Positions 1-64,000 of a DNA stretch of 64,000 nucleotides are shown here, in pieces. The notes beneath the pieces are model-generated. The model made no database searches, was not told where the DNA came from, and saw only the letters and a program-made list of their open reading frames with translations. The translations under genes and the position numbers were made by a program. Origin of the DNA: Sciscionella marina DSM 45152 (GTDB taxonomy: Bacteria; Actinomycetota; Actinomycetes; Mycobacteriales; Pseudonocardiaceae); the NCBI RefSeq assembly GCF_000379465.1, contig NZ_KB905381.1, forward strand, positions 248,001 through 312,000, written 5' to 3'. Position 1 is the first letter of the stretch, and each line of letters begins with the position of its first letter.

Positions 1-1
1 C

Positions 2-1222
2 GCGAGCGAAGGTGCAAGGGGACCGCTGGCCGGGGTCGTCGTCCTGGACATCACCCGGGTCGTCGCCGGTCCGTTCTGCTCCATGATGCTGGCCGATCTC
101 GGCGCGACCGTCATCAAGATCGAACGTCCTGCCGAGCCGGACTATGCGCGGGATTTCCCACCGTTCCTGGAATCCGCGGACGGCGACCGGTTCAGCGCGT
201 TCTTCGCCCAGTACAACCGCAACAAGCTCGGGCTCACCCTGGATCTCGGCGCACCGCGCGGCAAGGAGCTCCTGCGCACCCTCGTGGAACGGGCGGATGT
301 GCTGGTGGAGAACTTCCGGCCGGGCACCATGGACAAGCTCGGTCTCGGCCATGCCGAACTGCAGAAGGTCAACCCGCGGCTGGTGTACACCGCGATCTCC
401 GGATTCGGGCAGACCGGCCCGTACCGGCGCCGCCCGGCCTTCGACAACACCGCGCAGGCAGCGGGCGGGCTCTGGTCGATGAACGGGAACCCGGGCGAGG
501 CGCCGATGCGGGTGGGCACCATCATCGGGGACCTCGCGGCGACCATGTACGCCGTGATCGGCACCCTGGCAGCACTCCGGCACGCCGAACGCACCGGAGA
601 GGGCCAGCTGGTCGACGTCGCCCAGCAGGATTCGGTGCTGTCGCTGACCGAGAGCGCCGTCGTCTCCTACACGGTGGACGGCACGGTCGCCGAACCCCTC
701 GGCAACGCGCATCCGTTCGTCCGGCCCTACGAGCTGTACCCCTGCAAGGACGGATACGTTTTCTTCGGCGGTTATACGGACAAGTTCTGGCGGCTCACCG
801 CGGCCATGTTCGGCGAGCCCGAGGTCACCGAGGACCCCGAGATCGACACGATGGCCAAACGGTTCGATCCGGAGATCTACGAACGCCGGGTCCGGCCACT
901 GCTGCACCGGTGGATGGCCGGGAGAACCCGGGCAGAACTGGAAGAGCTTGCCGGAGAACAGGTTCCGCTCACCGCGATCAAGGACATCGGGGATGTGGTC
1001 AACGATCCGCACATCCAGGCACGGGACATGATCGTGGACGTGGAATACCCGGGGTTCGGCACGCTCGAGATGTTCGGCCAGCCGGTGCATCTCGGTGCCA
1101 CACCGGCGAATCCGCGCGGGCTCGCGCCCACGGTCGGCGAACACACCGATCTGCTGTTGCGCAGTATGGCGGGGCTGGGCGAGGACGAGATCACGGCGCT
1201 GCGCGGATCGGGAGTGGTGTGA
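2..1222 (+). CDS. CaiB/BaiF family (class III) CoA-transferase, 5' partial
   Basis: Moves CoA between acyl-CoA thioesters and free carboxylates in the cytoplasm. The reading frame is open from base 2, and the family's usual N-terminal strand (LDITRVVAGPFCSMMLADLG) is already present there with no start codon before base 83, so the true start lies left of the window. Internal family marks are NYNRNK-like YNRNKLGLTLDL, the ENFRPGTM segment and VGTIIGD, whose Asp matches the family's catalytic aspartate. The stop abuts the ATG of the enoyl-CoA hydratase without a gap, so the two genes are translationally coupled. With the HMG-CoA lyase downstream this suggests activation of a branched dicarboxylic or short-chain acid; the substrate itself is not readable. 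Confidence 0.93.
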   Translation, partial: ASEGARGPLAGVVVLDITRVVAGPFCSMMLADLGATVIKIERPAEPDYARDFPPFLESADGDRFSAFFAQYNRNKLGLTLDLGAPRGKELLRTLVERADVLVENFRPGTMDKLGLGHAELQKVNPRLVYTAISGFGQTGPYRRRPAFDNTAQAAGGLWSMNGNPGEAPMRVGTIIGDLAATMYAVIGTLAALRHAERTGEGQLVDVAQQDSVLSLTESAVVSYTVDGTVAEPLGNAHPFVRPYELYPCKDGYVFFGGYTDKFWRLTAAMFGEPEVTEDPEIDTMAKRFDPEIYERRVRPLLHRWMAGRTRAELEELAGEQVPLTAIKDIGDVVNDPHIQARDMIVDVEYPGFGTLEMFGQPVHLGATPANPRGLAPTVGEHTDLLLRSMAGLGEDEITALRGSGVV

Positions 1223-2005
1223 ATGAGCATCAGCCTGGAACGCGAGGGTTCCGTCGGGATCATCCGCTTCGACCGGCCGGACAAGCTCAACGCACTGTCC
1301 CTGGCGATGTACGAGGAACTGGCCGCGGCGTTCGCCGAGGTGCGCGAGGATCAGGCCATCGCGGCGGCGGTGCTGACCGGACGCGGCGATCGCGCGTTCT
1401 GCGTCGGCGCGGACCTCGGTGAGTCCATCCCGGCCCTGGCCGAGGGGCGGTTCGACATCTCGCACTGGGACGGCGCGCACCAGAAGCACACCGAGCTGTA
1501 CAAGCCGGTCATCGGTGCGGTGAACGGGCTGTGCCTGGGCGGCGGTTTCGAGATCCTGCTCTCCTGCGATCTGCGGATCGCTTGTGAGCACGCCGAATTC
1601 CAGCTTCCCGAACCCGCCGTCGGAGTGGTTCCGGCGGGTGGCACCCTGGTGCGGCTCACCCGCCAGATCCCCTACGCCTGGGCCATGCGACTGCTGCTGC
1701 TCGCCGAACGCATCGGCGCGCGCGAAGCACTCGGCTACGGTCTGCTGAACGAGGTGGTTCCCGCCGAGGAACTGCTGGCGACCGCCATCGCCTGGGCCGA
1801 ACGTCTCGCCGGGCTGAGCGGAACAGCGCTGGCCACCATCAAGGAATCGGTGCTGCGGCTGGCGAATCTGCCACCGGAGGAGGCGTTCCACAGCGAAGCG
1901 CGGTACGGGCAGCGCGCGTTCACGTCCCCGGACGCCGTCGAAGGGCTCGCGGCGTTCCGGGAAAAACGTGCGCCGGTGTTCCCCTCGCGCGGAGAGCCGC
2001 GATGA
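1223..2005 (+). CDS. enoyl-CoA hydratase/isomerase family protein
   Basis: Crotonase-fold enzyme of 260 residues, the family's usual length. The oxyanion-hole regions are visible as AFCVGADLGES (about residue 60) and IGAVNGLCLGGGFEILLSCDLRIA (about 96-119), followed by QLPEPAVGVVPAGG. It begins directly after the CoA-transferase stop and overlaps the next gene by 4 bases (ATGA). In this operon it most likely hydrates an unsaturated acyl-CoA made downstream of the transferase, for example a methylglutaconyl-CoA-like compound cleaved by the adjacent lyase. That substrate is inference from gene order; crotonases can also be isomerases or hydrolases. Confidence 0.93.
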   Translation: MSISLEREGSVGIIRFDRPDKLNALSLAMYEELAAAFAEVREDQAIAAAVLTGRGDRAFCVGADLGESIPALAEGRFDISHWDGAHQKHTELYKPVIGAVNGLCLGGGFEILLSCDLRIACEHAEFQLPEPAVGVVPAGGTLVRLTRQIPYAWAMRLLLLAERIGAREALGYGLLNEVVPAEELLATAIAWAERLAGLSGTALATIKESVLRLANLPPEEAFHSEARYGQRAFTSPDAVEGLAAFREKRAPVFPSRGEPR

Positions 2006-2937
2006 CCGGACTGCCGATGGCGGTGCCCGAACCGGGATTACCGGAGAGCGTGACCGTCTACGAGGTCGGCCCGCGCGATGGACTACAGGCCGAGCAGACC
2101 ACGCTGCGCGCCACCACCAAGATCGAACTCGTCCAGCGCCTGGTCGCCGCCGGGCTAAGGCAGGTCGAGGCGACGAGCTTCGTGTCCCCGCGCTGGGTGC
2201 CGCAGCTGGGGGACGCCGCCGAAGTGCTCGCCGGGATCGAGCTCGGCGGCCCCGCGCGCCACCCCGTCCTCGTGCCCAATGAACACGGAATGCGCCGTGC
2301 CGTGGCGGCAGGGGCGCGGGAGATCGCGGTGTTCGCCAGTGCCACCGAAACCTTCGCGCGGCGCAATCTCGGGCGCGGAGTGGACGAGGTGCTGACGGCG
2401 CTGGCGCCCGTGGTGGCCGAGGCCCGGCGGCGGGACATGCCGGTGCGCGGCTACCTGTCCATGTGCTTCGGCGATCCGTGGGAGGGGCCGGTCCCGCCCG
2501 ATCGGGTCGTGGCCGTGGCGCGGCGGCTCCACGAACTGGGGTGCGCACCCCTGAGCCTCGGCGACACCATCGGCGTCGCGACCCCGGGACACATCAAGGC
2601 GGTGGTCGAGGCACTGGGTGCGGCCGGTATCGCCGCCTCGGAGCTCGCCTTGCACTGCCACGACACCTACGGGCAGGCGCTGGCCAACGTGCATGCCGGA
2701 TTGCAGGCCGGGGTACGGGAGTTCGACAGCTCGGTCGGCGGGGTCGGTGGTTGCCCGTTCGCGAAGAGCGCGACCGGCAATCTCGCCACCGAAGACCTGG
2801 TGTGGATGCTGCGCGGGCTCGGCTACGACACCGGAATCGACCTCGATGCCCTGGTACGCACCGGCGAATGGCTGGCCGGGCACCTCGCCCGGCCGAACCC
2901 GTCCCGGGCCGCCCGCGCGTTGAGCCGGTCGCGGTAG
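2002..2937 (+). CDS. hydroxymethylglutaryl-CoA lyase
   Basis: TIM-barrel lyase of the HMGL family that splits 3-hydroxy-3-methylglutaryl-CoA into acetyl-CoA and acetoacetate. Key residues are in place: VGPRDGLQ (Arg25, Asp26), the metal-binding HCHD (His218, His220) and the C-terminal catalytic loop GGVGGCPFAKSATGN with Cys251. It has 311 residues, close to the usual length. The ATG overlaps the hydratase stop by 4 bases, making this the third gene of a coupled CoA-ester operon. This is the end step of leucine-type breakdown, or of salvage of HMG or methylglutaconate activated by the CoA-transferase. A homocitrate/isopropylmalate-synthase role is unlikely because the HMGL-specific GGCP loop is present. 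Confidence 0.93.
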   Translation: MTGLPMAVPEPGLPESVTVYEVGPRDGLQAEQTTLRATTKIELVQRLVAAGLRQVEATSFVSPRWVPQLGDAAEVLAGIELGGPARHPVLVPNEHGMRRAVAAGAREIAVFASATETFARRNLGRGVDEVLTALAPVVAEARRRDMPVRGYLSMCFGDPWEGPVPPDRVVAVARRLHELGCAPLSLGDTIGVATPGHIKAVVEALGAAGIAASELALHCHDTYGQALANVHAGLQAGVREFDSSVGGVGGCPFAKSATGNLATEDLVWMLRGLGYDTGIDLDALVRTGEWLAGHLARPNPSRAARALSRSR

Positions 2938-3133
2938 TGGTCTCGGTCCGCACTGTCCTGATCGCACTCCGACCGCGATGCCGGAAACCGTGCTGCGCGA
3001 GGTGTCGTATGCTGTGGGCATCGGAGTAAAAACGCGCTCGCGGTGCTGACCGGATGGTTCCGGCGGGAAGCGCGCACACACGCGGTATCGGATGATCCGC
3101 CACTTCTTCACCACGAAGGAGTACGTGTCCCAG

Positions 3134-4033
3134 ATGAAAGCAGCACAGTTCAGCCGGTTCGGTGGCCCAGAGGTGCTGGAGATCGTCGATCTGCCGGATC
3201 CGCACCCTGGCCCCGGAGAGGTTCGCATCAGGGTGCGCGCCGCCGGTGTCAACGCCAGTGACTGGAAGAAGCGGCAAGGCCTGATGGACGAGGAATTACC
3301 GCAGACCCTCGGTCATGAGGCGGCGGGTCTCGTCGACGAGATCGGCGAGGACGTCTCCGGTGTCGCGATCGGGGACCGTGTCTTCGGGGCTTCCCCGTAC
3401 GGTGCGGCGCAGGCGGAATTCGCCGTGCTTTCGTTGTGGGCGCCGATTCCGGGCACGATGGACGACGCCGAAGCGGCGGCCGTCCCCGCGGCGGCGGAGA
3501 CCGCGGCACGTGTCTTGGACCAGCTCGGCGTCACGGACGGCAGCACGGTGCTGATCAACGGCGCCTCCGGCAGCGTGGGTAGTGCCGCAGTGCAGTTCGC
3601 CACCCACCGTGGTGCCCGGGTGATCGGTACCGGAAGCTCGCTGAGCCACGATGCCCTGCGCGGTCTCGGTGCCGAGCCGGTCGCCTACGGCGAGGGGCTC
3701 AGCGAACGAGTGCGGGCGATCGCCCCGTCCGGTGTCGATCGTGCGCTGGATGTGGCGGGTAAGGGTCTTGCGGAACTCATCGATCTCGCGGGTGGCCCCG
3801 AGTACGTGGTCACCGTGGCCGATTTCCTTGGCGCGCAAAGCTATGGCGTGCGATTCAGCCGCGGCGATACCGGTCGCGCCGATTATGCGCTCGCGCAGGC
3901 CGCCGGGATGATGGCGACCGGGGACTTCGCCATCGCCGTCGGCGCTACCTTCCCGCTGGCCGAGATACGCGAAGCCCATCGGACCGGCGAATCCGGCGCG
4001 GTGCGCGGAAAGCTCGTGCTGCTTCTCGACTGA
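3134..4033 (+). CDS. NADP-dependent quinone-oxidoreductase-like MDR protein
   Basis: Medium-chain dehydrogenase/reductase of the zinc-free quinone oxidoreductase type. The N-terminal GroES-like domain starts MKAAQFSRFGGPEVLEIVDL, and the Rossmann turn NGASGSVGSAAVQFA is at about 142-156. The four structural zinc cysteines of alcohol dehydrogenases are absent. ATG 3134 is preferred over the upstream start at 3092 because homology begins there and GAAGGAG lies at 3115-3121. It likely reduces an activated C=C or quinone substrate with NADPH. It is monocistronic, about 200 bases after the lyase gene, and ends at a strong hairpin. Confidence 0.9.
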   Translation: MKAAQFSRFGGPEVLEIVDLPDPHPGPGEVRIRVRAAGVNASDWKKRQGLMDEELPQTLGHEAAGLVDEIGEDVSGVAIGDRVFGASPYGAAQAEFAVLSLWAPIPGTMDDAEAAAVPAAAETAARVLDQLGVTDGSTVLINGASGSVGSAAVQFATHRGARVIGTGSSLSHDALRGLGAEPVAYGEGLSERVRAIAPSGVDRALDVAGKGLAELIDLAGGPEYVVTVADFLGAQSYGVRFSRGDTGRADYALAQAAGMMATGDFAIAVGATFPLAEIREAHRTGESGAVRGKLVLLLD

Positions 4034-4048
4034 TCCGCTGCCGTCATG

Positions 4049-4087
4049 CATCGTCCGGCACCGTGGCGTGCACGGTGCCGGACGATG
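4049..4087. terminator. bidirectional hairpin terminator
   Basis: Perfect 17-bp stem (left arm 4049-4065, CATCGTCCGGCACCGTG) with a 5-base loop, placed exactly between the convergent ends of the oxidoreductase and the membrane-helix gene. No U-tract follows, as is common in high-GC actinomycetes. Confidence 0.85.
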
Positions 4088-4106
4088 TGATGATGCCGCT
4101 CGAGCG

Positions 4107-4826
4107 CTATTCGTCCGGTGTCTCCGGACGGGACTGGGCGGGTTCCTCCTTCGAGTGGCCGCCGTTATTCTGCCCTCGGGTGGCGAGATTGTGGATGAGC
4201 TGTTGCGCGTCGTCGCGGCCGCCGAGCCCGAACGCCAGACCGCCGGCGAGGGCGACACCGCCGAGCACGATCAGGAAGGTCGGCCCGGTCAGCTGCTGGG
4301 CGATCCGCAACTGCACCAGGGCCACGAACACGGCGTAGACGAGGATGATGGTGTTGGTGGCCTTCGCGAGCACTTCGGATCCGGTGAATCCGCGAACGAT
4401 ACCGGCGAGAAAACGACCGAGCAGCGCCGCGAGGAATACGATCACCAGCGCCGCGAAGATGTTCGGCACATAGGCGATCATGCCGTTGAGGAAACCGCTG
4501 ATCTGCGGTACACCGAGCGCACTCGCGAACATGGTGAGCGCGATGATGAACACGAACCAGAACACCACTTTGCCGAGCACGACCGATGCGGTGAGCCCGG
4601 TTCCGGCGCGCTCGAGGAACTGCTGCACATTCGCGCGCTGCATGGCGTCGTTGAAGTGTGCCTTCTCCAACACCTTCGACACCACCCAGGCGATCGCCTT
4701 GGCGACGAAGAAACCGATGAGCAGGATGACCAGGGCGCCGATCAGCTGCGGAATATACTGCATCAGTGTGCTGAAAGCGTTCTGGAATGGTTGAGTAAAA
4801 CTGAAACCGTCAGACATGGCTGTCAT
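4107..4826 (-). CDS. conserved TM-helix membrane protein (MscS-related helix repeats)
   Basis: 239-residue protein with four or five membrane segments arranged as repeats of the conserved TM-helix unit (IPQLIGALVILLIGFFVAKAIAWVV at about 20-45, and VPNIFAALVIVFLAALLGRFLAGIV near 120-145), a C-terminal GGVALAGGLAFGLGGRD, and a polar tail. This unit (TM_helix, PF05552) is related to the pore helices of small mechanosensitive channels, but no MscS beta-domain follows, so a channel role is inference. The start is ATG 4826, because AGGAGG lies at 4833-4838 with 6-base spacing. A longer open frame to 4865 has no such site. Confidence 0.85.
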   Translation of the reverse strand: MTAMSDGFSFTQPFQNAFSTLMQYIPQLIGALVILLIGFFVAKAIAWVVSKVLEKAHFNDAMQRANVQQFLERAGTGLTASVVLGKVVFWFVFIIALTMFASALGVPQISGFLNGMIAYVPNIFAALVIVFLAALLGRFLAGIVRGFTGSEVLAKATNTIILVYAVFVALVQLRIAQQLTGPTFLIVLGGVALAGGLAFGLGGRDDAQQLIHNLATRGQNNGGHSKEEPAQSRPETPDE

Positions 4827-5063
4827 CACTGACCTCCTGTGAAATGAACGCCAGACATTCAGCAATGGTGGACATCAATGGCAGGCCATGCGTTTACCTG
4901 GCGCTTTTGGGTGTGCCAGCCTTCGGACGGGATCGTACATCGGAACAACGCGCGCAGCAGGGCGGAAATGTCACCCTTTCGGGGTGTTCGCGCCGATACG
5001 GGCCGAGCGGATGGAAAGGTTGCCTATGAATTCGACGCCCCGGTGTCTTCTTTTCCCGCCTGG

Positions 5064-5840
5064 TCAGTCGAACTGCCAGGAGCGTTTGGCCAGGCCGTAC
5101 CAGTAGCCCTCGATCACCGAGCGGGGCGCCGGCCCGTTCAGGCTCGCGCCGAGCGAGACGAACAGCGGGGCGAAGTGTTCGGTTCGCGGGTGCGCGATAC
5201 TCGCGGCCGGGGCTTTGTGCTGGAAATCCAGCAGGGCGTCCACATCGGCGTTCTCGAGCGCGCCGGTGCCCCAGTCGTCGAATTCGGCCGACCAGTTCGG
5301 CGGCACGTGGTCGGCGCGGCGGTGCATGTCCAGGCCGCGCAGGTTGTGCGTGAAAAAGCCGCTGCCGATGATCAGTACGCCCTCTTCGCGCAACGGGGCG
5401 AGCCTGCGCCCCAGCGCGAGCAGCCGCGCGGGATCCAGTGTGGGCATGGAGATCTGCAGTACCGGGATATCCGCTTGCGGGTACATCTCGACCAGTGGCA
5501 CATACGCGCCGTGATCCAGTCCCCGTCCGGGCTCCTCGTGGGCCTCGGGCAGCAGGCTGCGCAGCCGCGCGGCGAGTTCCGGTGCCCCGGGCGCGGGATA
5601 GCGCACCCAGTAGTACCGCTGCGCGAACCCCCAGAAGTCGTAGACCAGCGGCTTTGTCTCGGTGGCCCCGATGGTCAGCGGCGCCTCCTCCCAGTGTGCG
5701 GAGACCATCAGCACCGCCTTCGGCCGGGGCAGCTCCGCCGACCAGGCGGCCAGCTCGCGCGTCCAGGTCGCGTCATCGGCCAGCGGCGGCGCGCCGTGGC
5801 TCAGATACAGCACCGGCAGGTGTTCCGGCTGAGCGCTCAT
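5064..5840 (-). CDS. LigB/DODA-type extradiol dioxygenase family protein
   Basis: 258-residue class III extradiol dioxygenase-fold protein of the YgiD/DODA group, which opens catechol rings such as DOPA. The metal-ligand histidines line up with the family: His15 (LSHGAPPL), His49 (SAHWEE), His165 (GFFTHN) and His222 (RTEHFAPL). The start is ATG 5840 with AGGGAG at 5846-5851. It is divergent from the thioesterase gene at 5958, and a perfect 12-bp palindrome sits just upstream of its ribosome-binding site, so a repressor probably controls it. The aromatic substrate is not readable from the sequence. Confidence 0.92.
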   Translation of the reverse strand: MSAQPEHLPVLYLSHGAPPLADDATWTRELAAWSAELPRPKAVLMVSAHWEEAPLTIGATETKPLVYDFWGFAQRYYWVRYPAPGAPELAARLRSLLPEAHEEPGRGLDHGAYVPLVEMYPQADIPVLQISMPTLDPARLLALGRRLAPLREEGVLIIGSGFFTHNLRGLDMHRRADHVPPNWSAEFDDWGTGALENADVDALLDFQHKAPAASIAHPRTEHFAPLFVSLGASLNGPAPRSVIEGYWYGLAKRSWQFD

Positions 5841-5857
5841 CACGACTCCCTGTAACA

Positions 5858-5869
5858 TTGAACGTTCAA
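5858..5869. promoter_or_regulatory. 12-bp palindromic operator candidate TTGAACGTTCAA
   Basis: Perfect palindrome 18 bases upstream of the dioxygenase start and 89 bases upstream of the divergent thioesterase, in an AT-richer pocket. Spacing suits repressor occlusion of the dioxygenase promoter or leader. The cognate regulator is not encoded next to it. Confidence 0.55.
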
Positions 5870-5957
5870 CTATTATAGGTGACGTGGTGCGCGGAGGAAA
5901 TATTCCGCACGGCGCCCGGTCCTCGCCGCGGCGTGCCGGTCGGCGTAGTTTGCCGTC

Positions 5958-6341
5958 ATGGCACTGAATTCCGGATCGCGCGCGGAAATCGAACACCAGG
6001 TGACCGAACAGGACACGGCCGTGGCGCTGGGCAGTGGAACGGTCGCCGTGCTCGCCACCCCGCGGGTGCTCGCGTGGCTCGAGGAGGCGACGGTGCGGGC
6101 GATCGCGGAGGAACTGGAGCCGGGGACGACGACCGTGGGGATCCGGATCGAACTGGAGCATCTGGCCGCGACCCCGGTGGGTGGTACGGTGCGCGCCGTG
6201 GCGGAGCTGCACGAGGTGGACGGGCGCACCCTCCGGTTCGAGGTTTCCCTGCGGGACGGGGACACGCTCGCCGCCCGTGGCCGGGTGGAACGGGCGGTCG
6301 TGCACGCCGAGCGATTCCTGGCCAAAGCCCAGCGGGACTGA
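5958..6341 (+). CDS. FlK-like hotdog thioesterase
   Basis: 127-residue single hotdog-domain protein. The catalytic triad of the fluoroacetyl-CoA thioesterase FlK (Thr42, Glu50, His76) has exact counterparts with identical spacing: Thr34, Glu42 and His68, in the segments VLATPRVLAWLEEAT and IELEHLAATPVG. It should hydrolyse a small acyl-CoA or detoxify one. FlK-like proteins are widespread in actinomycetes and most do not act on fluoroacetyl-CoA, so substrate is open. It is divergent from the dioxygenase gene and monocistronic. Confidence 0.88.
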   Translation: MALNSGSRAEIEHQVTEQDTAVALGSGTVAVLATPRVLAWLEEATVRAIAEELEPGTTTVGIRIELEHLAATPVGGTVRAVAELHEVDGRTLRFEVSLRDGDTLAARGRVERAVVHAERFLAKAQRD

Positions 6342-6529
6342 TCCGTCCGAGTGCCGGGACCGTGACGCAGCACCACGGTCGCCACGGTTCGCACCCGAGC
6401 GCGCCGAGCAGGGCCTCTCGCGGGCGGCCCGGGACGGGTACGTGCGTTTCTGTACCGCGGATCCTCGGCGCACCGTGATCGAGATACCGTCTGTCCAGCC
6501 GGAACGTCGATGCTGCGCGGCTGCGGTGA

Positions 6530-7735
6530 TCAGCGCGCGGTGGCCGCGGTGACGGCGTCGAACAGCGCCAGGTCGACGGAGTCCGCGAGGGCCCGATAGC
6601 CCGCATCGTTACCGTGCAGCCGGTCGCCCGAGTCGTACTCGGTCCTGATCCGGCCGGGGTGATCCGGATCGCGCCACACGGCGTCGAAGTCCAGCACGGC
6701 ATCGAAGGCGCCGCTGGTGCGGATCCATTCGTTGACCGCCGTGCGGGCGCTCTCCCCCTCCGCGGTGTAGATCTCCGCGCCCTCGAAGGGCGCGATCGTG
6801 GTGCCGTAGACCCGGACCCCGTGTTCGCGCGCCCGGCCGATCAGCACGCGGAAACCGGTGATGACGTCCTCGGCGGTCACCGGTTCACCGGGGAACATCG
6901 CCAGGAACCCGGCGAGCGGGCCCTCGTCGTCCGCGAAGGAGATGCCGATGTCGTTGCCGCCATGGGAGAGCACCACGGCGCCGAGACCGGGCGTGGCCAG
7001 TACATCCCGGTCGAAGCGGGCCAGTGCGGCGGTACCGATGCCGTCGTTGAGCATCCGGTTGCCGCTGATGCCCTGATTGGTCACGTACCCGGCGTTCCCG
7101 AGCCGTTGGGCGAGCAGTTCGGGCCACCCACGGTCGGTGTCCGGGGTCGAACCGGCCCCGTCGGTGCGCGAATCGCCGAGCACCACGATGCTCTCGGCCG
7201 GGGTGTCCGGAACCAGTTCGACGGCCGAGAGCAGTGCGCGCACCGGCAGGATCTCCGCGGGCTCCGGCAGCGTGGGCGCGGCGACCGCGTCGCCCGGGAT
7301 CCGCCAGCCGGTCCGCATCGCGGGGTCGTGGCAGGTGCAGTCCGCCACGTGTCCCGGGAGATAGAGACTGATGGACAGTTCGGCCAGCGCGGGGACCGGG
7401 AACGCGACCGGATCACTGAGCAGCGGCGCGCCCGCCGGGATGATGCCGGTCCGCGCCCCGGAGAAGGTCAGCACGCGATCGCTCCCGGGCCGCACCGCAC
7501 CACCGGGGGCTGCGAGGCCGACCCGCGCCGCGCCGATGGTGACCGGCGCGGCACCGAACTCGTTGGTGAAGCGGACGCGCAGCAGATGCCCGCCGCCGCT
7601 GACGCGCACCACCTGGCGCAGGGTCACCTCGGCCAGCGGCGGGTGGCCCTCGAGCGAGCCGATCCCGCCGTCGGCGGCTTGGGGCGCGGCGGCCCAGGTC
7701 CGGACCCAGTCGCCGGTGTCGTTCCGCTCGGTCAT
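6530..7735 (-). CDS. SGNH/GDSL-family esterase or lipase
   Basis: 401-residue hydrolase. An N-terminal beta-rich domain (about 1-180, starting WVRTWAAAPQAA) precedes an SGNH domain with block I VVLGDSRTDG (Ser189), block II GISGNR (about 223-228), block III GGND (Asn261) and the Asp371/His374 pair in SGDRLHGNDAGY. The WVRTWAAAPQ opening and long N-domain match the actinomycete GDSL lipase/esterase group, but no signal peptide is visible, so it is probably cytoplasmic. The start is ATG 7735, with GGAGG at 7743-7747. The frame stays open to 8788, but that upstream part shows no protein-like composition. Confidence 0.92.
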   Translation of the reverse strand: MTERNDTGDWVRTWAAAPQAADGGIGSLEGHPPLAEVTLRQVVRVSGGGHLLRVRFTNEFGAAPVTIGAARVGLAAPGGAVRPGSDRVLTFSGARTGIIPAGAPLLSDPVAFPVPALAELSISLYLPGHVADCTCHDPAMRTGWRIPGDAVAAPTLPEPAEILPVRALLSAVELVPDTPAESIVVLGDSRTDGAGSTPDTDRGWPELLAQRLGNAGYVTNQGISGNRMLNDGIGTAALARFDRDVLATPGLGAVVLSHGGNDIGISFADDEGPLAGFLAMFPGEPVTAEDVITGFRVLIGRAREHGVRVYGTTIAPFEGAEIYTAEGESARTAVNEWIRTSGAFDAVLDFDAVWRDPDHPGRIRTEYDSGDRLHGNDAGYRALADSVDLALFDAVTAATAR

Positions 7736-8254
7736 CGTCTCGCCTCCGTGATTCGTGTCAGTGGGACGTGCGAAGGTTCCGGCGGAACGCTCACACGCCA
7801 CGAACACGGCGCTGACACGGCCGTTCCGGGAACAGGAGAGGACATGAGCGAGGACAATCTGTGCCACAGACGAGCTCTGCCGCTCAGGGAATCGACCGGT
7901 TCGTTCCGGGCAGTTGAAATAGCGGGGGTGGCGGTCGAACTCGGCCGCTTGGCGGGTTGCCGGGCGGTCACCTGCCGACCAACTCGCGGAAATCTGACTG
8001 CTACCGCAATTCCGCGCATTCCGAAGCCTTTCCCGTCGAGGGGCCGCCCGGTTATTTCGGCGGATGAGTGCGCTGTGCCGATCGCCGCGAATACCCGTAC
8101 TTCTCCGCCGAGCACGTGCAGATGCTCGATCCGGAACCCACCGGGCCGCTCGTGGAGACTGCGCTTCGAGTCGGCGGGCGCCGACGGGTCGTGACGGCAC
8201 GCAAACAGCGTTTATGATCTGGGGACCGTATCGGGAATCAGGTTTGGAGAGGCC
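7736..8254. other. intergenic region with a possible short coding relic and a LysR promoter
   Basis: About 520 bases between the divergent esterase and LysR genes. At 8085-8220 one plus-strand frame reads protein-like (REYPYFSAEHVQMLDPEP and onward) to a stop just before LysR. It has no start and was not identified, so it may be a gene remnant. A good -10 hexamer, TATGAT, lies at 8213-8218 and would start transcription near 8225 for the LysR gene. Nothing else is supported. Confidence 0.4.
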
Positions 8255-8284
8255 GTCACGGAAGGTGACATCACGCTCCGGCAG

Positions 8285-9190
8285 TTGCGTTATTTCGCTG
8301 TGCTGGGCGAGGAACTGAGTTACCGCCGCGCCGCGGAGCGGTTGTTCATCACGCAGCCCGCGCTGTCGACGGCGATCAAGCAGCTCGAGCAGCAATTCGG
8401 GGTCAAGCTGATCACCCGCAGTACCCGGCAGGTCGCGCTGACCGAACTGGGTGCCGCGTGGCTGCCCCAGGTGCAGCAGGCGCTCGGCGGCGTCGACACG
8501 GTGATCCAGAATCTGCTCACGCTGTCCGGAAAGCAGCGCGGCCGGTTGCGGATCGGGTATTTCATCGGAACCGGCGCGGATCTGCTTTCCCGTATCGTGC
8601 GTGATTTCGCCAGCGTGCATCCGGAGATCGCGACCGAACCGATCGAGTTCGATTTCGCCGACCCCACCGCGGGTCTCGGCGAGCGCACCACCGAGGTGGC
8701 GATCATCCGGCCACCGGTGGATCTTCCCGGGCACCGGATGCTGATCCTGGACTCCGAGTCCTGGGTGGCCTGTCTGCCGCGGGATCACCGGCTCGCGGGC
8801 CGCGCGGAGGTCGAGATCGGCGAGCTGCTCGATGATCCGATCGTCTGCGCTCCGCCTTCGGCCGGTACCTGGCGGGACTACTGGATGGCGATGGACGCCA
8901 GGGATACGAAGCCGCCGAAGATCGCCGGGGTCGCCGCCACCTACGAGGCGGAGACGACCATGATCGCGCGCGGTCTCGGCATCAGCTTCACCACCTCCTC
9001 GGTCGAGCGGTTCTACGCGCGGCCCGGCGTGGCGTACGTGCCGATCGTGGATCGCTCACCGAGCTACACCGCGCTGGCCTGGGATCCCACCGCCCTGAGC
9101 CCGGAGGCCGATGCGCTGATCCGGTTCGTGCGGGAGCGGCCGAATTTCGGTGCGGGCGAACCCACCGAAGTGCCCCTGGCCCAGCGCTGA
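8285..9190 (+). CDS. LysR-family transcriptional regulator with unclear start
   Basis: LysR activator/repressor with an N-terminal winged HTH (SYRRAAERLFITQPALSTAIKQLE) and a C-terminal periplasmic-binding-like effector domain, ending ...VPLAQR. The family homology clearly begins before TTG 8285: codons 8267-8284 read DITLRQ, giving the classic ITLRQLRYF opening. Yet from the upstream stop at 8192 to 8285 there is no ATG, GTG or TTG, only CTG 8219. GGAGAGG at 8246-8252 and GGAAGG at 8260-8265 precede GTC 8255 and ATC 8270, so a non-standard start or a point mutation or base error in the start codon is likely. It probably controls the permease and transaminase downstream, with a LysR-like site at its stop codon. 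Confidence 0.9.
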   Translation: MRYFAVLGEELSYRRAAERLFITQPALSTAIKQLEQQFGVKLITRSTRQVALTELGAAWLPQVQQALGGVDTVIQNLLTLSGKQRGRLRIGYFIGTGADLLSRIVRDFASVHPEIATEPIEFDFADPTAGLGERTTEVAIIRPPVDLPGHRMLILDSESWVACLPRDHRLAGRAEVEIGELLDDPIVCAPPSAGTWRDYWMAMDARDTKPPKIAGVAATYEAETTMIARGLGISFTTSSVERFYARPGVAYVPIVDRSPSYTALAWDPTALSPEADALIRFVRERPNFGAGEPTEVPLAQR

Positions 9191-9206
9191 TAAATCCACG
9201 TTATCA
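9188..9206. promoter_or_regulatory. LysR-type site TGATAA-N7-TTATCA overlapping the LysR stop codon
   Basis: Perfect 6+6 inverted repeat with a 7-base centre, containing the T-N11-A core typical of LysR proteins. Its left arm includes the TGA stop of the LysR gene, and it lies 94 bases before the permease start, suitable for activating the permease-transaminase unit. Confidence 0.6.
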
Positions 9207-9299
9207 ATACATCGGGAACCGGAACTTCCGCGAAACCCCACCGGTGACGTCTCCTGTTCAACGACTCGCACGATCAACGGGTTCGGAACGGGAGCGGTG

Positions 9300-10805
9300 A
9301 TGGCGGAGGAAACGGTGGCCCGAGCCGATTCGACGGCGCCGGTGCCCGACGCCGAGGACGCCCAGCTGGCCAAGTTCGGCTATACCCAGAAACTCGACCG
9401 CAGCGTGGGCAAGCTCGCCTCGTTCGCGATCGGGTTCGCCACGATCAGCGCGACCACCGCCGTGTTCACCAGTTTCGGCACCGGGTACTTCACCGCGGGC
9501 GGCCCCTTCGTCTGGACCCTGCTGATCGCCGGAGCGGTGTTCGTGGTGTGGGCGTTCATCGCGGCCGATCTGACCGCGAAGCTGCCGCTGGCCGGGTACG
9601 CGTATCAGTGGACGAGCCGGATCAACGGGCCGAGCCTCGGCTGGTTCACCGGATTCATCGCGCTGATGGGCTGGATCAGCGGAATGACCGGCGTCGGCTA
9701 CACCCTCTCCGGCTACATCGGCAGTTTGTTCGGGGTGAGCTTCACGCAGACGCAGCAGATCCTGGTGGCGATCGGCGTGGTGTTCGCCTGTGTGCTGATC
9801 AATCTCTACGGGGTCCGGTTCGCCACCCTGGTGAACAACATCGGGGTCAGCCTGGAACTCGTGGTGACGGTCGGCGCGACGGTCCTGGTCGCGATCATCG
9901 CGTTCCTCGTTCCCGAGCACCACCAGCCGCTGAGCACCCTGTTCGTGGGCAGCCAGCCGGACGGAGCCGGTGGCAGCTACGCGATCGCCTGGCTCGCGGC
10001 CACGCTCGGCCCGTTTTTCGGCCTGATCGGGGTGGAGGCCAGTGCCGATGTCGCCGAGGAGACCCGCGCGGCACGGTTCGTCATACCGCGCACGATGTTC
10101 TACGCGCTGGCCACCTCCATCGTGATCGAGCTCGGCATGTACATCGTCTACGTGCTCGCGATCCGCGATCCGGCCGCGGTGAACGCGCACTCCAGCGCCC
10201 CGATCGAGGAGATCATCAACCAGCAGGCGGGGCCGGTGGTGACGAAGATCGTGGTGGCCTTCGCGCTGACCAACATCCTGGCCTGCCTGCTGGCGAACAT
10301 TCTGGTCGCCACCCGGCTGACCTATTCGATGGCCAGGGACAACATGCTTCCGTTCTCCCGGTTCTGGCGGCGGGTCTCGCCGGGCAGGCGCACCCCGGCC
10401 AACGCGGTCGTCGGGCTCGGCTGCCTTTCCGGTCTGCTGTTGCTGTCCGCGCTGATCAACGCGAAGGCCCTGATCTATTTCATCGGGCTCTCCTCGCTGT
10501 TGATGTTCTGCGTCTACCTGCTCCAGACGATCGGGCTGATGTTCGGCTACCGGAAGGGCACCATCCCGCGCGCCGAACCCGGAACCTTCGATCTGGGCCG
10601 GTTCCGCTTGCCGCTCTATGTCATCGCGCTGGTGGTGTTCGTGATCGTCGCGCTCGCGCTGATCTTCCTGCCGCAGTTCGCCGGAAACGGCTGGGTGTTC
10701 CTCGGCGTGGTCGCGGTCGGTGGGCTGTGGTGGCTGGCCCGGCTGCGCGGCAAGCTCCGCGCGGGGCGGGCGGGCCCGGAGTACGCGAAAACCGGATCGC
10801 CCTGA
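9300..10805 (+). CDS. APC-superfamily amino acid/amine permease
   Basis: 501-residue integral membrane protein with about 12 transmembrane segments. The first is FAIGFATISATTAVFTSFGTGYF with the helix-1 glycine-rich bend of APC transporters, and the last is at about 470-485. It is expected to import an amino acid or primary amine by proton or ion coupling. ATG 9300 is preceded by GGGAGCGG; GTG 9297 is an equal alternative. The gene is followed after 40 bases by an amine-transaminase gene and preceded by LysR, so its substrate is probably the amine processed by that enzyme. The N-terminal ~45 residues are cytosolic and charged. Confidence 0.92.
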   Translation: MAEETVARADSTAPVPDAEDAQLAKFGYTQKLDRSVGKLASFAIGFATISATTAVFTSFGTGYFTAGGPFVWTLLIAGAVFVVWAFIAADLTAKLPLAGYAYQWTSRINGPSLGWFTGFIALMGWISGMTGVGYTLSGYIGSLFGVSFTQTQQILVAIGVVFACVLINLYGVRFATLVNNIGVSLELVVTVGATVLVAIIAFLVPEHHQPLSTLFVGSQPDGAGGSYAIAWLAATLGPFFGLIGVEASADVAEETRAARFVIPRTMFYALATSIVIELGMYIVYVLAIRDPAAVNAHSSAPIEEIINQQAGPVVTKIVVAFALTNILACLLANILVATRLTYSMARDNMLPFSRFWRRVSPGRRTPANAVVGLGCLSGLLLLSALINAKALIYFIGLSSLLMFCVYLLQTIGLMFGYRKGTIPRAEPGTFDLGRFRLPLYVIALVVFVIVALALIFLPQFAGNGWVFLGVVAVGGLWWLARLRGKLRAGRAGPEYAKTGSP

Positions 10806-10806
10806 G

Positions 10807-10836
10807 TTCGCAAACCTGAAATTCGCTAGTCTGAAA
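10807..10836 (+). repeat. 15-bp imperfect tandem duplication in a gene junction
   Basis: Two copies, TTCGCAAACCTGAAA and TTCGCTAGTCTGAAA (12 of 15 identical), fill the gap between the permease stop and the transaminase ribosome-binding site. The second copy ends in the GAAAGG used as Shine-Dalgarno for ATG 10846. Confidence 0.75.
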
Positions 10837-10845
10837 GGATTCCCG

Positions 10846-11862
10846 ATGACCGCAACCGAATTCGCCAACAGTAACCTCGTCTCGGTCGAGCCGGGCGCCG
10901 TCCGGGAACCCACCCCGCCCGGCTCGGTGATCCAGTACAGCGAGTACGAGCTGGACCGGAGCCGGCCACTCGCCGGTGGGGTTGCCTGGATCGAGGGCGA
11001 ATACGTCCCGGCCGACGAGGCACGGATCTCGATCTTCGACACCGGGTTCGGGCACTCCGATCTCACCTACACCGTCGCGCATGTCTGGCACGGCAACATC
11101 TTCCGGCTCGAGGATCATCTGGACCGGCTGCTGCACGGCGCGGCACGGCTGAAGCTCGAGACCGGGATGAGCAGGGAACAGCTGGGCGATATCGCCAAGC
11201 GCTGTGTGAGCCTTTCCCAGCTGCGCGAGGCTTACGTGAACATCACGATCACCCGTGGCTACGGGAAAAAGCGCGGAGAGAAGGACCTCACCAAGCTGAC
11301 CCACCAGGTCTATGTCTACGCGATACCGTATCTGTGGGCCTTCCCGCCGGAGGAACAGATCTTCGGCACCAGCGTCATCGTTCCCCGGCACGTACGCCGG
11401 GCCGGGCGCAACACCATCGATCCGACGATCAAGAACTACCAGTGGGGTGACCTCACCGCGGCCAGTTTCGAGGCCAAGGACCGCGGCGCTCGCTCGGCGG
11501 TGCTGCTGGACGCGGACAACTGCGTGGCCGAGGGGCCGGGGTTCAACGTGGTCCTCGTCAAGGACGGCGCGCTGGTTTCCCCCTCGCGCAACGCATTGCC
11601 CGGGATCACCCGCAAAACGGTGTACGAGCTCGCCGCGGCCAAGGGAATCGAGACGAGCCTGCGCGATGTCACCAGCAACGAGCTCTACGAGGCCGATGAG
11701 CTCATGGCGGTGACCACCGCGGGCGGGGTCACCCCGATCACCTCGCTGGACGGGCAACAGATCGGCAACGGTGAGCCCGGCCCGATCACCGTGGCGATCC
11801 GGGACCGGTTCTGGGCGCTGATGGACGAACCCTCGTCCCTGATCGAGGCCATCGAATACTAG
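10846..11862 (+). CDS. class IV (fold IV) aminotransferase, (R)-selective amine transaminase-like
   Basis: 338-residue PLP enzyme of the branched-chain-aminotransferase fold. Segments GFGHSDLTYTVAHVWHGNIF, IDPTIKNYQWGDL (PLP lysine Lys196), EGPGFNVVLVKDG and TTAGGVTPITSLDG closely follow fungal (R)-amine transaminases such as the Aspergillus terreus enzyme, more than ordinary IlvE. It probably removes the amino group of an (R)-primary amine or D-configured amino compound to give a ketone, with pyruvate or 2-oxoglutarate as acceptor. ATG 10846 follows GAAAGG with suitable spacing. It shares the operon with the permease and the putative LysR control. Sequence assignment to fold IV is firm; substrate selectivity is inferred from recalled family sequences. 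Confidence 0.9.
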   Translation: MTATEFANSNLVSVEPGAVREPTPPGSVIQYSEYELDRSRPLAGGVAWIEGEYVPADEARISIFDTGFGHSDLTYTVAHVWHGNIFRLEDHLDRLLHGAARLKLETGMSREQLGDIAKRCVSLSQLREAYVNITITRGYGKKRGEKDLTKLTHQVYVYAIPYLWAFPPEEQIFGTSVIVPRHVRRAGRNTIDPTIKNYQWGDLTAASFEAKDRGARSAVLLDADNCVAEGPGFNVVLVKDGALVSPSRNALPGITRKTVYELAAAKGIETSLRDVTSNELYEADELMAVTTAGGVTPITSLDGQQIGNGEPGPITVAIRDRFWALMDEPSSLIEAIEY

Positions 11863-11871
11863 AGCAGCCGG

Positions 11872-12591
11872 TCAAGTCGCCTGTTCGCGCCGCTGTTCCG
11901 GATCGTGCTGCTCCGGGAACAGCGGATTGCGCCCGTCCGAGGCGCGGGTACGGATCCGGTCGGCGGTGCGGCGCAGCTGCGCGGTCGTCATGGCCGGAGC
12001 CGGCAGCGTATGCGCCGCGTCCGCGCGGTAGGCGTCGAGCAGAATGTGCAGGTGGCGGCGCCAGAGCCCTGGGGCGGTCTGTTCGGTCGTCTCGGCGATC
12101 GTGGCGTGCGACCAGAACAGCAGCAGAATGTCGGTGGGGGAGAGGTCCCGGCGGATCGCCCCCGCCTGCTGCGCCTGCTTGACGGCGCGGGTGCCGAGCC
12201 TGCGGAGCAGCTGTTGCTTGGCCGCGAGCTCCGGTTCGGGAACGGGAATGGAGAGCAGATCGCTCATGCCCCGATCGCCCGCCGTCGCCGCGCAGGTGGT
12301 CTCCAGGAACTCGCACAGCCCCGACCAGCGGTCCTCGCGGGCGGTGGCGCGTTTTCCGGCGGTCAGCAGCCCGTCGAACGGTTCCGCGTACACGGCGCCG
12401 ACCAGTTCGGCCCGGTTCGGGAAATTGCGGTAGAGGGTTCCGATGGCCACCCCGGCGCTGCGGGCGATGTTGTCGAGCGAGGCGCCGATCCCGTGTTCGG
12501 CGAAGGCCTGCCGCGCGTGCCCGAGAACGGCCGCGCGGTTGCGGCTCGCATCGCTGCGTGGCCTGCGGGTTCGCTGCCGACTGTCCGCCAT
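11872..12591 (-). CDS. TetR-family transcriptional regulator
   Basis: 239-residue repressor with an N-terminal HTH (ASLDNIARSAGVAIGTLYRNFPNRAELV, about 38-65) and an alpha-helical ligand domain. A basic N-terminal arm (RQRTRRPRSDASRNR) precedes the HTH, and the C-terminus is a charged tail rich in Arg, Glu and Gln. It converges on the transaminase gene with 9 bases between stops and is divergent from the DUF574 methyltransferase. The 18-bp palindrome between the divergent genes is the obvious operator candidate. Confidence 0.92.
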   Translation of the reverse strand: MADSRQRTRRPRSDASRNRAAVLGHARQAFAEHGIGASLDNIARSAGVAIGTLYRNFPNRAELVGAVYAEPFDGLLTAGKRATAREDRWSGLCEFLETTCAATAGDRGMSDLLSIPVPEPELAAKQQLLRRLGTRAVKQAQQAGAIRRDLSPTDILLLFWSHATIAETTEQTAPGLWRRHLHILLDAYRADAAHTLPAPAMTTAQLRRTADRIRTRASDGRNPLFPEQHDPEQRREQAT

Positions 12592-12652
12592 GCGGGCACG
12601 GTGTCAGAGCGTATTCGAGACCAACCTCGGGTACGGCACCGTGCGGCCGATC

Positions 12653-12670
12653 GTCACCGGATCCGGTGAC
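12653..12670. promoter_or_regulatory. 18-bp perfect palindrome, TetR operator candidate
   Basis: GTCACCGGATCCGGTGAC lies midway between the TetR start (12591) and the methyltransferase start (12729). Length and position fit a TetR dimer site serving both divergent promoters. Confidence 0.55.
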
Positions 12671-12728
12671 CGAAGGTGCGGTAGCGTGTGCGTAACGCTG
12701 AGCAGGCCAAGCAGGACGGTGGTGAGTC

Positions 12729-13595
12729 GTGAGCGGCTTCGAGGGACGGTCGGTGGAAGAGGCGCGCGAGTTGGTGCGGAGCAGTATCGACCGGCCGAGC
12801 GCGGCACGGGTGTACGACTACATTCTCGGTGGTGGCCACAACTATTCCGTGGACCGCGAGTTCGCGCGCAAACAGCTCGACGTGTTCCCGGACATCCGGC
12901 TGGCCATGACCACGAACCGGCAGTTCCTCGGTCGCGCGGTGCGGTTCGCCGTCGCGGCGGGAATCCGCCAGTTCATCGATATCGGTTCCGGGCTGCCGAG
13001 CGCGGGCAACGTGCACGAGATCGCGGACCAGGCCGATCCGGACCGCTCCTGCCGGGTGGTGTACATCGACAACGAGCCGATCGCGCACGCGCACGCGCGG
13101 ATTCTGCTGGCGGACAACGCCGACGCGCGGCGGCATCTGGCACTGGACGCGGATTTCTTCGACCGCGACGGGTTGTGGACCCGGATCGTGGACAGCGGCT
13201 ACATCGACCCCACCCAGCCGGTGTGCCTGCTGGCCGTGGCGCTGCTGCATTTCATGTCCCCGGAGGCCGAGCCGCGGCAGACACTGGCCTACTACGCCGA
13301 CCAGCTCGCCCCCGGAAGCATGCTCGCGCTTTCCCACGTCACCAATGACGAACTGCCCGATGACGCGGCCGCCGAGGCCGTACGGAACTACGCCTCGACC
13401 GCCAACCCGGTGTACTTCCGGACGCGTGACGAGATCACCGACCTGTTCGGTGACTGGCCGCTGGTCGATCCCGGTCTGGTCTGGGCGCCGCTGTGGCACG
13501 CCGATCCGTACTTCGAGGCGGCCAGCTCGCAGCAGTCCGATCCGGCGCGCAGCAAGATGCTCGCCGCCCTCGCGCGGAAACCGGAGCGGGTCTAG
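12729..13595 (+). CDS. DUF574-type SAM-dependent methyltransferase
   Basis: 288-residue protein of the actinomycete methyltransferase family PF04672. Diagnostic segments are PSAARVYDYILGGGHNYSVDREFA near the N-terminus, the SAM loop FIDIGSGLPSAGNVHEIA, VVYIDNEPIAHAHARIL, and CLLAVALLHFM. Family members occur in many copies in actinomycetes and their substrates are mostly unknown. It starts at GTG 12729; no strong Shine-Dalgarno is evident. The next gene on the opposite strand is a decayed NUDIX hydrolase whose stop overlaps this gene's stop. Confidence 0.92.
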   Translation: MSGFEGRSVEEARELVRSSIDRPSAARVYDYILGGGHNYSVDREFARKQLDVFPDIRLAMTTNRQFLGRAVRFAVAAGIRQFIDIGSGLPSAGNVHEIADQADPDRSCRVVYIDNEPIAHAHARILLADNADARRHLALDADFFDRDGLWTRIVDSGYIDPTQPVCLLAVALLHFMSPEAEPRQTLAYYADQLAPGSMLALSHVTNDELPDDAAAEAVRNYASTANPVYFRTRDEITDLFGDWPLVDPGLVWAPLWHADPYFEAASSQQSDPARSKMLAALARKPERV

Positions 13596-13896
13596 GGAGT
13601 GCTCAGGTCCGTGTCGAGGTACTGCTGCACCGGTCCGTAGAGCGGAGCGGGCACGTACTCGTCGAGTCCGGTGCCGGTCAGCCAGGCGACGCAGACCATC
13701 GCGCGACGGTCAGGCGGGCCCTGATTCGGTCTCGCGCACGGCCGCCTGGGCACCGGTCTCCTCCGGCCGCGCTGTCTACCGGGAACTGTCAGGACGGGGT
13801 GCCTTCAGCGATTCGGCGCTGAACGAGCAGCACCTTCCCGTCCGGCACGACGATGGCCGCCGTGATCGGGGATTGCGTTTCGGTCTGCTCGGTCAC
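13592..13896 (-). pseudogene. decayed NUDIX hydrolase gene
   Basis: Three pieces of one NUDIX protein in different minus-strand frames. The N-terminus (GTG 13896 to a stop at 13789) contains SPITAAIVVPDGKVLLVQRR. The middle (about 13760-13710) shows a Nudix-box remnant ETGAQAAVRETE. The C-terminus (13699-13592) contains WLTGTGLDEYVPAPLYGPVQ. The whole spans about 305 bases, where an intact gene needs roughly 420-450, so there has been deletion within the substrate/Nudix-box region plus frameshifts. Its function would have been hydrolysis of a nucleoside diphosphate derivative; it cannot be active. Confidence 0.8.
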
Positions 13897-14187
13897 CGCA
13901 TGACGCTGACGCTGTCGATGACGTCGTTTCGGTGTGAGCGGGCCGAATTCGGCGCGTTGTTGCCCGGCGGGCGGTATTCGGGTGGGGTGAACTCGGGTCT
14001 GCCGTTGTGGATGCGGACTTACCATCGGGTGTGGTGGATCATGCGGTGAACGGGGTCGGCTTTCCGAAACCGAATGCCGGATTCGGGGTCGGTGTGCACC
14101 GTTTTCACAGTGAGCCACCGCCACTGGCCGAACGCCTGCGGATGTTCGCCTTCGTGGGAACCGGGCGCCGGGCAGCTCCCGAACCGG
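13897..14187. other. intergenic stretch without a recognisable gene
   Basis: About 290 bases between the NUDIX relic and MarR. Short open frames exist on both strands but none has a ribosome-binding site, family resemblance or actinomycete codon pattern. No terminator or palindrome stands out. Confidence 0.5.
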
Positions 14188-14697
14188 CTATTCCTGCCTG
14201 CCCGGTCCTTCCCAACTGACCAGCAGGGTGCGCAGCTGATCGTTCAATTCCTCCTGTGCGGCAAGGGAAAGCGCGGAGAGCCGGTTCGTCTCGGTCTGGG
14301 TCTTGGCGCTGAACACCGCATGGGCGCGGGTCAACCCGTCCTCGGTGAGGCTGACCAGGATCTGTCGCCGGTCGTCCCGGTCGATGTCCCGGCGCACCCA
14401 TCCGCGGCGTTCGAGTCCGGTGACGCGTTTGGTGACACCACCGGAAGTCAGCCGCATCCGCTCCTGCAGCGCCCCGGCGGAGAGCCGGTGGGGCGGACCG
14501 GCCCGTTTGAGGGTGCCGAGCAGCTCCATCTCCCACAGTTCGATACCGAAGGCGGCCAGTTCGCGGCGCAGCTCGGTCTCGAGGTGACCGGCGATCCTGC
14601 GCAACCGGAAGCTCAGCGCCTTGCTGGCCTGCTCGTGTGCGTCGAGACCTGGGATCTCCGTCATGATCTCGTCGACTTGATCGCGCTGGGTCGCCAT
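14188..14697 (-). CDS. MarR-family transcriptional regulator
   Basis: 169-residue winged-helix repressor. The recognition helix and wing are visible as RLTSGGVTKRVTGLERRGWVRRDIDRDDRRQ (about 82-112), flanked by dimerisation helices. It is divergent from an MFS exporter with 57 bases between starts, and an ACCGGTAA-N5-TTACCGGT inverted repeat lies between. This layout is the standard MarR autoregulated exporter switch, relieved when a phenolic or other ligand binds; the ligand is unknown. Confidence 0.93.
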   Translation of the reverse strand: MATQRDQVDEIMTEIPGLDAHEQASKALSFRLRRIAGHLETELRRELAAFGIELWEMELLGTLKRAGPPHRLSAGALQERMRLTSGGVTKRVTGLERRGWVRRDIDRDDRRQILVSLTEDGLTRAHAVFSAKTQTETNRLSALSLAAQEELNDQLRTLLVSWEGPGRQE

Positions 14698-14713
14698 GCC
14701 GCGCTACTCTAAC

Positions 14714-14734
14714 ACCGGTAATTATCTTACCGGT
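14714..14734. promoter_or_regulatory. MarR operator candidate ACCGGTAA-N5-TTACCGGT
   Basis: Perfect 8-bp inverted repeat with a TTATC spacer in the 57-base divergent space between marR-type and MFS genes, 17 bases before the marR start and 20 before the MFS start. It can block both promoters at once. Confidence 0.75.
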
Positions 14735-14754
14735 ATGAGAATGGAGGGCATGCG

Positions 14755-16683
14755 TTGACCGCGGGGGTGAAGCCCGAAGTCGATCCACGTCGGTGGCGGG
14801 CGCTCTGGATCTGCCTGATCGCCGGGTTCATGACGCTGCTCGATGTCAGCATCGTCAATGTCGCGCTGCCGTCGATGGAGAGCGGTATCGGGGCGACCCC
14901 GTCCGATGTCTCCTGGGTGGTCTCGGGTTATGCGCTGACGTTCGGGCTGGCGCTGGTCCCCGCGGGCCGGCTCGGTGACGACTTCGGGCGCAAGCGGATG
15001 TTCCTGATCGGTCTGCTGTTGTTCGTGGCGACCAGTGCGCTGGCCGGTGCCGCGCAGGACGCGACCTGGCTGGTGGTCGCGCGGCTGCTGCAGGGCATCG
15101 CGGGCGGGATCCTGAACCCGCAGGTGATCGGCATGATCCAGCAGTTGTTCACCGGTAAGGAGCGCGGCAAGGCGTTCGGCTGGTTCGGTGCGACGGTGGG
15201 GCTCTCGACCGCGGTCGGGCCGTTGCTCGGTGGTCTGCTGATCCAGGGCTTCGGGGTCACCGAGGGCTGGCGGTTCGTCTTCTATGTGAACCTGCCGATC
15301 GGGCTCGCGGCCGTGCTGTTCGGGCTCTGGCTGCTGCCCAAGGACCGGGTTCGCGCGGCGAAGCGGGCCCCGGATCTGCTCGGCACCGTGCTGCTCGGCG
15401 CCGCGGTGGTCACCGTGATGCTGCCACTGGTCGAGGCGGAGGAGGCCGCGGGCACCCCGCAGTGGTGGCTGATGGCGGTCGGAGCCGGGCTGCTGGTGTT
15501 TTTCCTGCTGTGGGAACGATTCCTGGGCAGCAGGGGGCGGCATCCGCTGGTCAATCTCCGGTTGCTGACCGTGCGCAGCTATGCCATGGGCAGCTTGCTC
15601 GGACTGGTCTATTTCGCCGGTTTCACCGGGATTTTTCTGGTGATCACGCTGTTTTTCCAGCAGGGACTCGGTTATTCGCCGCTGCAGTCCGGGCTGGCCT
15701 CGCTGCCGTTCGCGCTCGGCTCGGCGATTTCCCCGACCATCGGCGGGCGCATCGTGCACCGGTACGGCAGGCCGATGGTGGTGATCGGCATCCTGCTGGT
15801 GGCCGTCGGCCTGTCCGCCACTGCGGTGCTGGTGCTGACCACTGGCGGCTCCGGGTTCCTGCTCGCGGCGCCGCTGCTGGTCGCCGGGTTCGGCAGCGGA
15901 CTGGTGATCGCGCCGAACTCCACGCTGGCCCTCGAGGAGGTGCCGCCAGCCGAGGGCGGTACCGCGGCGGGAGTGCTGCAGACCGGGCAGCGCATCGGTT
16001 CCGCCGTGGGTACCGCGATCGGCGGATCGCTGTTCTTCAGCCAGCTTTCCGCCTCCCACGGGGATTTCCACGACTCCGCGGCACACGGGCTGTTCGGCTC
16101 CGCGGGCCTGGTGATACTTGCGCTCCTGGTGGGTGTCGCGGACATCGTGCTGTCCAGGCGGCGTCGCAGGCGAACCACCGCGCGGGTGGCGGCGATCACC
16201 GGTACCACGACCGATGGCGCGGGCACGGCCGTCGCGGCCACGGTGACCCTCACCGCGCCGGACGGCACACAGATCGCGAAGGCGGAGACCGATCAGCAGG
16301 GCCGGTTCGGCGTGGAACCGGGACCGGGCCGGTTCCTGATGCTGGTCACCGCGATCGACCGGCACCCGATCGCGCGGTGGGTCGAGGTGGACGGGGAACC
16401 GGTCACCGTGGACACGGTGCTGGAGAGCACCGCACGGCTGACCGGCCGGGTCCAGGCGGCGCACGGACCGGTTCCGGATGTCTGTGTCAGCCTGCTCGGT
16501 CACGACGGCAGGGTGCTGCATACCGCGGTGACCGGGGCGGACGGGAGCTACTTGCTCGAGGATCTGGCGCCCGGTCAGTACACCCTGGTGGCCACCGGTT
16601 ACGCGCCGAACGTCAGCAAGGTCCGGCTCTACGGCGGGGAACACGCACGCCACGATCCGGTCCTGGAAGTCGTCAGCGGGTGA
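14755..16683 (+). CDS. DHA2-family MFS exporter with two C-terminal carboxypeptidase-regulatory-like domains
   Basis: 642 residues. Residues about 15-465 form a 14-helix EmrB/QacA-type drug:proton antiporter (motif A GRLGDDFGRKRMF, motif C-like GPLLGGLLIQGF). Residues about 475-640 carry two beta-sandwich repeats of the CarboxypepD_reg kind: one with ITGTTTDGAGTAVAATVTL and DQQGRF, one with LTGRVQAAHGPVPDVCVSLLG and GADGSYLLEDLAPGQYTLVA. These domains are unusual on an MFS exporter and, after an even helix count, should lie in the cytoplasm. TTG 14755 is the start, with GGAGGG at 14743-14748; nearby ATGs are out of frame. It is controlled by the divergent MarR. Confidence 0.92.
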   Translation: MTAGVKPEVDPRRWRALWICLIAGFMTLLDVSIVNVALPSMESGIGATPSDVSWVVSGYALTFGLALVPAGRLGDDFGRKRMFLIGLLLFVATSALAGAAQDATWLVVARLLQGIAGGILNPQVIGMIQQLFTGKERGKAFGWFGATVGLSTAVGPLLGGLLIQGFGVTEGWRFVFYVNLPIGLAAVLFGLWLLPKDRVRAAKRAPDLLGTVLLGAAVVTVMLPLVEAEEAAGTPQWWLMAVGAGLLVFFLLWERFLGSRGRHPLVNLRLLTVRSYAMGSLLGLVYFAGFTGIFLVITLFFQQGLGYSPLQSGLASLPFALGSAISPTIGGRIVHRYGRPMVVIGILLVAVGLSATAVLVLTTGGSGFLLAAPLLVAGFGSGLVIAPNSTLALEEVPPAEGGTAAGVLQTGQRIGSAVGTAIGGSLFFSQLSASHGDFHDSAAHGLFGSAGLVILALLVGVADIVLSRRRRRRTTARVAAITGTTTDGAGTAVAATVTLTAPDGTQIAKAETDQQGRFGVEPGPGRFLMLVTAIDRHPIARWVEVDGEPVTVDTVLESTARLTGRVQAAHGPVPDVCVSLLGHDGRVLHTAVTGADGSYLLEDLAPGQYTLVATGYAPNVSKVRLYGGEHARHDPVLEVVSG

Positions 16684-16686
16684 GTT

Positions 16687-17241
16687 TCAGGGACCTTCCT
16701 CGATGCTCGAACGGACCCCGGCGAGCACCAGGTTCAGGCCCGCACGGAACTGGGCATCCCGCTCCGCGCGCGGGATGCCCGCCTCGGGCGCGCTCTTGCG
16801 GGCCTGCTCCTCGATCGTGAAACCGTTGACATAGCTCATGATCGTGTCCACGGCGAGTGGGGCCAATTGCTCGCTCGCGCCCGCCGAGCGCAGCACGCCG
16901 ATGAACCACTCCCACCCCGCGATGGCCGCCGGTCCCGGCGCGGCGAAGGTGGTCATCAGCCGTGCGCCGTCGCGGTAGGTCAGCATCGCCTCGCGGATGC
17001 CACCGGCGACCGTGCGCACCCGATCCGCCCAGTCATCCTCGTTCGGTGGCCGCTCCCCGCCGAGCGTGGTGATGCGCTCCACCATGGCGTCGAGCAGTGC
17101 GCGCTTGCTGGCGAAGTGCCGGTACAGCGCGCCCGGCCGTACTCCGAGACGCTCGGCGAGCCTGCGGGTGGTGAGTGCGTCCAGCCCGACCTCGTCCAGC
17201 AGTTCCAGTGCCGCCTCGAGCACTTCGTCCCGTCGTGACAT
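16687..17241 (-). CDS. TetR-family regulator with tetracycline-repressor-type C-domain
   Basis: 184-residue repressor: HTH LTTRRLAERLGVRPGALYRHFASKRALL (about 23-50) is followed by a TetR_C-like ligand domain. It is divergent from an FAD monooxygenase, and a 32-bp double palindrome separates them, so it probably represses that gene and itself until a substrate binds. TetR plus a flavin monooxygenase resembles Tet(X)-like or aromatic polyketide detoxification switches; that comparison is inference. It ends 3 bases after the MFS exporter's stop. Confidence 0.92.
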   Translation of the reverse strand: MSRRDEVLEAALELLDEVGLDALTTRRLAERLGVRPGALYRHFASKRALLDAMVERITTLGGERPPNEDDWADRVRTVAGGIREAMLTYRDGARLMTTFAAPGPAAIAGWEWFIGVLRSAGASEQLAPLAVDTIMSYVNGFTIEEQARKSAPEAGIPRAERDAQFRAGLNLVLAGVRSSIEEGP

Positions 17242-17302
17242 CCGGCTCCGTTCTCGTGTCGATCAGGTGCACAGCTTGCCATCCCGGCGCGGGCGACCGT
17301 AG

Positions 17303-17334
17303 AGTGAACTTAGTTCACGTGAACTAAGTTCACT
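17303..17334. promoter_or_regulatory. 32-bp perfect palindrome built of two TetR-type operators
   Basis: Two adjacent 15-bp dyads, GTGAACTTAGTTCAC (17304-17318) and GTGAACTAAGTTCAC (17319-17333), together form one perfect 32-bp palindrome. It lies 61 bases upstream of TetR and 13 before the monooxygenase start, directly in front of its AAGGAGG (17337-17343). Confidence 0.8.
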
Positions 17335-17347
17335 TCAAGGAGGATGC

Positions 17348-18481
17348 ATGCGAGTAGTGGTGATCGGGGCCGGGCTCGGTGGGTTGTGCCTGGCCCAGGG
17401 GCTGCGCGGGGCCGGGATCGAGGTGCAGGTCTACGAACGGGATGCCGGGGTCCAGGCCCGGTTCCAGGGCTACCGCATCGGTTTGGGCGGGCCGGGGCTC
17501 GAGGCACTCCGGCGGTGCCTGCCGCCGCGGCTGCGACCGCTACTGGACGCGATCGGCGGCGAACTGAGTGGCGAGGGGCGCGTGGTGGATCCGGGGCTGC
17601 GGGAGCTCGGCCGGATACCGGAGGCGGATGAGGGGCTGCTGTTCGACCGGCACGTGCTCCGGCATCTGCTACTGCACGGCCTCGCGGACCGGGTGCACTT
17701 CGGGAAGTCGCTGAACCGCTACCGCGAACTGTCCGACGGCACGGTGCGTGCCGAGTTCGCCGATGGCAGCACGGCGAGCGGCGATGTACTGGTCGGCGCG
17801 GATGGCATGGGTTCGACGGTGCGCCGCCAGCTCCTCCCTTCGGTCGAGATCCTGGACACCGGGGTCAGCGGCGTCATCGGCCGTACCACGATGAACGAGC
17901 GGTTCGCGGCACTGGTGCCCGGCTGGAGCACCCTCGTCCAGGGTGAGCACCGGCAGCTGTTCCTCGGGAAGATGCCGTTCCACCGTTCGCCCCACCTCGC
18001 CGCCGCCGAGCTGGCGCCGGACGTGTTCTTGCCGGAGACGGCGAGTTATCTGCGATGGGTGATGCTGGTGCCGGCGGGCGGCCCGATCGATCTGCAACGG
18101 GAGTACGCCGGCCAGGACGGCATCGAGGTGGTGCTCGATCTCATCCATGACTGGCACCCGGACCTGCGCGAGCTGATCCGGCAGGGCGATAGGCGCAACA
18201 GCGGAGTGGGCCCGATCCGGTACGCGAAACCTTATGCGCCATGGCAAACCCGTGCGGTGACGCTACTCGGCGATTCCGCCCATCCGCTGCCACCCGGAGG
18301 TCTCGGCGCGAACCTCGCCTTCGCCGATGCGGAACGGCTCACCACCACGCTCGGCGAGACCACCGACCTGCGCGCCTGTCTCGCCACCTACGAGGACCGG
18401 ATGCGCACTGCCGCGGCCACGGTCTACCACGAGGCCATGGCCAAGCTGCCGATCTTCGAGCACCTCGTTCAGGACCGGTAG
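17348..18481 (+). CDS. FAD-dependent aromatic-type monooxygenase
   Basis: 377-residue PHBH-fold (group A) flavoprotein hydroxylase. The FAD dinucleotide motif VVVIGAGLGGLCLAQGL opens the protein, the DG motif appears as VLVGADGMGSTVRRQL (about 150-166), and LLGDSAHPLPPGGLGANLAFADA (about 308-330) is the GD motif. It hydroxylates or degrades a small organic molecule using NAD(P)H and O2; substrate unknown. AAGGAGG sits 4 bases before ATG 17348. It is tightly controlled by the divergent TetR through the double palindrome, and its last 13 bases overlap the convergent AraC gene. Confidence 0.93.
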   Translation: MRVVVIGAGLGGLCLAQGLRGAGIEVQVYERDAGVQARFQGYRIGLGGPGLEALRRCLPPRLRPLLDAIGGELSGEGRVVDPGLRELGRIPEADEGLLFDRHVLRHLLLHGLADRVHFGKSLNRYRELSDGTVRAEFADGSTASGDVLVGADGMGSTVRRQLLPSVEILDTGVSGVIGRTTMNERFAALVPGWSTLVQGEHRQLFLGKMPFHRSPHLAAAELAPDVFLPETASYLRWVMLVPAGGPIDLQREYAGQDGIEVVLDLIHDWHPDLRELIRQGDRRNSGVGPIRYAKPYAPWQTRAVTLLGDSAHPLPPGGLGANLAFADAERLTTTLGETTDLRACLATYEDRMRTAAATVYHEAMAKLPIFEHLVQDR

Positions 18482-19182
18482 CCGCTCGGGGATTGGCCGG
18501 TGACCCGGAAAAACGCCTCGCTGAACGCGCCCGGTTTGCGGTAGCCGACCGCGCGGGCGGTGGCGCCGACGGAGTCGCCCCTCGCGAGTCGGGGAAGGGC
18601 CGCGCGGATCCGGACGTGGGTGCGCCAGCGGGCGAAGCTCATCCCGGTCTCGGCGGCGAACAGCCGGGTCAGGGTGCGCACGCCCGCGCCGACTCCGTGG
18701 CCCCAGGCGGCGAGATCACGCTGATCGGCGGGGTTCGCGAGCAGTGCGTCGGCGATGGCCCGGATGCGCGGATCGCTGGGCAGCGGCGCGGGCGGGCTTG
18801 CTCCGCTCGTCGGTTCGAGCAGGTCGAGCAGCACCGATTCGGCACCGGCGCGTGTGCGGTCCGGGCATGCCTCGTGACCGAGGTAGGCGATCAGTTCCCG
18901 GACCAGCGGGGTGATGCGGATACCGGTCGGTTCGGCCCAGTCGATCGGGCACCGTTCGGTGCCGACGGCGACGACGTAGGAGTCTCCCGGGTGCAGCACC
19001 TCCACGGCATGCGAGGTTCCGGTGGGCAGCCAGAGCGCCTGGGCGGGCGGCACGAGCCGGTCCCGATCACCGGTGTGCACGGCGACGGTCGCGCTCGCCG
19101 CCCCCACGATCAAGTGGTGCGGATGACGGTGCGCGGCGAACCGGGTGCCGCGATCGACTTGTGAGTGCCGCACATTCAGCAC
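18469..19182 (-). CDS. AraC-family transcriptional regulator
   Basis: 237-residue regulator: an N-terminal cupin-like sensor (FAAHRHPHHLIVGAASATVAVHTG, ALWLPTGTSHAV) and a C-terminal double HTH (about 140-237) ending GYRKPGAFSEAFFRVTGQSPSGYR. It is divergent from the methyltransferase at 19304 with a 121-base gap and may control it; this pairing rests on position only. Its 3' end overlaps the monooxygenase gene by 13 bases. Confidence 0.92.
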   Translation of the reverse strand: MLNVRHSQVDRGTRFAAHRHPHHLIVGAASATVAVHTGDRDRLVPPAQALWLPTGTSHAVEVLHPGDSYVVAVGTERCPIDWAEPTGIRITPLVRELIAYLGHEACPDRTRAGAESVLLDLLEPTSGASPPAPLPSDPRIRAIADALLANPADQRDLAAWGHGVGAGVRTLTRLFAAETGMSFARWRTHVRIRAALPRLARGDSVGATARAVGYRKPGAFSEAFFRVTGQSPSGYRS

Positions 19183-19303
19183 TGGATCCTCCCTCGCGCG
19201 GCGAACGTGGCCGGTGCACGGTCCTGGTCGGCCACCTGACGGCCACCACTCAGCTTAGGGTCACCTTAGAAACCGTGCCACCCCCGGAAAAGAGGAGATC
19301 CGA

Positions 19304-19942
19304 ATGCTGGACAGTATCCACCGCCCGCTGCGCGACGAACGAGTCAACGCCGTGCTCGAACGGCTCGCCGCGGCGCAGCAGTACCCGCCCGCGGACCCGC
19401 GTTCGGGTTTGTTGCGGGATCCGCACGAATACGGCGAATACGGCTTCTCGATCCTCCCGGAACAGGGCGATCTGCTGTACCTGTTGTGCCGTGGATCGGG
19501 GGCGACGCGGATCGCGGAGTTCGCCACCTCGGTCGGTATGTCGACGCTCTACTTCGCCGCGGCCGTGCGGGACAACGGGGGAGGGACGGTGATCGGATCG
19601 GAGATCGTGCCCGCGAAGATCGCCGCCGCGGAACGCAATCTCGCCGAAGCGGGATTGGCGGAATATGCCGACATCCGTGCGGGTGATGCCCGCGAGACCC
19701 TGCGCGATCTGGGCGGCCCGGTCGATTTCGCGCTGATCGACGGCTGGATGGGCAGCGATCCCTCGCTCGCCAGGGAGGTCATCGAATTCCTCGCGCCCCA
19801 GGTGCGGGTCGGTGGTTACGTACTGAACGACAATGCCGAGCCCGACTTCCTCGACTACATCCGTGATCCGGCCAACGGGTTCCTTTCGTTGAGCCTGCCG
19901 CTGCACGGGGGCACCGAACTGTGCGTCAAGGTGGCCGGCTGA
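19304..19942 (+). CDS. O-methyltransferase-like class I SAM methyltransferase
   Basis: 212-residue protein resembling the catechol O-methyltransferase-like group. After an N-terminal helical cap, the SAM pocket reads ATRIAEFATSVGMSTLYFAAAV, then GSEIVPAKIAAAERNL, and DFALIDGWMG holds the acidic residue following motif II. GAGGAG precedes ATG 19304. It may methylate a hydroxylated aromatic. Its position beside an AraC regulator and near the flavin monooxygenase suggests work on a hydroxylated product, but this is only proximity. Its stop directly abuts the stop of the convergent MFS gene. Confidence 0.88.
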   Translation: MLDSIHRPLRDERVNAVLERLAAAQQYPPADPRSGLLRDPHEYGEYGFSILPEQGDLLYLLCRGSGATRIAEFATSVGMSTLYFAAAVRDNGGGTVIGSEIVPAKIAAAERNLAEAGLAEYADIRAGDARETLRDLGGPVDFALIDGWMGSDPSLAREVIEFLAPQVRVGGYVLNDNAEPDFLDYIRDPANGFLSLSLPLHGGTELCVKVAG

Positions 19943-21289
19943 TCAGATCCGGGCCGAAAGGCCGCGGACGCCCGCGTCGCGCTCGGTCTTGCGGCGCTGG
20001 TGGTCGGCGAGCAGCACACAGGCCCCGGCGAGCAGCTGGGTGACCGTGATGACGAGGAAGGGCAGCACGTTGTCCGCCCCGTCGAGTTGTTCGAGCCAGC
20101 CGAAACTGTAGGGCGCGGCGAAGCCACCGATGTTGTTCACGGCATTGATGAGCGCGAACCCGCCCGCGGCCGCGGCCCCGCCGAGATAGGCGCTCGGCAT
20201 GGTCCAGAACTGTGGCTGGGCGGCGTAGGCACCGGCGAGCGCGACACTGGTCATGGCGATGGCCAGGACGGCGTTGTCCATACCCACCATGGTGGCGCCG
20301 AATCCGGCCACCGAGACCAGTACCGGGGCCAGCACATGCCACTTGCGCGCCTCGGTGCGTTCGGCGAGCCTGCCGGTCACGTAGATCCCGACGGCGGCGG
20401 TGGCGAACGGGATCGCGGAGATGATCCCGACCTGGAGCGGATTCAGTGCCGTGGTGGATTTCCGGATGATCGTGGGCATCCAGTACACGAGCGCGTTGGC
20501 CCCGTAACCGAGCAACAGGTAGGTGATGGAAAACAGCCAGACCCGGCCATCGGTCAGCGAACGGCGGAACGTCCCCGGGGTGTTTCCCTCTCGCTGCGCC
20601 TGTTCCGCGGCGAAGGTCTCGGTGAGCCAGGCGCGTTCCGGTGCGGGCAGCCAGTTCGCCTTCGCGGGAGTGTCACTGAGCCTGCGCAGCACCAGCGGGG
20701 CGACCAGGATCGCGGCGACACCCTCGATCAGGAACACCCACCGCCACCCGGCGAGACCGAGCAGTTCGTGCGCGGACTGCAGGATCGAACCGGTGATCGG
20801 GCTGCCGAGCACCATGGCGATCGGCACCGAGAGGAAGAACAGGCTCAGTGCCCGCGCGCGGTGTTTGCCGGGGAACCACTGGGCGAGGAACAGGAACACC
20901 GCGGGAGCCATGCCCGCCTCGGCGATCCCGAGCGCGATGCGCAGAACGTAGAGCTGCCAAGGGGTCTGCACGAGCGAACCGGCCATGACCACCACACCCC
21001 AGGTGAGCATGATCCGGGTGATCCAGCGCCGGGTACCGAACCGCGCGGCGAGTTTGTTGCTCGGGATCTCGAAGAAGATCAACCCGATGAAGATCAATCC
21101 GCTTGCCAGGCCGAACCCGATGTCGGTGAGCCCGATATCGGCGGACAGCTCGGGCTTGATCATCCCGATGTTGACCCTGTCGATATAGGCGACGAAGTAG
21201 GCGAGCAGGATCACCGGAAGGAATCGCCTGCTGAGCCTGCGGATCGTGGTCCGCTCGGTGTCCACACGGGACGCTCGCTCGGTGGTCAA
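19943..21289 (-). CDS. ACS-family MFS carboxylate:proton symporter
   Basis: 448-residue, 12-helix transporter of the anion:cation symporter group (phthalate, tartrate, glucarate and 4-hydroxyphenylacetate type). Marks include FVAYIDRVNIGMI in helix 1, FEIPSNKLAARFGTRRWITRIM, AEAGMAPAVFLFLAQWFP and RVWLFSITYLLLGYG. It imports an organic acid. TTG 21289 is the start because AAGGAG lies at 21296-21301 with 6-base spacing; the longer open frame begins in the previous gene. It is the last gene of the RraA-aminotransferase-MFS operon, so its cargo is probably the substrate of those enzymes. Confidence 0.93.
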   Translation of the reverse strand: MTTERASRVDTERTTIRRLSRRFLPVILLAYFVAYIDRVNIGMIKPELSADIGLTDIGFGLASGLIFIGLIFFEIPSNKLAARFGTRRWITRIMLTWGVVVMAGSLVQTPWQLYVLRIALGIAEAGMAPAVFLFLAQWFPGKHRARALSLFFLSVPIAMVLGSPITGSILQSAHELLGLAGWRWVFLIEGVAAILVAPLVLRRLSDTPAKANWLPAPERAWLTETFAAEQAQREGNTPGTFRRSLTDGRVWLFSITYLLLGYGANALVYWMPTIIRKSTTALNPLQVGIISAIPFATAAVGIYVTGRLAERTEARKWHVLAPVLVSVAGFGATMVGMDNAVLAIAMTSVALAGAYAAQPQFWTMPSAYLGGAAAAGGFALINAVNNIGGFAAPYSFGWLEQLDGADNVLPFLVITVTQLLAGACVLLADHQRRKTERDAGVRGLSARI

Positions 21290-21323
21290 GATCGGCTCCT
21301 TTGCCGTATCGGTCCGGGTGCGC

Positions 21324-22466
21324 TCACCGGTCGCGCAGGCAGGCGGCGATCCGGTCCATCGCGAGGTGGATCCGGTCGGAGCCGGTGGCGAAGGAGAACC
21401 GCACATGTCCTTCGCCGCTGGCGCCGTATTCACTTCCCGGCCGCACCAGCACCCCGGATTCGCGCAACCGCGCGGCGAATTCCACCGAGGACACCTCGGG
21501 CGCGTAGCGCGCGAACAGATAGAAGGTGCCCTCCGGTGCGGCCGCGCTCAGTCCGGGGATCTCCGCGAGGCGATCGCAGAGCACGGTGCGCCGTTCGCGG
21601 TATTCGGCGAGCATCGCCTCGGCGAGCACGGGCCCGTTCGCGAGCGCGGTGCACGCGGCGCGCTGTACCGCAGTGTTGAGCGAACCGTTGACCGTGCGAT
21701 GAACCCGGCTCGCCGCCTGCACTACCTCGGCGGGGCCACCGAGGTAGCCCACCCGCCAGCCGGTCATGGCATAGGTCTTGGACAGGGTCTGCGCGTACAC
21801 CACGCGATCCCGCAGCGATTCGATGCTCAGCGCGGAGTGGAAGCGGTTCGGCGGGTACACGATCGCGTCGTAGGCCTCATCGGCGAGCACCAGGGTGCCG
21901 GTTCCGGCGAGAAATTCCCCGAGCGCGCGCAGTTCCCCTTCGCGGTGCACCACTCCGGTCGGGTTCGCCGGATTGGCGAAGACCACCAGCCGGGCACCGC
22001 GGACCGCTTCGCGCAGCGCGTCCAGGTCCCAGTGGAAATCCGCCGCGGGAGCTACGGGCACCGGTTCCCCACCGGCCAGCCGCACCAGATCCGGGTAAAG
22101 CGAATAGCACGGCTCCGGGATCACCACCCGGTCCCCGGGATTCACGATGCCCAGTATCGCCGCGGCGAGCGCGGCCGTCGCCCCATGGGTGATCAGCACC
22201 TGGTCCGCGGTGAACGGTCCGCCCGCGATCCCGGACAGCGCACCGGCCACCGCCTCGCGCAGCTCGGGGAGCCCGTTCTGGTTCGCGTAATGGGTTTCCG
22301 CGCCGCGCAGCGCCTCGATCGCGGACTCGACGATCACATCCGGGGTGTCGAAATCAGGTTCGCCGATCGCGAGCGAGACGGCGTTCCCACTCGCCCCGGC
22401 GAGGTTGGGGCGCAGTGAATGCCGGGCCACCCTGGTGACCGCCGCGGCGGGTTCGAACGTGGTCAT
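21324..22466 (-). CDS. class I/II PLP aminotransferase
   Basis: 380-residue fold-I aminotransferase, close to the aspartate-aminotransferase Ib group. The PLP lysine is in QTLSKTYAMTGWRVGYLGG, the substrate arginine is likely in GHVRFSFA, and FANPANPTGVVHREGEL and VLADEAYDAIVY are the cofactor strands. It converts an amino acid to its 2-oxo acid. Its ATG overlaps the stop of the RraA-like gene by 4 bases, so it likely feeds or drains the oxo-acid pool used by the aldolase. Confidence 0.92.
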   Translation of the reverse strand: MTTFEPAAAVTRVARHSLRPNLAGASGNAVSLAIGEPDFDTPDVIVESAIEALRGAETHYANQNGLPELREAVAGALSGIAGGPFTADQVLITHGATAALAAAILGIVNPGDRVVIPEPCYSLYPDLVRLAGGEPVPVAPAADFHWDLDALREAVRGARLVVFANPANPTGVVHREGELRALGEFLAGTGTLVLADEAYDAIVYPPNRFHSALSIESLRDRVVYAQTLSKTYAMTGWRVGYLGGPAEVVQAASRVHRTVNGSLNTAVQRAACTALANGPVLAEAMLAEYRERRTVLCDRLAEIPGLSAAAPEGTFYLFARYAPEVSSVEFAARLRESGVLVRPGSEYGASGEGHVRFSFATGSDRIHLAMDRIAACLRDR

Positions 22467-23107
22467 GCCGCGGCTCCTTCCGCGCGGATCCGTTGCCGCA
22501 GAACGGTTTCGTAGTGCTCGATCGTTTCCAGGCGGTCCAGCAGCCCCGCGGCCCGTCGCGGGGAGACCACGGCAACCCCATCGGCGTCGGCGACCACGAT
22601 GTCTCCCGGATTGACCACGACACCACCGATCGCGACCGGTTCCCCGATCACCCCGGGCCCGTTCTTCGTCGGCCCGGCCGGGCTGCTCGCCCGCGCCCAC
22701 AGCGGCAGGCCGAGCTCGGCGATCGCGGCCGCGTCCCGGGTCGCACCGTCCAGCACCACCCCACGGACCCCGCGGGCGCGGCAGATCTCGGCGAGCAGAT
22801 CCCCGAACACCGCGCGGGAGTTCTCGCCGAGCGCGTTCACCACGAGCACATCGCCGGGGACCGCCTCGTCCAGCGCGCGGTGGATGGCGAGGTTGTCGCC
22901 TTCCCTGGTCAGCACCGGCAGCGCCGCTCCGGTGCACCGCGCGTCCGGCCACTGCGCCCGCACCGTGCCGTTGACCAGGCCGAGCCGGTCTTGGGCATCG
23001 CCGATGTTCGCGGTGGGGAACGCGGCGAACGCGGCCAGGGTTTCCGCGTCCGGCCGGGGCCATGCGGGCGCCACCCGGCAGCTGTCCGCCGGGGCATCGA
23101 TGAACAT
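22463..23107 (-). CDS. RraA-fold 4-hydroxy-4-methyl-2-oxoglutarate aldolase / oxaloacetate decarboxylase-like protein
   Basis: 214-residue RraA-family protein. The catalytic signature appears as GVVLDGATRD (Arg and Asp of the family's G-x20-RD motif), with VPGDVLVVNALGENSRAVFGDLLA upstream and NPGDIVVADADGVAVV near the C-terminus. Members cleave 4-hydroxy-4-methyl-2-oxoglutarate to two pyruvates or decarboxylate oxaloacetate. It is the first structural gene after TetR, with a 67-base gap that holds a large inverted repeat, and is coupled to the aminotransferase. Aminotransferase plus aldolase plus organic-acid importer suggests catabolism of a branched hydroxy dicarboxylate or its amino acid. 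Confidence 0.88.
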   Translation of the reverse strand: MFIDAPADSCRVAPAWPRPDAETLAAFAAFPTANIGDAQDRLGLVNGTVRAQWPDARCTGAALPVLTREGDNLAIHRALDEAVPGDVLVVNALGENSRAVFGDLLAEICRARGVRGVVLDGATRDAAAIAELGLPLWARASSPAGPTKNGPGVIGEPVAIGGVVVNPGDIVVADADGVAVVSPRRAAGLLDRLETIEHYETVLRQRIRAEGAAA

Positions 23108-23118
23108 GAGTACGCCTC

Positions 23119-23170
23119 CACTGAAGTGAGATAGCCGTCTAACTTAAGACAGATACCTCACTTCAGTGAG
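23119..23170. promoter_or_regulatory. paired inverted operator boxes before the rraA-like operon
   Basis: CACTGAAGTGAG (23119-23130) and CTCACTTCAGTGAG (23157-23170) are inverted copies about 26 bases apart; each is itself a short dyad. They fill the TetR-rraA gap and should bind the upstream TetR, bracketing the operon promoter. Confidence 0.65.
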
Positions 23171-23174
23171 CGAG

Positions 23175-23798
23175 TCAATCGCGCGTGCTGCCCTGCCAGC
23201 CGTGCAACGCCCCGAGGAAGGCGCCGACCAGCCTGCGCTGCACGGCCTCGGTGTCACCGTCGAATTCGCTGGTCAGGTCGAGTACTTCGCGCGGGTCGAA
23301 CAGGATGTTGCTCAGGAACCGGGCCTCGAAGCGGAGGTCTTCCGACAGCTCCAGCTCGGCGAGCAGTTCGCGCAACGGACGGTCCCAGGCGATGGTGCCC
23401 TCCGTGATCACCGGATCCCCGGCATGCAGCCGTTCGAGAAAACCGCGACGGGAGCGCAGTTGCACCATGACCGGCCCGTGTGCGCCGATCAGCCTGATCC
23501 ACTCGCGAACCACGTCCTCGAACAGCGCCCGCCCGGTGCCCGTCGCGGCCTCGCTGTGTGCGCGCAGCTCTGCGAGCACGTCGAACAGGTACGCGCTGTA
23601 CAGTTCCTCGACACCGGCGAAATAGCGGTACGCCGTTGCCGGGGCGATTTCCGCGCGCGCGGCGATCGCGTGCATGGAAACCTCGTTCGGCGCCTCGCGC
23701 ACCAGTTCGCTCGCCGCTTCCAGGAGGCGGCGCCGATTGCGCACCGTGTCCTTGCGGAGGCGACGCCCACCCCGCGAATCCAGAGCACTCACCTTCAA
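23175..23798 (-). CDS. TetR-family transcriptional regulator
   Basis: 207-residue regulator with a basic N-terminus, [31 protein letters not shown] (about 40-68) and a helical C-domain. It lies upstream of, and on the same strand as, rraA-aminotransferase-MFS, with operator-like repeats just after its stop, and is divergent from the HAD lipoprotein gene. It is probably the operon's repressor and may also bind GTACA-AA-TGTAC at 23901. Confidence 0.9.
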
Positions 23799-23900
23799 CC
23801 TTCGTGGCCGGTCAACGCTCGAACCCTAACAATGCGGGTGTCCTGGCCATCCGGGGCGAGTGTTGACTTTCCGGTCCGCCGCGTGTTCACTGCGCTATCA

Positions 23901-23912
23901 GTACAAATGTAC
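23901..23912. promoter_or_regulatory. 12-bp dyad GTACAAATGTAC upstream of the HAD lipoprotein
   Basis: Arms GTACA and TGTAC with a 2-base centre, 28 bases before the lipoprotein start and about 100 bases from the divergent TetR start. Possible regulator site; no partner can be named. Confidence 0.4.
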
Positions 23913-23939
23913 ACAGGCGGGTTTTCGAGGGGAGTTTTC

Positions 23940-25022
23940 GTGCGTCGATCGCACTGGCTGGTGTCCGTTCTGGTGGTGGCCGGGCTCGTCGTGGCGGCCT
24001 GCGGCGCGGGTGGTGCCCGGGATGCCGGGCAGACGGTGCGGCTGACGCACTGGCCGAAGCCCGCCGCCGAGGCGCTGGCCCGCACGATCTCGGCGAACAC
24101 CGATCAGGGGCGTTACGCGACCTTCGATGCGGACAACACCATCTGGAATCACGATCTCGAGGAAGCGCTGATCCCGTTCATGGAAATGCGCGGGGAGCTG
24201 AGCCCGGCGAGCCTCGATTCTTCGCTGAAACTGATTCCATTCAAGGCGAACGAAAGCCTGTACTCCTATTATCAGCGGTTGTGCGAGATCGACGACAAGG
24301 TCTGCTATCCGTGGGCCGCACAGGTGTTCGCCGGGCATTCGCTCGCCGAACTCAAACGCACCGTCGATGCGCTCATGGCACGCACGGAGCCGATCCCGGT
24401 CACGTACTACTCCGGGGAGACCGTGAAACACGACGAGGTCACGCCGCCGCGGATTTTCCCCGCACAGCGCGAACTCATCGAGGCGCTGCGCGCGCACGGT
24501 ATCGAGGTCTACGTGGTCAGCGCCGCCCACGAGGAATTGGCGCGCATGGTCGTCTCCGATCCGAAATACGGTCTGCGTATTCCGCAGCGGAACGTGATCG
24601 GGGTCAGCACGCTGCTGCGTGACCCGGAGACCGGAATGCTCACCACCGCGCGGAAACAGATCCGGGAAGGGCACTTCCTGGACGAGCAGTACCCGCTGGC
24701 CAAGCACATGGCCATGCGCGTGACGCCGTATCCGTGGTCGCCGCAGACCTGGTACCAGGGCAAGAAGGCGGCGATCGAGGACTACATCTCGCACTATGCC
24801 AAGCCGATTCTCGCCGCGGGGGATTCGCCGAGCGACTGGCCGATGCTCTTCGACGTGGACAGCGGGCGAACCGGTGCCCGGGTGTGGGTGGACCGCGGCA
24901 AATACGACGACCGGCTCCGCGCGGAGCAACACCAGCGCCTCGCCCAGCAGCGAACGGCCGGGGTGCCCGCGGAGGCCGAGCGCGCCTGGGCGCGCGCGAA
25001 ACAGAACGAGCTCAGCCACTAG
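23940..25022 (+). CDS. secreted HAD-superfamily phosphatase lipoprotein
   Basis: 360 residues. A lipoprotein signal peptide ([20 protein letters not shown], lipid-accepting Cys21) anchors the protein outside the membrane. The HAD core follows: motif I FDADNTIW (Asp63, Asp65), motif II VYVVSAA, and motif [12 protein letters not shown] helical cap lies between motifs I and II. It resembles extracellular phosphomonoesterases of the phosphoserine/phosphorylcholine phosphatase kind; the substrate is not established. GTG 23940 is the start because GAGGGGAG lies 5 bases upstream and the signal peptide begins there; the frame open from 23166 is antisense to TetR. Confidence 0.9.
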
Positions 25023-25070
25023 TCCGAATCGTCCAAGACCGGCTCGCCGAAGCCGCCCTACGGTGGGCCC

Positions 25071-25961
25071 ATGACTGTCGACCTCTCCGCCGCCTCGGCC
25101 TTTCTCACCAAGCATGCCCGGCTGCTCGACCGGCAGCGGTATCGGCAGCTGACCGGCGTGGCCGGTCCGGAGCCGGTACTCGCCGCGCTCGAGGCGTACC
25201 GCAATCCGGACGGCGGCTACGGCTGGGGCCTGGAACCTGATCTGCGTTCGCCGGAGAGCCAGACCGGTGCGGCGCTGCATGCCTTCGAGGTGTTCGCCGA
25301 GGTCGGGCCGAGCACCACCCCGCGGGCCGGTCAGCTGTGCGACTGGCTGGACTCGGTGACCCTGTCCGGTGGCGGGCTGCCGTTCGCGCTGCCGGTCACC
25401 GATACGACCGGTTGCGCGCCGTTCTGGTCCGGCGCCGATCCGGTGGAACCGTCCCTGCAGATCTCGGCGATCGTCGCGGAGAACGCGCACCGCGTCGCCG
25501 TACACGATCCGGCAGTGGCCGCGCATCCCTGGCTCGCCGGGATCACCGACTACTGCCTTTCCGCGATCGGCGGCCTCGAACAGCGGCCGCACGCCCTCGT
25601 GCTCGCCTTCGCGGTGCGGCTGCTCAACGTGCTCGCCGAAACCCGTCCGGAGGCGCTGCCGCTGCTGGACCGCTTGGCTGCCTTCGTGCCCCGAGGTGGG
25701 CGGCTGCACGTGGAAGGGGGCGCCGAGGACGAACTGATGCGCCCGCTCGATTTCGCCCCGCTTCCCGGACAGCCCGCGCGGAACCTGCTCGACCCGGTCG
25801 CGGTCGAGGCCGAGCTGCACCGGCTGGCCGAGGGGCAGCAGGCCGACGGCGGATGGCGGGCCGATTTCCACAGCTACTCGGCCGCGGCGGCCCTGGAGTG
25901 GCGCGGCTACCGTACCGTCGGCGCGCTCTCGCTGCTGCGCGGCAACGGATTCCTCGACTGA
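25071..25961 (+). CDS. conserved protein with a terpenoid-cyclase/prenyltransferase-like toroid fold
   Basis: 296 residues with repeated Gly-Gly/aromatic motifs typical of alpha-alpha toroid proteins: YRNPDGGYGWGLEPDL (about 43-58), a second repeat LSGGGLPFALPV, and QQADGGWRADFHSYSAAAALEW near the C-terminus. The DxDD box of squalene-type cyclases is absent, so cyclase activity is doubtful and a binding role is possible. It starts at ATG 25071, 48 bases after the lipoprotein stop on the same strand. No specific function can be given. Confidence 0.8.
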   Translation: MTVDLSAASAFLTKHARLLDRQRYRQLTGVAGPEPVLAALEAYRNPDGGYGWGLEPDLRSPESQTGAALHAFEVFAEVGPSTTPRAGQLCDWLDSVTLSGGGLPFALPVTDTTGCAPFWSGADPVEPSLQISAIVAENAHRVAVHDPAVAAHPWLAGITDYCLSAIGGLEQRPHALVLAFAVRLLNVLAETRPEALPLLDRLAAFVPRGGRLHVEGGAEDELMRPLDFAPLPGQPARNLLDPVAVEAELHRLAEGQQADGGWRADFHSYSAAAALEWRGYRTVGALSLLRGNGFLD

Positions 25962-26026
25962 GTCCGCCCACCACAGGGGGCAGTGCATCCGGAGATGGCG
26001 AACCTCGCCGGACAGGACCGCGCGCA

Positions 26027-27013
26027 TCAGGAGTTGCTGCGCGGCAGGCCGGGCGGGTTCACCTCGGAATCGCGCACGGCCTCGCCGGACAGGTGGTAGG
26101 CGGCGAGCCATTTCGCGTACTGGCCGTGCCGGATCAGGTAGTCGATCGCCGTGGCGAGCGGTTTGGCCAGGCCGTTGCCGCGCTTGGTGGTCGCCGCGAT
26201 CAGCCCCTGCTGGCTGGTGCCCGCCCCGGAGTAGGTTCCGGCGATCCGGGTCGGTCCGGGCGTCTTCGCGGTTTGCGTGACGTGGTAGGTGATCCCCGGA
26301 TCGGTGGCCAGATAGGCGTCGATCCGGCCGGACTGCAGGGCGAGGTAGGTCCCGTTCTTGTTGCCGAAGTTCCGGATGCGCAATTCCTTGCCTTCGGCGG
26401 CCAGCCGGTCCCGCCACTGGGTGAGGATCTTCTCCTGATTGGTCCCCGAATCGACAGCAACGGTCTTCCCGGCGAGGGCTTCGTAGTCACCGGTGAAGTT
26501 CCAGGTGTCCGCTCGCCGGGTTTCGAAGGCGAGCTCGTCCTTGCGGTAGGAGGCGAAATCGAAACCCTGATCCTTGCGCTGCTCGGTGACGGTGATGTTG
26601 GAGAATCCGGCGTCGAACTGTCCACTTTGGATTCGGACGAAGTTGTTCTGCCAGGAGGCGTTCTGCACATCGGCGGTGAGCCCGAGCACCGCGGCCACGA
26701 GCCTGCCGAGATCGGGCTCGGAACCGGTGAGCGTCTGCTGGTCGGTTCCGATGTAGGACAGTGGTGGGGATCCGTCCGGTAGCGCGCCGACCCCGATCAC
26801 CAGCTCGCCGCTGTCCCGGACCGCCGCGGGCAGCTGGTTCCGGATCGCGGCGACCGTGGGCACGCTGAGCTTGACCGGTTTGCCTTCCGCGGTGTTGGCC
26901 GCGATGGTGACGGTTCCGTCGCTCGCTGCCGGGTCCGGTTCTCCGGTACCGCAGCCGGCGAGCACCAGCACGGTGAGCATCGCGACCGTCGTCCGGGATT
27001 TCCAGCTGAGCAT
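26027..27013 (-). CDS. amino-acid ABC transporter substrate-binding lipoprotein
   Basis: 328-residue solute-binding protein of family 3 (polar amino acids, glutamate, opines). Lipobox VLAGC with Cys21 ends the signal peptide. The mature domain has the ELVIGVGALPDGSPPLSYIG strand, then SGQFDAGFSNITVTEQRKDQGFDFASY, and GKTVAVDSGTNQEKIL. AGGAG lies 9 bases before ATG 27013. It is the third gene of the permease-ATPase-binding protein unit and delivers substrate to that permease. The ligand is uncertain, but the family suggests a charged or polar amino acid. Confidence 0.93.
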   Translation of the reverse strand: MLSWKSRTTVAMLTVLVLAGCGTGEPDPAASDGTVTIAANTAEGKPVKLSVPTVAAIRNQLPAAVRDSGELVIGVGALPDGSPPLSYIGTDQQTLTGSEPDLGRLVAAVLGLTADVQNASWQNNFVRIQSGQFDAGFSNITVTEQRKDQGFDFASYRKDELAFETRRADTWNFTGDYEALAGKTVAVDSGTNQEKILTQWRDRLAAEGKELRIRNFGNKNGTYLALQSGRIDAYLATDPGITYHVTQTAKTPGPTRIAGTYSGAGTSQQGLIAATTKRGNGLAKPLATAIDYLIRHGQYAKWLAAYHLSGEAVRDSEVNPPGLPRSNS

Positions 27014-27028
27014 GGATATATCACTCCT

Positions 27029-27790
27029 TCATGCGACGCGGCGCAGGAATTCCCGGATGCGCTCGTGCCCCGGATTGTCGAGTACCGCTTCCGGCGGGCC
27101 CTGTTCGACGATGCGGCCCTCGTCGAGGAACACCACGAGATCGGCGGCCTCGCGGGCGAACGCGATCTCGTGGGTCACCACGATCATGGTCGTGCCGGAC
27201 GCAGCGAGGTCCTTGAGTACGGTGAGCACCTCGCCGACCAGTTCCGGATCCAGCGCCGAGGTCGGCTCGTCGAACAGGATCAGCTCCGGTTCGAGCGCCA
27301 GGGCGCGGGCGATCGCCACCCGCTGCTGCTGTCCGCCGGACAACCGGCGCGGATAGGTCCCGGCCTTGTCCGCGAGACCGACCCTGGCCAGCAGTTCGTG
27401 CGCGTGCTTCTTCGCCTGAGCCTTCGGTTTCCCCTTGGTCACCACCGGTGCCTCGATGATGTTGTCCAGCACGCTCAGATGGTCGAACAGGTTGAAGTCC
27501 TGAAAGACGAAGCCGATGCGGGAGCGCTGGCGCAGGATCGCCGATTCGCCGAGTTCCTTGAGGCGATCGCGGTGTACCCGTACCCCCATCGGCTCGCCGT
27601 GCACGCTGACGTACCCGGTGTCGGCCGGTTCGAGGTGGTTGATCGTGCGCAGCAGGGTGGATTTCCCGGAACCGGAAGGGCCGATGACCACCGCCACCTG
27701 TCCACTGTGGATGGTGAGCCGGATCCGGTCGAGCACTCGGTGCGCGCCATAGGATTTGCTGACATCGCGGATTTCCATGGCCGCGCTCAT
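27029..27790 (-). CDS. amino-acid ABC transporter ATP-binding protein
   Basis: 253-residue ATPase of the GlnQ type: Walker A GPSGSGKST, Q-loop QDFNLF, signature LSGGQQQRVAIARAL, Walker B LILFDEPTSALD and switch histidine VVTHE. The start ATG 27790 overlaps the permease stop by 4 bases. It powers uptake through the adjacent permease in the inner membrane complex. Confidence 0.95.
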   Translation of the reverse strand: MSAAMEIRDVSKSYGAHRVLDRIRLTIHSGQVAVVIGPSGSGKSTLLRTINHLEPADTGYVSVHGEPMGVRVHRDRLKELGESAILRQRSRIGFVFQDFNLFDHLSVLDNIIEAPVVTKGKPKAQAKKHAHELLARVGLADKAGTYPRRLSGGQQQRVAIARALALEPELILFDEPTSALDPELVGEVLTVLKDLAASGTTMIVVTHEIAFAREAADLVVFLDEGRIVEQGPPEAVLDNPGHERIREFLRRVA

Positions 27791-28767
27791 CGGGCCACCC
27801 CGAGGTTGCGCAGTGCCCCGCGGAAGCGCCGTGCCGGTGCGGTACCGCGCTGCGCGCCTTGGGAGAAGTACCGCTCCACGTAGTGCTGCACGATCGACAG
27901 CAGGCTGGTGAGGATGATGTACCACACCGTCCCGACCATGAGCAGCGGGATGATCTGGCCGCTGTTCGTGCTCGCCTGGGTTTCCACGACGCCGAACAGC
28001 TCGAGCAGCGAGGTGATGTACACGACCGAGGTTCCCTTCAGCAGGCCGATCAGCTGGTTGGCATAAGACGGAATGATGGTGCGGGCGGCCTGCGGCAGGA
28101 TGATGCGGCGGTACTGCCGTGCCTTCGGCAGCCCGAGTGCGGCCGCCGCCTCGAGCTGTCCGTGGTGCACCGAGATGATTCCGGAGCGGACGATCTCGGC
28201 CGCGTAGGCCGCCTCGTTGAGACTGAGCCCGAGCACCGCGACCACGAAGAAACTCAGCAGATCCGTGGCCCGGAACGTGACGAACGCCGGTCCGAACGGG
28301 ATACCGAGGCTCAGTACGTTGTACAGCGCGGTGACGTTGGCGAGGAACAGCAGCAGCACGATCAGCGGAATCGAGCGAAAAATCCAGATATACCCCCAGG
28401 AGATCGCCCGCAGCACCGGGTTTCCGGAGAGCCGCATCAGCGCGAGCACGATGCCGCCGAGCAGACCGAACACCGCGGTCAGCCCGGTCAGTTCCAGGGT
28501 GAGTAGCAGTCCGTGCAGGATCACCGGCCGGAAGAACCAGTACCCGAACACCGGCCACTGGAACACCGGATTCGTCACCAGCGCGTGGACGAATTGGGCC
28601 AGCAGCACCAGAGCGATCGCGGCGAGGATCCACCGGCCGGGATGGTGCTGCCGCAGGACCGGTTTCGCGGCCAGTTCGTCGAGCCGTGCCGCGTCGAGTG
28701 GTGGGGAAGAGCTTGGGCGCAAGGGGATCACTCCGGGCAGCGATGAATCGATGCGCAGTACTGTCAC
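27787..28767 (-). CDS. amino-acid ABC transporter permease
   Basis: 326-residue membrane subunit of the HisM/GlnP family. The N-terminal ~55 residues are soluble. The transmembrane domain contains five or six helices and the EAA loop YAAEIVRSGIISVHHGQLEAAAALGL, which docks the ATPase, followed by ILPQAARTIIPSYANQLIGLLKGTS. GTG 28767 is chosen because the preceding frame lacks protein character. Ribosome-binding sequence is weak. As the only permease in the unit it probably acts as a homodimer. Confidence 0.92.
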   Translation of the reverse strand: MTVLRIDSSLPGVIPLRPSSSPPLDAARLDELAAKPVLRQHHPGRWILAAIALVLLAQFVHALVTNPVFQWPVFGYWFFRPVILHGLLLTLELTGLTAVFGLLGGIVLALMRLSGNPVLRAISWGYIWIFRSIPLIVLLLFLANVTALYNVLSLGIPFGPAFVTFRATDLLSFFVVAVLGLSLNEAAYAAEIVRSGIISVHHGQLEAAAALGLPKARQYRRIILPQAARTIIPSYANQLIGLLKGTSVVYITSLLELFGVVETQASTNSGQIIPLLMVGTVWYIILTSLLSIVQHYVERYFSQGAQRGTAPARRFRGALRNLGVAR

Positions 28768-28927
28768 CGAAGCACCGCCGGGTTGTCGAGCGCCGGATCC
28801 GCTTTCCCAGATTGCGAGGTCCCGCTCCGATATGTTCGCAGCCGGGGATTGTCGGTCACCGAGGCGCCGCCGTTCCGGTATGTGGATGGCACACGTCCGT
28901 GTGATGCCGAACCGGTAACGTCGAGGC

Positions 28928-29647
28928 GTGCCGTCCTCGCTGCGTGAACTCGACAATCCGGCGTGGACCTCGTTGACCGGACCACACGCGCGATTCGCGC
29001 TACGGCACGGAAAAGCCCGGAGATACCCGGCCGCCATCGCCCCGTTCGTCGCGGTCCCCGATGTGCTCGACGGGCAGGTGTGGCGTGACCTTGCCGCGCT
29101 CGCCGGTCCCGGTTCGCTCGTCTCGCTCGCCGATCCGGCGGGCATGCCACCGGAGCACTGGGAGGCCGTGAGCGCCGTGCGCGGAGTGCAACTCGACGGT
29201 TCGGCGGTGTTCGGGGCGCCGGACCACGAAGCGGTCCGGCTCACGGCCGCGGACGTGCCCGAAATGCTGGAGCTCGTGGCGCGCACGAAACCCGGCCCGT
29301 TCCGGTCCCGCACCATCGAACTCGGCACCTATCTCGGTATCCGGCGTGATGGCGAGCTCATCGCGATGGCGGGGGAACGGTTGCATCCGCCCGGCTGGAC
29401 CGAGATCAGCGCGGTGTGCACCGATCAGCGTTACCGCGGTCAGGGCTTGGCCACCCGGCTCGTGTTCGCCCTCGCCGCGGAGATCCGGTCCCGGGGCGAG
29501 ACTCCGTTCATGCATGCCGCCGCGGACAACATCGGCGCGATCCGGCTCTACGAATCGCTCGGTTTCCGGCTGCGCAGGCCGCGCCGGTTCGTCAGCGCCA
29601 CGGTGCCCGGCGCCGAGCCGGTCACCGGTCCGGCGTGTCCGCCATGA
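28928..29647 (+). CDS. GNAT-family N-acetyltransferase
   Basis: 239 residues with a C-terminal GNAT fold: acetyl-CoA loop VCTDQRYRGQGLATRLV (about 160-176) and HAAADNIGAIRLYESLGFRLRR. The N-terminal 100 residues are a second, degenerate domain as in the FR47-like group. It transfers an acetyl group from acetyl-CoA to an amine; the acceptor is unknown. GTG 28928 follows a weak site. The last 26 bases overlap the convergent phosphotransferase gene. Confidence 0.88.
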   Translation: MPSSLRELDNPAWTSLTGPHARFALRHGKARRYPAAIAPFVAVPDVLDGQVWRDLAALAGPGSLVSLADPAGMPPEHWEAVSAVRGVQLDGSAVFGAPDHEAVRLTAADVPEMLELVARTKPGPFRSRTIELGTYLGIRRDGELIAMAGERLHPPGWTEISAVCTDQRYRGQGLATRLVFALAAEIRSRGETPFMHAAADNIGAIRLYESLGFRLRRPRRFVSATVPGAEPVTGPACPP

Positions 29648-30524
29648 GGCGTTCGAGGGTGCGCCGCCCCATCCGGCTCATCGCCGGGTTGCTGTCCACG
29701 TAGTACCAGACCGCGCCCATCGACTGTTCGAAAGCCCAGGCCTTGCCGCGCTCCCACGCCGCCTCCGTGCAGCCGAGGGCGTCCCGGAACACCTGCCGTG
29801 GCCCGGTTTCGAGCAGATGCCAGGCGGCCACCAGGTCCAGCGCCGGATCGGCCGGGCCGAGGCCGCCCACGTCGAGCACCCCGGCCAGGCGCCCGCCGGA
29901 GACCAGGACATTGCCGGGGATCAGATCGCCGTGGCACAGGACATCCGTGCCCGGGGGCGGTAATTCCCGCATCGCCGCCCACATCCGGCGCAGCCGTGGA
30001 ACATCCAGGAGCCGTTCACTGCGGGCGAAGCAGGTCCGCATCCACTCGTCGTGGGCGCGCAGTTCGCCGCCCCGGCCGGATCCGCCGAACCGCCTGCCCC
30101 GGGTGCCGATGGCGCGCACCCCGCTGATGAACTCGGCCAGGTCCCGCCCGAAGCCCGGCGAGGAGCCCGGATTCTCTTCGGTGGCCACGACACCGGGCAA
30201 CCAGGTCTGCACCGACCAGGGAAGCGGATAACCGGCCCCGGGGTCACCGAGGGCCACCGGTTCGGGGGTCGGAAACCGGGTGCGGCCGGCGAGTTCACGT
30301 GCCGCGGCCGCCTCCGCCTCCAGGCGCTGCCGCAGCTGCCCGATTCCGTCTGGCTGCAAGGGTAAGCGCGCCGCGAGCCGATCGCCGATCGGGAAGATGG
30401 CATTGACGGTTCCGGTGGCGGTGACGCGCCGGACCGGCAGCTCTCCCCATTCGGGGAACTGCTCGCCGACCAGTGCGCGCACCGTTTCCGGTGCCACGGT
30501 CAGCTGGCCGGCATGCATGTTCAT
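29622..30524 (-). CDS. aminoglycoside phosphotransferase (APH) family kinase
   Basis: 300-residue kinase-fold protein. The Brenner-type catalytic loop is TDVLCHGDLIPGNVLV (HGD-x4-N) and the metal-binding strand is LAGVLDVGGLGPADPALDLVAAW. The family phosphorylates small molecules such as aminoglycosides, macrolides or homoserine-like alcohols. Family membership alone does not show drug resistance. It lies 51 bases downstream of the carboxylic acid reductase gene on the same strand and could be co-transcribed. Confidence 0.9.
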   Translation of the reverse strand: MNMHAGQLTVAPETVRALVGEQFPEWGELPVRRVTATGTVNAIFPIGDRLAARLPLQPDGIGQLRQRLEAEAAAARELAGRTRFPTPEPVALGDPGAGYPLPWSVQTWLPGVVATEENPGSSPGFGRDLAEFISGVRAIGTRGRRFGGSGRGGELRAHDEWMRTCFARSERLLDVPRLRRMWAAMRELPPPGTDVLCHGDLIPGNVLVSGGRLAGVLDVGGLGPADPALDLVAAWHLLETGPRQVFRDALGCTEAAWERGKAWAFEQSMGAVWYYVDSNPAMSRMGRRTLERLMADTPDR

Positions 30525-30575
30525 CCGTACAGCATCACGGTCCGGCCCCTCGGCCGCAACCGATTTCCGTGCTGC

Positions 30576-33500
30576 TCAGAGCAGTTCGAGCTGTTCCAGA
30601 TCGGTGATGTACTTGACGATCAATCCCTTCGTGATGTGCGGGATGTCGTGGTCCGCACCGATCTTGGCTTCTTGCACGGCTTTCCGGAACTGCTCGGCCG
30701 GGACGAGCCCACCGCCGACCGGTTCGACCGGTTCGGCGTAGGAGTGCAACAGCGGAAGCACGGAGTGCTGGCGCTGGTTCTCCGGGAGACCGCGCAGCGC
30801 GGTGCTGAACCGGGTGAGCCAATCCTGGTATCCGGGAACCCGTTCGATCCGGTAACCGGCCTCGATCAGCCAGCCGATGAAGGTGTCCAGGGAAATGCCG
30901 TCATCGTGCGGGTTGAACACGTGGTAGGTGTGGTACCCATCGGTGTTGCCACCGCCGATGGTGTCCACCGCCTCGGCACTGAAGTCGACCGGAAGCCCGT
31001 CGTAGTGCGCGTGCGCCGAATCGGTGCGGTAGAAGGACTCCGGCGCGATTCCGCTGGCCACCAGGCTCAGCATCAGCCGGGTGAACATGTCCGGGAGGTT
31101 GAGCTGGCCGGTGTAGCGGCTGTGCGTGAGAATCATGTCCGAGCGGAATACGCTGACCGGGAGGCCGCAGGAATCGTGCGCCTCACGCAACAGGACCTCG
31201 CCCGCCCATTTGCTCATTCCGTAACCGTTGGCGTAGTCGTCGTTGACCTGCCGGACGGAGCTGAGCTCGCGGATATCGGTGACCTCGTCGAACCGGCCCG
31301 GTTCGATCTGGTCGGCGACGCCGATGGTGGACACGTTGGTGAACGGCTTGATGCGGCCGGTGATCGCCAGCTTGATCAGCTCGGCGGTGCCGACCACGTT
31401 CGGCCCGAACAGTTGCTCGTACGGAAGCACGTGATTGACCAGTGCGCCGGGGTGCATGATCGTGTCGATCTCCTCGGCGAGCCGCTGCCAGACCGCGCCG
31501 TCCAGCCCGAGATCGGCCTCACCGATGTCCCCGGCGAACACCTCGAGATGATCCTCGGCCAGTTCTCGGTAGTGGCGCAGCAGTTCGGCGTCCCCGGTGT
31601 CGAAGGTCGCGTCCAGCCGTTCGCGGGCGGCCGCGTCGTCGGTACCGCGCACGAGGCAGACGAGTGTGCCGCCGTGCTCGGCGAGCCGCTCCAGCCAGTC
31701 GATGCACATGAACCGGCCGAGGTACCCGGTCGCGCCGGTCAGCAGCACAGTGCGCGGAGTGGCCGCGGGGCCGGGCAGACCGGATGCCGTCGCGATCGTG
31801 GCCGGGTCGATGAACTTCTCCAGCGTCAGCTCACTCGCCCGGATCTCGGTGGCACCCGCACCGTGCACCGAGGCGAAGCTGGGCCGCAGTCCTTCTCCGG
31901 AACGCTGTGCGGTGATGTAGTCGGCGATCGCGCGCAGATCGGTTGCCGGGCTGATCACCACGCCGACCGGGACATCCACCTCGAAGATCTCGCCGAGCAG
32001 TGTGGCGAAGGACAGCGCGGAGAGCGAATCCCCGCCCAGTTCGGTGAACCGGACGTGTTCGTGTATCTCGGATTCCGCGCAGCCGAGCAGGGCGCGCGCC
32101 GCGCGGGTGAGCGTCTCGTACACCGGCTGATCGGGGCCGCCGCGGCGCAGCGCGCGCAGTTCATCGGTCTGCCCGTGCGCCAGTTCGGCGTAGAGCGCTT
32201 CGAGCTGTTCGCCGTAGCGTTCCCGCAGGCGCGGGCGCAGCAGCTTCCGGATGTCCGAGAGCAATCCGTTGGCCATGCTGAACGGTTCGGTCTCCACCAG
32301 GAATTCGCGCGGGATCTCGAAGGATTCGAGCCCGGCCTCCTTCGCGGTCTGCCCGATCGCCTCGGCGAGTTTCGGCCTGACCGCCTCGGCGCTGCCCGCC
32401 TCGGCGAGTGCCTGTTCGCTCGGCACCACGACGGCGAGCAGGTAGGGCCGTTCGCTGCTGCCGTAGGCGAAGATCTGGCGGATCAACGGGTTCGCGGTGA
32501 ACTCCGACTCCACTTTGGACAGCGTGACGAACTCGCCCTGGGAGAGTTTCTGCACGTTGTTGCGCCGGTCCACGTACACCAGCCGGTCCGGGCCGGTCTC
32601 GGCCATGACGTCACCGGTCTTGTAGAAACCGTCCTCGTCGAACATCGAGGCCGTGACCTCGGGGCGGTTGTAGTAGCCGGGGAAGATGGTGTCGGTCTTG
32701 AGTAGCAGCTCACCGCGTGGGTGCGGCCGGTCGGTGTGGAAGTAGCCGAGTTCGGGAACGTCGATGAGCTTGTACTCCCGCACCGGAGGCCGCTGGATCT
32801 CGCCGTCGAACAGGACCACGCCGAACTCGGTGGCCCCGTAGCCGTCGTACAGCGGAATCCGGAGGCAGGCCTCGGCGAACGCCTTGATCTCCGCGGAGAT
32901 CGGCGCACTGCCCACCATGGCGGTCAGCACCCGCCCACCGAGAAACCGGGTGTGCAGGTCCGCCTTCACCGCCGCGTCGAGTTCGGCCGGATCGCTGAAC
33001 TCGGCCTCGCGGCGATCCAGTTCTCCTTGATATTCCTGGAAAAGCATGTCGAAGATGCGCGGGACGGCGAACAGTTCGGTCGGCCGGGCCAGGGCCAGAT
33101 CCTCGAAGAGCGTGGACAGATCCGCCCTCGCGGCGAAGTAGGTGATCCCGCCGCGGCCGAGGGTGCTGGCGATCGTCACCCGGCCGAACATGTGGCTCAT
33201 CGGCATGAAGCTGAGCGTGATCGCGGGGGACTCGTCCTCCACCGGAAGTTCCCCGTACCAGTAGCGGAGCATGGTGCGCTCCGGGTACATCGCGCCCTTG
33301 GGCGCCCCGGTGCTGCCCGAGGTGTAGATCAGCATGGTCAGCGGATCCTCGCCGGGGGCGGGCACGAACTGTTGCGCGGGCGGCTTGGCCTTCCCATGTT
33401 CGAGCACATCCTCGAGGGTGCGGACTTCGACGCCCGCCGGGTACAGCCGCGCCACCGCGGACTCGAACGCTTCCCGCTCCTGGTCCACCTCGTCGTGGTA

Positions 33501-34088
33501 GTCGAACACCATCAGCTGGCGCGGTTTCGAGCCCGAGGCCAGGATGAGTTCCACGGCCTTGTCCAGGTATCCAGGGCTGGCCGCGAACAGCGCGGGCGTG
33601 GTCTCGTCCACGATCGCCTGCAGCTGCGGCACCGCCGAACTCGGTTGCAGCGGCACCGAAACGGCGCCCAGGTAGATCGCGGTCAGGTCGAGGACCACAT
33701 AGTTGGAGCTGGTGAATCCGATGGTGGCGATGAAATCACCCGCGCCGATCCCGGAACCGGCCCATTCGGTGGCGATCGCGGTCGCGTCCGCCCACAGCTG
33801 CCCGTAGGTGCGGGTGCGGAACTCCGGGAGCAGCCGCAGGCTCCGCCGTCCCGAGACCGGGTCGGTCGCCAGTTCGGTGGCGCGCTCGGCGGTCGCTGGC
33901 CGGTCCGCGTAGCCCTGCATGATCCGCGCGATCGTCTGCCCGAGGCCGAGCCCCGGTTGCCTGGCGAACTCGCTGACCTGCCTGCTCGGCATCGCCGCGC
34001 GGAACTGCGCATCGCTTTCCAACAGCGTGGCCCGTAGTCGCGCCGCTCGTTCGTCCTCTGCTTTCGGTGCTGTGCCCACAGCTCTCAC
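30576..34088 (-). CDS. car: carboxylic acid reductase (A-T-R multidomain enzyme)
   Basis: 1170 residues, matching the Nocardia and Mycobacterium enzymes (about 1170). The adenylation domain (to about 640) carries the AMP loop [19 protein letters not shown] and DGYGATEFG. The carrier domain has [14 protein letters not shown] with phosphopantetheine site Ser688. The reductase domain opens with [13 protein letters not shown] (NADPH) and has the SDR pair YGMSK near residue 960. It activates a carboxylic acid with ATP, loads it on the carrier and reduces it to an aldehyde with NADPH, stopping there. GTG 34088 follows GGGAAG. It needs a phosphopantetheinyl transferase, which is not in this window. 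A TetR gene lies upstream on the same strand. Confidence 0.97.
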
Positions 34089-34134
34089 CAGCTTCCCTCG
34101 CCGAGCGCTCGCACATTTAGTTGCCTTACGCTAA

Positions 34135-34150
34135 TTGACTGTACTGACAA
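34135..34150. promoter_or_regulatory. imperfect palindrome TTGACTGTACTGACAA upstream of car
   Basis: 16-bp near-palindrome centred on GTAC (12 of 16 positions symmetric), in the AT-richer leader 47-62 bases before the car start and after the TetR stop. It is a plausible TetR operator or promoter element; on the minus strand it offers TTGTCA as a -35-like hexamer, but no convincing -10 follows. Confidence 0.4.
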
Positions 34151-34258
34151 GTAAAGCAGTGCGCACAGTGATTGTGATGTGACGATCAGCTTATCGCCTT
34201 CTTGTCAACCGGGCATTGACTGCGGCGCGGAGCGGGAATACCATTCGCGCTCTCGCGC

Positions 34259-34867
34259 TCAGGGTTGCGCGGCTATCGCAGGCCAGAGCAGCTCGACGCT
34301 GTCCCGATCGGGGTCGGCCGTGCCGGGCCGCGGGCGCAGGCTGTCCACGAACCGCACACCGTAGAGCATCGTGGCGGCGTGCTCGGTGTTCACCCCGGCC
34401 CGGATCTCACCGCGCTCCCGCATCGACTCCAGCAGCATGCTGATCGCCCGGGTGCGGGGTTCGACCAGCTCCTCGTTGATCAGTTCGAGCAGTTCCGGAA
34501 TCCGCCTGCTCTCCGCGAGCAGGGTGGCGTAGAGCTTGCGGTGCTGGTGATCCTCGCTCGGCCGCAGGTGCCGGAGCAGGCGCAGCAACCGCTTCTTGGG
34601 ATGCAGCTTCAGCCAGTTCTCCGGCACCAGCTCGTCTTCCTGGGTCAGCGTGGAGCGGACCGCGGCGACCACCAGGGCCCGTTTGGTCGGCCAGCGCAGA
34701 TAGACGGTCGGGCGGGTGGTTCCGGCTTCCGCGGCCACCTTCGCCAGCGACATTCCCGCGTAGCCGTCCTCGATGAACCGCCGGATGGTCGCCTTGATGA
34801 CCGCCTCGTCCACCCCGGGCGTGCGCGGCCGGCCCATCGGTGGCCGCCGGTCGGCCAGCTCAGCCAT
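34259..34867 (-). CDS. TetR-family transcriptional regulator
   Basis: 202-residue regulator. A short N-terminal extension precedes MGRPRTPGVDEAVIKATIRRF, and the HTH reads MSLAKVAAEAGTTRPTVYLRWPTKRALV. A start at that inner ATG is also possible. It lies 170 bases upstream of car in the same direction and is the likely regulator of the carboxylic acid reductase; this is positional inference. Confidence 0.9.
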   Translation of the reverse strand: MAELADRRPPMGRPRTPGVDEAVIKATIRRFIEDGYAGMSLAKVAAEAGTTRPTVYLRWPTKRALVVAAVRSTLTQEDELVPENWLKLHPKKRLLRLLRHLRPSEDHQHRKLYATLLAESRRIPELLELINEELVEPRTRAISMLLESMRERGEIRAGVNTEHAATMLYGVRFVDSLRPRPGTADPDRDSVELLWPAIAAQP

Positions 34868-34931
34868 CTCCCGCTCCCCGGTCGAGGTGTTCCGCGATCT
34901 GACCGGTCCATTGTAGATTCCGTCCGGGGCG

Positions 34932-35351
34932 TCACCGTGGGATATCGCGGGAGTGGCCGCCGGGCTGTTGCGGATCGAGGTGCCAGCTGATGATCCGGGC
35001 CGGATGGATGCGGATCACCTCGTGCTCGAACCACTCGGGATTCACCGGCGGTTCCTCGACCCACAGCGTCTCGGCCGTGCCGCGGATCTCCACGCCACGG
35101 CCCATTCCCGGTTTGATCGCTCCCGGTTCGTCCGGGGTCATGTCGTCCACGACGAAGGACAGCCGCGGATCGGCGAGCACATTGCGATAGCGCCGGGTCG
35201 AGGTCAGTTTCGGTCCACCGATATCGATGGTGTCGTCGGGGTTCAGCCGGAATCCCAGCGGGCTGATCTGTGGCCTGCCGTCCGGGCCGATCGTGGCCAG
35301 CCTGCCAAGTTCCTGTTCGCGCAGATAGGTGCGTTCGGCATCGGTGAACAT
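34932..35351 (-). CDS. PPOX-class (F420/FMN-dependent) oxidoreductase family protein
   Basis: 139-residue split-barrel protein of the pyridoxamine-phosphate-oxidase class: LREQELGRLATIGPDGRPQISPLGFRL at the N-terminus and LADPRLSFVVDD in mid-protein, ending with an Arg-rich IRIHPARIISWHLD. The layout is that of actinomycete F420-binding PPOX proteins, which may reduce small molecules; substrate unknown. ATG 35351 is preferred (MFTDAERTYL is the usual opening), although TTG 35372 extends the frame. No clear Shine-Dalgarno is present for either. Confidence 0.85.
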   Translation of the reverse strand: MFTDAERTYLREQELGRLATIGPDGRPQISPLGFRLNPDDTIDIGGPKLTSTRRYRNVLADPRLSFVVDDMTPDEPGAIKPGMGRGVEIRGTAETLWVEEPPVNPEWFEHEVIRIHPARIISWHLDPQQPGGHSRDIPR

Positions 35352-35375
35352 GCGCGGAGCATAAGACCTCAAGCG

Positions 35376-35579
35376 CTGTTCAGGTCAATGCGCATCGAGT
35401 GCGAGGCTGCGCTGCTCGCCGCTTCCCGGCGCACACCCGCGGACCTGCGCGCGCTGAACAGGACGTTGTCCGCCGAGGGACGGCGCTCGCGAGCGGCAGG
35501 CCGAGTACACCGACGCGGACATCGCGTTCCACGGCGCGATCCGGGCGATGCCTGGACCGCAGGGCCGGAGATCAGGGCA
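35376..35579 (+). pseudogene. relic of a GntR/FCD-family regulator
   Basis: Plus-strand coding remnant without start or DNA-binding domain. First frame (35376-about 35485) reads LFRSMRIECEAALLAASRRT and PADLRALNRTL, the opening of an FCD ligand domain. After a frame change near 35485 it reads ERQAEYTDADIAFHGAIRAM (35488-35550), the metal-binding DADIAFH segment. It breaks off at the stop of the convergent hydrolase gene. Both ends appear to have been lost by deletion. Confidence 0.7.
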
Positions 35580-37091
35580 CTACCACCAGCGGGGCAGTTG
35601 CACGTTCGCGGTGCGGTGCTTGGTGTTCTCCGGTGCTGCCGCGCAGGACACGTCATCGCGCGGGAAGCTGCCGTGCACGAGGTAGCCGGTGGCGAGCCCG
35701 TTCGCGCACGGGTTCTGCCGCCACAGGTAGGCGCCGTGCCCGCCCTCGTCCACGCTGACCAGCCGGGCGCGGTCGCCGAGTTTGGCGCGGGCGAGCCGTC
35801 CGCCGACATACGGCGTGGCCGGATCGCGAAGATTCTGCAACAGCAACAGGTTCGGCCCGGTGCTCGTCATCCGGATCGGCGGCTCGGCGGGCTTCGGCCA
35901 GTAGGCGCACGGGTTGATGCTGGCCGCGGCCGCGCCGAACATCGGGAACCGGTTCCGGTCCTCGGCCACGTCGTGCTGGTACTGCGAAACCCGGTGCGGC
36001 CACTGGACATCCCCGCAGCTGATCGCCAGTTGGGCGCTCTGCTCGTTGTCCAGGGGGTTGTTCTGCTGCTGCGCGGCGCGGACCGCGGTGCCGTTCCCGC
36101 TCGCCAGCTCCTGCCACTGTGCCGCGAGCTCCGGGAAGGTCGCGTTCCGGTACAGCTTGCTGAACACGAAGGCGCGGAACAGTTTCCCGTTCACCTCATC
36201 GACGGGCTGCTTGTCGAGCCGGGCGGCGAGCGTGAAGTAGCTGTCCCGTACCTGCGCGGGTGTCGCTCCCAGATGGTAGGTGGTGTTCCGGTCGGCTGCC
36301 CATGCCGCGAAGTCCGGGAACCGCTGCTCCATGCCGAGACCGAACCGGCGAAGGACGTCCCGGCTCAGTGTGGTGTCGCCGGGGTTGCTGTCCAGCACGA
36401 ACCGGTCGGTGCGCGCGGGGTTCGCCGAGGCGAAGGCCGCACCGAGCGAGGCACCGTAGGAAACGCCATAGTAGGAGATCTTGGATTCACCGAGCGCGGC
36501 GCGGATCCGGTCCATGTCCCGCACCGTGTTCGCGGTCGTGGTGTACCGCAGTTCCGGGCCACTCGTGGAAGCCGCGCACTGCTGGGCGACCGCCTTCGAT
36601 TCCTTCGCCGTGGCGGCCACTTCCGCGGGATTCAGTGGATACTCCGGGACCACGGCGGGTTGTCCGGGACGCAGCCCGCAGCGCACCGGGGCGGAATGCC
36701 CGATCCCGCGCGGATCGAACCCGATCAGGTCATAGCTCTGCCGCACGCTCGCCGGCATACCGAGCTGCGCCAGTGTGGCCGGCATGCCGAGTCCGGATCC
36801 ACCGGGGCCACCCGGATTCATCAGCAGGACACCGCGCCGTTTTTCCGGTGCGCTGCTCGCCAGCTTGGAAACCGCGATGTCGATGGTCTTGCCGCCCGGA
36901 TCGCGGTAATCCAGCGGTACCCGCACGGTCGAACAGCGCAGTTGCTCCGCGCCGGGACCGGTGTCCGCCGGGCACGGTCCCCAGTGCAGCCCGTCCGTGG
37001 CGGGAGCTTCGGCGCCGAAGGCGGGTGTCATGCTCACCGCGGCGAGGATCCCGGCCAGGATCGCGCCGTGTTTCAACCGGTTCCGGGTCAT
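35580..37091 (-). CDS. secreted alpha/beta hydrolase, tripeptidyl aminopeptidase-like
   Basis: 503 residues. A Sec signal peptide (MTRNRLKHGAILAGILAAVS, likely cleaved after PAFG) exports it. The hydrolase core has oxyanion strand MNPGGPGGSG, nucleophile elbow GVSYGASLG, Asp in LRDPATPY and His in EGGHGAYL. The C-terminal domain (NPCANGLATGYLVHGSFP) is that of the Streptomyces SlpD/SlpE and tripeptidyl aminopeptidase group. It probably trims peptides outside the cell. ATG 37091 is chosen for the signal peptide; ATG 37106 would add five residues. Confidence 0.92.
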   Translation of the reverse strand: MTRNRLKHGAILAGILAAVSMTPAFGAEAPATDGLHWGPCPADTGPGAEQLRCSTVRVPLDYRDPGGKTIDIAVSKLASSAPEKRRGVLLMNPGGPGGSGLGMPATLAQLGMPASVRQSYDLIGFDPRGIGHSAPVRCGLRPGQPAVVPEYPLNPAEVAATAKESKAVAQQCAASTSGPELRYTTTANTVRDMDRIRAALGESKISYYGVSYGASLGAAFASANPARTDRFVLDSNPGDTTLSRDVLRRFGLGMEQRFPDFAAWAADRNTTYHLGATPAQVRDSYFTLAARLDKQPVDEVNGKLFRAFVFSKLYRNATFPELAAQWQELASGNGTAVRAAQQQNNPLDNEQSAQLAISCGDVQWPHRVSQYQHDVAEDRNRFPMFGAAAASINPCAYWPKPAEPPIRMTSTGPNLLLLQNLRDPATPYVGGRLARAKLGDRARLVSVDEGGHGAYLWRQNPCANGLATGYLVHGSFPRDDVSCAAAPENTKHRTANVQLPRWW

Positions 37092-37320
37092 TCGGGCCAC
37101 CCCCATGTTTCGGCGAGGTCCCCGTAGTACCACATCCCGATGTCCGGTGGAACCCGCTCACTCCGCCGGGCAACGCTGTGTCGCCGGTCACGCGTGACGG
37201 GGGCCTCGTATCGGTGGGGCGCACCGGACGGCGGGTCGATAATAACGGTGAATCCCGAACAAATCGGCCAGTGTGCGGTACATCCGCGGCAGGGCCGCTG
37301 TAGGGAAGGTGGTGAATTCG

Positions 37321-37746
37321 ATGTCGACCATCCCACGGATCCCACCCGGCCAGGTTCGCGCCACCGACGCCGATCGCGCCGCGACAGCCGCGTTCCTGGA
37401 ACAGGCCGCGGATCGGGGCAGCCTGACCCTCAGCGAATTCGCCGAGCGGACCGGCGCGGCCTATGTGGCCCGCACCCGCGGCGAACTCCAGGCGCTGACC
37501 GTCGATCTGCCCGAGGAACCGATGCCCGAGCGGTTCCAGGCGCCCAATCGCGCGCTACGGCGATCCGCGCGGTTCCAGGATTTGCGGGTGCTGACCTCCT
37601 GCTGGCTGTTGGGCAGCCTGTTGCTGCTGGCCGGATGGGGCGCGCTCAGTGCGGTGGCCGGTGAGTTCGCCGGCTGGTGGCCGTTGTGGGCGATCGGGCC
37701 AAGCGGTGCGGTGCTGGCCACCGGATGGTGGTTGGCCAGCCGCTGA
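37321..37746 (+). CDS. DUF1707 (SHOCT-like) membrane protein
   Basis: 141 residues: a DUF1707 domain at about 8-60 (VRATDADRAATAAFLEQAAD, then the LTLSEFAERTGAAYVARTRGEL helix) followed by two transmembrane segments (LTSCWLLGSLLLLAGWGAL and WPLWAIGPSGAVLATGWWLA). This arrangement is common in actinomycetes, with the domain facing the cytoplasm; function is unknown. ATG 37321 follows AGGGAAGG. It is monocistronic, ending at a small hairpin. Confidence 0.88.
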   Translation: MSTIPRIPPGQVRATDADRAATAAFLEQAADRGSLTLSEFAERTGAAYVARTRGELQALTVDLPEEPMPERFQAPNRALRRSARFQDLRVLTSCWLLGSLLLLAGWGALSAVAGEFAGWWPLWAIGPSGAVLATGWWLASR

Positions 37747-37749
37747 ATC

Positions 37750-37766
37750 CCGTTGCAGCGCAACGG
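37750..37766. terminator. small hairpin terminator between convergent genes
   Basis: Stem CCGTTGC / GCAACGG with a 3-base loop, followed by TTT on the plus strand, 3 bases after the DUF1707 stop and just beyond the LysR gene's end. Confidence 0.6.
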
Positions 37767-37769
37767 TTT

Positions 37770-37797
37770 CAGGCACGGGGATTCAGGTACGGGGATT
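37770..37797. repeat. 14-bp tandem duplication spanning the LysR stop codon
   Basis: CAGGCACGGGGATT (37770-37783) and CAGGTACGGGGATT (37784-37797), with a third partial CAGGT following. On the minus strand the second unit encodes the last residues NPRT and the stop lies at the unit junction. Confidence 0.8.
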
Positions 37798-38679
37798 CAG
37801 GTCGAGCGCGCCGACAGTGCGGATCACGTTGCCGATCAGCGGGGCGCGTTCCCGGTCGGGACGCACGGCGAGCGAGATGGTGGAGAAGGCGTCCGCATCG
37901 GTGAGCGGGATGTAGCGCAGGCTCGGCAGTCGCAGCGCGCGCAGTGACTCGGGCACGATCGTGATCCCGGTGTCCGCGGCGGCGAGGCCGAGCAGGGTGG
38001 GGAACTGAACGGCCTCCTGTGCGGCGTGCAGGCGGAATCCGGCACGGTGGCAGAGCGCGGCGATGTGGTCGTAGAGCCGGGAGACCTGGCCGCGCGGGAA
38101 GGTGAGGAACCGTTCCTCGGCGAGCTCGGCGAGCCGTATCTCGGCGAGCTCGGCGAACCGGTGGGATTCGTGCACGGCCACGAGCAGTCGCTCACGCAGC
38201 AGCGGATGCACGGTCAGCCCGGGCGCGGAGCGGACCTCGCGGACGAGCCCGATGTCGAGGCGGCCCTCGCCGAGCGCGTACAGCTGCGGGTCGGTGGTGG
38301 ATTCGCTCAGGTCGATGCTCAGTCCCGGCCAGGACCGGCGCAGCGCGAGCACCAGTTCCGGGATGAGGCGCAGTGCCGCGGAGCTGACGAACCCGATGCG
38401 CAGCAGGCCGATCTCGCCGTGCACCGCCTGCGCGACGGCCGAGGCGGCGTGGTCGGCTTCGGCGAGCACCCGACGCCCCTCGGTGAGCAGTACCTGCCCG
38501 GAGGCGGTGAGCTCCACGCGCCGGGTCGTGCGGTGGAACAGCGCGGTGCCCAGTTCCTTCTCGAACTTGCCGATCTGCTGGCTCAGCGCGGGCTGGGCGA
38601 TGTGCAGGCGATCGGCGGCGCGCCGGAAGCTGTGCTCCTCGGCGACGGCCACGAAATAACGCAGCTGTCGTAACTCCAC
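37783..38679 (-). CDS. LysR-family transcriptional regulator
   Basis: 298-residue LysR protein: HTH SFRRAADRLHIAQPALSQQIGKFEKELG (about 17-44), linker helix, and effector domain. The C-terminus ends in a short tandem repeat, so the last residues may be recently altered. It is divergent from the aldehyde dehydrogenase operon, and a TGATA-N9-TATCA site lies 6 bases upstream of its start. It is therefore the expected autoregulated activator of the 38.8-44.9 kb operon. Confidence 0.93.
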   Translation of the reverse strand: MELRQLRYFVAVAEEHSFRRAADRLHIAQPALSQQIGKFEKELGTALFHRTTRRVELTASGQVLLTEGRRVLAEADHAASAVAQAVHGEIGLLRIGFVSSAALRLIPELVLALRRSWPGLSIDLSESTTDPQLYALGEGRLDIGLVREVRSAPGLTVHPLLRERLLVAVHESHRFAELAEIRLAELAEERFLTFPRGQVSRLYDHIAALCHRAGFRLHAAQEAVQFPTLLGLAAADTGITIVPESLRALRLPSLRYIPLTDADAFSTISLAVRPDRERAPLIGNVIRTVGALDLNPRT

Positions 38680-38684
38680 GTGAT

Positions 38685-38703
38685 TGATACTCCATGCTTA
38701 TCA
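38685..38703. promoter_or_regulatory. LysR-type site TGATA-N9-TATCA
   Basis: Inverted repeat in the 106-base divergent space, overlapping the LysR leader and about 83 bases before the aldehyde dehydrogenase start. Classic recognition-site position for a LysR autoregulator and activator. TTGACA follows at 38709-38714 but without a good -10. Confidence 0.6.
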
Positions 38704-38785
38704 GTGTGTTGACAATAGATAATTCCATATCGGCGCTTCGTTGCTTAGCGTGAGCCTCATCGAACGAACGCGAAGGAGCGAGCCG

Positions 38786-40267
38786 GTGACGGAATCTCTG
38801 ACCACGACCGCGAACGAGCCCGCCGCACTGCGCCATCTCGTCGGTGGCGCCTGGCACGCGGGCGACGGTGCGCAGCGGGAGAGCACGAACCCCGCCCGAC
38901 CGGACGAGGTCGTCGCCCGGTACCGGATCGCGGGGGACGCGCTGCTCGACGAGGCGGTCGCCGCGGCGCGCGGGGCCGCGCGGGAATGGGCCACCGCCGG
39001 TGCGATCGCCCGCGGCAAGGTGCTGCGCAAGGCAGCCGGGCTGCTCGCCGAGCGGGCCGAATCGGTGGCGCTGCTGATGACCCGCGAGGAGGGCAAGACC
39101 CTTCCGGAATCCCGTGCCGAGGTGGAGCTCAGCGTGGAGACGCTGCACTACCACGCGGGACGGGGCCGGTCAGCGGACGGCGTGAGCTATCCGTCCGGGC
39201 ACCCCGACGAGCTCATCCGCACGGTCCGCCGCCCGCTCGGGGTGGTCGCCGCGATCACCCCGTGGAACTTCCCGTTGCAGATCCCGGCGTGGAAGCTGGC
39301 CCCTGCGCTGCTGTGCGGCAACACGGCGGTGTGGAAACCCGCGAGCGAGACGGTAGCGGTCGCCGCGGCCTTCGCGGAGGTGCTCGCCGAGGCCGGACTG
39401 CCGGACGGGGTGCTGAACCTGCTGCTCGGTCCGGGCGAACTCGGCGCGGATCTGGTGGCACGCCCGGAGATCGACGGTGTGACCTTCACCGGCTCGGTGC
39501 CGGTCGGCCGCTCGATCCAGGCCACGGTGCTGCCGCGCGGCGCGAAGGTGCAACTGGAACTGGGCGGGCACAACGCGGCGATCGTGCTCCCGGATGTGGA
39601 CAAGGGCGAGGCGGCCGAGGCGATCGTGGCCGGGGCGATGTCCAGCACCGGGCAGAAATGCACGGCGACCCGGCGGGTGATCGCGGTCGGCGAGGCCTAT
39701 GACGCGCTGGTGCCGGAACTGGTGTCCCGGGTGCGTGCACTGGTGGTCGGCGAGGGGACCGAGGAAGCGAGCCGGATCGGTCCACTGGTCTCGGCGCGAG
39801 CGCGGGAGGAGGTGACCGCGGCGGTGGCCCAGGCCGAGCGTGAAGGGGCCCGGGTGCTCGCGCGCCCGGAACAGCGGCCGCCGGAGACCGGGCACTTCGT
39901 GCAGCCGACGGTGCTCGAAGGGGACACCGGGCTCACCATCTGCCAGGAAGAGGTGTTCGGCCCGGTCGTCACCCTGCTGCGCGCGGACTCGCTGGAGGAG
40001 GCCGTCACGATCGCGAACGGCACCCGGTTCGGGCTCACCGCGGCGGTGTTCACCTGTGACGAGCGAGTCGTGCGTCGCTGCGTCAGCGAACTCGACGCCG
40101 GACTGGTGAAGGTGAACGCGCCGAACACCGGATCGGAACTGCACGCACCCTTCGGCGGGCTGAAGGAATCCTCGTTCCCCGCGCCACGTGAGCAGAATGC
40201 CGACACCAGCGCGGAATTTTTCACCTGGAGCAAGACCGCCTATCTGCGCACCGGGACACCGGCGTGA
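38786..40267 (+). CDS. NAD(P)-dependent aldehyde dehydrogenase
   Basis: 493-residue ALDH. Catalytic Cys292 lies in SSTGQKCTATRR, general base Glu258 in LELGGHNAA, and the oxyanion asparagine in TPWNFPLQIPAWKLAPAL. Fold and SSTGQKCT sequence resemble 2-oxoglutarate-semialdehyde and other semialdehyde dehydrogenases. GTG 38786 follows GAAGGAG at 38772-38778. It heads a five-gene operon; its stop overlaps the GTG of the next gene. Likely role: oxidising an aldehyde released from the amino or peptide-like compound handled by that operon; the substrate is unknown. Confidence 0.93.
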   Translation: MTESLTTTANEPAALRHLVGGAWHAGDGAQRESTNPARPDEVVARYRIAGDALLDEAVAAARGAAREWATAGAIARGKVLRKAAGLLAERAESVALLMTREEGKTLPESRAEVELSVETLHYHAGRGRSADGVSYPSGHPDELIRTVRRPLGVVAAITPWNFPLQIPAWKLAPALLCGNTAVWKPASETVAVAAAFAEVLAEAGLPDGVLNLLLGPGELGADLVARPEIDGVTFTGSVPVGRSIQATVLPRGAKVQLELGGHNAAIVLPDVDKGEAAEAIVAGAMSSTGQKCTATRRVIAVGEAYDALVPELVSRVRALVVGEGTEEASRIGPLVSARAREEVTAAVAQAEREGARVLARPEQRPPETGHFVQPTVLEGDTGLTICQEEVFGPVVTLLRADSLEEAVTIANGTRFGLTAAVFTCDERVVRRCVSELDAGLVKVNAPNTGSELHAPFGGLKESSFPAPREQNADTSAEFFTWSKTAYLRTGTPA

Positions 40268-41943
40268 ACACCCGCGCCGCCGATATCGCGCTCGCGCCCG
40301 AAGAACTCGGCGCGGCGCGCGGTACCCGGCACAGCTTCGCGCGCTCGTTCCTGCGCGCCGCGGCCGATGGCGGCTGGACGGTCGAGACCGCGCACTGGGA
40401 ACTCGACGACGCGGGCCGCGGCACGGCCGTGTACCGGGTTCGCGCCGCGGGCCGGATGTTCGGCTTCGCGGTGTTCGCCACCCGGCTCGCCGAGTCTGAA
40501 CGCACCGACCGGGTCATCGCCGGGAACTGGGACGTGACGGCCTGCCTTGTCGAAGGCGAGGTGGACCGCTCCCGGCTCGCGGCGCTGCGCGAGCAGGTAC
40601 CGCACCAGGAGCGGGGCCGGGCCGATGCACGGACGCTGGTGTGGACGCGAGCCAACCGCAGCAGGCGGTTCTTCGACTATGTGGTGGATCGGCTCGCGTC
40701 CGGGCTCCAGCCGGAGACCTCGGTCCTCGGGGACACCGCCTATATTCTGCGCAGCACGGCCTTCTACAGCAACGGCAAGTTCGGCATGGCCGGGTTCGCC
40801 GAGCTCGGCGCGGATCACCCGCTCGGCGCGCCGTACCGGGCGCAGATGCTCGCGGCCTGGTTGCTGCGCGAGTTCAGCTGCGAACTCGCCGAGCACTGTG
40901 CGGTCTCGCGGGGCCCCGGCGCGGCCCGGCTCGACGAACGCTGGCGCCGTTATCTGGGGCTGGGCAACGCGACCGGGCTCGGCATGGTGCCCTATGTGGT
41001 GAACCATCCGCGGGTGCTCGATGCGTGGTGCACGGCCCGGGAGCGTCCGCTCGCCGCTGCGCGCGGCAGGAAAACCCGGCCGGACGGGGCGGACACCGAA
41101 CGGGTCCGGGAACTGCTCGACCGCGCACGGGAGTATTTCCGCGAACGCGCGGACCTGCACACCGCCCCGTATCTGCCGTACCCGGAACTCGCCGCGCAGC
41201 TGGACGAGCTCGCCGGGCTGCTCGCCGAGTACATCCGCGCGGGCACGGTGCTCGGACGCGCCACCGAACACGCCTGGGACGCGTTGTATCGCGCCGCGCG
41301 CACCCATGGCCCCGAAGCCTGCGGGGCCCTGGAAGCGGTGCTCGTGGAGCCGTATCCGGAACTCGACGCGGAGGTCGAGAAATCGCTGTGGTGCGCGGAA
41401 ATGCTGCGGGTACCGGTCGAATGGGACTGCGCGGCGCTGCGTTCCGTGCTCGATTCCGGCTACCGCTGGGTGGACCGGATCGAGCACGGCGACCGGACGT
41501 ATTTCTGGTTCAGCTCGGCGAACAACGAGGAACCGCGCAGAGGGCGGCGCGGGATCGATCCGGGGGAGTCCGTCGAGTACCCGCTCGATATCGCCGCCCA
41601 GGTGGCCGCGCTGCGCGCCGATCTGAGCACCGCACCGGACGGGCAGCCGCTCGCCGAATTCCTGCTCGCGCATCCCCGGCACCGGGGCATCATCGCGCGG
41701 GTGGGTTCGCTGCACGGGCTGCCCTATGCGGAGGTGCGCGCGAATTTCCTCGCTGCGGACTTCCTTCCCTTGCACATCCAGCGTTTCCAGCTCGCCCGGT
41801 ACGGGATGGAGCACTACGACCCGCAGTCCACGGACTGGCTGCGAGTGGTGCTTTTCTCCGGTGCCCCGCGTGCGGACGAGCTGACCAGCACGGCGGCGGA
41901 CGACTGGCTCTATCCCCGGAAACCCTATCCCCGGAAACCCTAG
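40264..41943 (+). CDS. unrecognised 559-residue protein of the ALDH-M19 operon
   Basis: No family recognised. It is soluble, without signal peptide or membrane segments. It has an N-terminal region with strand-like VYRVRAAGRMFGFAVFATRL and GNWDVTACLVEGEVD; a middle region with FFDYVVDRLASGL, TAYILRSTAFYSNGKFGMAGF and LGNATGLGMVPYVVNHP; and an Arg/Tyr-rich C-terminal region (YRWVDRIEHGDRTYFWFSSA, HPRHRGIIARVGSLHGLPY). Length, domain-like evenness and GTGA coupling to the ALDH gene show a real gene, probably an enzyme of the same pathway. The last ten residues (PRKPYPRKP) come from a tandem repeat that runs through the stop codon. Confidence 0.88.
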   Translation: MNTRAADIALAPEELGAARGTRHSFARSFLRAAADGGWTVETAHWELDDAGRGTAVYRVRAAGRMFGFAVFATRLAESERTDRVIAGNWDVTACLVEGEVDRSRLAALREQVPHQERGRADARTLVWTRANRSRRFFDYVVDRLASGLQPETSVLGDTAYILRSTAFYSNGKFGMAGFAELGADHPLGAPYRAQMLAAWLLREFSCELAEHCAVSRGPGAARLDERWRRYLGLGNATGLGMVPYVVNHPRVLDAWCTARERPLAAARGRKTRPDGADTERVRELLDRAREYFRERADLHTAPYLPYPELAAQLDELAGLLAEYIRAGTVLGRATEHAWDALYRAARTHGPEACGALEAVLVEPYPELDAEVEKSLWCAEMLRVPVEWDCAALRSVLDSGYRWVDRIEHGDRTYFWFSSANNEEPRRGRRGIDPGESVEYPLDIAAQVAALRADLSTAPDGQPLAEFLLAHPRHRGIIARVGSLHGLPYAEVRANFLAADFLPLHIQRFQLARYGMEHYDPQSTDWLRVVLFSGAPRADELTSTAADDWLYPRKPYPRKP

Positions 41944-41971
41944 CCCGCGAAAACCCTAGCTCCGAAAACCC
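41911..41971 (+). repeat. four-copy 15/16-bp minisatellite across a stop codon
   Basis: Units TATCCCCGGAAACCC (41911-41925 and 41926-41940, identical), a 16-base variant (41941-41956) and TAGCTCCGAAAACCC (41957-41971). The first two encode YPRKP twice; the third supplies the TAG stop at 41941; the rest fills the gap to the next gene's ribosome-binding site. Confidence 0.9.
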
Positions 41972-41987
41972 TGAAAGGGAGCCGACA

Positions 41988-42959
41988 ATGGCCGAACGAC
42001 AGCTCGTCGTGGACGGGTTGCAGATCAACAACTGGGACCGTGATGTGCTGCTGGAACTGCGCACCGGCGGCGTGACCGGGGTCAACGCGACCTGTGCTGT
42101 CTGGGAGGGCCCCGAGGAAACGCTGCGCGCGATCGGCGCCTGGTACCAGCTCGTGGCCGAGAACGCGGATCTCGCCCTGCTCGCGGAGCACACCCCGGAC
42201 ATCGAGCGTGCCCGTGAACAGGACAAGGTCGCGGTGCTGCTCGGTTTCCAGAACACCTCCCCGTTCGGCGACGACTACCGCATGGTGGAGGTGTTCCACC
42301 GGCTCGGGGTGCGCGTGGCGCAGCTGACCTACAACATCCAGAACCTGGTCGGCGGGGCCTGTTATGACCCGCAGGACTCCGGGCTGACCAGGTTCGGCGG
42401 CTACATCGTCGAGGAGATGAACCGGGTCGGGATGCTCGTCGATCTCTCCCATGTCGGCAACCGCACCAGCCGGGACGCGGTGGACGCCTCCGCGCTTCCG
42501 GTGGCGATAACCCATGCCAATCCGACCTGGTACCTCGATCATCCGCGGAACAAGCCGGCCGAGGTCATCGAGGCGGTCGCGGCGCGTGGCGGGGTCGTCG
42601 GCTGCTGCCTGTACCCGAACGTCCTCGGCGGGGAACGGACCCCGCGGGACCGGTTCTGCGCGATGGTCGCGCGCCTGGTGGACGAGATCGGCCCGGAACA
42701 CGTCGGCATCGGCAGCGACTGCACTCGCAACCAGCCGGAGGATTTCGTCGGCTGGCTGCGCAACGGCCGTTGGCAGCCGCCGCGTGGTGCCCGCCCGGAA
42801 TGGCCCGCCTGGCCGGACTGGTTCGCCGGACCGGCCGATTTCCCGTCCCTCACCGAAGGATTGCTCGCGGCAGGGCTGGACGAGAAGACGGTGGCCGGGG
42901 TGCTCGGCGGGAACTGGTTGCGCCTGTTCGACACCGTGTTCGCCGGGCGGCAAGGATGA
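41988..42959 (+). CDS. M19 (renal dipeptidase) family protein with a degenerate metal site
   Basis: 323-residue TIM-barrel protein of the membrane-dipeptidase family. Conserved: DLSHVG (His155), ITHANP (His176) and GIGSD (Asp244), three of the usual zinc ligands. Missing: the N-terminal HxD pair, where the protein has VDGLQINNWD, and the bridging Glu, where it has GFQN (Gln88). It may therefore bind one metal or none, and act on something other than a plain dipeptide. No signal peptide, so cytoplasmic. AAAGGGAG precedes ATG 41988. It overlaps the next gene by 4 bases. Confidence 0.9.
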   Translation: MAERQLVVDGLQINNWDRDVLLELRTGGVTGVNATCAVWEGPEETLRAIGAWYQLVAENADLALLAEHTPDIERAREQDKVAVLLGFQNTSPFGDDYRMVEVFHRLGVRVAQLTYNIQNLVGGACYDPQDSGLTRFGGYIVEEMNRVGMLVDLSHVGNRTSRDAVDASALPVAITHANPTWYLDHPRNKPAEVIEAVAARGGVVGCCLYPNVLGGERTPRDRFCAMVARLVDEIGPEHVGIGSDCTRNQPEDFVGWLRNGRWQPPRGARPEWPAWPDWFAGPADFPSLTEGLLAAGLDEKTVAGVLGGNWLRLFDTVFAGRQG

Positions 42960-43612
42960 GCACCATCAGGATCGCGGACCGTGAACTGCGCGAGGCTGCC
43001 TATCGCGCGCTGCGGGCCCTCGCGGTCTCCCACGGGGAAGCGGTGGTCGCGGCCGAACTGGTACTCGCGGCCGAACTGTTCGAGAGTGCGGGGCTTTCCC
43101 TGCTGCTGCGGGAAATCCGGCGCCTCCCGGCCGGTGCGGAATCAGTCGGGTTTGTCCGGGAAGGTGAGTATGCGGTGCTCGCCGACGAGGCCGGACGGGG
43201 GCCACTGCTGCTCGGTCCGCTCGCCGCGGAACTCGCACTGGGTACCGGAAATCCCGTGGTGCTCCAGGAAACCGGGATCGGCCCGGCCCTGGCGCACTGG
43301 ACCGCGCACACCCATGCGACACCGTTCGCCGTCGCCGTTGCCAGGCACGGGGCGGTCACCGAACGGTTCGCGGCGGGCGCGGACGGCACGCTGGTGCGCG
43401 TCCCGGTGCACGATTCGCCCGCACCGCAAGGAATCGAGTCCGGACTCGTGCTCACGGTCCCGGACGAGATCCCGGACGGCGCACGGATATCCCCGGACAC
43501 GGCAGGGGGAATCCACGTGAACGCCGCGGATTGGCGCGCGGCGACGGAGGCGGCGAGCCGATTTCTCGTCCCGGAGAACACACCCGACAACGCGGTTGGA
43601 CGACCATCATGA
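42956..43612 (+). CDS. unrecognised 218-residue protein of the ALDH-M19 operon
   Basis: No firm family. The N-terminal helical part (ADRELREAAYRALRALAVSH, GEAVVAAELVLAAELFESAG) resembles the N-terminal helices of Ldh2/YbjF-type dehydrogenases or of DUF3726 proteins, but the NAD-binding signature is absent. The middle is strand-rich with LLLGPLAAELALGTGNPVVL. ATG 42956 overlaps the dipeptidase stop, and its own stop overlaps the transporter start, both by 4 bases, so it is made in step with them and may be a subunit or partner of the 559-residue protein. Confidence 0.82.
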   Translation: MSTIRIADRELREAAYRALRALAVSHGEAVVAAELVLAAELFESAGLSLLLREIRRLPAGAESVGFVREGEYAVLADEAGRGPLLLGPLAAELALGTGNPVVLQETGIGPALAHWTAHTHATPFAVAVARHGAVTERFAAGADGTLVRVPVHDSPAPQGIESGLVLTVPDEIPDGARISPDTAGGIHVNAADWRAATEAASRFLVPENTPDNAVGRPS

Positions 43613-44949
43613 CCCTCGAAACCCGGAAGACCGGAACCCACGGTTCGCTCGACAATGCGGAACTCAACGGCTTCCACAAACGGCTGGCCCTGTTCTCCTC
43701 GGGCGGGCCGTTCCTGGACGGCTACATCCTGTCCATCATCGGGATCGCGCTCGTGCAGATCCAGCCCGCCTTCGGGATGAGCGCGCTGTGGTCCGGGCTC
43801 ATCGGCGCCTCGGCGCTGATCGGGCTTTTCCTCGGTGGCGCCGTTTTCGGCAGCGTGACCGACCGGATCGGCCGCAAGCTGATGTACACCATAGACCTCG
43901 CCGCGATCATCCTGTGCTCGGTCGCGCAGTTCTTCGTGACCAATGAGGTGGAACTGTTCGTGCTGCGGCTGCTGATCGGGATCGCGGTCGGCGCCGACTA
44001 CCCGATCGCCACAGCGCTCGTCGCGGAGTTCGCCCCGAAGGCCTGGCGGGCGCGGCTGGTCGGCGGGCTCAACGCGATGTGGTTCGTCGGGGCCACGGTG
44101 GCCGCGTTCGTCGGCTACGCGCTGCTGCACGTCGAGGACGGCTGGAAATGGATGCTGCTCTCCTCCGCGGTTCCGGCGGTGCTGATCGTCATCGCGCGCA
44201 CCAGCATCCCCGAATCACCGCGCTGGCTCGCGGCCAAGGGACGCACCGAGGAGGCGCGTGCCGTGCTGCGCAAGACCATCGGCCCGGACGCGCGGCTCGA
44301 CGATCTGCCCGAGGACCAGCCGAGCGGCGGCTCGGTGCGCGCCGTGCTCAGCAAGGGCTATCTGTCCCGGGTCGTGTTCATCTCGCTGTTCTGGACCGCG
44401 ACCGTGGTGCCGTTGTTCGCGATCTACGCCTTCGGACCGCAGATCCTTTCCCTGTTCCGGCTCGAGGACGGCAACGAGGCCAACCTCGGATCGGGGCTGA
44501 TCAACGTATTCTTCCTGGTCGGCAATGTGCTCGCGCTGCTACTCGTGGACCGGATCGGCAGGCGTCCGGTGCTCATCGGCGGATTCCTGGTTTCCGGGGC
44601 CGGGCTGCTCTATCTCGCGATCGCACCCGATGCGAGCACCCTGCTCGTGGTCGTGGCGTTCGCCGCGTACGCGGTGTTCAACGGCGGACCGTCCATTTTG
44701 GAATGGATCTACCCGAACGAATTGTTCCCCACCCAGGTGCGGGCCACCGCCGTCGGACTGTGTACCGGGATCAGCCGGATCGGAGCAGCGGTCGGCACCT
44801 TCGCCACCCCGTGGGCACTGGCCAATCTCGGGCTCTCGGCCACGATGTACATCGCGGCGGGTATCGCCCTTTCCGGGGCGCTGGCCAGCCTGCTCATGGC
44901 TCCGGAGACCAAGGGAAGGGACCTGGACGAGACCGCATCGCTGGGCTGA
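43609..44949 (+). CDS. MFS metabolite:proton symporter
   Basis: 446-residue, 12-helix transporter of the sugar/aromatic-acid porter clan: motif A GSVTDRIGRKLMY, central loop PESPRWLAAKGR, C-terminal PETKGRDLDE. The start ATG 43609 overlaps the preceding stop (ATGA). As the last gene of the operon it should import the compound degraded by the ALDH, M19 and two unknown proteins. The convergent NCS1 permease begins its stop only 5 bases beyond. Confidence 0.92.
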   Translation: MTLETRKTGTHGSLDNAELNGFHKRLALFSSGGPFLDGYILSIIGIALVQIQPAFGMSALWSGLIGASALIGLFLGGAVFGSVTDRIGRKLMYTIDLAAIILCSVAQFFVTNEVELFVLRLLIGIAVGADYPIATALVAEFAPKAWRARLVGGLNAMWFVGATVAAFVGYALLHVEDGWKWMLLSSAVPAVLIVIARTSIPESPRWLAAKGRTEEARAVLRKTIGPDARLDDLPEDQPSGGSVRAVLSKGYLSRVVFISLFWTATVVPLFAIYAFGPQILSLFRLEDGNEANLGSGLINVFFLVGNVLALLLVDRIGRRPVLIGGFLVSGAGLLYLAIAPDASTLLVVVAFAAYAVFNGGPSILEWIYPNELFPTQVRATAVGLCTGISRIGAAVGTFATPWALANLGLSATMYIAAGIALSGALASLLMAPETKGRDLDETASLG

Positions 44950-44954
44950 ACCGC

Positions 44955-46379
44955 TCAGCCGGGCGGCAGGATCGTCTCCGCGGGAGCCGCCGAACCGGTG
45001 CGCTTGGTCAGCACCCAGTACAGCACCGCGGGAATGACCAGCCCGATGATCCAGGAGATGTCCGCGCCACCGAGCGGTTCCACGAGCGGACCGGTGTAGA
45101 ACGCCGTGGACAGGAACGGAAGCTGGGCGAGCACGCCGATGATGTAGGCGGTGAGCGCGGGCATCCGCCAGCGTCCGTAGCGTCCGCCCGGATCGGAGAG
45201 CGCGGGCAGGTCGTAGCGCTCCTTCGCGATCAGGTAGTAGTCGACCAGGTTCACCGCGCTCCACGGTGTGAAGAAGGTCAGCAGGAACAACAGGAACGTG
45301 GAGAAGGAGTCCAGGAAATCGCCGCGCCCGGCGAGGGCGAGCACGGTGCCCGCGGCCATGATCGCGCTGATCCAGGTGGCCCGCGCGAACTTCGAAACCT
45401 CGCGCTGGCCGCGGAATCCGCTGATGATCGTGGTGATCGTCATGAACCCGCCGTACCCGTCGAGCACGCTGACCGTCAGCTTGCCGAAGGCGATCACGAA
45501 GTACAGCACGCCCGCCATCGCCCCGGCCCCGCCGAGCCCGACGATGTAGCCGACCTCATGACCGGTGAACGCGCCACCCGCGGCCGCCGCGGCCACCGCG
45601 CCGAAGCTCATCGCCCACTGCGCCCCGAGCACCGAACCGCCGAAGGTCCACCAGAACGTCGCCCGCGCAGAGGTGGACCGGGGCAGATAGCGCGAATAGT
45701 CCGCGACATAGGGACCGAAGGCGAGCTGCCAGGACGCGGCAAGCGAGATGGCGAGCAGGAACAGCGGGAAGTCGAATCCGCCCGGATGCAGGATGGCGGG
45801 CACATCCACGCTGGTGCACAGCCGCACCACCAGATAGAGGAAGGCCAGCGCGCCCACCACACTGGCCACCCGGCCCACCGCGTGGATCAGCCGGTAGCCG
45901 ATCACCGTCACGACGGCGGTGATCACCGCGAACAGCACGATGCCGAGCACATCGGGTGCCCCGAGCAGGCTGGCCAGCGCCTGGCCGGCGAGCACCGCCC
46001 CGCTGGCGAAGAACCCGATGTACATCAGCACCACGAGCACCAGTGGGACCGCCGCGCCGAACACACCGAACTGCGCGCGGCTGGAGATCATCTGCGGCAG
46101 GCCGAGTTTCGGTCCCTGCGCGGAATGCAGCGCCATCACCGCACCGCCGAGCGCGTTACCGATCAGCAGGCCGAGCACCGCCCAGAACGCCCCGGAACCG
46201 AACACCACCGCGAGCGCCCCGGTGACCACCGTGGTGATCTGCAGATTCGTGCCGAACCACAGGGTGAACTGGTTGACCGGCCGCCCATGCCGTTCGGCGT
46301 CCGGGACCACCCCGATCGAGCGCCGTTCGACCAGTCCACCGGAACGCACCGTGCTCGGTTCACTCGTGGCCTCGGTCAT
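44955..46379 (-). CDS. NCS1-family nucleobase/allantoin/hydantoin-type permease
   Basis: 474-residue cation symporter of the nucleobase:cation-symporter-1 family, with about 12 helices. Marks are LWFGTNLQITTVVTGALAV in helix 1, AQFGVFGAAVPLVLVVLM, and WSAVNLVDYYLIAKERYDL in helix 10-11. Cargo could be cytosine, uracil, allantoin or hydantoin. GGAGG precedes ATG 46379. It converges on the MFS gene. Its upstream region holds the palindrome at 46486, which suggests IclR- or GntR-like control. It may supply a nitrogen substrate to the neighbouring M19 operon, but it is not part of that transcript. Confidence 0.92.
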   Translation of the reverse strand: MTEATSEPSTVRSGGLVERRSIGVVPDAERHGRPVNQFTLWFGTNLQITTVVTGALAVVFGSGAFWAVLGLLIGNALGGAVMALHSAQGPKLGLPQMISSRAQFGVFGAAVPLVLVVLMYIGFFASGAVLAGQALASLLGAPDVLGIVLFAVITAVVTVIGYRLIHAVGRVASVVGALAFLYLVVRLCTSVDVPAILHPGGFDFPLFLLAISLAASWQLAFGPYVADYSRYLPRSTSARATFWWTFGGSVLGAQWAMSFGAVAAAAAGGAFTGHEVGYIVGLGGAGAMAGVLYFVIAFGKLTVSVLDGYGGFMTITTIISGFRGQREVSKFARATWISAIMAAGTVLALAGRGDFLDSFSTFLLFLLTFFTPWSAVNLVDYYLIAKERYDLPALSDPGGRYGRWRMPALTAYIIGVLAQLPFLSTAFYTGPLVEPLGGADISWIIGLVIPAVLYWVLTKRTGSAAPAETILPPG

Positions 46380-46485
46380 CCACACCTCCGTTGGTCGCTC
46401 GATCCCCGCCACAGCATCGGATGCGGCTCACCGGTCTGCCAGTGCCCGGATTCCGAAGCAGTCTCGGATACCAGACCTGGATCCT

Positions 46486-46502
46486 GTTCCGTGGTACGGA
46501 AC
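46486..46502. promoter_or_regulatory. 17-bp palindrome GTTCCGTGGTACGGAAC before the NCS1 permease
   Basis: Perfect 7+7 dyad with a 3-base centre, 107 bases upstream of the permease start. TTCCG-N5-CGGAA symmetry is the style of IclR-family sites; no such regulator is encoded nearby. Confidence 0.55.
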
Positions 46503-47183
46503 GCGAGCTTGTCGTCGCCGAGCGTGCGGAACAGGATGTCCCGACGAGGAGCGACTCATGATCGTGTGACCCGCAGACAGCGCACCGCGTGCAGCGGTCA
46601 TGCACCGCGATACCGCACGGACATGAGTCAGGATCGGAATACCGGCCGAGGGCGTTCGAACGCAGCGCGGCGGAGCTCACCGAACGAGGCACGGACGTGG
46701 CGCTGCCGGTCCCGCTCTGGGAATCCCTGACGGCGCGGTTATCTGCGACCGGAAACCCCGGAACGACTGGTACACCGGCGAATCTGGCTTGTCCCGGGAC
46801 AGGGTGACGCGCGCGGGCGGATCGCGTGAAGCCATCCGGGCGAGGCCGACCTGACCGGCTGGTGGTTTCTCTGGCACGCCCTGCGCGGCAGGCTCACCGA
46901 GCACGAATGTTGTAGGAACAGCGCGGTGTACGGGATGGAGCGGGACGGGGAGCGCATGGTGTGAACGGGGCGGGAGAGGCGCTGCGGGACGTGCTCGCCA
47001 TTGAGGACCTGGCGGGCGCGTACCCGGACTGGCGCGAGCTGAGCGCGCGCTACCGGTGAGTGCGCAACCTCGAGGCGGCCCGGCTCGTCGCGCTCCGCCG
47101 CAGGCTCGGGCGGTGCTCGACGGCACCGCGCAGTACCTGTATCCCTGGATCTCCGCCACCGTTCGGTGATCCGGAAAGCCGTT
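46503..47183. other. gene-poor stretch with possible decayed coding sequence
   Basis: About 680 bases between the permease promoter and LysR. Plus-strand fragments read protein-like in shifting frames: LTGWWFLWHALRGRLTEHE (about 46853-46910), ALRDVLAIEDLAGAYPDWRE (about 46981-47040) and RNLEAARLVALRRRLG (about 47063-47110). They look like one gene broken by stops and frameshifts, but the family was not recognised. No intact gene, RNA or mobile element is supported. Confidence 0.4.
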
Positions 47184-48026
47184 TCAGGAGTCCGCGGCCC
47201 CGGCAAGCAGTCCGGCGAGTTCGGCCGCCCGCGGACGGCACTGGATGTAGAGCTTGCGGTGCAGTGGTGGGAGAAGCGGGCGCAGCGCGATACCGTCCGG
47301 CAGCTGCCCGGGCACCGCGAGGGCAGGGACGATCGCGGCGGTGATGCCCGCGGCGACCATGGTGAGCACGGTAGGGATGTCGCGCACGGTGTGTTCGGGA
47401 TGCCAGTGCGCGCCACCCTCGGCGAACCAGGCGGCGAGCAGCGGACCACAGGTGCCGCCGGGATCGGCGATTCCCGCGGACTCGAGGCGTACCGCGGGGA
47501 TCCCGGAGCATGCGGCCAGCGGATGGTTCTCCGGGACGGCGGCGAGGAACCGGTCGGTGATGATCCGGGGCTCCGGTCCGATCGGGACGGTGCTGATCGC
47601 GAGGTCGATGGTGTCGGCGGCCAGCCATTCGGCCAGTTCGTCGTCCTCTCCGCGCACGGCGAGGATCTCGCGACGCGGCGAACGTCTGCGCAGTTCGGTG
47701 AGCGCGGCGGGCAGCAGCCGGGGATGCGCACTCGCGACGGCACCGGCCCGCAGCGGGGGTTCGTCGGCGTCCGCTCGGAGTTCCTGGATTGCGCGCAGCC
47801 CGTGGAGGACGGTTTCGCCGTGTCCGGCGACGGTGCGCCCAAGCGCGGTGAGCTCGGCACCCTCGGCCCCGCGGTGCAGGAGCGGGGCACCGAGTCGGCG
47901 TTCGAACGCGGCGATGGTCCGGCTCACCCCGGACTGGCTCAGGTGCAGCGCCTCGGCGGCCCGGGTGAAGTTGCCGTGCTCGGCCACCGTGAGCAGTGCC
48001 CGGATGTGCGCGATGGTGACGTCCAC
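47184..48026 (-). CDS. LysR-family transcriptional regulator
   Basis: 280-residue LysR protein: HTH NFTRAAEALHLSQSGVSRTIAAFERRLG, then an effector domain of the GbpR/CynR kind with PVGIT-like GITAAIVPALAVPG near the C-terminus. GTG 48026 is chosen over ATG 48047 because a perfect palindrome overlaps the latter. It is divergent from the EamA-MFS gene and likely its regulator, a common arrangement for EamA exporters. Confidence 0.9.
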   Translation of the reverse strand: MDVTIAHIRALLTVAEHGNFTRAAEALHLSQSGVSRTIAAFERRLGAPLLHRGAEGAELTALGRTVAGHGETVLHGLRAIQELRADADEPPLRAGAVASAHPRLLPAALTELRRRSPRREILAVRGEDDELAEWLAADTIDLAISTVPIGPEPRIITDRFLAAVPENHPLAACSGIPAVRLESAGIADPGGTCGPLLAAWFAEGGAHWHPEHTVRDIPTVLTMVAAGITAAIVPALAVPGQLPDGIALRPLLPPLHRKLYIQCRPRAAELAGLLAGAADS

Positions 48027-48044
48027 TTGGTCATGATCGCAGCG

Positions 48045-48057
48045 CATACCGGGTATG
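48045..48057. promoter_or_regulatory. 13-bp palindrome CATACCGGGTATG in a divergent LysR/exporter space
   Basis: Perfect dyad centred 26 bases from the LysR GTG and 55 from the exporter GTG. Being symmetric it creates an ATG on each strand, which would give false starts for both genes; a LysR operator is the simpler reading. Confidence 0.55.
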
Positions 48058-48105
48058 ACGAGGATTCCTTGGACACCGGCGCGCTGCCCGGCGAGGCTGC
48101 CCGGT

Positions 48106-50448
48106 GTGCGTGTGTTCGCCGGTCTCGCCGGACTGTGGTTGTGCTGGGGCACCTCGCTTCCGGCAATGCGGATCCTGGCGGGTGCGGTTCCCGTGCTGCT
48201 CGGCATGGGCGCGGTATTCCTGACCGCGGCGCTGGTGCTGCTCGCTGCGCGGCCGGCAGTGCTGCGCGGAATCGGAGCCCGGGCGATCGGCAGGTGCGCC
48301 GTGACCGGACTGCTGCTGCTCGGTGCGCAGGGCGCGGTGGCGGTTGCGGAGCGGGAGGTCCCGGCCAGCAGCGCGGCCCTGCTCGTCGCGGCGGTCCCGC
48401 TGTGGGTAACGGTGTTGCGCCTGCTCCGCGGGCACCGGACGGGGTGCGCGGGCCTGGTCCGGTTGCTGCTCGGTTTCGCCGGGGTCGGTGTCGTGCTGTA
48501 CGCGAGCCAGGGCACCGGTTCCGGGGTGTCCGCCTGGACCCTCCTCGTGGTGGCGGCCGCGGTGGCCTGGGCGGGTGGCACGGTGCTCGCCGCGAGCACG
48601 CCGACCGGTCCGCTCGCGGCCACGGTCCTGCAGTTGGTTACCGGCGGGATCGCGCTGCTGGTGCTCGGCTGTGTTTGCGGGGAACCGGCCGCCCTGCCCT
48701 GGGTACGCGCCGAAGACCTGCTTGCCCCGCTCTATCTGGTGCTCGTGGACTCGCTCGCCGGGTTCGCGCTCTACAACCGGCTGCTGCGAGTCGCCCCGGT
48801 ATCGCTGGTCAGCACTTACGCCTACGTGGTTCCGCTGGTGGGGTACGCGGCCGGGGTACTGGTGCTCGGTGAGCCCTTCCATCCCCTGGTGCTCGCCGGT
48901 GCCGTGCTGGTTCTCGGCTGCGTCGCTGGTGAGGTGCGGGCCGGGGCGCTGCGTCGACGGATCGGAGCTTGGTGTAGACCTGTGGGGGCACGACGACGCG
49001 AAGGGGTGGATACGTCGATGGTTGAGACGGTCCAAAAAGGAGAAACCGGACGTCGCGGAAAGGCCATCGGTATTTCGATAGCCGCCGCGGTCGGTGGTTT
49101 TCTCTTCGGTTTCGATTCCTCGGTGATCAACGGGGCTGTCGATGCGCTCGGCGCGCACTTCCAGCTCGGTTCGTTCCTCTCCGGATTCGTGGTCTCGATC
49201 GCCCTGCTCGGCTGCGCGGTCGGCGCCTGGTACGCGGGGCGGCTCGCGGACAGCTGGGGCAGGCGGCGGGTGATGGTGCTCGGCGCCGCCATGTTCGTGA
49301 TCAGCTCGGTCGGCTCGGCGCTCGCGTTCTCGGTGCCCGACCTGCTGGTGTGGCGGGTTATCGGCGGACTCGGGATCGGGATCGCCTCGGTGATCGCGCC
49401 TGCCTACATCTCCGAGGTGGCACCCGCGGCCGGTCGCGGAGCGCTCGGCTCGCTGCAGCAGCTGGCGATCACGATCGGCCAGCTCGTGGTGCTCAGCTCC
49501 AACAAGGGGCTCGCGGGCGCGGCGGGCGGAGCATCCCAGGAACTGTGGCTCGGCATGCCCGCCTGGCGCTGGATGTTCCTCGTCGGCGTGGTTCCCGCTC
49601 TCGTGTACGGGCTGCTCGCCTACCTGATCCCGGAATCGCCCCGGTTCCTCGTGCTCAAGGGCAAGCTCGGTGAGGCGGCCACGGTGCTCGGCAGGGTCAC
49701 CGGGGAAGCCGCCCCGGAAGCGAAGGCCAAGGAGATCGCCGAGACGCTGCGCAACGAACACCGCAGTACCTTCCGCGACATTCGCGGCGCCCGGTTCGGC
49801 CTGCACCCGCTGGTCTGGGTCGGCATCATCATGGCCGCGTTCCAGCAGCTCGTCGGCATCAACGCGATCTTCTACTACTCCACGACGCTGTGGAAATCGG
49901 TCGGGTTCAGCGAATCCGACTCGTTCACCACCTCGGTGATCACCGCGGGCGTGAACGTGGTGATGACCGTGGTCTCCATGCTCTTCGTGGACCGGATCGG
50001 GCGGCGCAAACTGCTCACGATCGGCTCGCTCGGCATGTTCGCCTCGCTGCTGCTGACCGCGATCGCCTTCTCCCAGCAGATGGGCAGCGGTTCCGATGTC
50101 TCGCTTCCGGGTGTCGCTGGACCGCTCGCGCTCATCGGGGCCAACGCCTTCGTGGTGTTCTTCGCGCTCTCCTGGGGCCCGATCCTGTGGATCATGCTCG
50201 CCGAGATGTTCCCGAACCGGATGCGTGCCATGGCCCTGGCGATCGGGACCGCGGCGAACTGGATCTTCAACTTCATCGTCACCTTCGCCTTCGAGCCGAT
50301 GACCAGCGAGGTCGGCCTTTCCTGGCTTTACGGCGCGTTCGCCTTCTTCGCGCTGCTCTCGTTCTTCTTCGTGCTGCGCAAGGTTCCGGAGACCAAACAG
50401 CGCGAACTGGAATCCATGACCGGCGAGACATACCAGCGCACCGGGTGA
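48106..50448 (+). CDS. EamA-type exporter fused in frame to an MFS sugar porter
   Basis: Single open frame of 780 codons. Residues 1 to about 290 are a ten-helix EamA/DMT exporter (GLAGLWLCWGTSLPAMRIL, then the second repeat WTLLVVAAAVAWAGGTVLAAS and STYAYVVPLVGYAAGVLVLGEP). After a basic linker (LRRRIGAWCRPVGARRREG) a complete 12-helix sugar porter follows. No stop codon separates them. Either a true 22-helix fusion is made or the EamA stop was lost and the second protein is still started separately at 49018. A TAG in the +1 frame at the linker (TGTAGA, 48973-48978) fits loss of the stop by a small indel. GTG 48106 is preferred to ATG 48055, which lies in the palindrome. Confidence 0.75.
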   Translation: MRVFAGLAGLWLCWGTSLPAMRILAGAVPVLLGMGAVFLTAALVLLAARPAVLRGIGARAIGRCAVTGLLLLGAQGAVAVAEREVPASSAALLVAAVPLWVTVLRLLRGHRTGCAGLVRLLLGFAGVGVVLYASQGTGSGVSAWTLLVVAAAVAWAGGTVLAASTPTGPLAATVLQLVTGGIALLVLGCVCGEPAALPWVRAEDLLAPLYLVLVDSLAGFALYNRLLRVAPVSLVSTYAYVVPLVGYAAGVLVLGEPFHPLVLAGAVLVLGCVAGEVRAGALRRRIGAWCRPVGARRREGVDTSMVETVQKGETGRRGKAIGISIAAAVGGFLFGFDSSVINGAVDALGAHFQLGSFLSGFVVSIALLGCAVGAWYAGRLADSWGRRRVMVLGAAMFVISSVGSALAFSVPDLLVWRVIGGLGIGIASVIAPAYISEVAPAAGRGALGSLQQLAITIGQLVVLSSNKGLAGAAGGASQELWLGMPAWRWMFLVGVVPALVYGLLAYLIPESPRFLVLKGKLGEAATVLGRVTGEAAPEAKAKEIAETLRNEHRSTFRDIRGARFGLHPLVWVGIIMAAFQQLVGINAIFYYSTTLWKSVGFSESDSFTTSVITAGVNVVMTVVSMLFVDRIGRRKLLTIGSLGMFASLLLTAIAFSQQMGSGSDVSLPGVAGPLALIGANAFVVFFALSWGPILWIMLAEMFPNRMRAMALAIGTAANWIFNFIVTFAFEPMTSEVGLSWLYGAFAFFALLSFFFVLRKVPETKQRELESMTGETYQRTG
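49018..50448 (+). CDS. MFS sugar porter, alternative separate start within the fused frame
   Basis: 476-residue sugar:proton symporter if translated alone. Typical start region MVETVQKGETGRRGKAIGIS leads into helix 1 (AAAVGGFLFGFDSSVINGAV). Family motifs: GRLADSWGRRRVM, PESPRFLVLKGK, FQQLVGINAIFYYS, and PETKQRELESM at the end. AAGGGG at 49001-49006 lies 11 bases before ATG 49018 and supports independent initiation. It imports a sugar or polyol. The full family length is present from here, which is why this entry is listed beside the fusion. Confidence 0.8.
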   Translation: MVETVQKGETGRRGKAIGISIAAAVGGFLFGFDSSVINGAVDALGAHFQLGSFLSGFVVSIALLGCAVGAWYAGRLADSWGRRRVMVLGAAMFVISSVGSALAFSVPDLLVWRVIGGLGIGIASVIAPAYISEVAPAAGRGALGSLQQLAITIGQLVVLSSNKGLAGAAGGASQELWLGMPAWRWMFLVGVVPALVYGLLAYLIPESPRFLVLKGKLGEAATVLGRVTGEAAPEAKAKEIAETLRNEHRSTFRDIRGARFGLHPLVWVGIIMAAFQQLVGINAIFYYSTTLWKSVGFSESDSFTTSVITAGVNVVMTVVSMLFVDRIGRRKLLTIGSLGMFASLLLTAIAFSQQMGSGSDVSLPGVAGPLALIGANAFVVFFALSWGPILWIMLAEMFPNRMRAMALAIGTAANWIFNFIVTFAFEPMTSEVGLSWLYGAFAFFALLSFFFVLRKVPETKQRELESMTGETYQRTG

Positions 50449-50469
50449 CGGCCGTCGGGCATCGGGAGC

Positions 50470-51354
50470 TCAGGCGCGTAGTGCGTCGAGCACGGTTCTG
50501 ATCAGCGGATGCCCTTCGCGGCCGCGTTCCACGGCGGCGAACACCCGGCGTTCCGGCGGATTCGGGGAGACCGGGCGCACCGCGACCGGGTAGCCGGTGC
50601 CGATCGCGGTGCGCGGCACGAGCGCGACCCCGGCACCCGCGGCGACCAGCGCGGTGACCGCGTGGAAATCGTCGCAGGAGTGGGTGATCCGTGGCAGGAA
50701 ACCCGCGTGCTCGCAACAGGTCTGGGCGACCGCGCGGCACGGGTTGTCCGGAAGCGGGGCGATCCATTCCTCTTCACGCAGTGCCTCGACGGCGATCCGC
50801 TCCCCGGCCGCGAGCGGGTGCCCGGGCGGTAGCACGGCATCGAAGGGTTCGGCGTACAGCGAAAATCTGGTCAGCCGGGCGCTGTCGATCTGTGCGGTGG
50901 CGCGGTACTCCATGGAGATCGCGATGTCGATCTGCCCGGACAGCAGTTGCAGCAGGCTGGTGTGCGCCTCGGCATCGTGCACCACGATCCGCACCCCTGG
51001 GGTGTGCTGCCGCAATGTTCCGATGGCGTTTGCGACGACCTGGGTGATCGCGGAAGCGAACGAGGCGAGGTGCACGGTACCGATGGTGCCCTCGGCGCAG
51101 GCGGCGAGTGTCGCCTCGGCGCGTTCCAGTTCGGCGAGCACCGCCTTGGCGTGTTCGGCGAGCAGTTCCCCGGCCGCGGTCAGCTGCACCCGCCGCCCGT
51201 GCCTGGACAGCAGCGCCTGACCCGCCTCGTGTTCCAGCGCACCGAGCTGCTGGGACACCGCGGACGGGGTCAGATGCAGCGCCTCGGCGGCCGCGCGCAC
51301 CGTGCCGTGGTCGGCGAGGGCGCGCAGCACCTGGAGCCTTCGGGGGTCGATCAC
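50470..51354 (-). CDS. LysR-family transcriptional regulator downstream of kbl
   Basis: 294-residue LysR: the opening MIDPRRLQVLRALADHGTVR leads to HTH AAAEALHLTPSAVSQQLGALEHEAG, and the effector domain follows. GTG 51354 is the start. It lies 9 bases downstream of kbl on the same strand, so it is probably co-transcribed with tdh-kbl and may regulate them or another target. The sugar-porter gene converges on it with 21 bases between. Confidence 0.9.
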   Translation of the reverse strand: MIDPRRLQVLRALADHGTVRAAAEALHLTPSAVSQQLGALEHEAGQALLSRHGRRVQLTAAGELLAEHAKAVLAELERAEATLAACAEGTIGTVHLASFASAITQVVANAIGTLRQHTPGVRIVVHDAEAHTSLLQLLSGQIDIAISMEYRATAQIDSARLTRFSLYAEPFDAVLPPGHPLAAGERIAVEALREEEWIAPLPDNPCRAVAQTCCEHAGFLPRITHSCDDFHAVTALVAAGAGVALVPRTAIGTGYPVAVRPVSPNPPERRVFAAVERGREGHPLIRTVLDALRA

Positions 51355-51363
51355 CCGGCGATG

Positions 51364-52539
51364 TTATGTCATTTTATTGCGCGCCGCGACGAAGGCGGTC
51401 ACCGCGCGCTCGATGTCCGCCTCGGTGTGCGCGGCCGACATCTGGGTGCGGATGCGCGCCTTGCCCTTCGGCACCACCGGATAGGAGAAGCCGATCACGT
51501 ACACGCCCTCGGCGAGCAGCAGATCCGCCATCCGCGCGGCCTCGGCGGCGTCCCCGATCATCACCGGGATGATCGGGTGCTCGCCGGGCAGCAGGTCGAA
51601 GCCCTCTTCGGCCATCCGGGAACGGAAGTGGGAGCTGTTGTCCCGCAAGCGTTTCCGTAGATCGGCCGTGGAGGAGATCAGATCCAGCGCGGCGAGCGCG
51701 GCCGCGGTGATCGAGGGGGCGAGCGAGTTCGAGAACAGGTACGGCCGGGAACGCTGGCGCAGCAGTTCCACGATCTCGGCGTGTGAGGAGAGATAGCCGC
51801 CGCTCGCCCCGCCGAGCGCCTTGCCGAGGGTGCCGCTGAGGATGTCGACCTTGTCGGCCACGCCGAACAACTCCGGGGTGCCCGCCCCGGTCTCCCCGGT
51901 GAACCCGACCGCGTGCGAATCGTCGACCATCACCAGCGCGTCGTGTTTCTCGGCCAGCGCGCAGATCTCGTCCAGCGGGGCGAGATAGCCGTCCATGGAG
52001 AACACGCCGTCGGTCACGATCAGCCGGGTCCGCGCATCGGCGTGCTCGGTGAGCAGGCGCTCGAGATCGGCCATGTCCCGGTTGCGGTAGCGGGCGCGGC
52101 GCGCCTTGCACAGCCGCACACCGTCGATGATGCTCGCGTGGTTGAGCTCATCGGAGATCACCGCGTCCTGTTCGGAGAGCAGGGTTTCGAACAGTCCGCC
52201 GTTCGCGTCGAAGCAGGAGCTGTACAGGATCGTGTCCTCGGTACCGAGCCACGCCGAAAGACGCCGCTCCAATTCCTTGTGCGGGGCCTGGGTTCCGCAG
52301 ATGAACCGCACCGAGGCCATGCCGAAACCCCACTCGTCGAGCGCGGATTTCGCGGCCTCGATCAGCGCGGGATGATCGGCGAGGCCGAGGTAGTTGTTCG
52401 CGCAGAAGTTCAGCACCTCGGCCTGGCCGACCCCGATCAGCGCGCGCTGCGGGGAATCGAGTACCCGCTCGTCCTTGTACAGCCCGCCTTCGCGGATCTC
52501 GGCGAGCTCGGCGCGCACCACATCGGCGTTCGCGTACAT
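51364..52539 (-). CDS. kbl: glycine C-acetyltransferase (2-amino-3-ketobutyrate CoA ligase)
   Basis: 391-residue PLP enzyme that splits 2-amino-3-oxobutyrate with CoA into glycine and acetyl-CoA, the second step of threonine breakdown. Signature segments: [15 protein letters not shown] near the N-terminus, [20 protein letters not shown], and [17 protein letters not shown] with PLP Lys240. Size matches the Escherichia coli enzyme. AGGAGG lies 8 bases before ATG 52539. It follows tdh after 13 bases, so the two pathway enzymes are co-expressed. Function is also supported by the partner gene, which separates it from other alpha-oxoamine synthases. Confidence 0.96.
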
Positions 52540-52552
52540 GGAAATGCTCCTC

Positions 52553-53581
52553 CTAGCGTGTCCAGTCGAGGATGACCTTGCCACAGTGCCCGCCGCGCGC
52601 GGTCTCGAACGCCTCGGCGTATTCGGTGTGGTCGAAGCGATGTGTGATCACCGGCGAGAGATCGAGCCCGGACTGCAGCAGCACCGACATGGAGTACCAG
52701 GTCTCGAACATCTCGCGGCCGTAGATTCCTTTGATGGTCAGCATTTTGAGCACTACGGCGCTCCAGTCGATCGCGAACTCGGCCGCGGGAAGGCCCAGCA
52801 TCGCCACCCGCCCGCCGTGCGAACAGTTCGCGATGATCTCGCGCACCGCCGAAGGCTGCCCGGAGATCTCCATGGCCACGTCGAAGCCCTCGCGCATGCC
52901 GAGTTCGCGCTGTGCCTCGGCCACGGTCGTCCGGGCCACGTTCACCGCGAGATCCACGCCGACCTTGTGTGCGAGTTCGAGCCGGTGCTCGCTGATGTCG
53001 GTGATCACCACATTGCGCGCGCCCGCGTGCCGCGCGACGGCCGCGGCCATCAGCCCGATCGGACCGGCCCCGGTGATCAGCACATCCTCGCCGACGACCG
53101 GGAAGCTCAGCGCGGTGTGCACCGCGTTGCCGAACGGGTCGAAGATCGCCGCGACGTCCGGGTCGACCTGCTGGCGGTGCACCCAGATGTTCTGCTCGGG
53201 AAGCACGGTCAGTTCGGCGAAGGCACCCTGGCGCTGCACCCCGAGGCCGATCGTGTTCGCGCACAGGTGCCTGCGTCCGGCGAGGCAGTTGCGGCAGGTC
53301 CCGCAGACCAGGTGCCCCTCACCGCTGACGAACTCGCCGACCGCGGTCTTGGTCACCCCGGCGCCGATCGCCTCGACCGTCCCGCAGAACTCGTGGCCGA
53401 GTACCAGGGGCGGCTGCACCGTCCGTGCCGCCCAATCGTCCCAGGCGTCGATGTGCAGATCCGTGCCGCAGATCCCGGTCCGCATGACCCGGACAAGTAC
53501 CTCGCCGGGCCCCGGCTCCGGATCCGGTACCTCGGTCAGCTCCAGGCCAGGCCCGGCCTTCGCTTTCAGCAGTGCGCGCAC
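52553..53581 (-). CDS. tdh: L-threonine 3-dehydrogenase
   Basis: 342-residue zinc MDR enzyme that oxidises L-threonine to 2-amino-3-oxobutyrate with NAD. Zinc ligands match E. coli Tdh by number: catalytic Cys38, His63 and Glu64; structural Cys93, Cys96, Cys99 and Cys107. The NAD turn is [23 protein letters not shown] 53581 follows GGAG. It is the first gene of tdh-kbl(-LysR). The 210-base upstream region, shared with divergent MerR, contains two 19-bp direct repeats and a GCTGTACAGC dyad. Confidence 0.97.
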
Positions 53582-53703
53582 CGCGACTCCGTTCCTTTGT
53601 GTTGCTGCCGAGTCTGTCCGGGGGCGCCCCGCACGTCCATCACGTTGTTCTGTATAGCCTGGTAAGCGGGGCTGTACAGCGGAGCGCGGCTGCCGAGGCG
53701 TCT

Positions 53704-53750
53704 CTGCAGAGAAAGTTCTGCAAAGAAACGGCTGCAGAGAAAATTCTGCA
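53704..53750. repeat. two 19-bp direct repeats, each an inverted repeat, between tdh and MerR
   Basis: CTGCAGAGAAAGTTCTGCA (53704-53722) and CTGCAGAGAAAATTCTGCA (53732-53750) differ at one base and recur every 28 bases. Each contains TGCAGA-N6-TCTGCA. They lie 43 bases from MerR and 123 from tdh starts, consistent with paired operator sites. Confidence 0.75.
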
Positions 53751-53792
53751 CTCGGCCGCGCGCTCCCGGCCCCTTACTCCTAGGGTTGTGGC

Positions 53793-54197
53793 ATGCGCCT
53801 GCTTCCGATCGGAAAGGTCGCCGAACAGTTCGGGGTCCGTGGCTCCACGTTGCGCTACTACGAGGAACTCGGGCTGCTGTCCCCGCCGCTGCGCAAGGGC
53901 GGCAGGCGCTACTACGACGACATGCTGCTGCGCAGGCTGGCGCTCGTCCAGGTGTACGCGGACAGTGGGCTCACCCTGCGCCAGATCAAGGAGATACTGG
54001 ACAGCGAGGACAGCAGCGAGCGGTTCCACGAAGTGCTCACCGAGCACCGGGATCGGCTCACCGAGCAGATCGCGCGCGCCATCGAGGCGAAAGCGACCAT
54101 CGAGCACCACCTGACGTGTTCGGCGGAGTTCCCGATGCGCTGCGCGTGGTGGGAGAACCACCTGCAGGCGATCGTGGACCGGAAGACGGGCCCGTAG
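53793..54197 (+). CDS. MerR-family transcriptional regulator
   Basis: 134-residue MerR protein: HTH LPIGKVAEQFGVRGSTLRYYEELGLLSPP at the N-terminus, the R-YYDD motif, then a coiled-coil dimer helix. The short C-terminus CSAEFPMRCAWWENH contains two cysteines that could bind a metal or react with a ligand; the CxxCxC cluster of SoxR is absent. It is divergent from tdh and convergent with the MFS exporter, whose 3' end overlaps it by 140 bases. Its likely target is that exporter, which carries a MerR-like promoter. Confidence 0.92.
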   Translation: MRLLPIGKVAEQFGVRGSTLRYYEELGLLSPPLRKGGRRYYDDMLLRRLALVQVYADSGLTLRQIKEILDSEDSSERFHEVLTEHRDRLTEQIARAIEAKATIEHHLTCSAEFPMRCAWWENHLQAIVDRKTGP

Positions 54198-55527
54198 CGC
54201 GCGGGCGCAACAATCGGTAGGCGAGTGCCCCGCTGGCGAGGCCGGTGAGCCCGGCGAGCAGGGCGGCCGCGTGTAGTCCTGTGGTCCGTGCCGCGCCGTA
54301 CTGGTGGAACACCGAGGTCAGGACGGCGATGCCGAGGGTGAGCCCGATCTGCCGGGCGCAGTTGGCCGCGGCCGAGGCGACCCCGCTGCGCGAGGCGGGC
54401 GCGGCGGCCATGGCGGTTGCGGGCAGTACCGGAGAGACCATGCCCGCGCCCGCGCCGGTCAGGATCAGCCCGGCGAGCAGGCTCGGCCAGGAGCCGTCCC
54501 CGGCGAACACCCAGGCGAGCGCGCCGATTCCGACGAGGACCGTGCCGCCGCCGAGACTCAGGCGCGGGGCAAGGTGCTGCAATCTGCTGCCGAGCAGTCC
54601 GGAGGTGGCGAAGAAGACGGCCGGTTGCACGGCGAGCACCAGGGCGGTGGACAACGCGTCGAGCCGGGCGCTGCCCTCCAGCCACAGGGACAGCACCGGG
54701 AGCGCACCGAATCCGGCGAGGTAGTAGCCGAACGCGGTGAGCAGGGTGCCGTTGAATCCGGGTTTGCGCAGCAGGCCGAGATCGAACATCGGATGCGCGC
54801 TGTGCCGCTGGGTGTACCGGAAAACGAGCAGGGCAAGGGTCCCGGCGGCGAACCCGCAGAGGGCGCGCACCGAACCCCAGCCCTGTTCCCCGCCGCTGAT
54901 GATGCCGAAGGTGAACCCGGTCGCGGCGAGAGTGAAGGTGAGGATTCCCGGGTAGTCGATCGCGGAACGGCTGCGTTGTTCGGCGGGCAGGACCGCGGCG
55001 GCGAGGGCGAGGGTGAGCAGCGCGAGCGGGACTCCGCCGTAGAACATCCACGGCCAGGAGAAGAACTGGGTGAGCACCCCGCCCGCGATATTGCCGAGCC
55101 CCGCGGCGGCCCCGGCGACCGCGCCCCACACCGCGAAGGCGATTCCCTTGCGGTGCCCCGAATACGTGGCACCGATCAGCGGGACCAGGGTGGCGAACAT
55201 GGCCGCCCCCGCGATTCCCTGCACCGCGCGGGCGAGGATCAGCACCGTCGCGTTCCCGGCGAGCCCGCAGCCGAGCGAGGCGAGCGCGAACAGGCCGAGC
55301 CCGCCGAGATAGAGCCGTTTGCGGCCGAGTACATCCCCGAGCGAGCCCATGCCGAGCAGCAGACCGGCGAGCGCGAGCGTGTACACGTCCACAACCCACT
55401 GCAGGGAACCGAAATCCGCACCGAGCGCGGTACCGATATCCGGCATGGCGACGGTGACGATGGTGGAATAGACCAGCAGCAGAAACGTGCCGAGGCAGGT
55501 CGCGATCAAGGGCAGCCAGGTGCGCAC
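54058..55527 (-). CDS. DHA2-family MFS drug exporter
   Basis: 489-residue, 14-helix EmrB/QacA-like antiporter: LLVYSTIVTVAMPDIGTALG in helix 1, motif A GSLGDVLGRKRLYL, and motif C-like GNIAGGVLTQFFSWPWMFYGG. The last ~47 residues are Pro/Ser/Arg-rich and are encoded opposite the MerR gene, so the stop codon has probably been displaced downstream and the tail is not conserved. A MerR-type promoter lies about 90 bases upstream, linking this exporter to the neighbouring MerR. Confidence 0.92.
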   Translation of the reverse strand: MRTWLPLIATCLGTFLLLVYSTIVTVAMPDIGTALGADFGSLQWVVDVYTLALAGLLLGMGSLGDVLGRKRLYLGGLGLFALASLGCGLAGNATVLILARAVQGIAGAAMFATLVPLIGATYSGHRKGIAFAVWGAVAGAAAGLGNIAGGVLTQFFSWPWMFYGGVPLALLTLALAAAVLPAEQRSRSAIDYPGILTFTLAATGFTFGIISGGEQGWGSVRALCGFAAGTLALLVFRYTQRHSAHPMFDLGLLRKPGFNGTLLTAFGYYLAGFGALPVLSLWLEGSARLDALSTALVLAVQPAVFFATSGLLGSRLQHLAPRLSLGGGTVLVGIGALAWVFAGDGSWPSLLAGLILTGAGAGMVSPVLPATAMAAAPASRSGVASAAANCARQIGLTLGIAVLTSVFHQYGAARTTGLHAAALLAGLTGLASGALAYRLLRPRATGPSSGPRSPAGGSPTTRSASGTPPNTSGGARWSLSPRWRARSAR

Positions 55528-55615
55528 TACGGGGATTCCTTCGAGAAACGTGAACCGAATGTGGTGGTCACCCGTGGCGGGAGCGGGTCATTCCGGGACG
55601 CACTCAGGCTGTCAG

Positions 55616-55637
55616 TTCAAGTGCGCTTGAAGTCAAG
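55616..55637 (-). promoter_or_regulatory. MerR-type operator/promoter for the MFS exporter
   Basis: Minus strand reads CTTGACTTCAAGCGCACTTG then AA: a -35 hexamer TTGACT followed by dyad TTCAAG-N4-CTTGAA, the layout used by MerR activators with long -35/-10 spacing. The -10 (about CAGCCT) is weak. It lies about 90 bases before the exporter start. Confidence 0.55.
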
Positions 55638-55668
55638 GGTGTGCGGGTGCGCGAGATCACGTATCTTA

Positions 55669-55687
55669 TTAAGTTAGGCTTACCTAA
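55669..55687 (+). promoter_or_regulatory. IdeR/DmdR-type iron box in the fprA promoter
   Basis: TTAAGTTAGGCTTACCTAA matches 18 of 19 positions of the actinobacterial iron-repressor consensus. A -10 hexamer TAATAT overlaps its right end (55685-55690), so bound repressor would block transcription when iron is sufficient. Confidence 0.85.
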
Positions 55688-55697
55688 TATCGTGGCC

Positions 55698-57050
55698 ATG
55701 GAACGTTCTCTTCGCGTCGCCGTGGTGGGGGCCGGTCCCGCGGGCATCTACGCGGCCGACACCCTGCTCAAAGCCGAGACCAGTTGCGAAGTCGACCTGT
55801 TCGAGCGGCTGCCCGCCCCGTTCGGCCTCGTGCGCTACGGGGTCGCCCCGGATCACCCGCGCATCAAGGGGATCGTGAACGCGCTGCACAACGTGCTGGA
55901 AAAGCCGGGAGTGCGGTTGTTCGGCAATGTCGAGTTCGGCGCGGACATCAAGCTCGAGGACCTGCGCTCCTTCTACGATGCGGTGATCTTCTCCACCGGC
56001 GCGGACGCCGATCGTGCGCTGGAGATCCCCGGGATCGAACTGCCCGGCAGCTTCGGCGCGGCGGACTTCGTGTCCTGGTACGACGGGCATCCGGACGTGT
56101 CCCGGGGGTGGCCGCTGGAGGCCGAATCGGTCGCGGTGATCGGCGCGGGCAATGTCGCGCTCGACGTCGCGCGGATTCTCGCCAAGACCGCGGACGAGTT
56201 GCTGTACACCGAGATTCCGTACAACGTCTACCAGGGGCTCGCCGCGAGCAAGGTGCGGGAGGTGCACGTGTTCGGCAGGCGCGGCCCGGCGCAGGCCAAG
56301 TTCACCCCACTCGAACTGCGCGAACTCGATCACTCGCCGAACGTCGAGGTGATCGTGGACCCCGAGGACATCGAGTTCGACGACGGATCGGTCGCCGAAC
56401 TCCGCGCGAACCGGCAGGCCGAGATGGTCACGAAAACCCTGCAGGAGTGGGCGATCCGGGAACCGGGGGACCGGCCGAATCGGCTGTACCTGCACTTTCT
56501 GCACGCCCCGGACGAGGTGCTCGGCGGCGACCGGGTGACCGGGCTGCGCACCGAGCGGATGGAACTGGACGGGACCGGGAACGTGCGCGGAACCGGGCGC
56601 TACCGGGAATGGCAAGTCGGTCAGGTGTACCGTGCGGTCGGGTACCTTTCCGCACACCTGCCCGAGATTCCTTTCGACCACCGGAACGGGACCATTCCGC
56701 ATGAGCGGGGCCGGGTGCTGGATATGGACGGCCAGCAACTACGCGGGGTGTACACGACCGGCTGGATCAAACGCGGGCCGGTCGGGCTGATCGGGCACAC
56801 CAAGGGGGACGCGCTCGAGACGATCACCAGCCTGCTCGAGGACCGGCAGGGCCTCGCGCCCGCCGAGGAACCGGATCCCGACGCGGTGGAACAGTTCCTG
56901 CTCGCCAAGGGATGCGAGTACACCACCTGGGACGGCTGGCACCAGCTCGACGGGCACGAACGCGAGCTCGGCGCGGCCAGGGGAAGGGAACGGATCAAAG
57001 TCGTCGAACGGGCGGAGATGGTGCGGGTCTCCCAAACACTTCGCCCATAG
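55698..57050 (+). CDS. fprA: ferredoxin/adrenodoxin-type NADP+ reductase
   Basis: 450-residue flavoprotein of the adrenodoxin-reductase family, like mycobacterial FprA (456). FAD motif VVGAGPAGIYAA (about 10-21), LFERLPAPFGLVRYGVAPDH, NADPH motif VIGAGNVALDVARIL and VFGRRGPAQAKFT are all present. It passes electrons from NADPH to ferredoxins that serve P450s or iron metabolism. The -10 TAATAT places the transcription start at or next to ATG 55698 and no Shine-Dalgarno exists, so the mRNA is probably leaderless. An iron box overlaps the promoter, predicting derepression in iron starvation. Confidence 0.95.
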   Translation: MERSLRVAVVGAGPAGIYAADTLLKAETSCEVDLFERLPAPFGLVRYGVAPDHPRIKGIVNALHNVLEKPGVRLFGNVEFGADIKLEDLRSFYDAVIFSTGADADRALEIPGIELPGSFGAADFVSWYDGHPDVSRGWPLEAESVAVIGAGNVALDVARILAKTADELLYTEIPYNVYQGLAASKVREVHVFGRRGPAQAKFTPLELRELDHSPNVEVIVDPEDIEFDDGSVAELRANRQAEMVTKTLQEWAIREPGDRPNRLYLHFLHAPDEVLGGDRVTGLRTERMELDGTGNVRGTGRYREWQVGQVYRAVGYLSAHLPEIPFDHRNGTIPHERGRVLDMDGQQLRGVYTTGWIKRGPVGLIGHTKGDALETITSLLEDRQGLAPAEEPDPDAVEQFLLAKGCEYTTWDGWHQLDGHERELGAARGRERIKVVERAEMVRVSQTLRP

Positions 57051-57066
57051 CAACACTTGTTCGCGC

Positions 57067-57104
57067 GCGTGGTGGTGCGGTGCCGATGGCCCGCACCATC
57101 ACGC
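57067..57104. terminator. bidirectional hairpin terminator
   Basis: 14-bp stem (left arm GCGTGGTGGTGCGG, one G-U pair) with a 10-base loop, lying exactly between the convergent stops of fprA and the methyltransferase gene. Confidence 0.8.
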
Positions 57105-57107
57105 ATC

Positions 57108-57719
57108 TCAGCCTTCGGCGTCGAACCTGGCGAGATAGGCGAGGCTGGGTCCGCGGTGCCTGGTCATCCGCAGCCCGTGGGAATCGGCCATCCGGCGCAG
57201 CCGGGAACGCGGAATCCAGTGCCGGTCGAAGAATTCGCCGACGACCAGCCTGCCCTGCGGGGTGAGCACCCGGGCAGCTTCGCCGAGAACGGCGTGCTGA
57301 TCGGGAATCTCGCCGAGTGCGGTGACGAGGTAGACCGCGTCGAAACAGCCGTCGGCGAAGGGCAGTTCGCGCGCATCGGCCCGGGTCGCGGTGATGTTGT
57401 CGATGCCCCGGTCCTGCGCTCGCCGTTGCACGTGATCGAGCATGTCCTGCTGGATGTCCACGATGTCCAGCCCGCCGCGCGGGCCGAGCGTGGGTGCCAC
57501 CTGTAGCGCCTGCAATCCCGTTCCCGGGCCGATTTCCAGGATGCGCTCCCCGGGCCGCGGATCGAGTACGGCATCCAGCTGCTTGGCACCGAGCATGGGC
57601 AGCGGGAGATCGAGCAGCCAGCGTTGCGCGTACGGGTAGGGAGCGCGGTCGCCGAACCACCACACCGCTGCACCGGCCGCGGCGGCGCCGGCGAGCAGGC
57701 CGACGTGGATTTTTCTCAT
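57108..57719 (-). CDS. membrane-anchored class I SAM methyltransferase
   Basis: 203 residues: an N-terminal hydrophobic anchor (VGLLAGAAAAGAAVWWF, about 6-22) followed by a UbiE/arsenite-methyltransferase-like domain. SAM motif I is ILEIGPGTGLQALQVA, then GLDIVDIQQDMLDHV, and AVYLVTALGEIPD is motif II/post-II. The acceptor could be a lipid or quinone given the anchor; this is inference. It is monocistronic on the minus strand, divergent from the membrane protein at 57825. Confidence 0.88.
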   Translation of the reverse strand: MRKIHVGLLAGAAAAGAAVWWFGDRAPYPYAQRWLLDLPLPMLGAKQLDAVLDPRPGERILEIGPGTGLQALQVAPTLGPRGGLDIVDIQQDMLDHVQRRAQDRGIDNITATRADARELPFADGCFDAVYLVTALGEIPDQHAVLGEAARVLTPQGRLVVGEFFDRHWIPRSRLRRMADSHGLRMTRHRGPSLAYLARFDAEG

Positions 57720-57824
57720 GCCCCGATCATCCCGGTCCGCGCCCGGTGGGCGCATCGGGGGATATCCCGTAGGCTGCTTCCTGGGGATACGGCCGAGGGG
57801 ACAGGGGGATGAGGGGACAGGGAC

Positions 57825-58988
57825 ATGGGGCACGAGCTGGTTCGCCGGGAGGCCGAGCTGTGGTTCCGCCGCCGCGGACTGCCGTCGATCGTGCGCGGCC
57901 AGGCCGACGGTCTGCTGGTGCGCCTCGTTCCGGGGCTCGTGTTCGTCGGGCTCCTCGAAGTACTGCTCATCGTGCTGGGGCTGACCGCGGGCCCGGACTT
58001 CGAGGAGCGCATGCAGGACGACTGGTTCGCGCTGCTCTACGTGCTCGTGCTGCTGTGCCTGCCGGTCGTGCCGATACTCGGCTCCTGGCTGGTGTCCGGC
58101 TGGGTACGGGCCCGGATCCTGGACGGTGGCGGCGTTCCGGTCGCCCTCGCGGCACTGGTGCTGTTCGTGCTCGCGGTCCCGTTCATACTGCTGCTCGGCA
58201 GTCCCCGCGATCTCGGATACGGGTTCGCGATTCAGCTCCTGTTCGCCGCGATCATCGCCGGGCTCTGCCTGCTCGGTGCGGGTTCGGTGCTCGCCTGGGC
58301 CTCCAGGGCCGCCGTGCGCCAGACCAAGACTCTCGGCACGCTCACCACGCGGGCGCTGCCCCTGCTGCTGTTGTTCAATGTGCTCGGTTTCCTGAACAAC
58401 GAGGTGTGGCAGATGGCCGGGTCGCTGAGCCGCGCGGAGATGTGGCGGGTCGTCGGGCTGTTCGCCGCGGTCGGGGTGCTGTTCCTGGCTTCCATGCTGC
58501 CCAAGGAACTGCACGCGCTGCTCGACTCACAGACCGTCGCCGACCGCGACGACCGGCTGCACGGCACCCCGTTCGCCGGGCACGACCGTCCCGCCGAGCG
58601 GATTCCGCTGCAGCGCAGGGAACGGATCAACATGGTGCTCGTGCTCGCAGTCACCCAGGCCATGCAAGCGGTCTACCTCGGCGCGCTGATGTTCGTGTTC
58701 TTCGTGCTGTTCGGAACCGCTGCCGTCAAACCCGAGGTCATGGAACAGTGGGGCGGGCACCCGCCGACCGAGGGGAAACTGTTCGGTATCCACACCGGGA
58801 TATCCAACGAACTGCTCGACGTCTCGCTGTTCATCGCCGCCTTCTCCGCGCTCTACTTCGTCGCCTCCACCGCGACCGATGCGCTCTACCGCAGCACCTT
58901 CTTCGACCCACTGCGCGAACACATGGCGGTCAGCGTGGCGGCTCGCGATGCCTATCTCGCCCGCTGGGGAACACACCGGACTGCTTGA
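57825..58988 (+). CDS. uncharacterised polytopic membrane protein
   Basis: 387 residues, about seven or eight transmembrane segments (LVPGLVFVGLLEVLLIVLGL, LYVLVLLCLPVVPILGSWLV, LAALVLFVLAVPFILLL, and more), with an N-terminal soluble stretch (RREAELWFRRRGLPSIVRG) and a hydrophilic loop around 235-265. No transporter or enzyme motif was recognised. ATG 57825 follows GGGACAGGGAC. The WFRRRGLP N-terminus is found on other actinomycete membrane proteins of unknown role. It converges on the SpoIIAA-like gene. Confidence 0.82.
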   Translation: MGHELVRREAELWFRRRGLPSIVRGQADGLLVRLVPGLVFVGLLEVLLIVLGLTAGPDFEERMQDDWFALLYVLVLLCLPVVPILGSWLVSGWVRARILDGGGVPVALAALVLFVLAVPFILLLGSPRDLGYGFAIQLLFAAIIAGLCLLGAGSVLAWASRAAVRQTKTLGTLTTRALPLLLLFNVLGFLNNEVWQMAGSLSRAEMWRVVGLFAAVGVLFLASMLPKELHALLDSQTVADRDDRLHGTPFAGHDRPAERIPLQRRERINMVLVLAVTQAMQAVYLGALMFVFFVLFGTAAVKPEVMEQWGGHPPTEGKLFGIHTGISNELLDVSLFIAAFSALYFVASTATDALYRSTFFDPLREHMAVSVAARDAYLARWGTHRTA

Positions 58989-59010
58989 GCGGTTGCCTCA
59001 GGGACCGCCG

Positions 59011-59505
59011 TCACTTCCGCGGCAGGACGGTTTTGGTGGCGGTTGTCGCGATCCCGGCAGCGAGGCCGCCGATCCCGGCTGTCACGCCACCGAGGTACGC
59101 CCTGGCGATGGCGCGGGGTGAGGCCTCGGTCCGTTCGGGCAACGAGGCGAGCCAATCGAGAGCCTGCTCGGTTTCATCGTCGGCGAAAACGTGGACAGGG
59201 CACGGCATCCACAAACCGATACCTCGGGTGGACCCACGTATCCACCCCTTGTCGGTGGTGACCGCGCAACCGTCGAGAATCGGCAGATAGCGCATGCCCA
59301 GCCGGGCGTCCGCCCACAGGGCCCCCGCGGTCAGCCGCCGGAATTCCGGCCCACAGCGGTACAACAGGCGTAGCCGCGATCCCGTCTTCGTCACCTGGTC
59401 GACCAGTGGCGTGAAGACCTCGTCGTAGTCGTGTCCGGTGACCACGCCGAGCGCGTCCAGGGCCTGTACCCCGCGGGGAAGTTCGCTCAGTCGCTGCAGC
59501 ATCAC
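59011..59505 (-). CDS. SpoIIAA-like (STAS-related) protein
   Basis: 164 residues: a SpoIIAA-like domain of PF11964 type at about 1-120 (GVVTGHDYDEVFTPLVDQVT, RLRLLYRCGPEFRRL, YLPILDGCAVTTDKGWIRG) and a C-terminal Gly/Ala-rich hydrophobic end (GGVTAGIGGLAAGIATTAT). The domain binds lipids or partners in anti-anti-sigma-like folds, but the phospho-accepting serine of true anti-sigma-factor antagonists is not evident. Function unknown. Confidence 0.78.
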   Translation of the reverse strand: MMLQRLSELPRGVQALDALGVVTGHDYDEVFTPLVDQVTKTGSRLRLLYRCGPEFRRLTAGALWADARLGMRYLPILDGCAVTTDKGWIRGSTRGIGLWMPCPVHVFADDETEQALDWLASLPERTEASPRAIARAYLGGVTAGIGGLAAGIATTATKTVLPRK

Positions 59506-59646
59506 GATCTCCCTCCGGTGGCCGATCGAGTGGAGCCAGGCGGATCATTCTACGCGTGTCCTGGCTCGCCAGTACCTCTTCGAGTGCCGCGTCGCGCCAT
59601 CGTAGACCTTGACCCGGGCCTTCGTCGGCCGATACGTTGATCGAAA

Positions 59647-59659
59647 GAGGTCAGACCTC
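59647..59659. promoter_or_regulatory. 13-bp palindrome GAGGTCAGACCTC before the symporter operon
   Basis: Perfect dyad containing GGTC-N-GACC, the core of many FadR/FCD-subfamily GntR operators (LldR, PdhR style). It lies 22 bases before the small membrane gene, beside that gene's GGAGG. Confidence 0.55.
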
Positions 59660-59680
59660 AGTCCTCAACGTGGAGGTCGG

Positions 59681-59911
59681 ATGAGCCTGAAGATCGTCGG
59701 CGCCTGGCTTGTGCTGAACGTTGTCGTGCTCGTGTTGTACACGGTGATCCCGCCCTTGCTGTTCAACGACGGTGCGGGACGGATTCTCGGTATGCCCGAG
59801 ATGTTGTTCTGGTTCACCCTCCTGCCGATCACGATCCCCGGCTTGATGGCGATGCTGTATCTGGTCGATCGCAGACTGATGCGCGCGGTGCAGCGTGGTG
59901 GTGCGCGATGA
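59681..59911 (+). CDS. small two-helix membrane protein, DUF3311-like symporter partner
   Basis: 76 residues with two membrane segments (VGAWLVLNVVVLVLYTVIPP; LFWFTLLPITIPGLMAMLYL) and a basic C-terminus (DRRLMRAVQRGGAR). Small proteins of this kind (DUF3311/YhdT-like) commonly precede Na+/solute symporters and are thought to assist them. GGAGG lies 4 bases before ATG 59681. Its stop overlaps the symporter start by 4 bases. Confidence 0.85.
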   Translation: MSLKIVGAWLVLNVVVLVLYTVIPPLLFNDGAGRILGMPEMLFWFTLLPITIPGLMAMLYLVDRRLMRAVQRGGAR

Positions 59912-61383
59912 GCCCGCTGCTGATTCTGCTGCTCGGTCTGGTGCTGACGTTCGGCGTGCTGGTCGCCGGTGGTTACGCGGGGCGGCGCAAGACCGACAAT
60001 CTGGAAGGCTGGCTCGTCGATCACCGGGGCATGGGTTCGGTGTTGCTGTGGTTCCTGCTGGGCAGCGAGATCTACACGGCCTTCACGTTCCAGGGGCTCG
60101 CCGGGTATTCGTACACGAAGGGTGCCGCCGGGTTCTACAACGTCGCGCAGAACGATGTGGCGTATGCGATCGCGTTCCTGGTCCTGCCCTGTATCTGGGT
60201 GCTCGGCAAGAAGTACGGCTATGTGACGCAGGCGGATTTCGTCGCGCACCGTTACAACAGCAAGGCGCTCGGTGTTTTCGTCGCGCTGTCCACCGCGTTG
60301 ATCATGATCGCCTACATCGATCTGAACATCACCGGTCTCGCCGCCATTTTCCGAGTTCTCGGGGACGGCTCGATATCGCCGATCGTCGGCAATGTACTGG
60401 CTTTCGCGGTGCTGGCGTGTGCGATATTCATCGGCGGAATCCGGGGAAACGCGATCCAGTCGGTGGCCAAGGACCTGCTGATGTTCGCCGCGGTGGTCGC
60501 GGTCTTCGTGGTGGTGCCGGTGCATTTCTTCGGCGGTTTCGGAGATATGTTCACCGCGTTCAGCACGAAGATCCCGCACTATTTCGAGCTTCCCTCGGCG
60601 ACTGCGAAGGATCTCGGCCCGTTGTGGTTGATCACCACGGTGCTGATGACCGGAATGGGGCAGTGGATGTGGCCGCAGTGGTTCGGTACGGCCTTCACGG
60701 CCGCGACACCGCGCACGCTGAAGCGGCAGGCAGTCCTGATGCCCTTCTACCAGATCGTGAAGGTCGCGGTGCTGACGGTCGGATTCGCTGCGGTGCTCGC
60801 GCTCGGCACGGGCCTTGCCGGGAATGATGTGGTCATGCGGATCATGCGGGAGCTGTTTCCGGACTGGGCTCTGGTGCTGATCGTGGTCGCCGCGATGCTC
60901 TCGGCCATCGTTCCTGCCGGGCCGATCGTGATGACCTCGGCGAGCCTGCTTTCCCGCAATGTGGTGCAGGTCCTGCGCCCGGCGACCACTGATCGTTCGG
61001 TGTTCTGGCTGACCAAGGTGCTGGTGTTTCCGCTGACCGGCGCTGCGCTGGTGCTGACCATGCTCGTGCCGTCGTTGATCGTGAACGTGCTGCTGGTGGC
61101 GTATTCCTTGGTGACCCAGTTGTTCCCGGGCATCGTGATCGGCGGGATCTTCTGGCGGCGGGCGAGCAAACAGGGCATGCTCGCCGGTCTGCTCACCGGT
61201 TGGGTGCTCTGTGGTGTGCTGCTGTTGAGCGGGAACGATCCGGTGTTCGGGATCAACGCCGGGCTGATCGCGCTGGCCGCGAACATCGTGGTGTTCGTGG
61301 TGGTGAGCCTGGCTACCTCGCCTTCGCCGAACACGCAGCGGTTCGCGGAAACGGTCGAGGAGATGGCCGCGGAGTCGGCGTGA
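59908..61383 (+). CDS. SSS-family sodium/solute symporter
   Basis: 491-residue symporter with about 13 helices. N-terminal GYAGRRKTDNLEGWLVDHRG, then GSEIYTAFTFQGLAGYSYTK in helix 2-3 and QADFVAHRYNSKALGVFVAL, are SSS-family marks; the sodium-site helix is VVAAMLSAIVPAGPIVMTSASLLSRN. It imports a small carboxylate or sulfonate with Na+. It is coupled to the small partner upstream and to the TauE/SafE exporter downstream (4-base overlap GTGA). Context suggests sulfolactate or a related 2-hydroxy acid as cargo; this is inference. Confidence 0.92.
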   Translation: MSPLLILLLGLVLTFGVLVAGGYAGRRKTDNLEGWLVDHRGMGSVLLWFLLGSEIYTAFTFQGLAGYSYTKGAAGFYNVAQNDVAYAIAFLVLPCIWVLGKKYGYVTQADFVAHRYNSKALGVFVALSTALIMIAYIDLNITGLAAIFRVLGDGSISPIVGNVLAFAVLACAIFIGGIRGNAIQSVAKDLLMFAAVVAVFVVVPVHFFGGFGDMFTAFSTKIPHYFELPSATAKDLGPLWLITTVLMTGMGQWMWPQWFGTAFTAATPRTLKRQAVLMPFYQIVKVAVLTVGFAAVLALGTGLAGNDVVMRIMRELFPDWALVLIVVAAMLSAIVPAGPIVMTSASLLSRNVVQVLRPATTDRSVFWLTKVLVFPLTGAALVLTMLVPSLIVNVLLVAYSLVTQLFPGIVIGGIFWRRASKQGMLAGLLTGWVLCGVLLLSGNDPVFGINAGLIALAANIVVFVVVSLATSPSPNTQRFAETVEEMAAESA

Positions 61384-62105
61384 ACCTCCCGCTCGCCGCG
61401 GTCCTGATGGGGTTCGCCGCCGTGCTCGGTGGGGCGACTGGTTTCGGTAGCTCACTGGTGTCCACACCGTTGCTGCTACTAGCCGGATTCGCCCTGCCGC
61501 AGGTGGTTCCGCTGAACCTGACGGCCACCCTCGTGACGAGGCTCGCCGTGTTCGTGCGGTTGCGCGGTTCGGTGAACTGGCCGAGGGTCGCGCTGCTCGG
61601 CGCGGCGAGTCTGCCGGGCGCGTGTATCGGCGTGCTGACCGTCCACCTGGTTCCGGCCCGGTACCTGAAGATCGCTGCGGGCGTACTCGTGGTACTGGCG
61701 GGGCTGCGGATGCTGAGCAGAATGCCCGAAAGGGCAGGCGGCGCGCGGGTGCGTCCGGTCGCGGCCGGCATGGCAGGCGGTTACCTGTCCACGACCACTT
61801 CGCTGAACGGGATACCGCCCGCCCTGCTGTTGACCGCATCCGATGTGCCGCAGCGGAACTTCCTCGCCGATCTCGCGGGCTACTTCGTCTGTTGCAACGC
61901 GATCTCCCTCGCGATACTGGCCTTCCAGGGCGCTATTCCTGTCGAGGTGCTGTTGCCCGCGCTACCGGTGCTCACGGGCTCCGCGGTGCTCGGCAACCTG
62001 CTCGGTGGTTTCGTCGGCGAACGGCTGCCACCTGTACTCTTCCGCAGGCTCGTGGTGGCGTTGATCGTGGTTTCCGGTCTGGTGACGGTGATCGGGGCGT
62101 TCTGA
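61380..62105 (+). CDS. TauE/SafE-family (DUF81) anion exporter
   Basis: 241-residue membrane protein of the sulfite-exporter TauE/SafE family, with two halves of about four helices each: VLMGFAAVLGGATGFGSSLVSTPLLLLAGF in the first half and GMAGGYLSTTTSLNGIPPALLL in the second. Family members remove sulfite or sulfoacetate released in organosulfonate breakdown. GTG 61380 overlaps the symporter stop. It converges on the Ldh2-family gene with 3 bases between stops. Together with the two dehydrogenases downstream it suggests C3-sulfonate metabolism. Confidence 0.92.
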   Translation: MNLPLAAVLMGFAAVLGGATGFGSSLVSTPLLLLAGFALPQVVPLNLTATLVTRLAVFVRLRGSVNWPRVALLGAASLPGACIGVLTVHLVPARYLKIAAGVLVVLAGLRMLSRMPERAGGARVRPVAAGMAGGYLSTTTSLNGIPPALLLTASDVPQRNFLADLAGYFVCCNAISLAILAFQGAIPVEVLLPALPVLTGSAVLGNLLGGFVGERLPPVLFRRLVVALIVVSGLVTVIGAF

Positions 62106-62108
62106 GGC

Positions 62109-63125
62109 TCATCCGGGTACCGTTACGCCGAGCCGCCGTGCCCATCCGGATAACTCGGCTGCCGTGTTCTCGGCCAGTTCCAACGGGGTTCGTTCGTCCA
62201 GTTCCTCGGGGAGGACACGGGTTCCGCCCGGTAGCCTGCCACCGCTGGCCTGTACCGACGCGGCCAGTCGGTCGAGCCGCAGAGCTGCCTCTGGGCCGCC
62301 GAACCGTGCCGGATCGACGGCGATCAACATGTGCCCGATCCGTTGCGGCTGCGCCGAATCCTCCGGGGCGAACATATCGGGGATCTCGGCGGAGAGATTC
62401 GGTCCCGCGACACCGGCGGCGAACGCTTCGACGAGCAACGCCAGGGCGAATCCCTTCGCGCCGCCGAGCGGGGAGAGCAGGCCGTGCAGCGCGGCGGCCG
62501 GATCGGTGGTCGGCCTGCCTTCGGCATCGAGTGCCCAGCCTTCCGGCAATTCGGTACCCGAGGCGGCGCGGGCGGCGATCTTCCCCCGCGCGACCGTGCT
62601 CGTCGCCATGTCCACAATGGATGGACGAGGCCGCGCGGGGATGCCCGCGGCGATGGGGGAGGTGGAAAGCAGCGGTTCGGTGGCGCCCCAGGCGGGCATC
62701 ACGGCGGGACCGTTGGAGAAGGCGATGGTCAACTGGCCGCAGCGGAGCCCGGGAACAGTGTAGAGACCGAGTGCTCCACAGTGACCGGAATCGGCCACGC
62801 TGACCGCCGCGATGCCGTACTGCGCCGTACGGTCGGCCAGTTCCGCCGCGGCCTCCCACACCTGCCAGTGCCCGAGCCCGCCGCCACCGCGCAGGGCGAG
62901 GACCGGGCCGGAATCGGTAATGGTCTCCAGCTCGGCGTCGGCGGGGTAACCACCGGCGAGCATGCGGCGAAGGTAGTACGGTAGCCGCCGCAGACCGTGC
63001 GAGGCGATGCCCCAGACATCGGCCTGCACGATGCAGCGAGCGCTGAGCTCTGCGCGGTTTTCCGGCATACCAGCCGCGGCCAGCAGTTCGGCCGCAAGCG
63101 TTCGCGCGGAGCCGATCGTGTTCAC
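62109..63125 (-). CDS. Ldh2/malate-type NAD(P)-dependent 2-hydroxyacid dehydrogenase (ComC-like)
   Basis: 338-residue enzyme of the Ldh2 family (malate, L-lactate, ureidoglycolate, sulfolactate dehydrogenases). Visible: ADVWGIASHGLRRLPYY near residue 40, SVADSGHCGALGLY, FSNGPAVMPAWGATEPLLST, IVDMATSTVARGKI and LSPLGGAKGFALALLVE. It oxidises one enantiomer of a 2-hydroxy acid to the oxo acid. ComC, the (R)-sulfolactate dehydrogenase, belongs to this family. GTG 63125 overlaps the stop of the 2-hydroxyacid dehydrogenase by 4 bases, as expected for two enzymes that together interconvert enantiomers. Confidence 0.92.
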   Translation of the reverse strand: MNTIGSARTLAAELLAAAGMPENRAELSARCIVQADVWGIASHGLRRLPYYLRRMLAGGYPADAELETITDSGPVLALRGGGGLGHWQVWEAAAELADRTAQYGIAAVSVADSGHCGALGLYTVPGLRCGQLTIAFSNGPAVMPAWGATEPLLSTSPIAAGIPARPRPSIVDMATSTVARGKIAARAASGTELPEGWALDAEGRPTTDPAAALHGLLSPLGGAKGFALALLVEAFAAGVAGPNLSAEIPDMFAPEDSAQPQRIGHMLIAVDPARFGGPEAALRLDRLAASVQASGGRLPGGTRVLPEELDERTPLELAENTAAELSGWARRLGVTVPG

Positions 63126-64000
63126 CGGTGCCTCCCGACTGCGTTGCCCGCGGCCGCACCGCGCAGCACGGCATCGATGTCCTCGGCGAGTATCCGCAGG
63201 ATGCGATCCTGGCTCTGCGCGGTGATCCCGGCGATGTGCGGGGTGAGGATGGTGTTCGGGGCCGATTCCAGTCTCCCCACCGAAGGTGGCTCGGTGGCCC
63301 GGACATCGAGCGCAGCTCCGCCGATGGTGCCCGACTCGAGCGCATCGGCCAGTGCTTGCTCATCGAAGATCTCGCCGCGCCCGAGATTGATCAGTAGCGC
63401 GCCCGGGCGCATCCCGGCGAGCAGCCCGGCGTCCACGAGCCCGGTCGTCTCTCCGGTGGCGGGCAGATGGCAGGAGAGCACATCGGATGCGGCGGTCACC
63501 TCGGCCAGCGGGGCGAGCGTGATGTCCCGGAGTTCGGGGTGTTCCCGGTCGATGTACGGGTCGTAGGCGAGCACCCGCATACCGAGCGCGGTCGCGAGCC
63601 TGCCGCAGGCCCGCGCCGTGGCACCCGCGCCGAGCAGTCCCCAGACGCCCCCGCACAGTTCGGTACCCGGAGTCCGGTTCCAGGAACCGTTTCTGGTCTC
63701 GGTATCCAGTCGCACAGTGTCTCTGGCGAGCGCGATGGCCAGCCCGAGCGCGTGCTCGGCGACGCTGACCGCGTTCGCACCGAGCGGAACGGTCACCACG
63801 GTTGCGGTGGCCTCGGCGGCGGCGAGGTCGATGTTGTCCAGGCCCACTCCGGCGCGCGCGACGATCCGCAAGTCCGGGCAGCTCCGCAGCAGGGAGCCGT
63901 CCACGGTCGTACGGTTGCGGACCACGAGGGCAGCCGATCGCGCGCATTCTGCGGCGAGTCGTTCAGGATCCCGCCACAGCGCGGGATCCCGGTGCACCGG
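63122..64000 (-). CDS. PGDH-like D-isomer-type 2-hydroxyacid dehydrogenase (SlcC-like), 5' partial
   Basis: At least 292 residues visible; the N-terminal 20-30 lie beyond the right edge. Catalytic residues are in place: Arg in LINLGRGEI, Glu in ALDVRATEPPS and His in ILTPHIAGIT. The NAD turn reads GLLGAGATARACGR, so the third glycine of the GxGxxG loop is Ala. Substrate loop is RAGVGLDNIDLAAAEA. SlcC, the (S)-sulfolactate dehydrogenase, is of this family; 3-phosphoglycerate and other hydroxy acids are alternatives. It precedes and overlaps the Ldh2-family gene, so the pair are co-expressed. Confidence 0.88.
   Translation of the reverse strand, partial: PVHRDPALWRDPERLAAECARSAALVVRNRTTVDGSLLRSCPDLRIVARAGVGLDNIDLAAAEATATVVTVPLGANAVSVAEHALGLAIALARDTVRLDTETRNGSWNRTPGTELCGGVWGLLGAGATARACGRLATALGMRVLAYDPYIDREHPELRDITLAPLAEVTAASDVLSCHLPATGETTGLVDAGLLAGMRPGALLINLGRGEIFDEQALADALESGTIGGAALDVRATEPPSVGRLESAPNTILTPHIAGITAQSQDRILRILAEDIDAVLRGAAAGNAVGRHR

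Follow-up and report, generated by a model that had tools for sequence, protein, structure and literature searches.

What does a small operon of the actinobacterium Sciscionella marina DSM 45152 break down, and with which enzymes? The question arises from a 64,000-nucleotide stretch of contig NZ_KB905381.1 (the window), in which a first-pass annotation of the letters alone had seen a LysR-controlled catabolic operon of unfamiliar chemistry. We examined the genes of this operon, the families and predicted folds of their products, and the company that related gene sets keep in other bacteria.

Layout and control of the operon

The operon, read directly from the sequence, comprises five plus-strand genes spanning positions 38786-44949. 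It opens with an aldehyde dehydrogenase (ALDH) gene (38786-40267, GTG start, 493 aa; Pfam Aldedh 7.8e-141), followed by the genes for U559 (40264-41943, GTG start, 559 aa), the core protein, whose family was not recognised in the libraries searched, and for a variant M19 protein with the membrane dipeptidase fold (41988-42959, 323 aa; Pfam Peptidase_M19, PF01244, 1.5e-72, 244.9 bits). U218 (42956-43612, 218 aa) and an MFS transporter (43609-44949, 446 aa; Pfam Sugar_tr 4.8e-68) complete the set. The coordinates bear out the five genes and the 4-base overlaps at three of the four junctions (ALDH/U559, M19/U218 and U218/MFS) that had been described at first sight; the gap between U559 and M19 is 44 bases.

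A divergent LysR gene and a LysR-type site had been called as well, and both calls held. The regulator (37783-38679, minus strand, 298 aa) matches Pfam HTH_1 at 1.3e-25 and LysR_substrate at 2.7e-43, and its orthologues (68-96% by tblastn) are likewise divergent in the loci L006-L009. The dyad TGATA-N9-TATCA occupies positions 38685-38703 between LysR and ALDH, in a stretch that is alike in Sciscionella, two Rhodococcus and a Mycolicibacterium (five aligned loci), the left arm being TAATA in L006 as read by eye. The dyad occurs twice in the window against 0.01 expected, and the second copy (9188-9206) adjoins another LysR-like open reading frame. Judged by this conserved intergenic stretch and its rarity in the window, the dyad at 38685-38703 is probably a LysR binding site.

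The nearest NCBIfam model of the ALDH is alpha-ketoglutaric semialdehyde dehydrogenase, and assignment to this equivalog was rejected since the score of 468.6 bits fails the cut-off of 770. The MFS protein, probably an importer, scores similarly against the sugar porter, organic cation and aromatic acid subfamilies of NCBIfam, all below cut-off, and by itself gives no pointer to betaine.

The variant M19 protein, U559 and U218

Active M19 enzymes carry a binuclear metal site composed of an HxD motif, a bridging Glu and two His, as known from renal dipeptidase. We aligned 29 variants (those of the 28 loci described below and an M19-VOC fusion) with a canonical M19 of the same genome, giving 30 rows. 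No row has lost either His or the Arg, and the Asp of GSD/GTD, misplaced in the alignment, was read by pattern and is kept in 28/28 variants (22 + 6). HxD is lost in 29/29 variants (the aligned span of L007 being without the first position), and the bridging Glu is replaced by Gln in 29/29, confirming the earlier remark that the peptidase-like protein has lost key ligands. As judged from sequence, the protein has the M19 fold without the complete metal site of an active dipeptidase. Its closest PDB chain, 2i5g (E 8.5e-70), deposited only as 'amidohydrolase', shows the same ligand losses, and this likeness places the variant in a kind already represented by a solved structure. As a small control, we considered four loci in which the M19 variant has no listed U559-like neighbour. 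In three of the four an FAD-dependent oxidoreductase adjoins or is near M19, which hints that the variant may work with amine-oxidising enzymes; two of the four list ABC transporters with no substrate named, and in none is a product annotated as BCCT or glycine-betaine.

Both U559 and U218 had been set down as proteins of unrecognised family, a claim that stands for the former and fell for the latter. U559 matched no Pfam family at E<=10 and no NCBIfam family at E<=1, and among 20 family members scanned no library match was common to more than one, the best PDB match being 0.074. Kinship with Ldh_2 was tried with hhalign and rejected (0.1%). Among Pfam, NCBIfam and the PDB as searched, U559 is a truly orphan core family. 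The first-pass annotation had called for structure prediction of both proteins, which gave a confident best model for U218 and a poor one for U559 (AlphaFold2, six sequences; pLDDT 60, pTM 0.48). Since the latter model is poor and found no Foldseek match at E<=0.001 (0/109), the chemistry of U559 cannot be read from it.

The U218 of the window itself matches no Pfam family at E<=10, DUF3726 (PF12525) included, and in NCBIfam at E<=1 it has two weak matches (0.017 and 0.22), far below cut-off. Five of eight U218 family members scanned, the window protein not among them, match DUF3726 at E<=10, the best at 8.3e-4 (19.6 bits against the Pfam gathering cut-off of 22.1). When profiles were compared with hhalign, U218 matched the DUF3726 proteins of proteobacterial clusters at 94.6% (E 7.1e-8, 193 columns); for IclR-type U218 the value was 95.1% and for actinobacterial U218 81%. 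U218 also occupies the same place beside U559 as the DUF3726 proteins do, and on these profile matches and this position it is a remote DUF3726 member. The PF12525 profile itself was matched in 0/21 related genomes and 0/14 controls and is hence uninformative. In a Mesorhizobium locus (L025), U559 is fused to DUF3726 (2.7e-12), which suggests that U559 and U218 work together.

The best AlphaFold2 model of U218 reached pLDDT 79 and pTM 0.79, the other four averaging 44-50. By their descriptions, its top 26 Foldseek rows are without exception dehydrogenases of the Ldh_2 type, 18 of them at E<=0.001, with TMq of 0.41-0.57 for what is the only confident model of the five. The link to Ldh_2 is drawn from this predicted fold and from a 345-aa U218 relative in L013 that matches Ldh_2 in Pfam at 1.9e-7, since the match to the Ldh_2 sequence profile is weak (13% and 21%, N-terminal 39-41 columns only). 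Among the U218 proteins of the 28 loci, SHG occurs in two (elsewhere in the protein), a GTNP-type motif in one (L013) and GGxKG in none; the full Ldh_2 proteins of the same loci, whose gene adjoins the core in 9/28, carry these motifs in 8/9, 9/9 and 9/9, respectively. U218 would thus share its predicted fold with YiaK, ureidoglycolate dehydrogenase and piperideine-2-carboxylate reductase, although it is about 115 aa shorter than Ldh_2 enzymes and is without their motifs at their places; it is perhaps a shortened Ldh_2-fold protein that is no longer a dehydrogenase.

Conservation and gene company

Of 396 genomes sampled from the phylum, five contain U559, its own genome among them (Sciscionella, two Rhodococcus, a Mycolicibacterium MAG and Nocardioides). 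U559 also matches 168 plasmid records, 167 of which cover at least 80% of the query and all of which lie below 60% identity; no relative was found in viral_contigs. We disregarded two weak Erysipelotrichaceae matches (40-42% over 54-60 residues, E 6e-4). The 28 loci compared, which are not a random sample, are the window, L006-L010, L013-L016 and 18 plasmid loci. Seventeen of the latter were hand-picked from the listed U559 matches, and L021 was picked through its M19 match, so that the presence of M19 there is by choice. L030 (Aminobacter pSR7), with only a broken U559 piece, was dropped, and L017 (S. meliloti 1021), being without annotation, was left out.

A lack of co-occurrence in other genomes had been named beforehand as one of two refuting outcomes; U559, M19 and U218 stand together in 28/28 loci examined, in two phyla, and 21 of the 28 remain at below 80% U559 identity. 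The core genes lie on the same strand within 3.2-5.3 kb, except in Pseudomonas MPC6, where M19 is divergent. There are three gene orders (ALDH-U559-M19-U218, ALDH-M19-(BCCT)-U559-U218 and U559-U218-M19), and by type 21 loci are LysR/ALDH, six are IclR and one (L016) starts at a contig edge. The U559 tree supports an actinobacterial group (99/98), a proteobacterial LysR-type group (100/99) and an IclR-type group (100/100). Distance matrices of U559, M19 and U218 (28 loci) and of ALDH (the 21 loci in which it is present) agree at r 0.82-0.97, against largest values of 0.23-0.51 in 2000 permutations per pair, an agreement partly due to shared ancestry.

The other refuting outcome, membership of U559 and U218 in a characterised pathway family, did not arise in the libraries and open-licence literature searched, in keeping with the initial view that the chemistry lies outside known pathways, nor was a description or phenotype of the gene set found in that literature. 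The available portions of PMC12093977, PMC10949508, PMC10963909, PMC4744692, PMC11306105 and PMC12478193 do not describe the cluster. Open-licence literature yielded no account of DUF3726 and no mention of SMb20378, 20379 or 20384-20387 (numbers inferred from gene order). For SMb20383, the available portions of that literature report transport induction only. The module is real, conserved and undescribed in the open-licence literature searched.

The betaine reading is supported by the company that these genes keep. A BCCT or glycine-betaine ABC (OpuA-type) gene is present in 14 of the 22 clusters not of the IclR type (10/16 minus near copies), with Pfam scores of 1.3e-147 (L014) and 2.4e-139 (L010) for BCCT and 6.8e-29 (L016) for OpuAC; six of the 22 have instead an MFS gene of the window's type, which counts against the betaine reading. 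One Phaeobacter cluster (L026) has neither a betaine transporter nor an MFS gene, and L025 has a glycine-betaine permease no nearer than about 11 kb upstream, which count against it too. RidA occurs in 8/22 of these loci, sarcosine oxidase and purU adjoin the cluster in Shinella and Roseateles, and an MttB-family protein is near it in Mesorhizobium. Another Phaeobacter locus (L045) has as neighbours sarcosine oxidase, a DAO+GCV_T flavoprotein and an oxygenase of the Rieske type that comes closest to GbcA (96.7 bits against a cut-off of 670). In P. inhibens the lag is shortened by betaine and by stachydrine, according to the available portion of PMC11306105; this is circumstantial only. Hydroxyproline or proline betaine as the substrate, suggested solely by Pseudomonas MPC6 among the loci looked at, was not adopted. 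The first-pass picture of a catabolic operon with an importer, a dipeptidase-fold protein and an ALDH was sustained as to its genes. Its amide-linked substrate was not: the neighbourhoods point to a betaine-type methylated amine rather than an amide-linked compound in general. Release of an aldehyde by the pathway remains plausible.

A proposed route, its rivals and known systems

What is observed comprises the genes and the way they are conserved together, the changed M19 site, the tie to DUF3726 and the betaine transporters that keep the gene set company; from these we infer a substrate class, an enzyme complex, a bond to be broken and an order of steps. With somewhat better than even confidence, we read the operon as a LysR-controlled catabolic unit for a betaine-type (quaternary or N-methylated) amine, in which U559, U218 and M19 would cleave a C-N bond and ALDH would act last. 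The solute would be taken up by the MFS protein here and, in the majority of related clusters of the LysR type, by a BCCT or glycine-betaine ABC transporter. The three core proteins (U559, the DUF3726/Ldh_2-like U218 and the variant M19), which most likely form a single enzyme complex, would then either break the C-N bond or take off an N-substituent. Where RidA is present, it would clear an imine or enamine by-product; the freed aldehyde or semialdehyde would be oxidised by ALDH, and LysR would sense the substrate or the product.

The six IclR-type clusters raise the possibility that the same module serves another amine (an omega-amino acid, a polyamine derivative or an N-substituted amino acid), betaine transporters marking some branches only. 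Their transporters are Pot-like ABC in five of six, with a TTT-type binding protein in Variovorax, and nearby stand gabT or a class III aminotransferase (4/6), SSADH (3/6) and RidA (4/6). Given these transporters and aminotransferases, a quaternary amine need not be what the core reaction acts on, and the window's own MFS importer and its ALDH nearest to ketoglutaric semialdehyde dehydrogenase also fit. We regard this as a real possibility that falls well short of probable, since the IclR-type U559 clade (100/100) is separate from the window's actinobacterial clade (99/98), where BCCT or OpuAC genes occur in 4/10 loci.

A working M19 dipeptidase, in an operon that degrades a dipeptide or an N-acyl amino acid, would account for the Peptidase_M19 match (1.5e-72) and for the retained His pair, Arg and Asp, but is improbable in view of the HxD and bridging Glu replaced throughout the variants (with the L007 span as noted) and of transporters that are BCCT, OpuA or MFS in 20/22 non-IclR loci, a count outside which peptide transporters fall. 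BCCT and OpuA carriers also have a role in osmoprotection, and the operon could accordingly be one of stress or osmolyte uptake instead of catabolism. However, the neighbouring genes (ALDH, Ldh_2, RidA, sarcosine oxidase and aminotransferase) are of catabolic type and control is by a local LysR or IclR, making this very improbable.

Betaines are abundant plant and algal osmolytes, whose breakdown in soils and in the sea frees carbon, nitrogen and methyl groups. On the betaine-type reading that we prefer, the gene set probably lets soil and marine bacteria consume a betaine-like (methylated amine) molecule through a so far uncharacterised route. A gene set of two phyla, with a 560-aa core protein unnamed in the searched libraries, represents a missing and directly testable step, and a role for DUF3726 and for the altered M19 kind (solved member 2i5g) would follow. 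As a speculation that we hold only tentatively, U559, U218 and the metal-poor M19 might form an undescribed complex that cleaves betaine or amine C-N bonds without a Rieske, flavin or cobalamin partner, two degenerate enzyme folds serving as subunits around a new catalytic protein.

Among known systems, the carnitine monooxygenase pathway joins a betaine transporter to an aldehyde dehydrogenase, and this logic is common to the Rieske carnitine/glycine-betaine monooxygenase pathways and the present clusters. Phaeobacter and Pseudomonas MPC6 have a GbcA-like Rieske gene close to the cluster, whereas the window operon, unlike those pathways, has no Rieske oxygenase. The altered M19 site of the window protein recurs in 2i5g, which is probably PA5396 of the dimethylglycine catabolism cluster; no account of PA5396 as a dipeptidase was found in open-licence literature. 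The dimethylglycine cluster of Pseudomonas and Vibrio (pepD - hp - dgcAB - fixAB) is likewise a methylated-amine operon in which a predicted dipeptidase and a hypothetical protein are neighbours, the two genes preceding dgcAB in V. natriegens and P. aeruginosa according to the available portion of PMC12093977. The window operon differs from it in lacking dgcA, dgcB and fixAB and in having U559, the DUF3726-like U218, ALDH and LysR.

Fused and broken copies of U559, and an ORF between U559 and M19

U559 is the 559-aa core protein of the operon. In Mesorhizobium sp. 131-2-1 (locus L025, 11944-14388), U559 and the DUF3726 protein are joined in a single protein of 814 aa, and in Rhodococcus koreensis (L007, 10797-12023) an ORF judged by eye to resemble a TnpB-type transposon protein separates U559 from M19. 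The copy on Aminobacter pSR7 (L030, 968-1928) is broken, its matching piece of only ~250 residues being spread across two annotated ORFs that follow an IclR gene. The U559 matches in loci L003 and L004 (genomes G129 and G151) have one TGA within the matched span, which may represent either a real break or extension of the match beyond the gene end.

Genes adjoining the cluster

An NCS1-type permease gene (window 44955-46412; Pfam Transp_cyt_pur, 3.1e-53) is convergent with the MFS gene and separated from it by 5 bases. It was retained in the Sciscionella locus L006, and was not detected by tblastn in the Rhodococcus loci. Near the Shinella cluster, an ectoine synthase gene (L018, 19563-19943; Pfam 1.2e-53) stands on its own, with neither ectA nor ectB in the annotation of the surrounding stretch.

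A second dyad and a second variant M19

The dyad TGATA-N9-TATCA has a second copy at 9188-9206 in the window, with a LysR-like ORF (8285-9190) on one side and, on the other, an ORF (9150-10805) resembling an amino-acid permease by eye, which is followed by an aminotransferase-like ORF.

Another variant M19 besides that of the operon is encoded in the same genome (locus L036 on contig C40, 2803-4413), as a fusion of M19 (Pfam 4.2e-77) with glyoxalase/VOC (2.9e-8). It is flanked by a LysR-like ORF upstream and an overlapping MFS gene downstream, and its M19 part has lost the HxD motif and the bridging Glu, as has the operon's variant M19.
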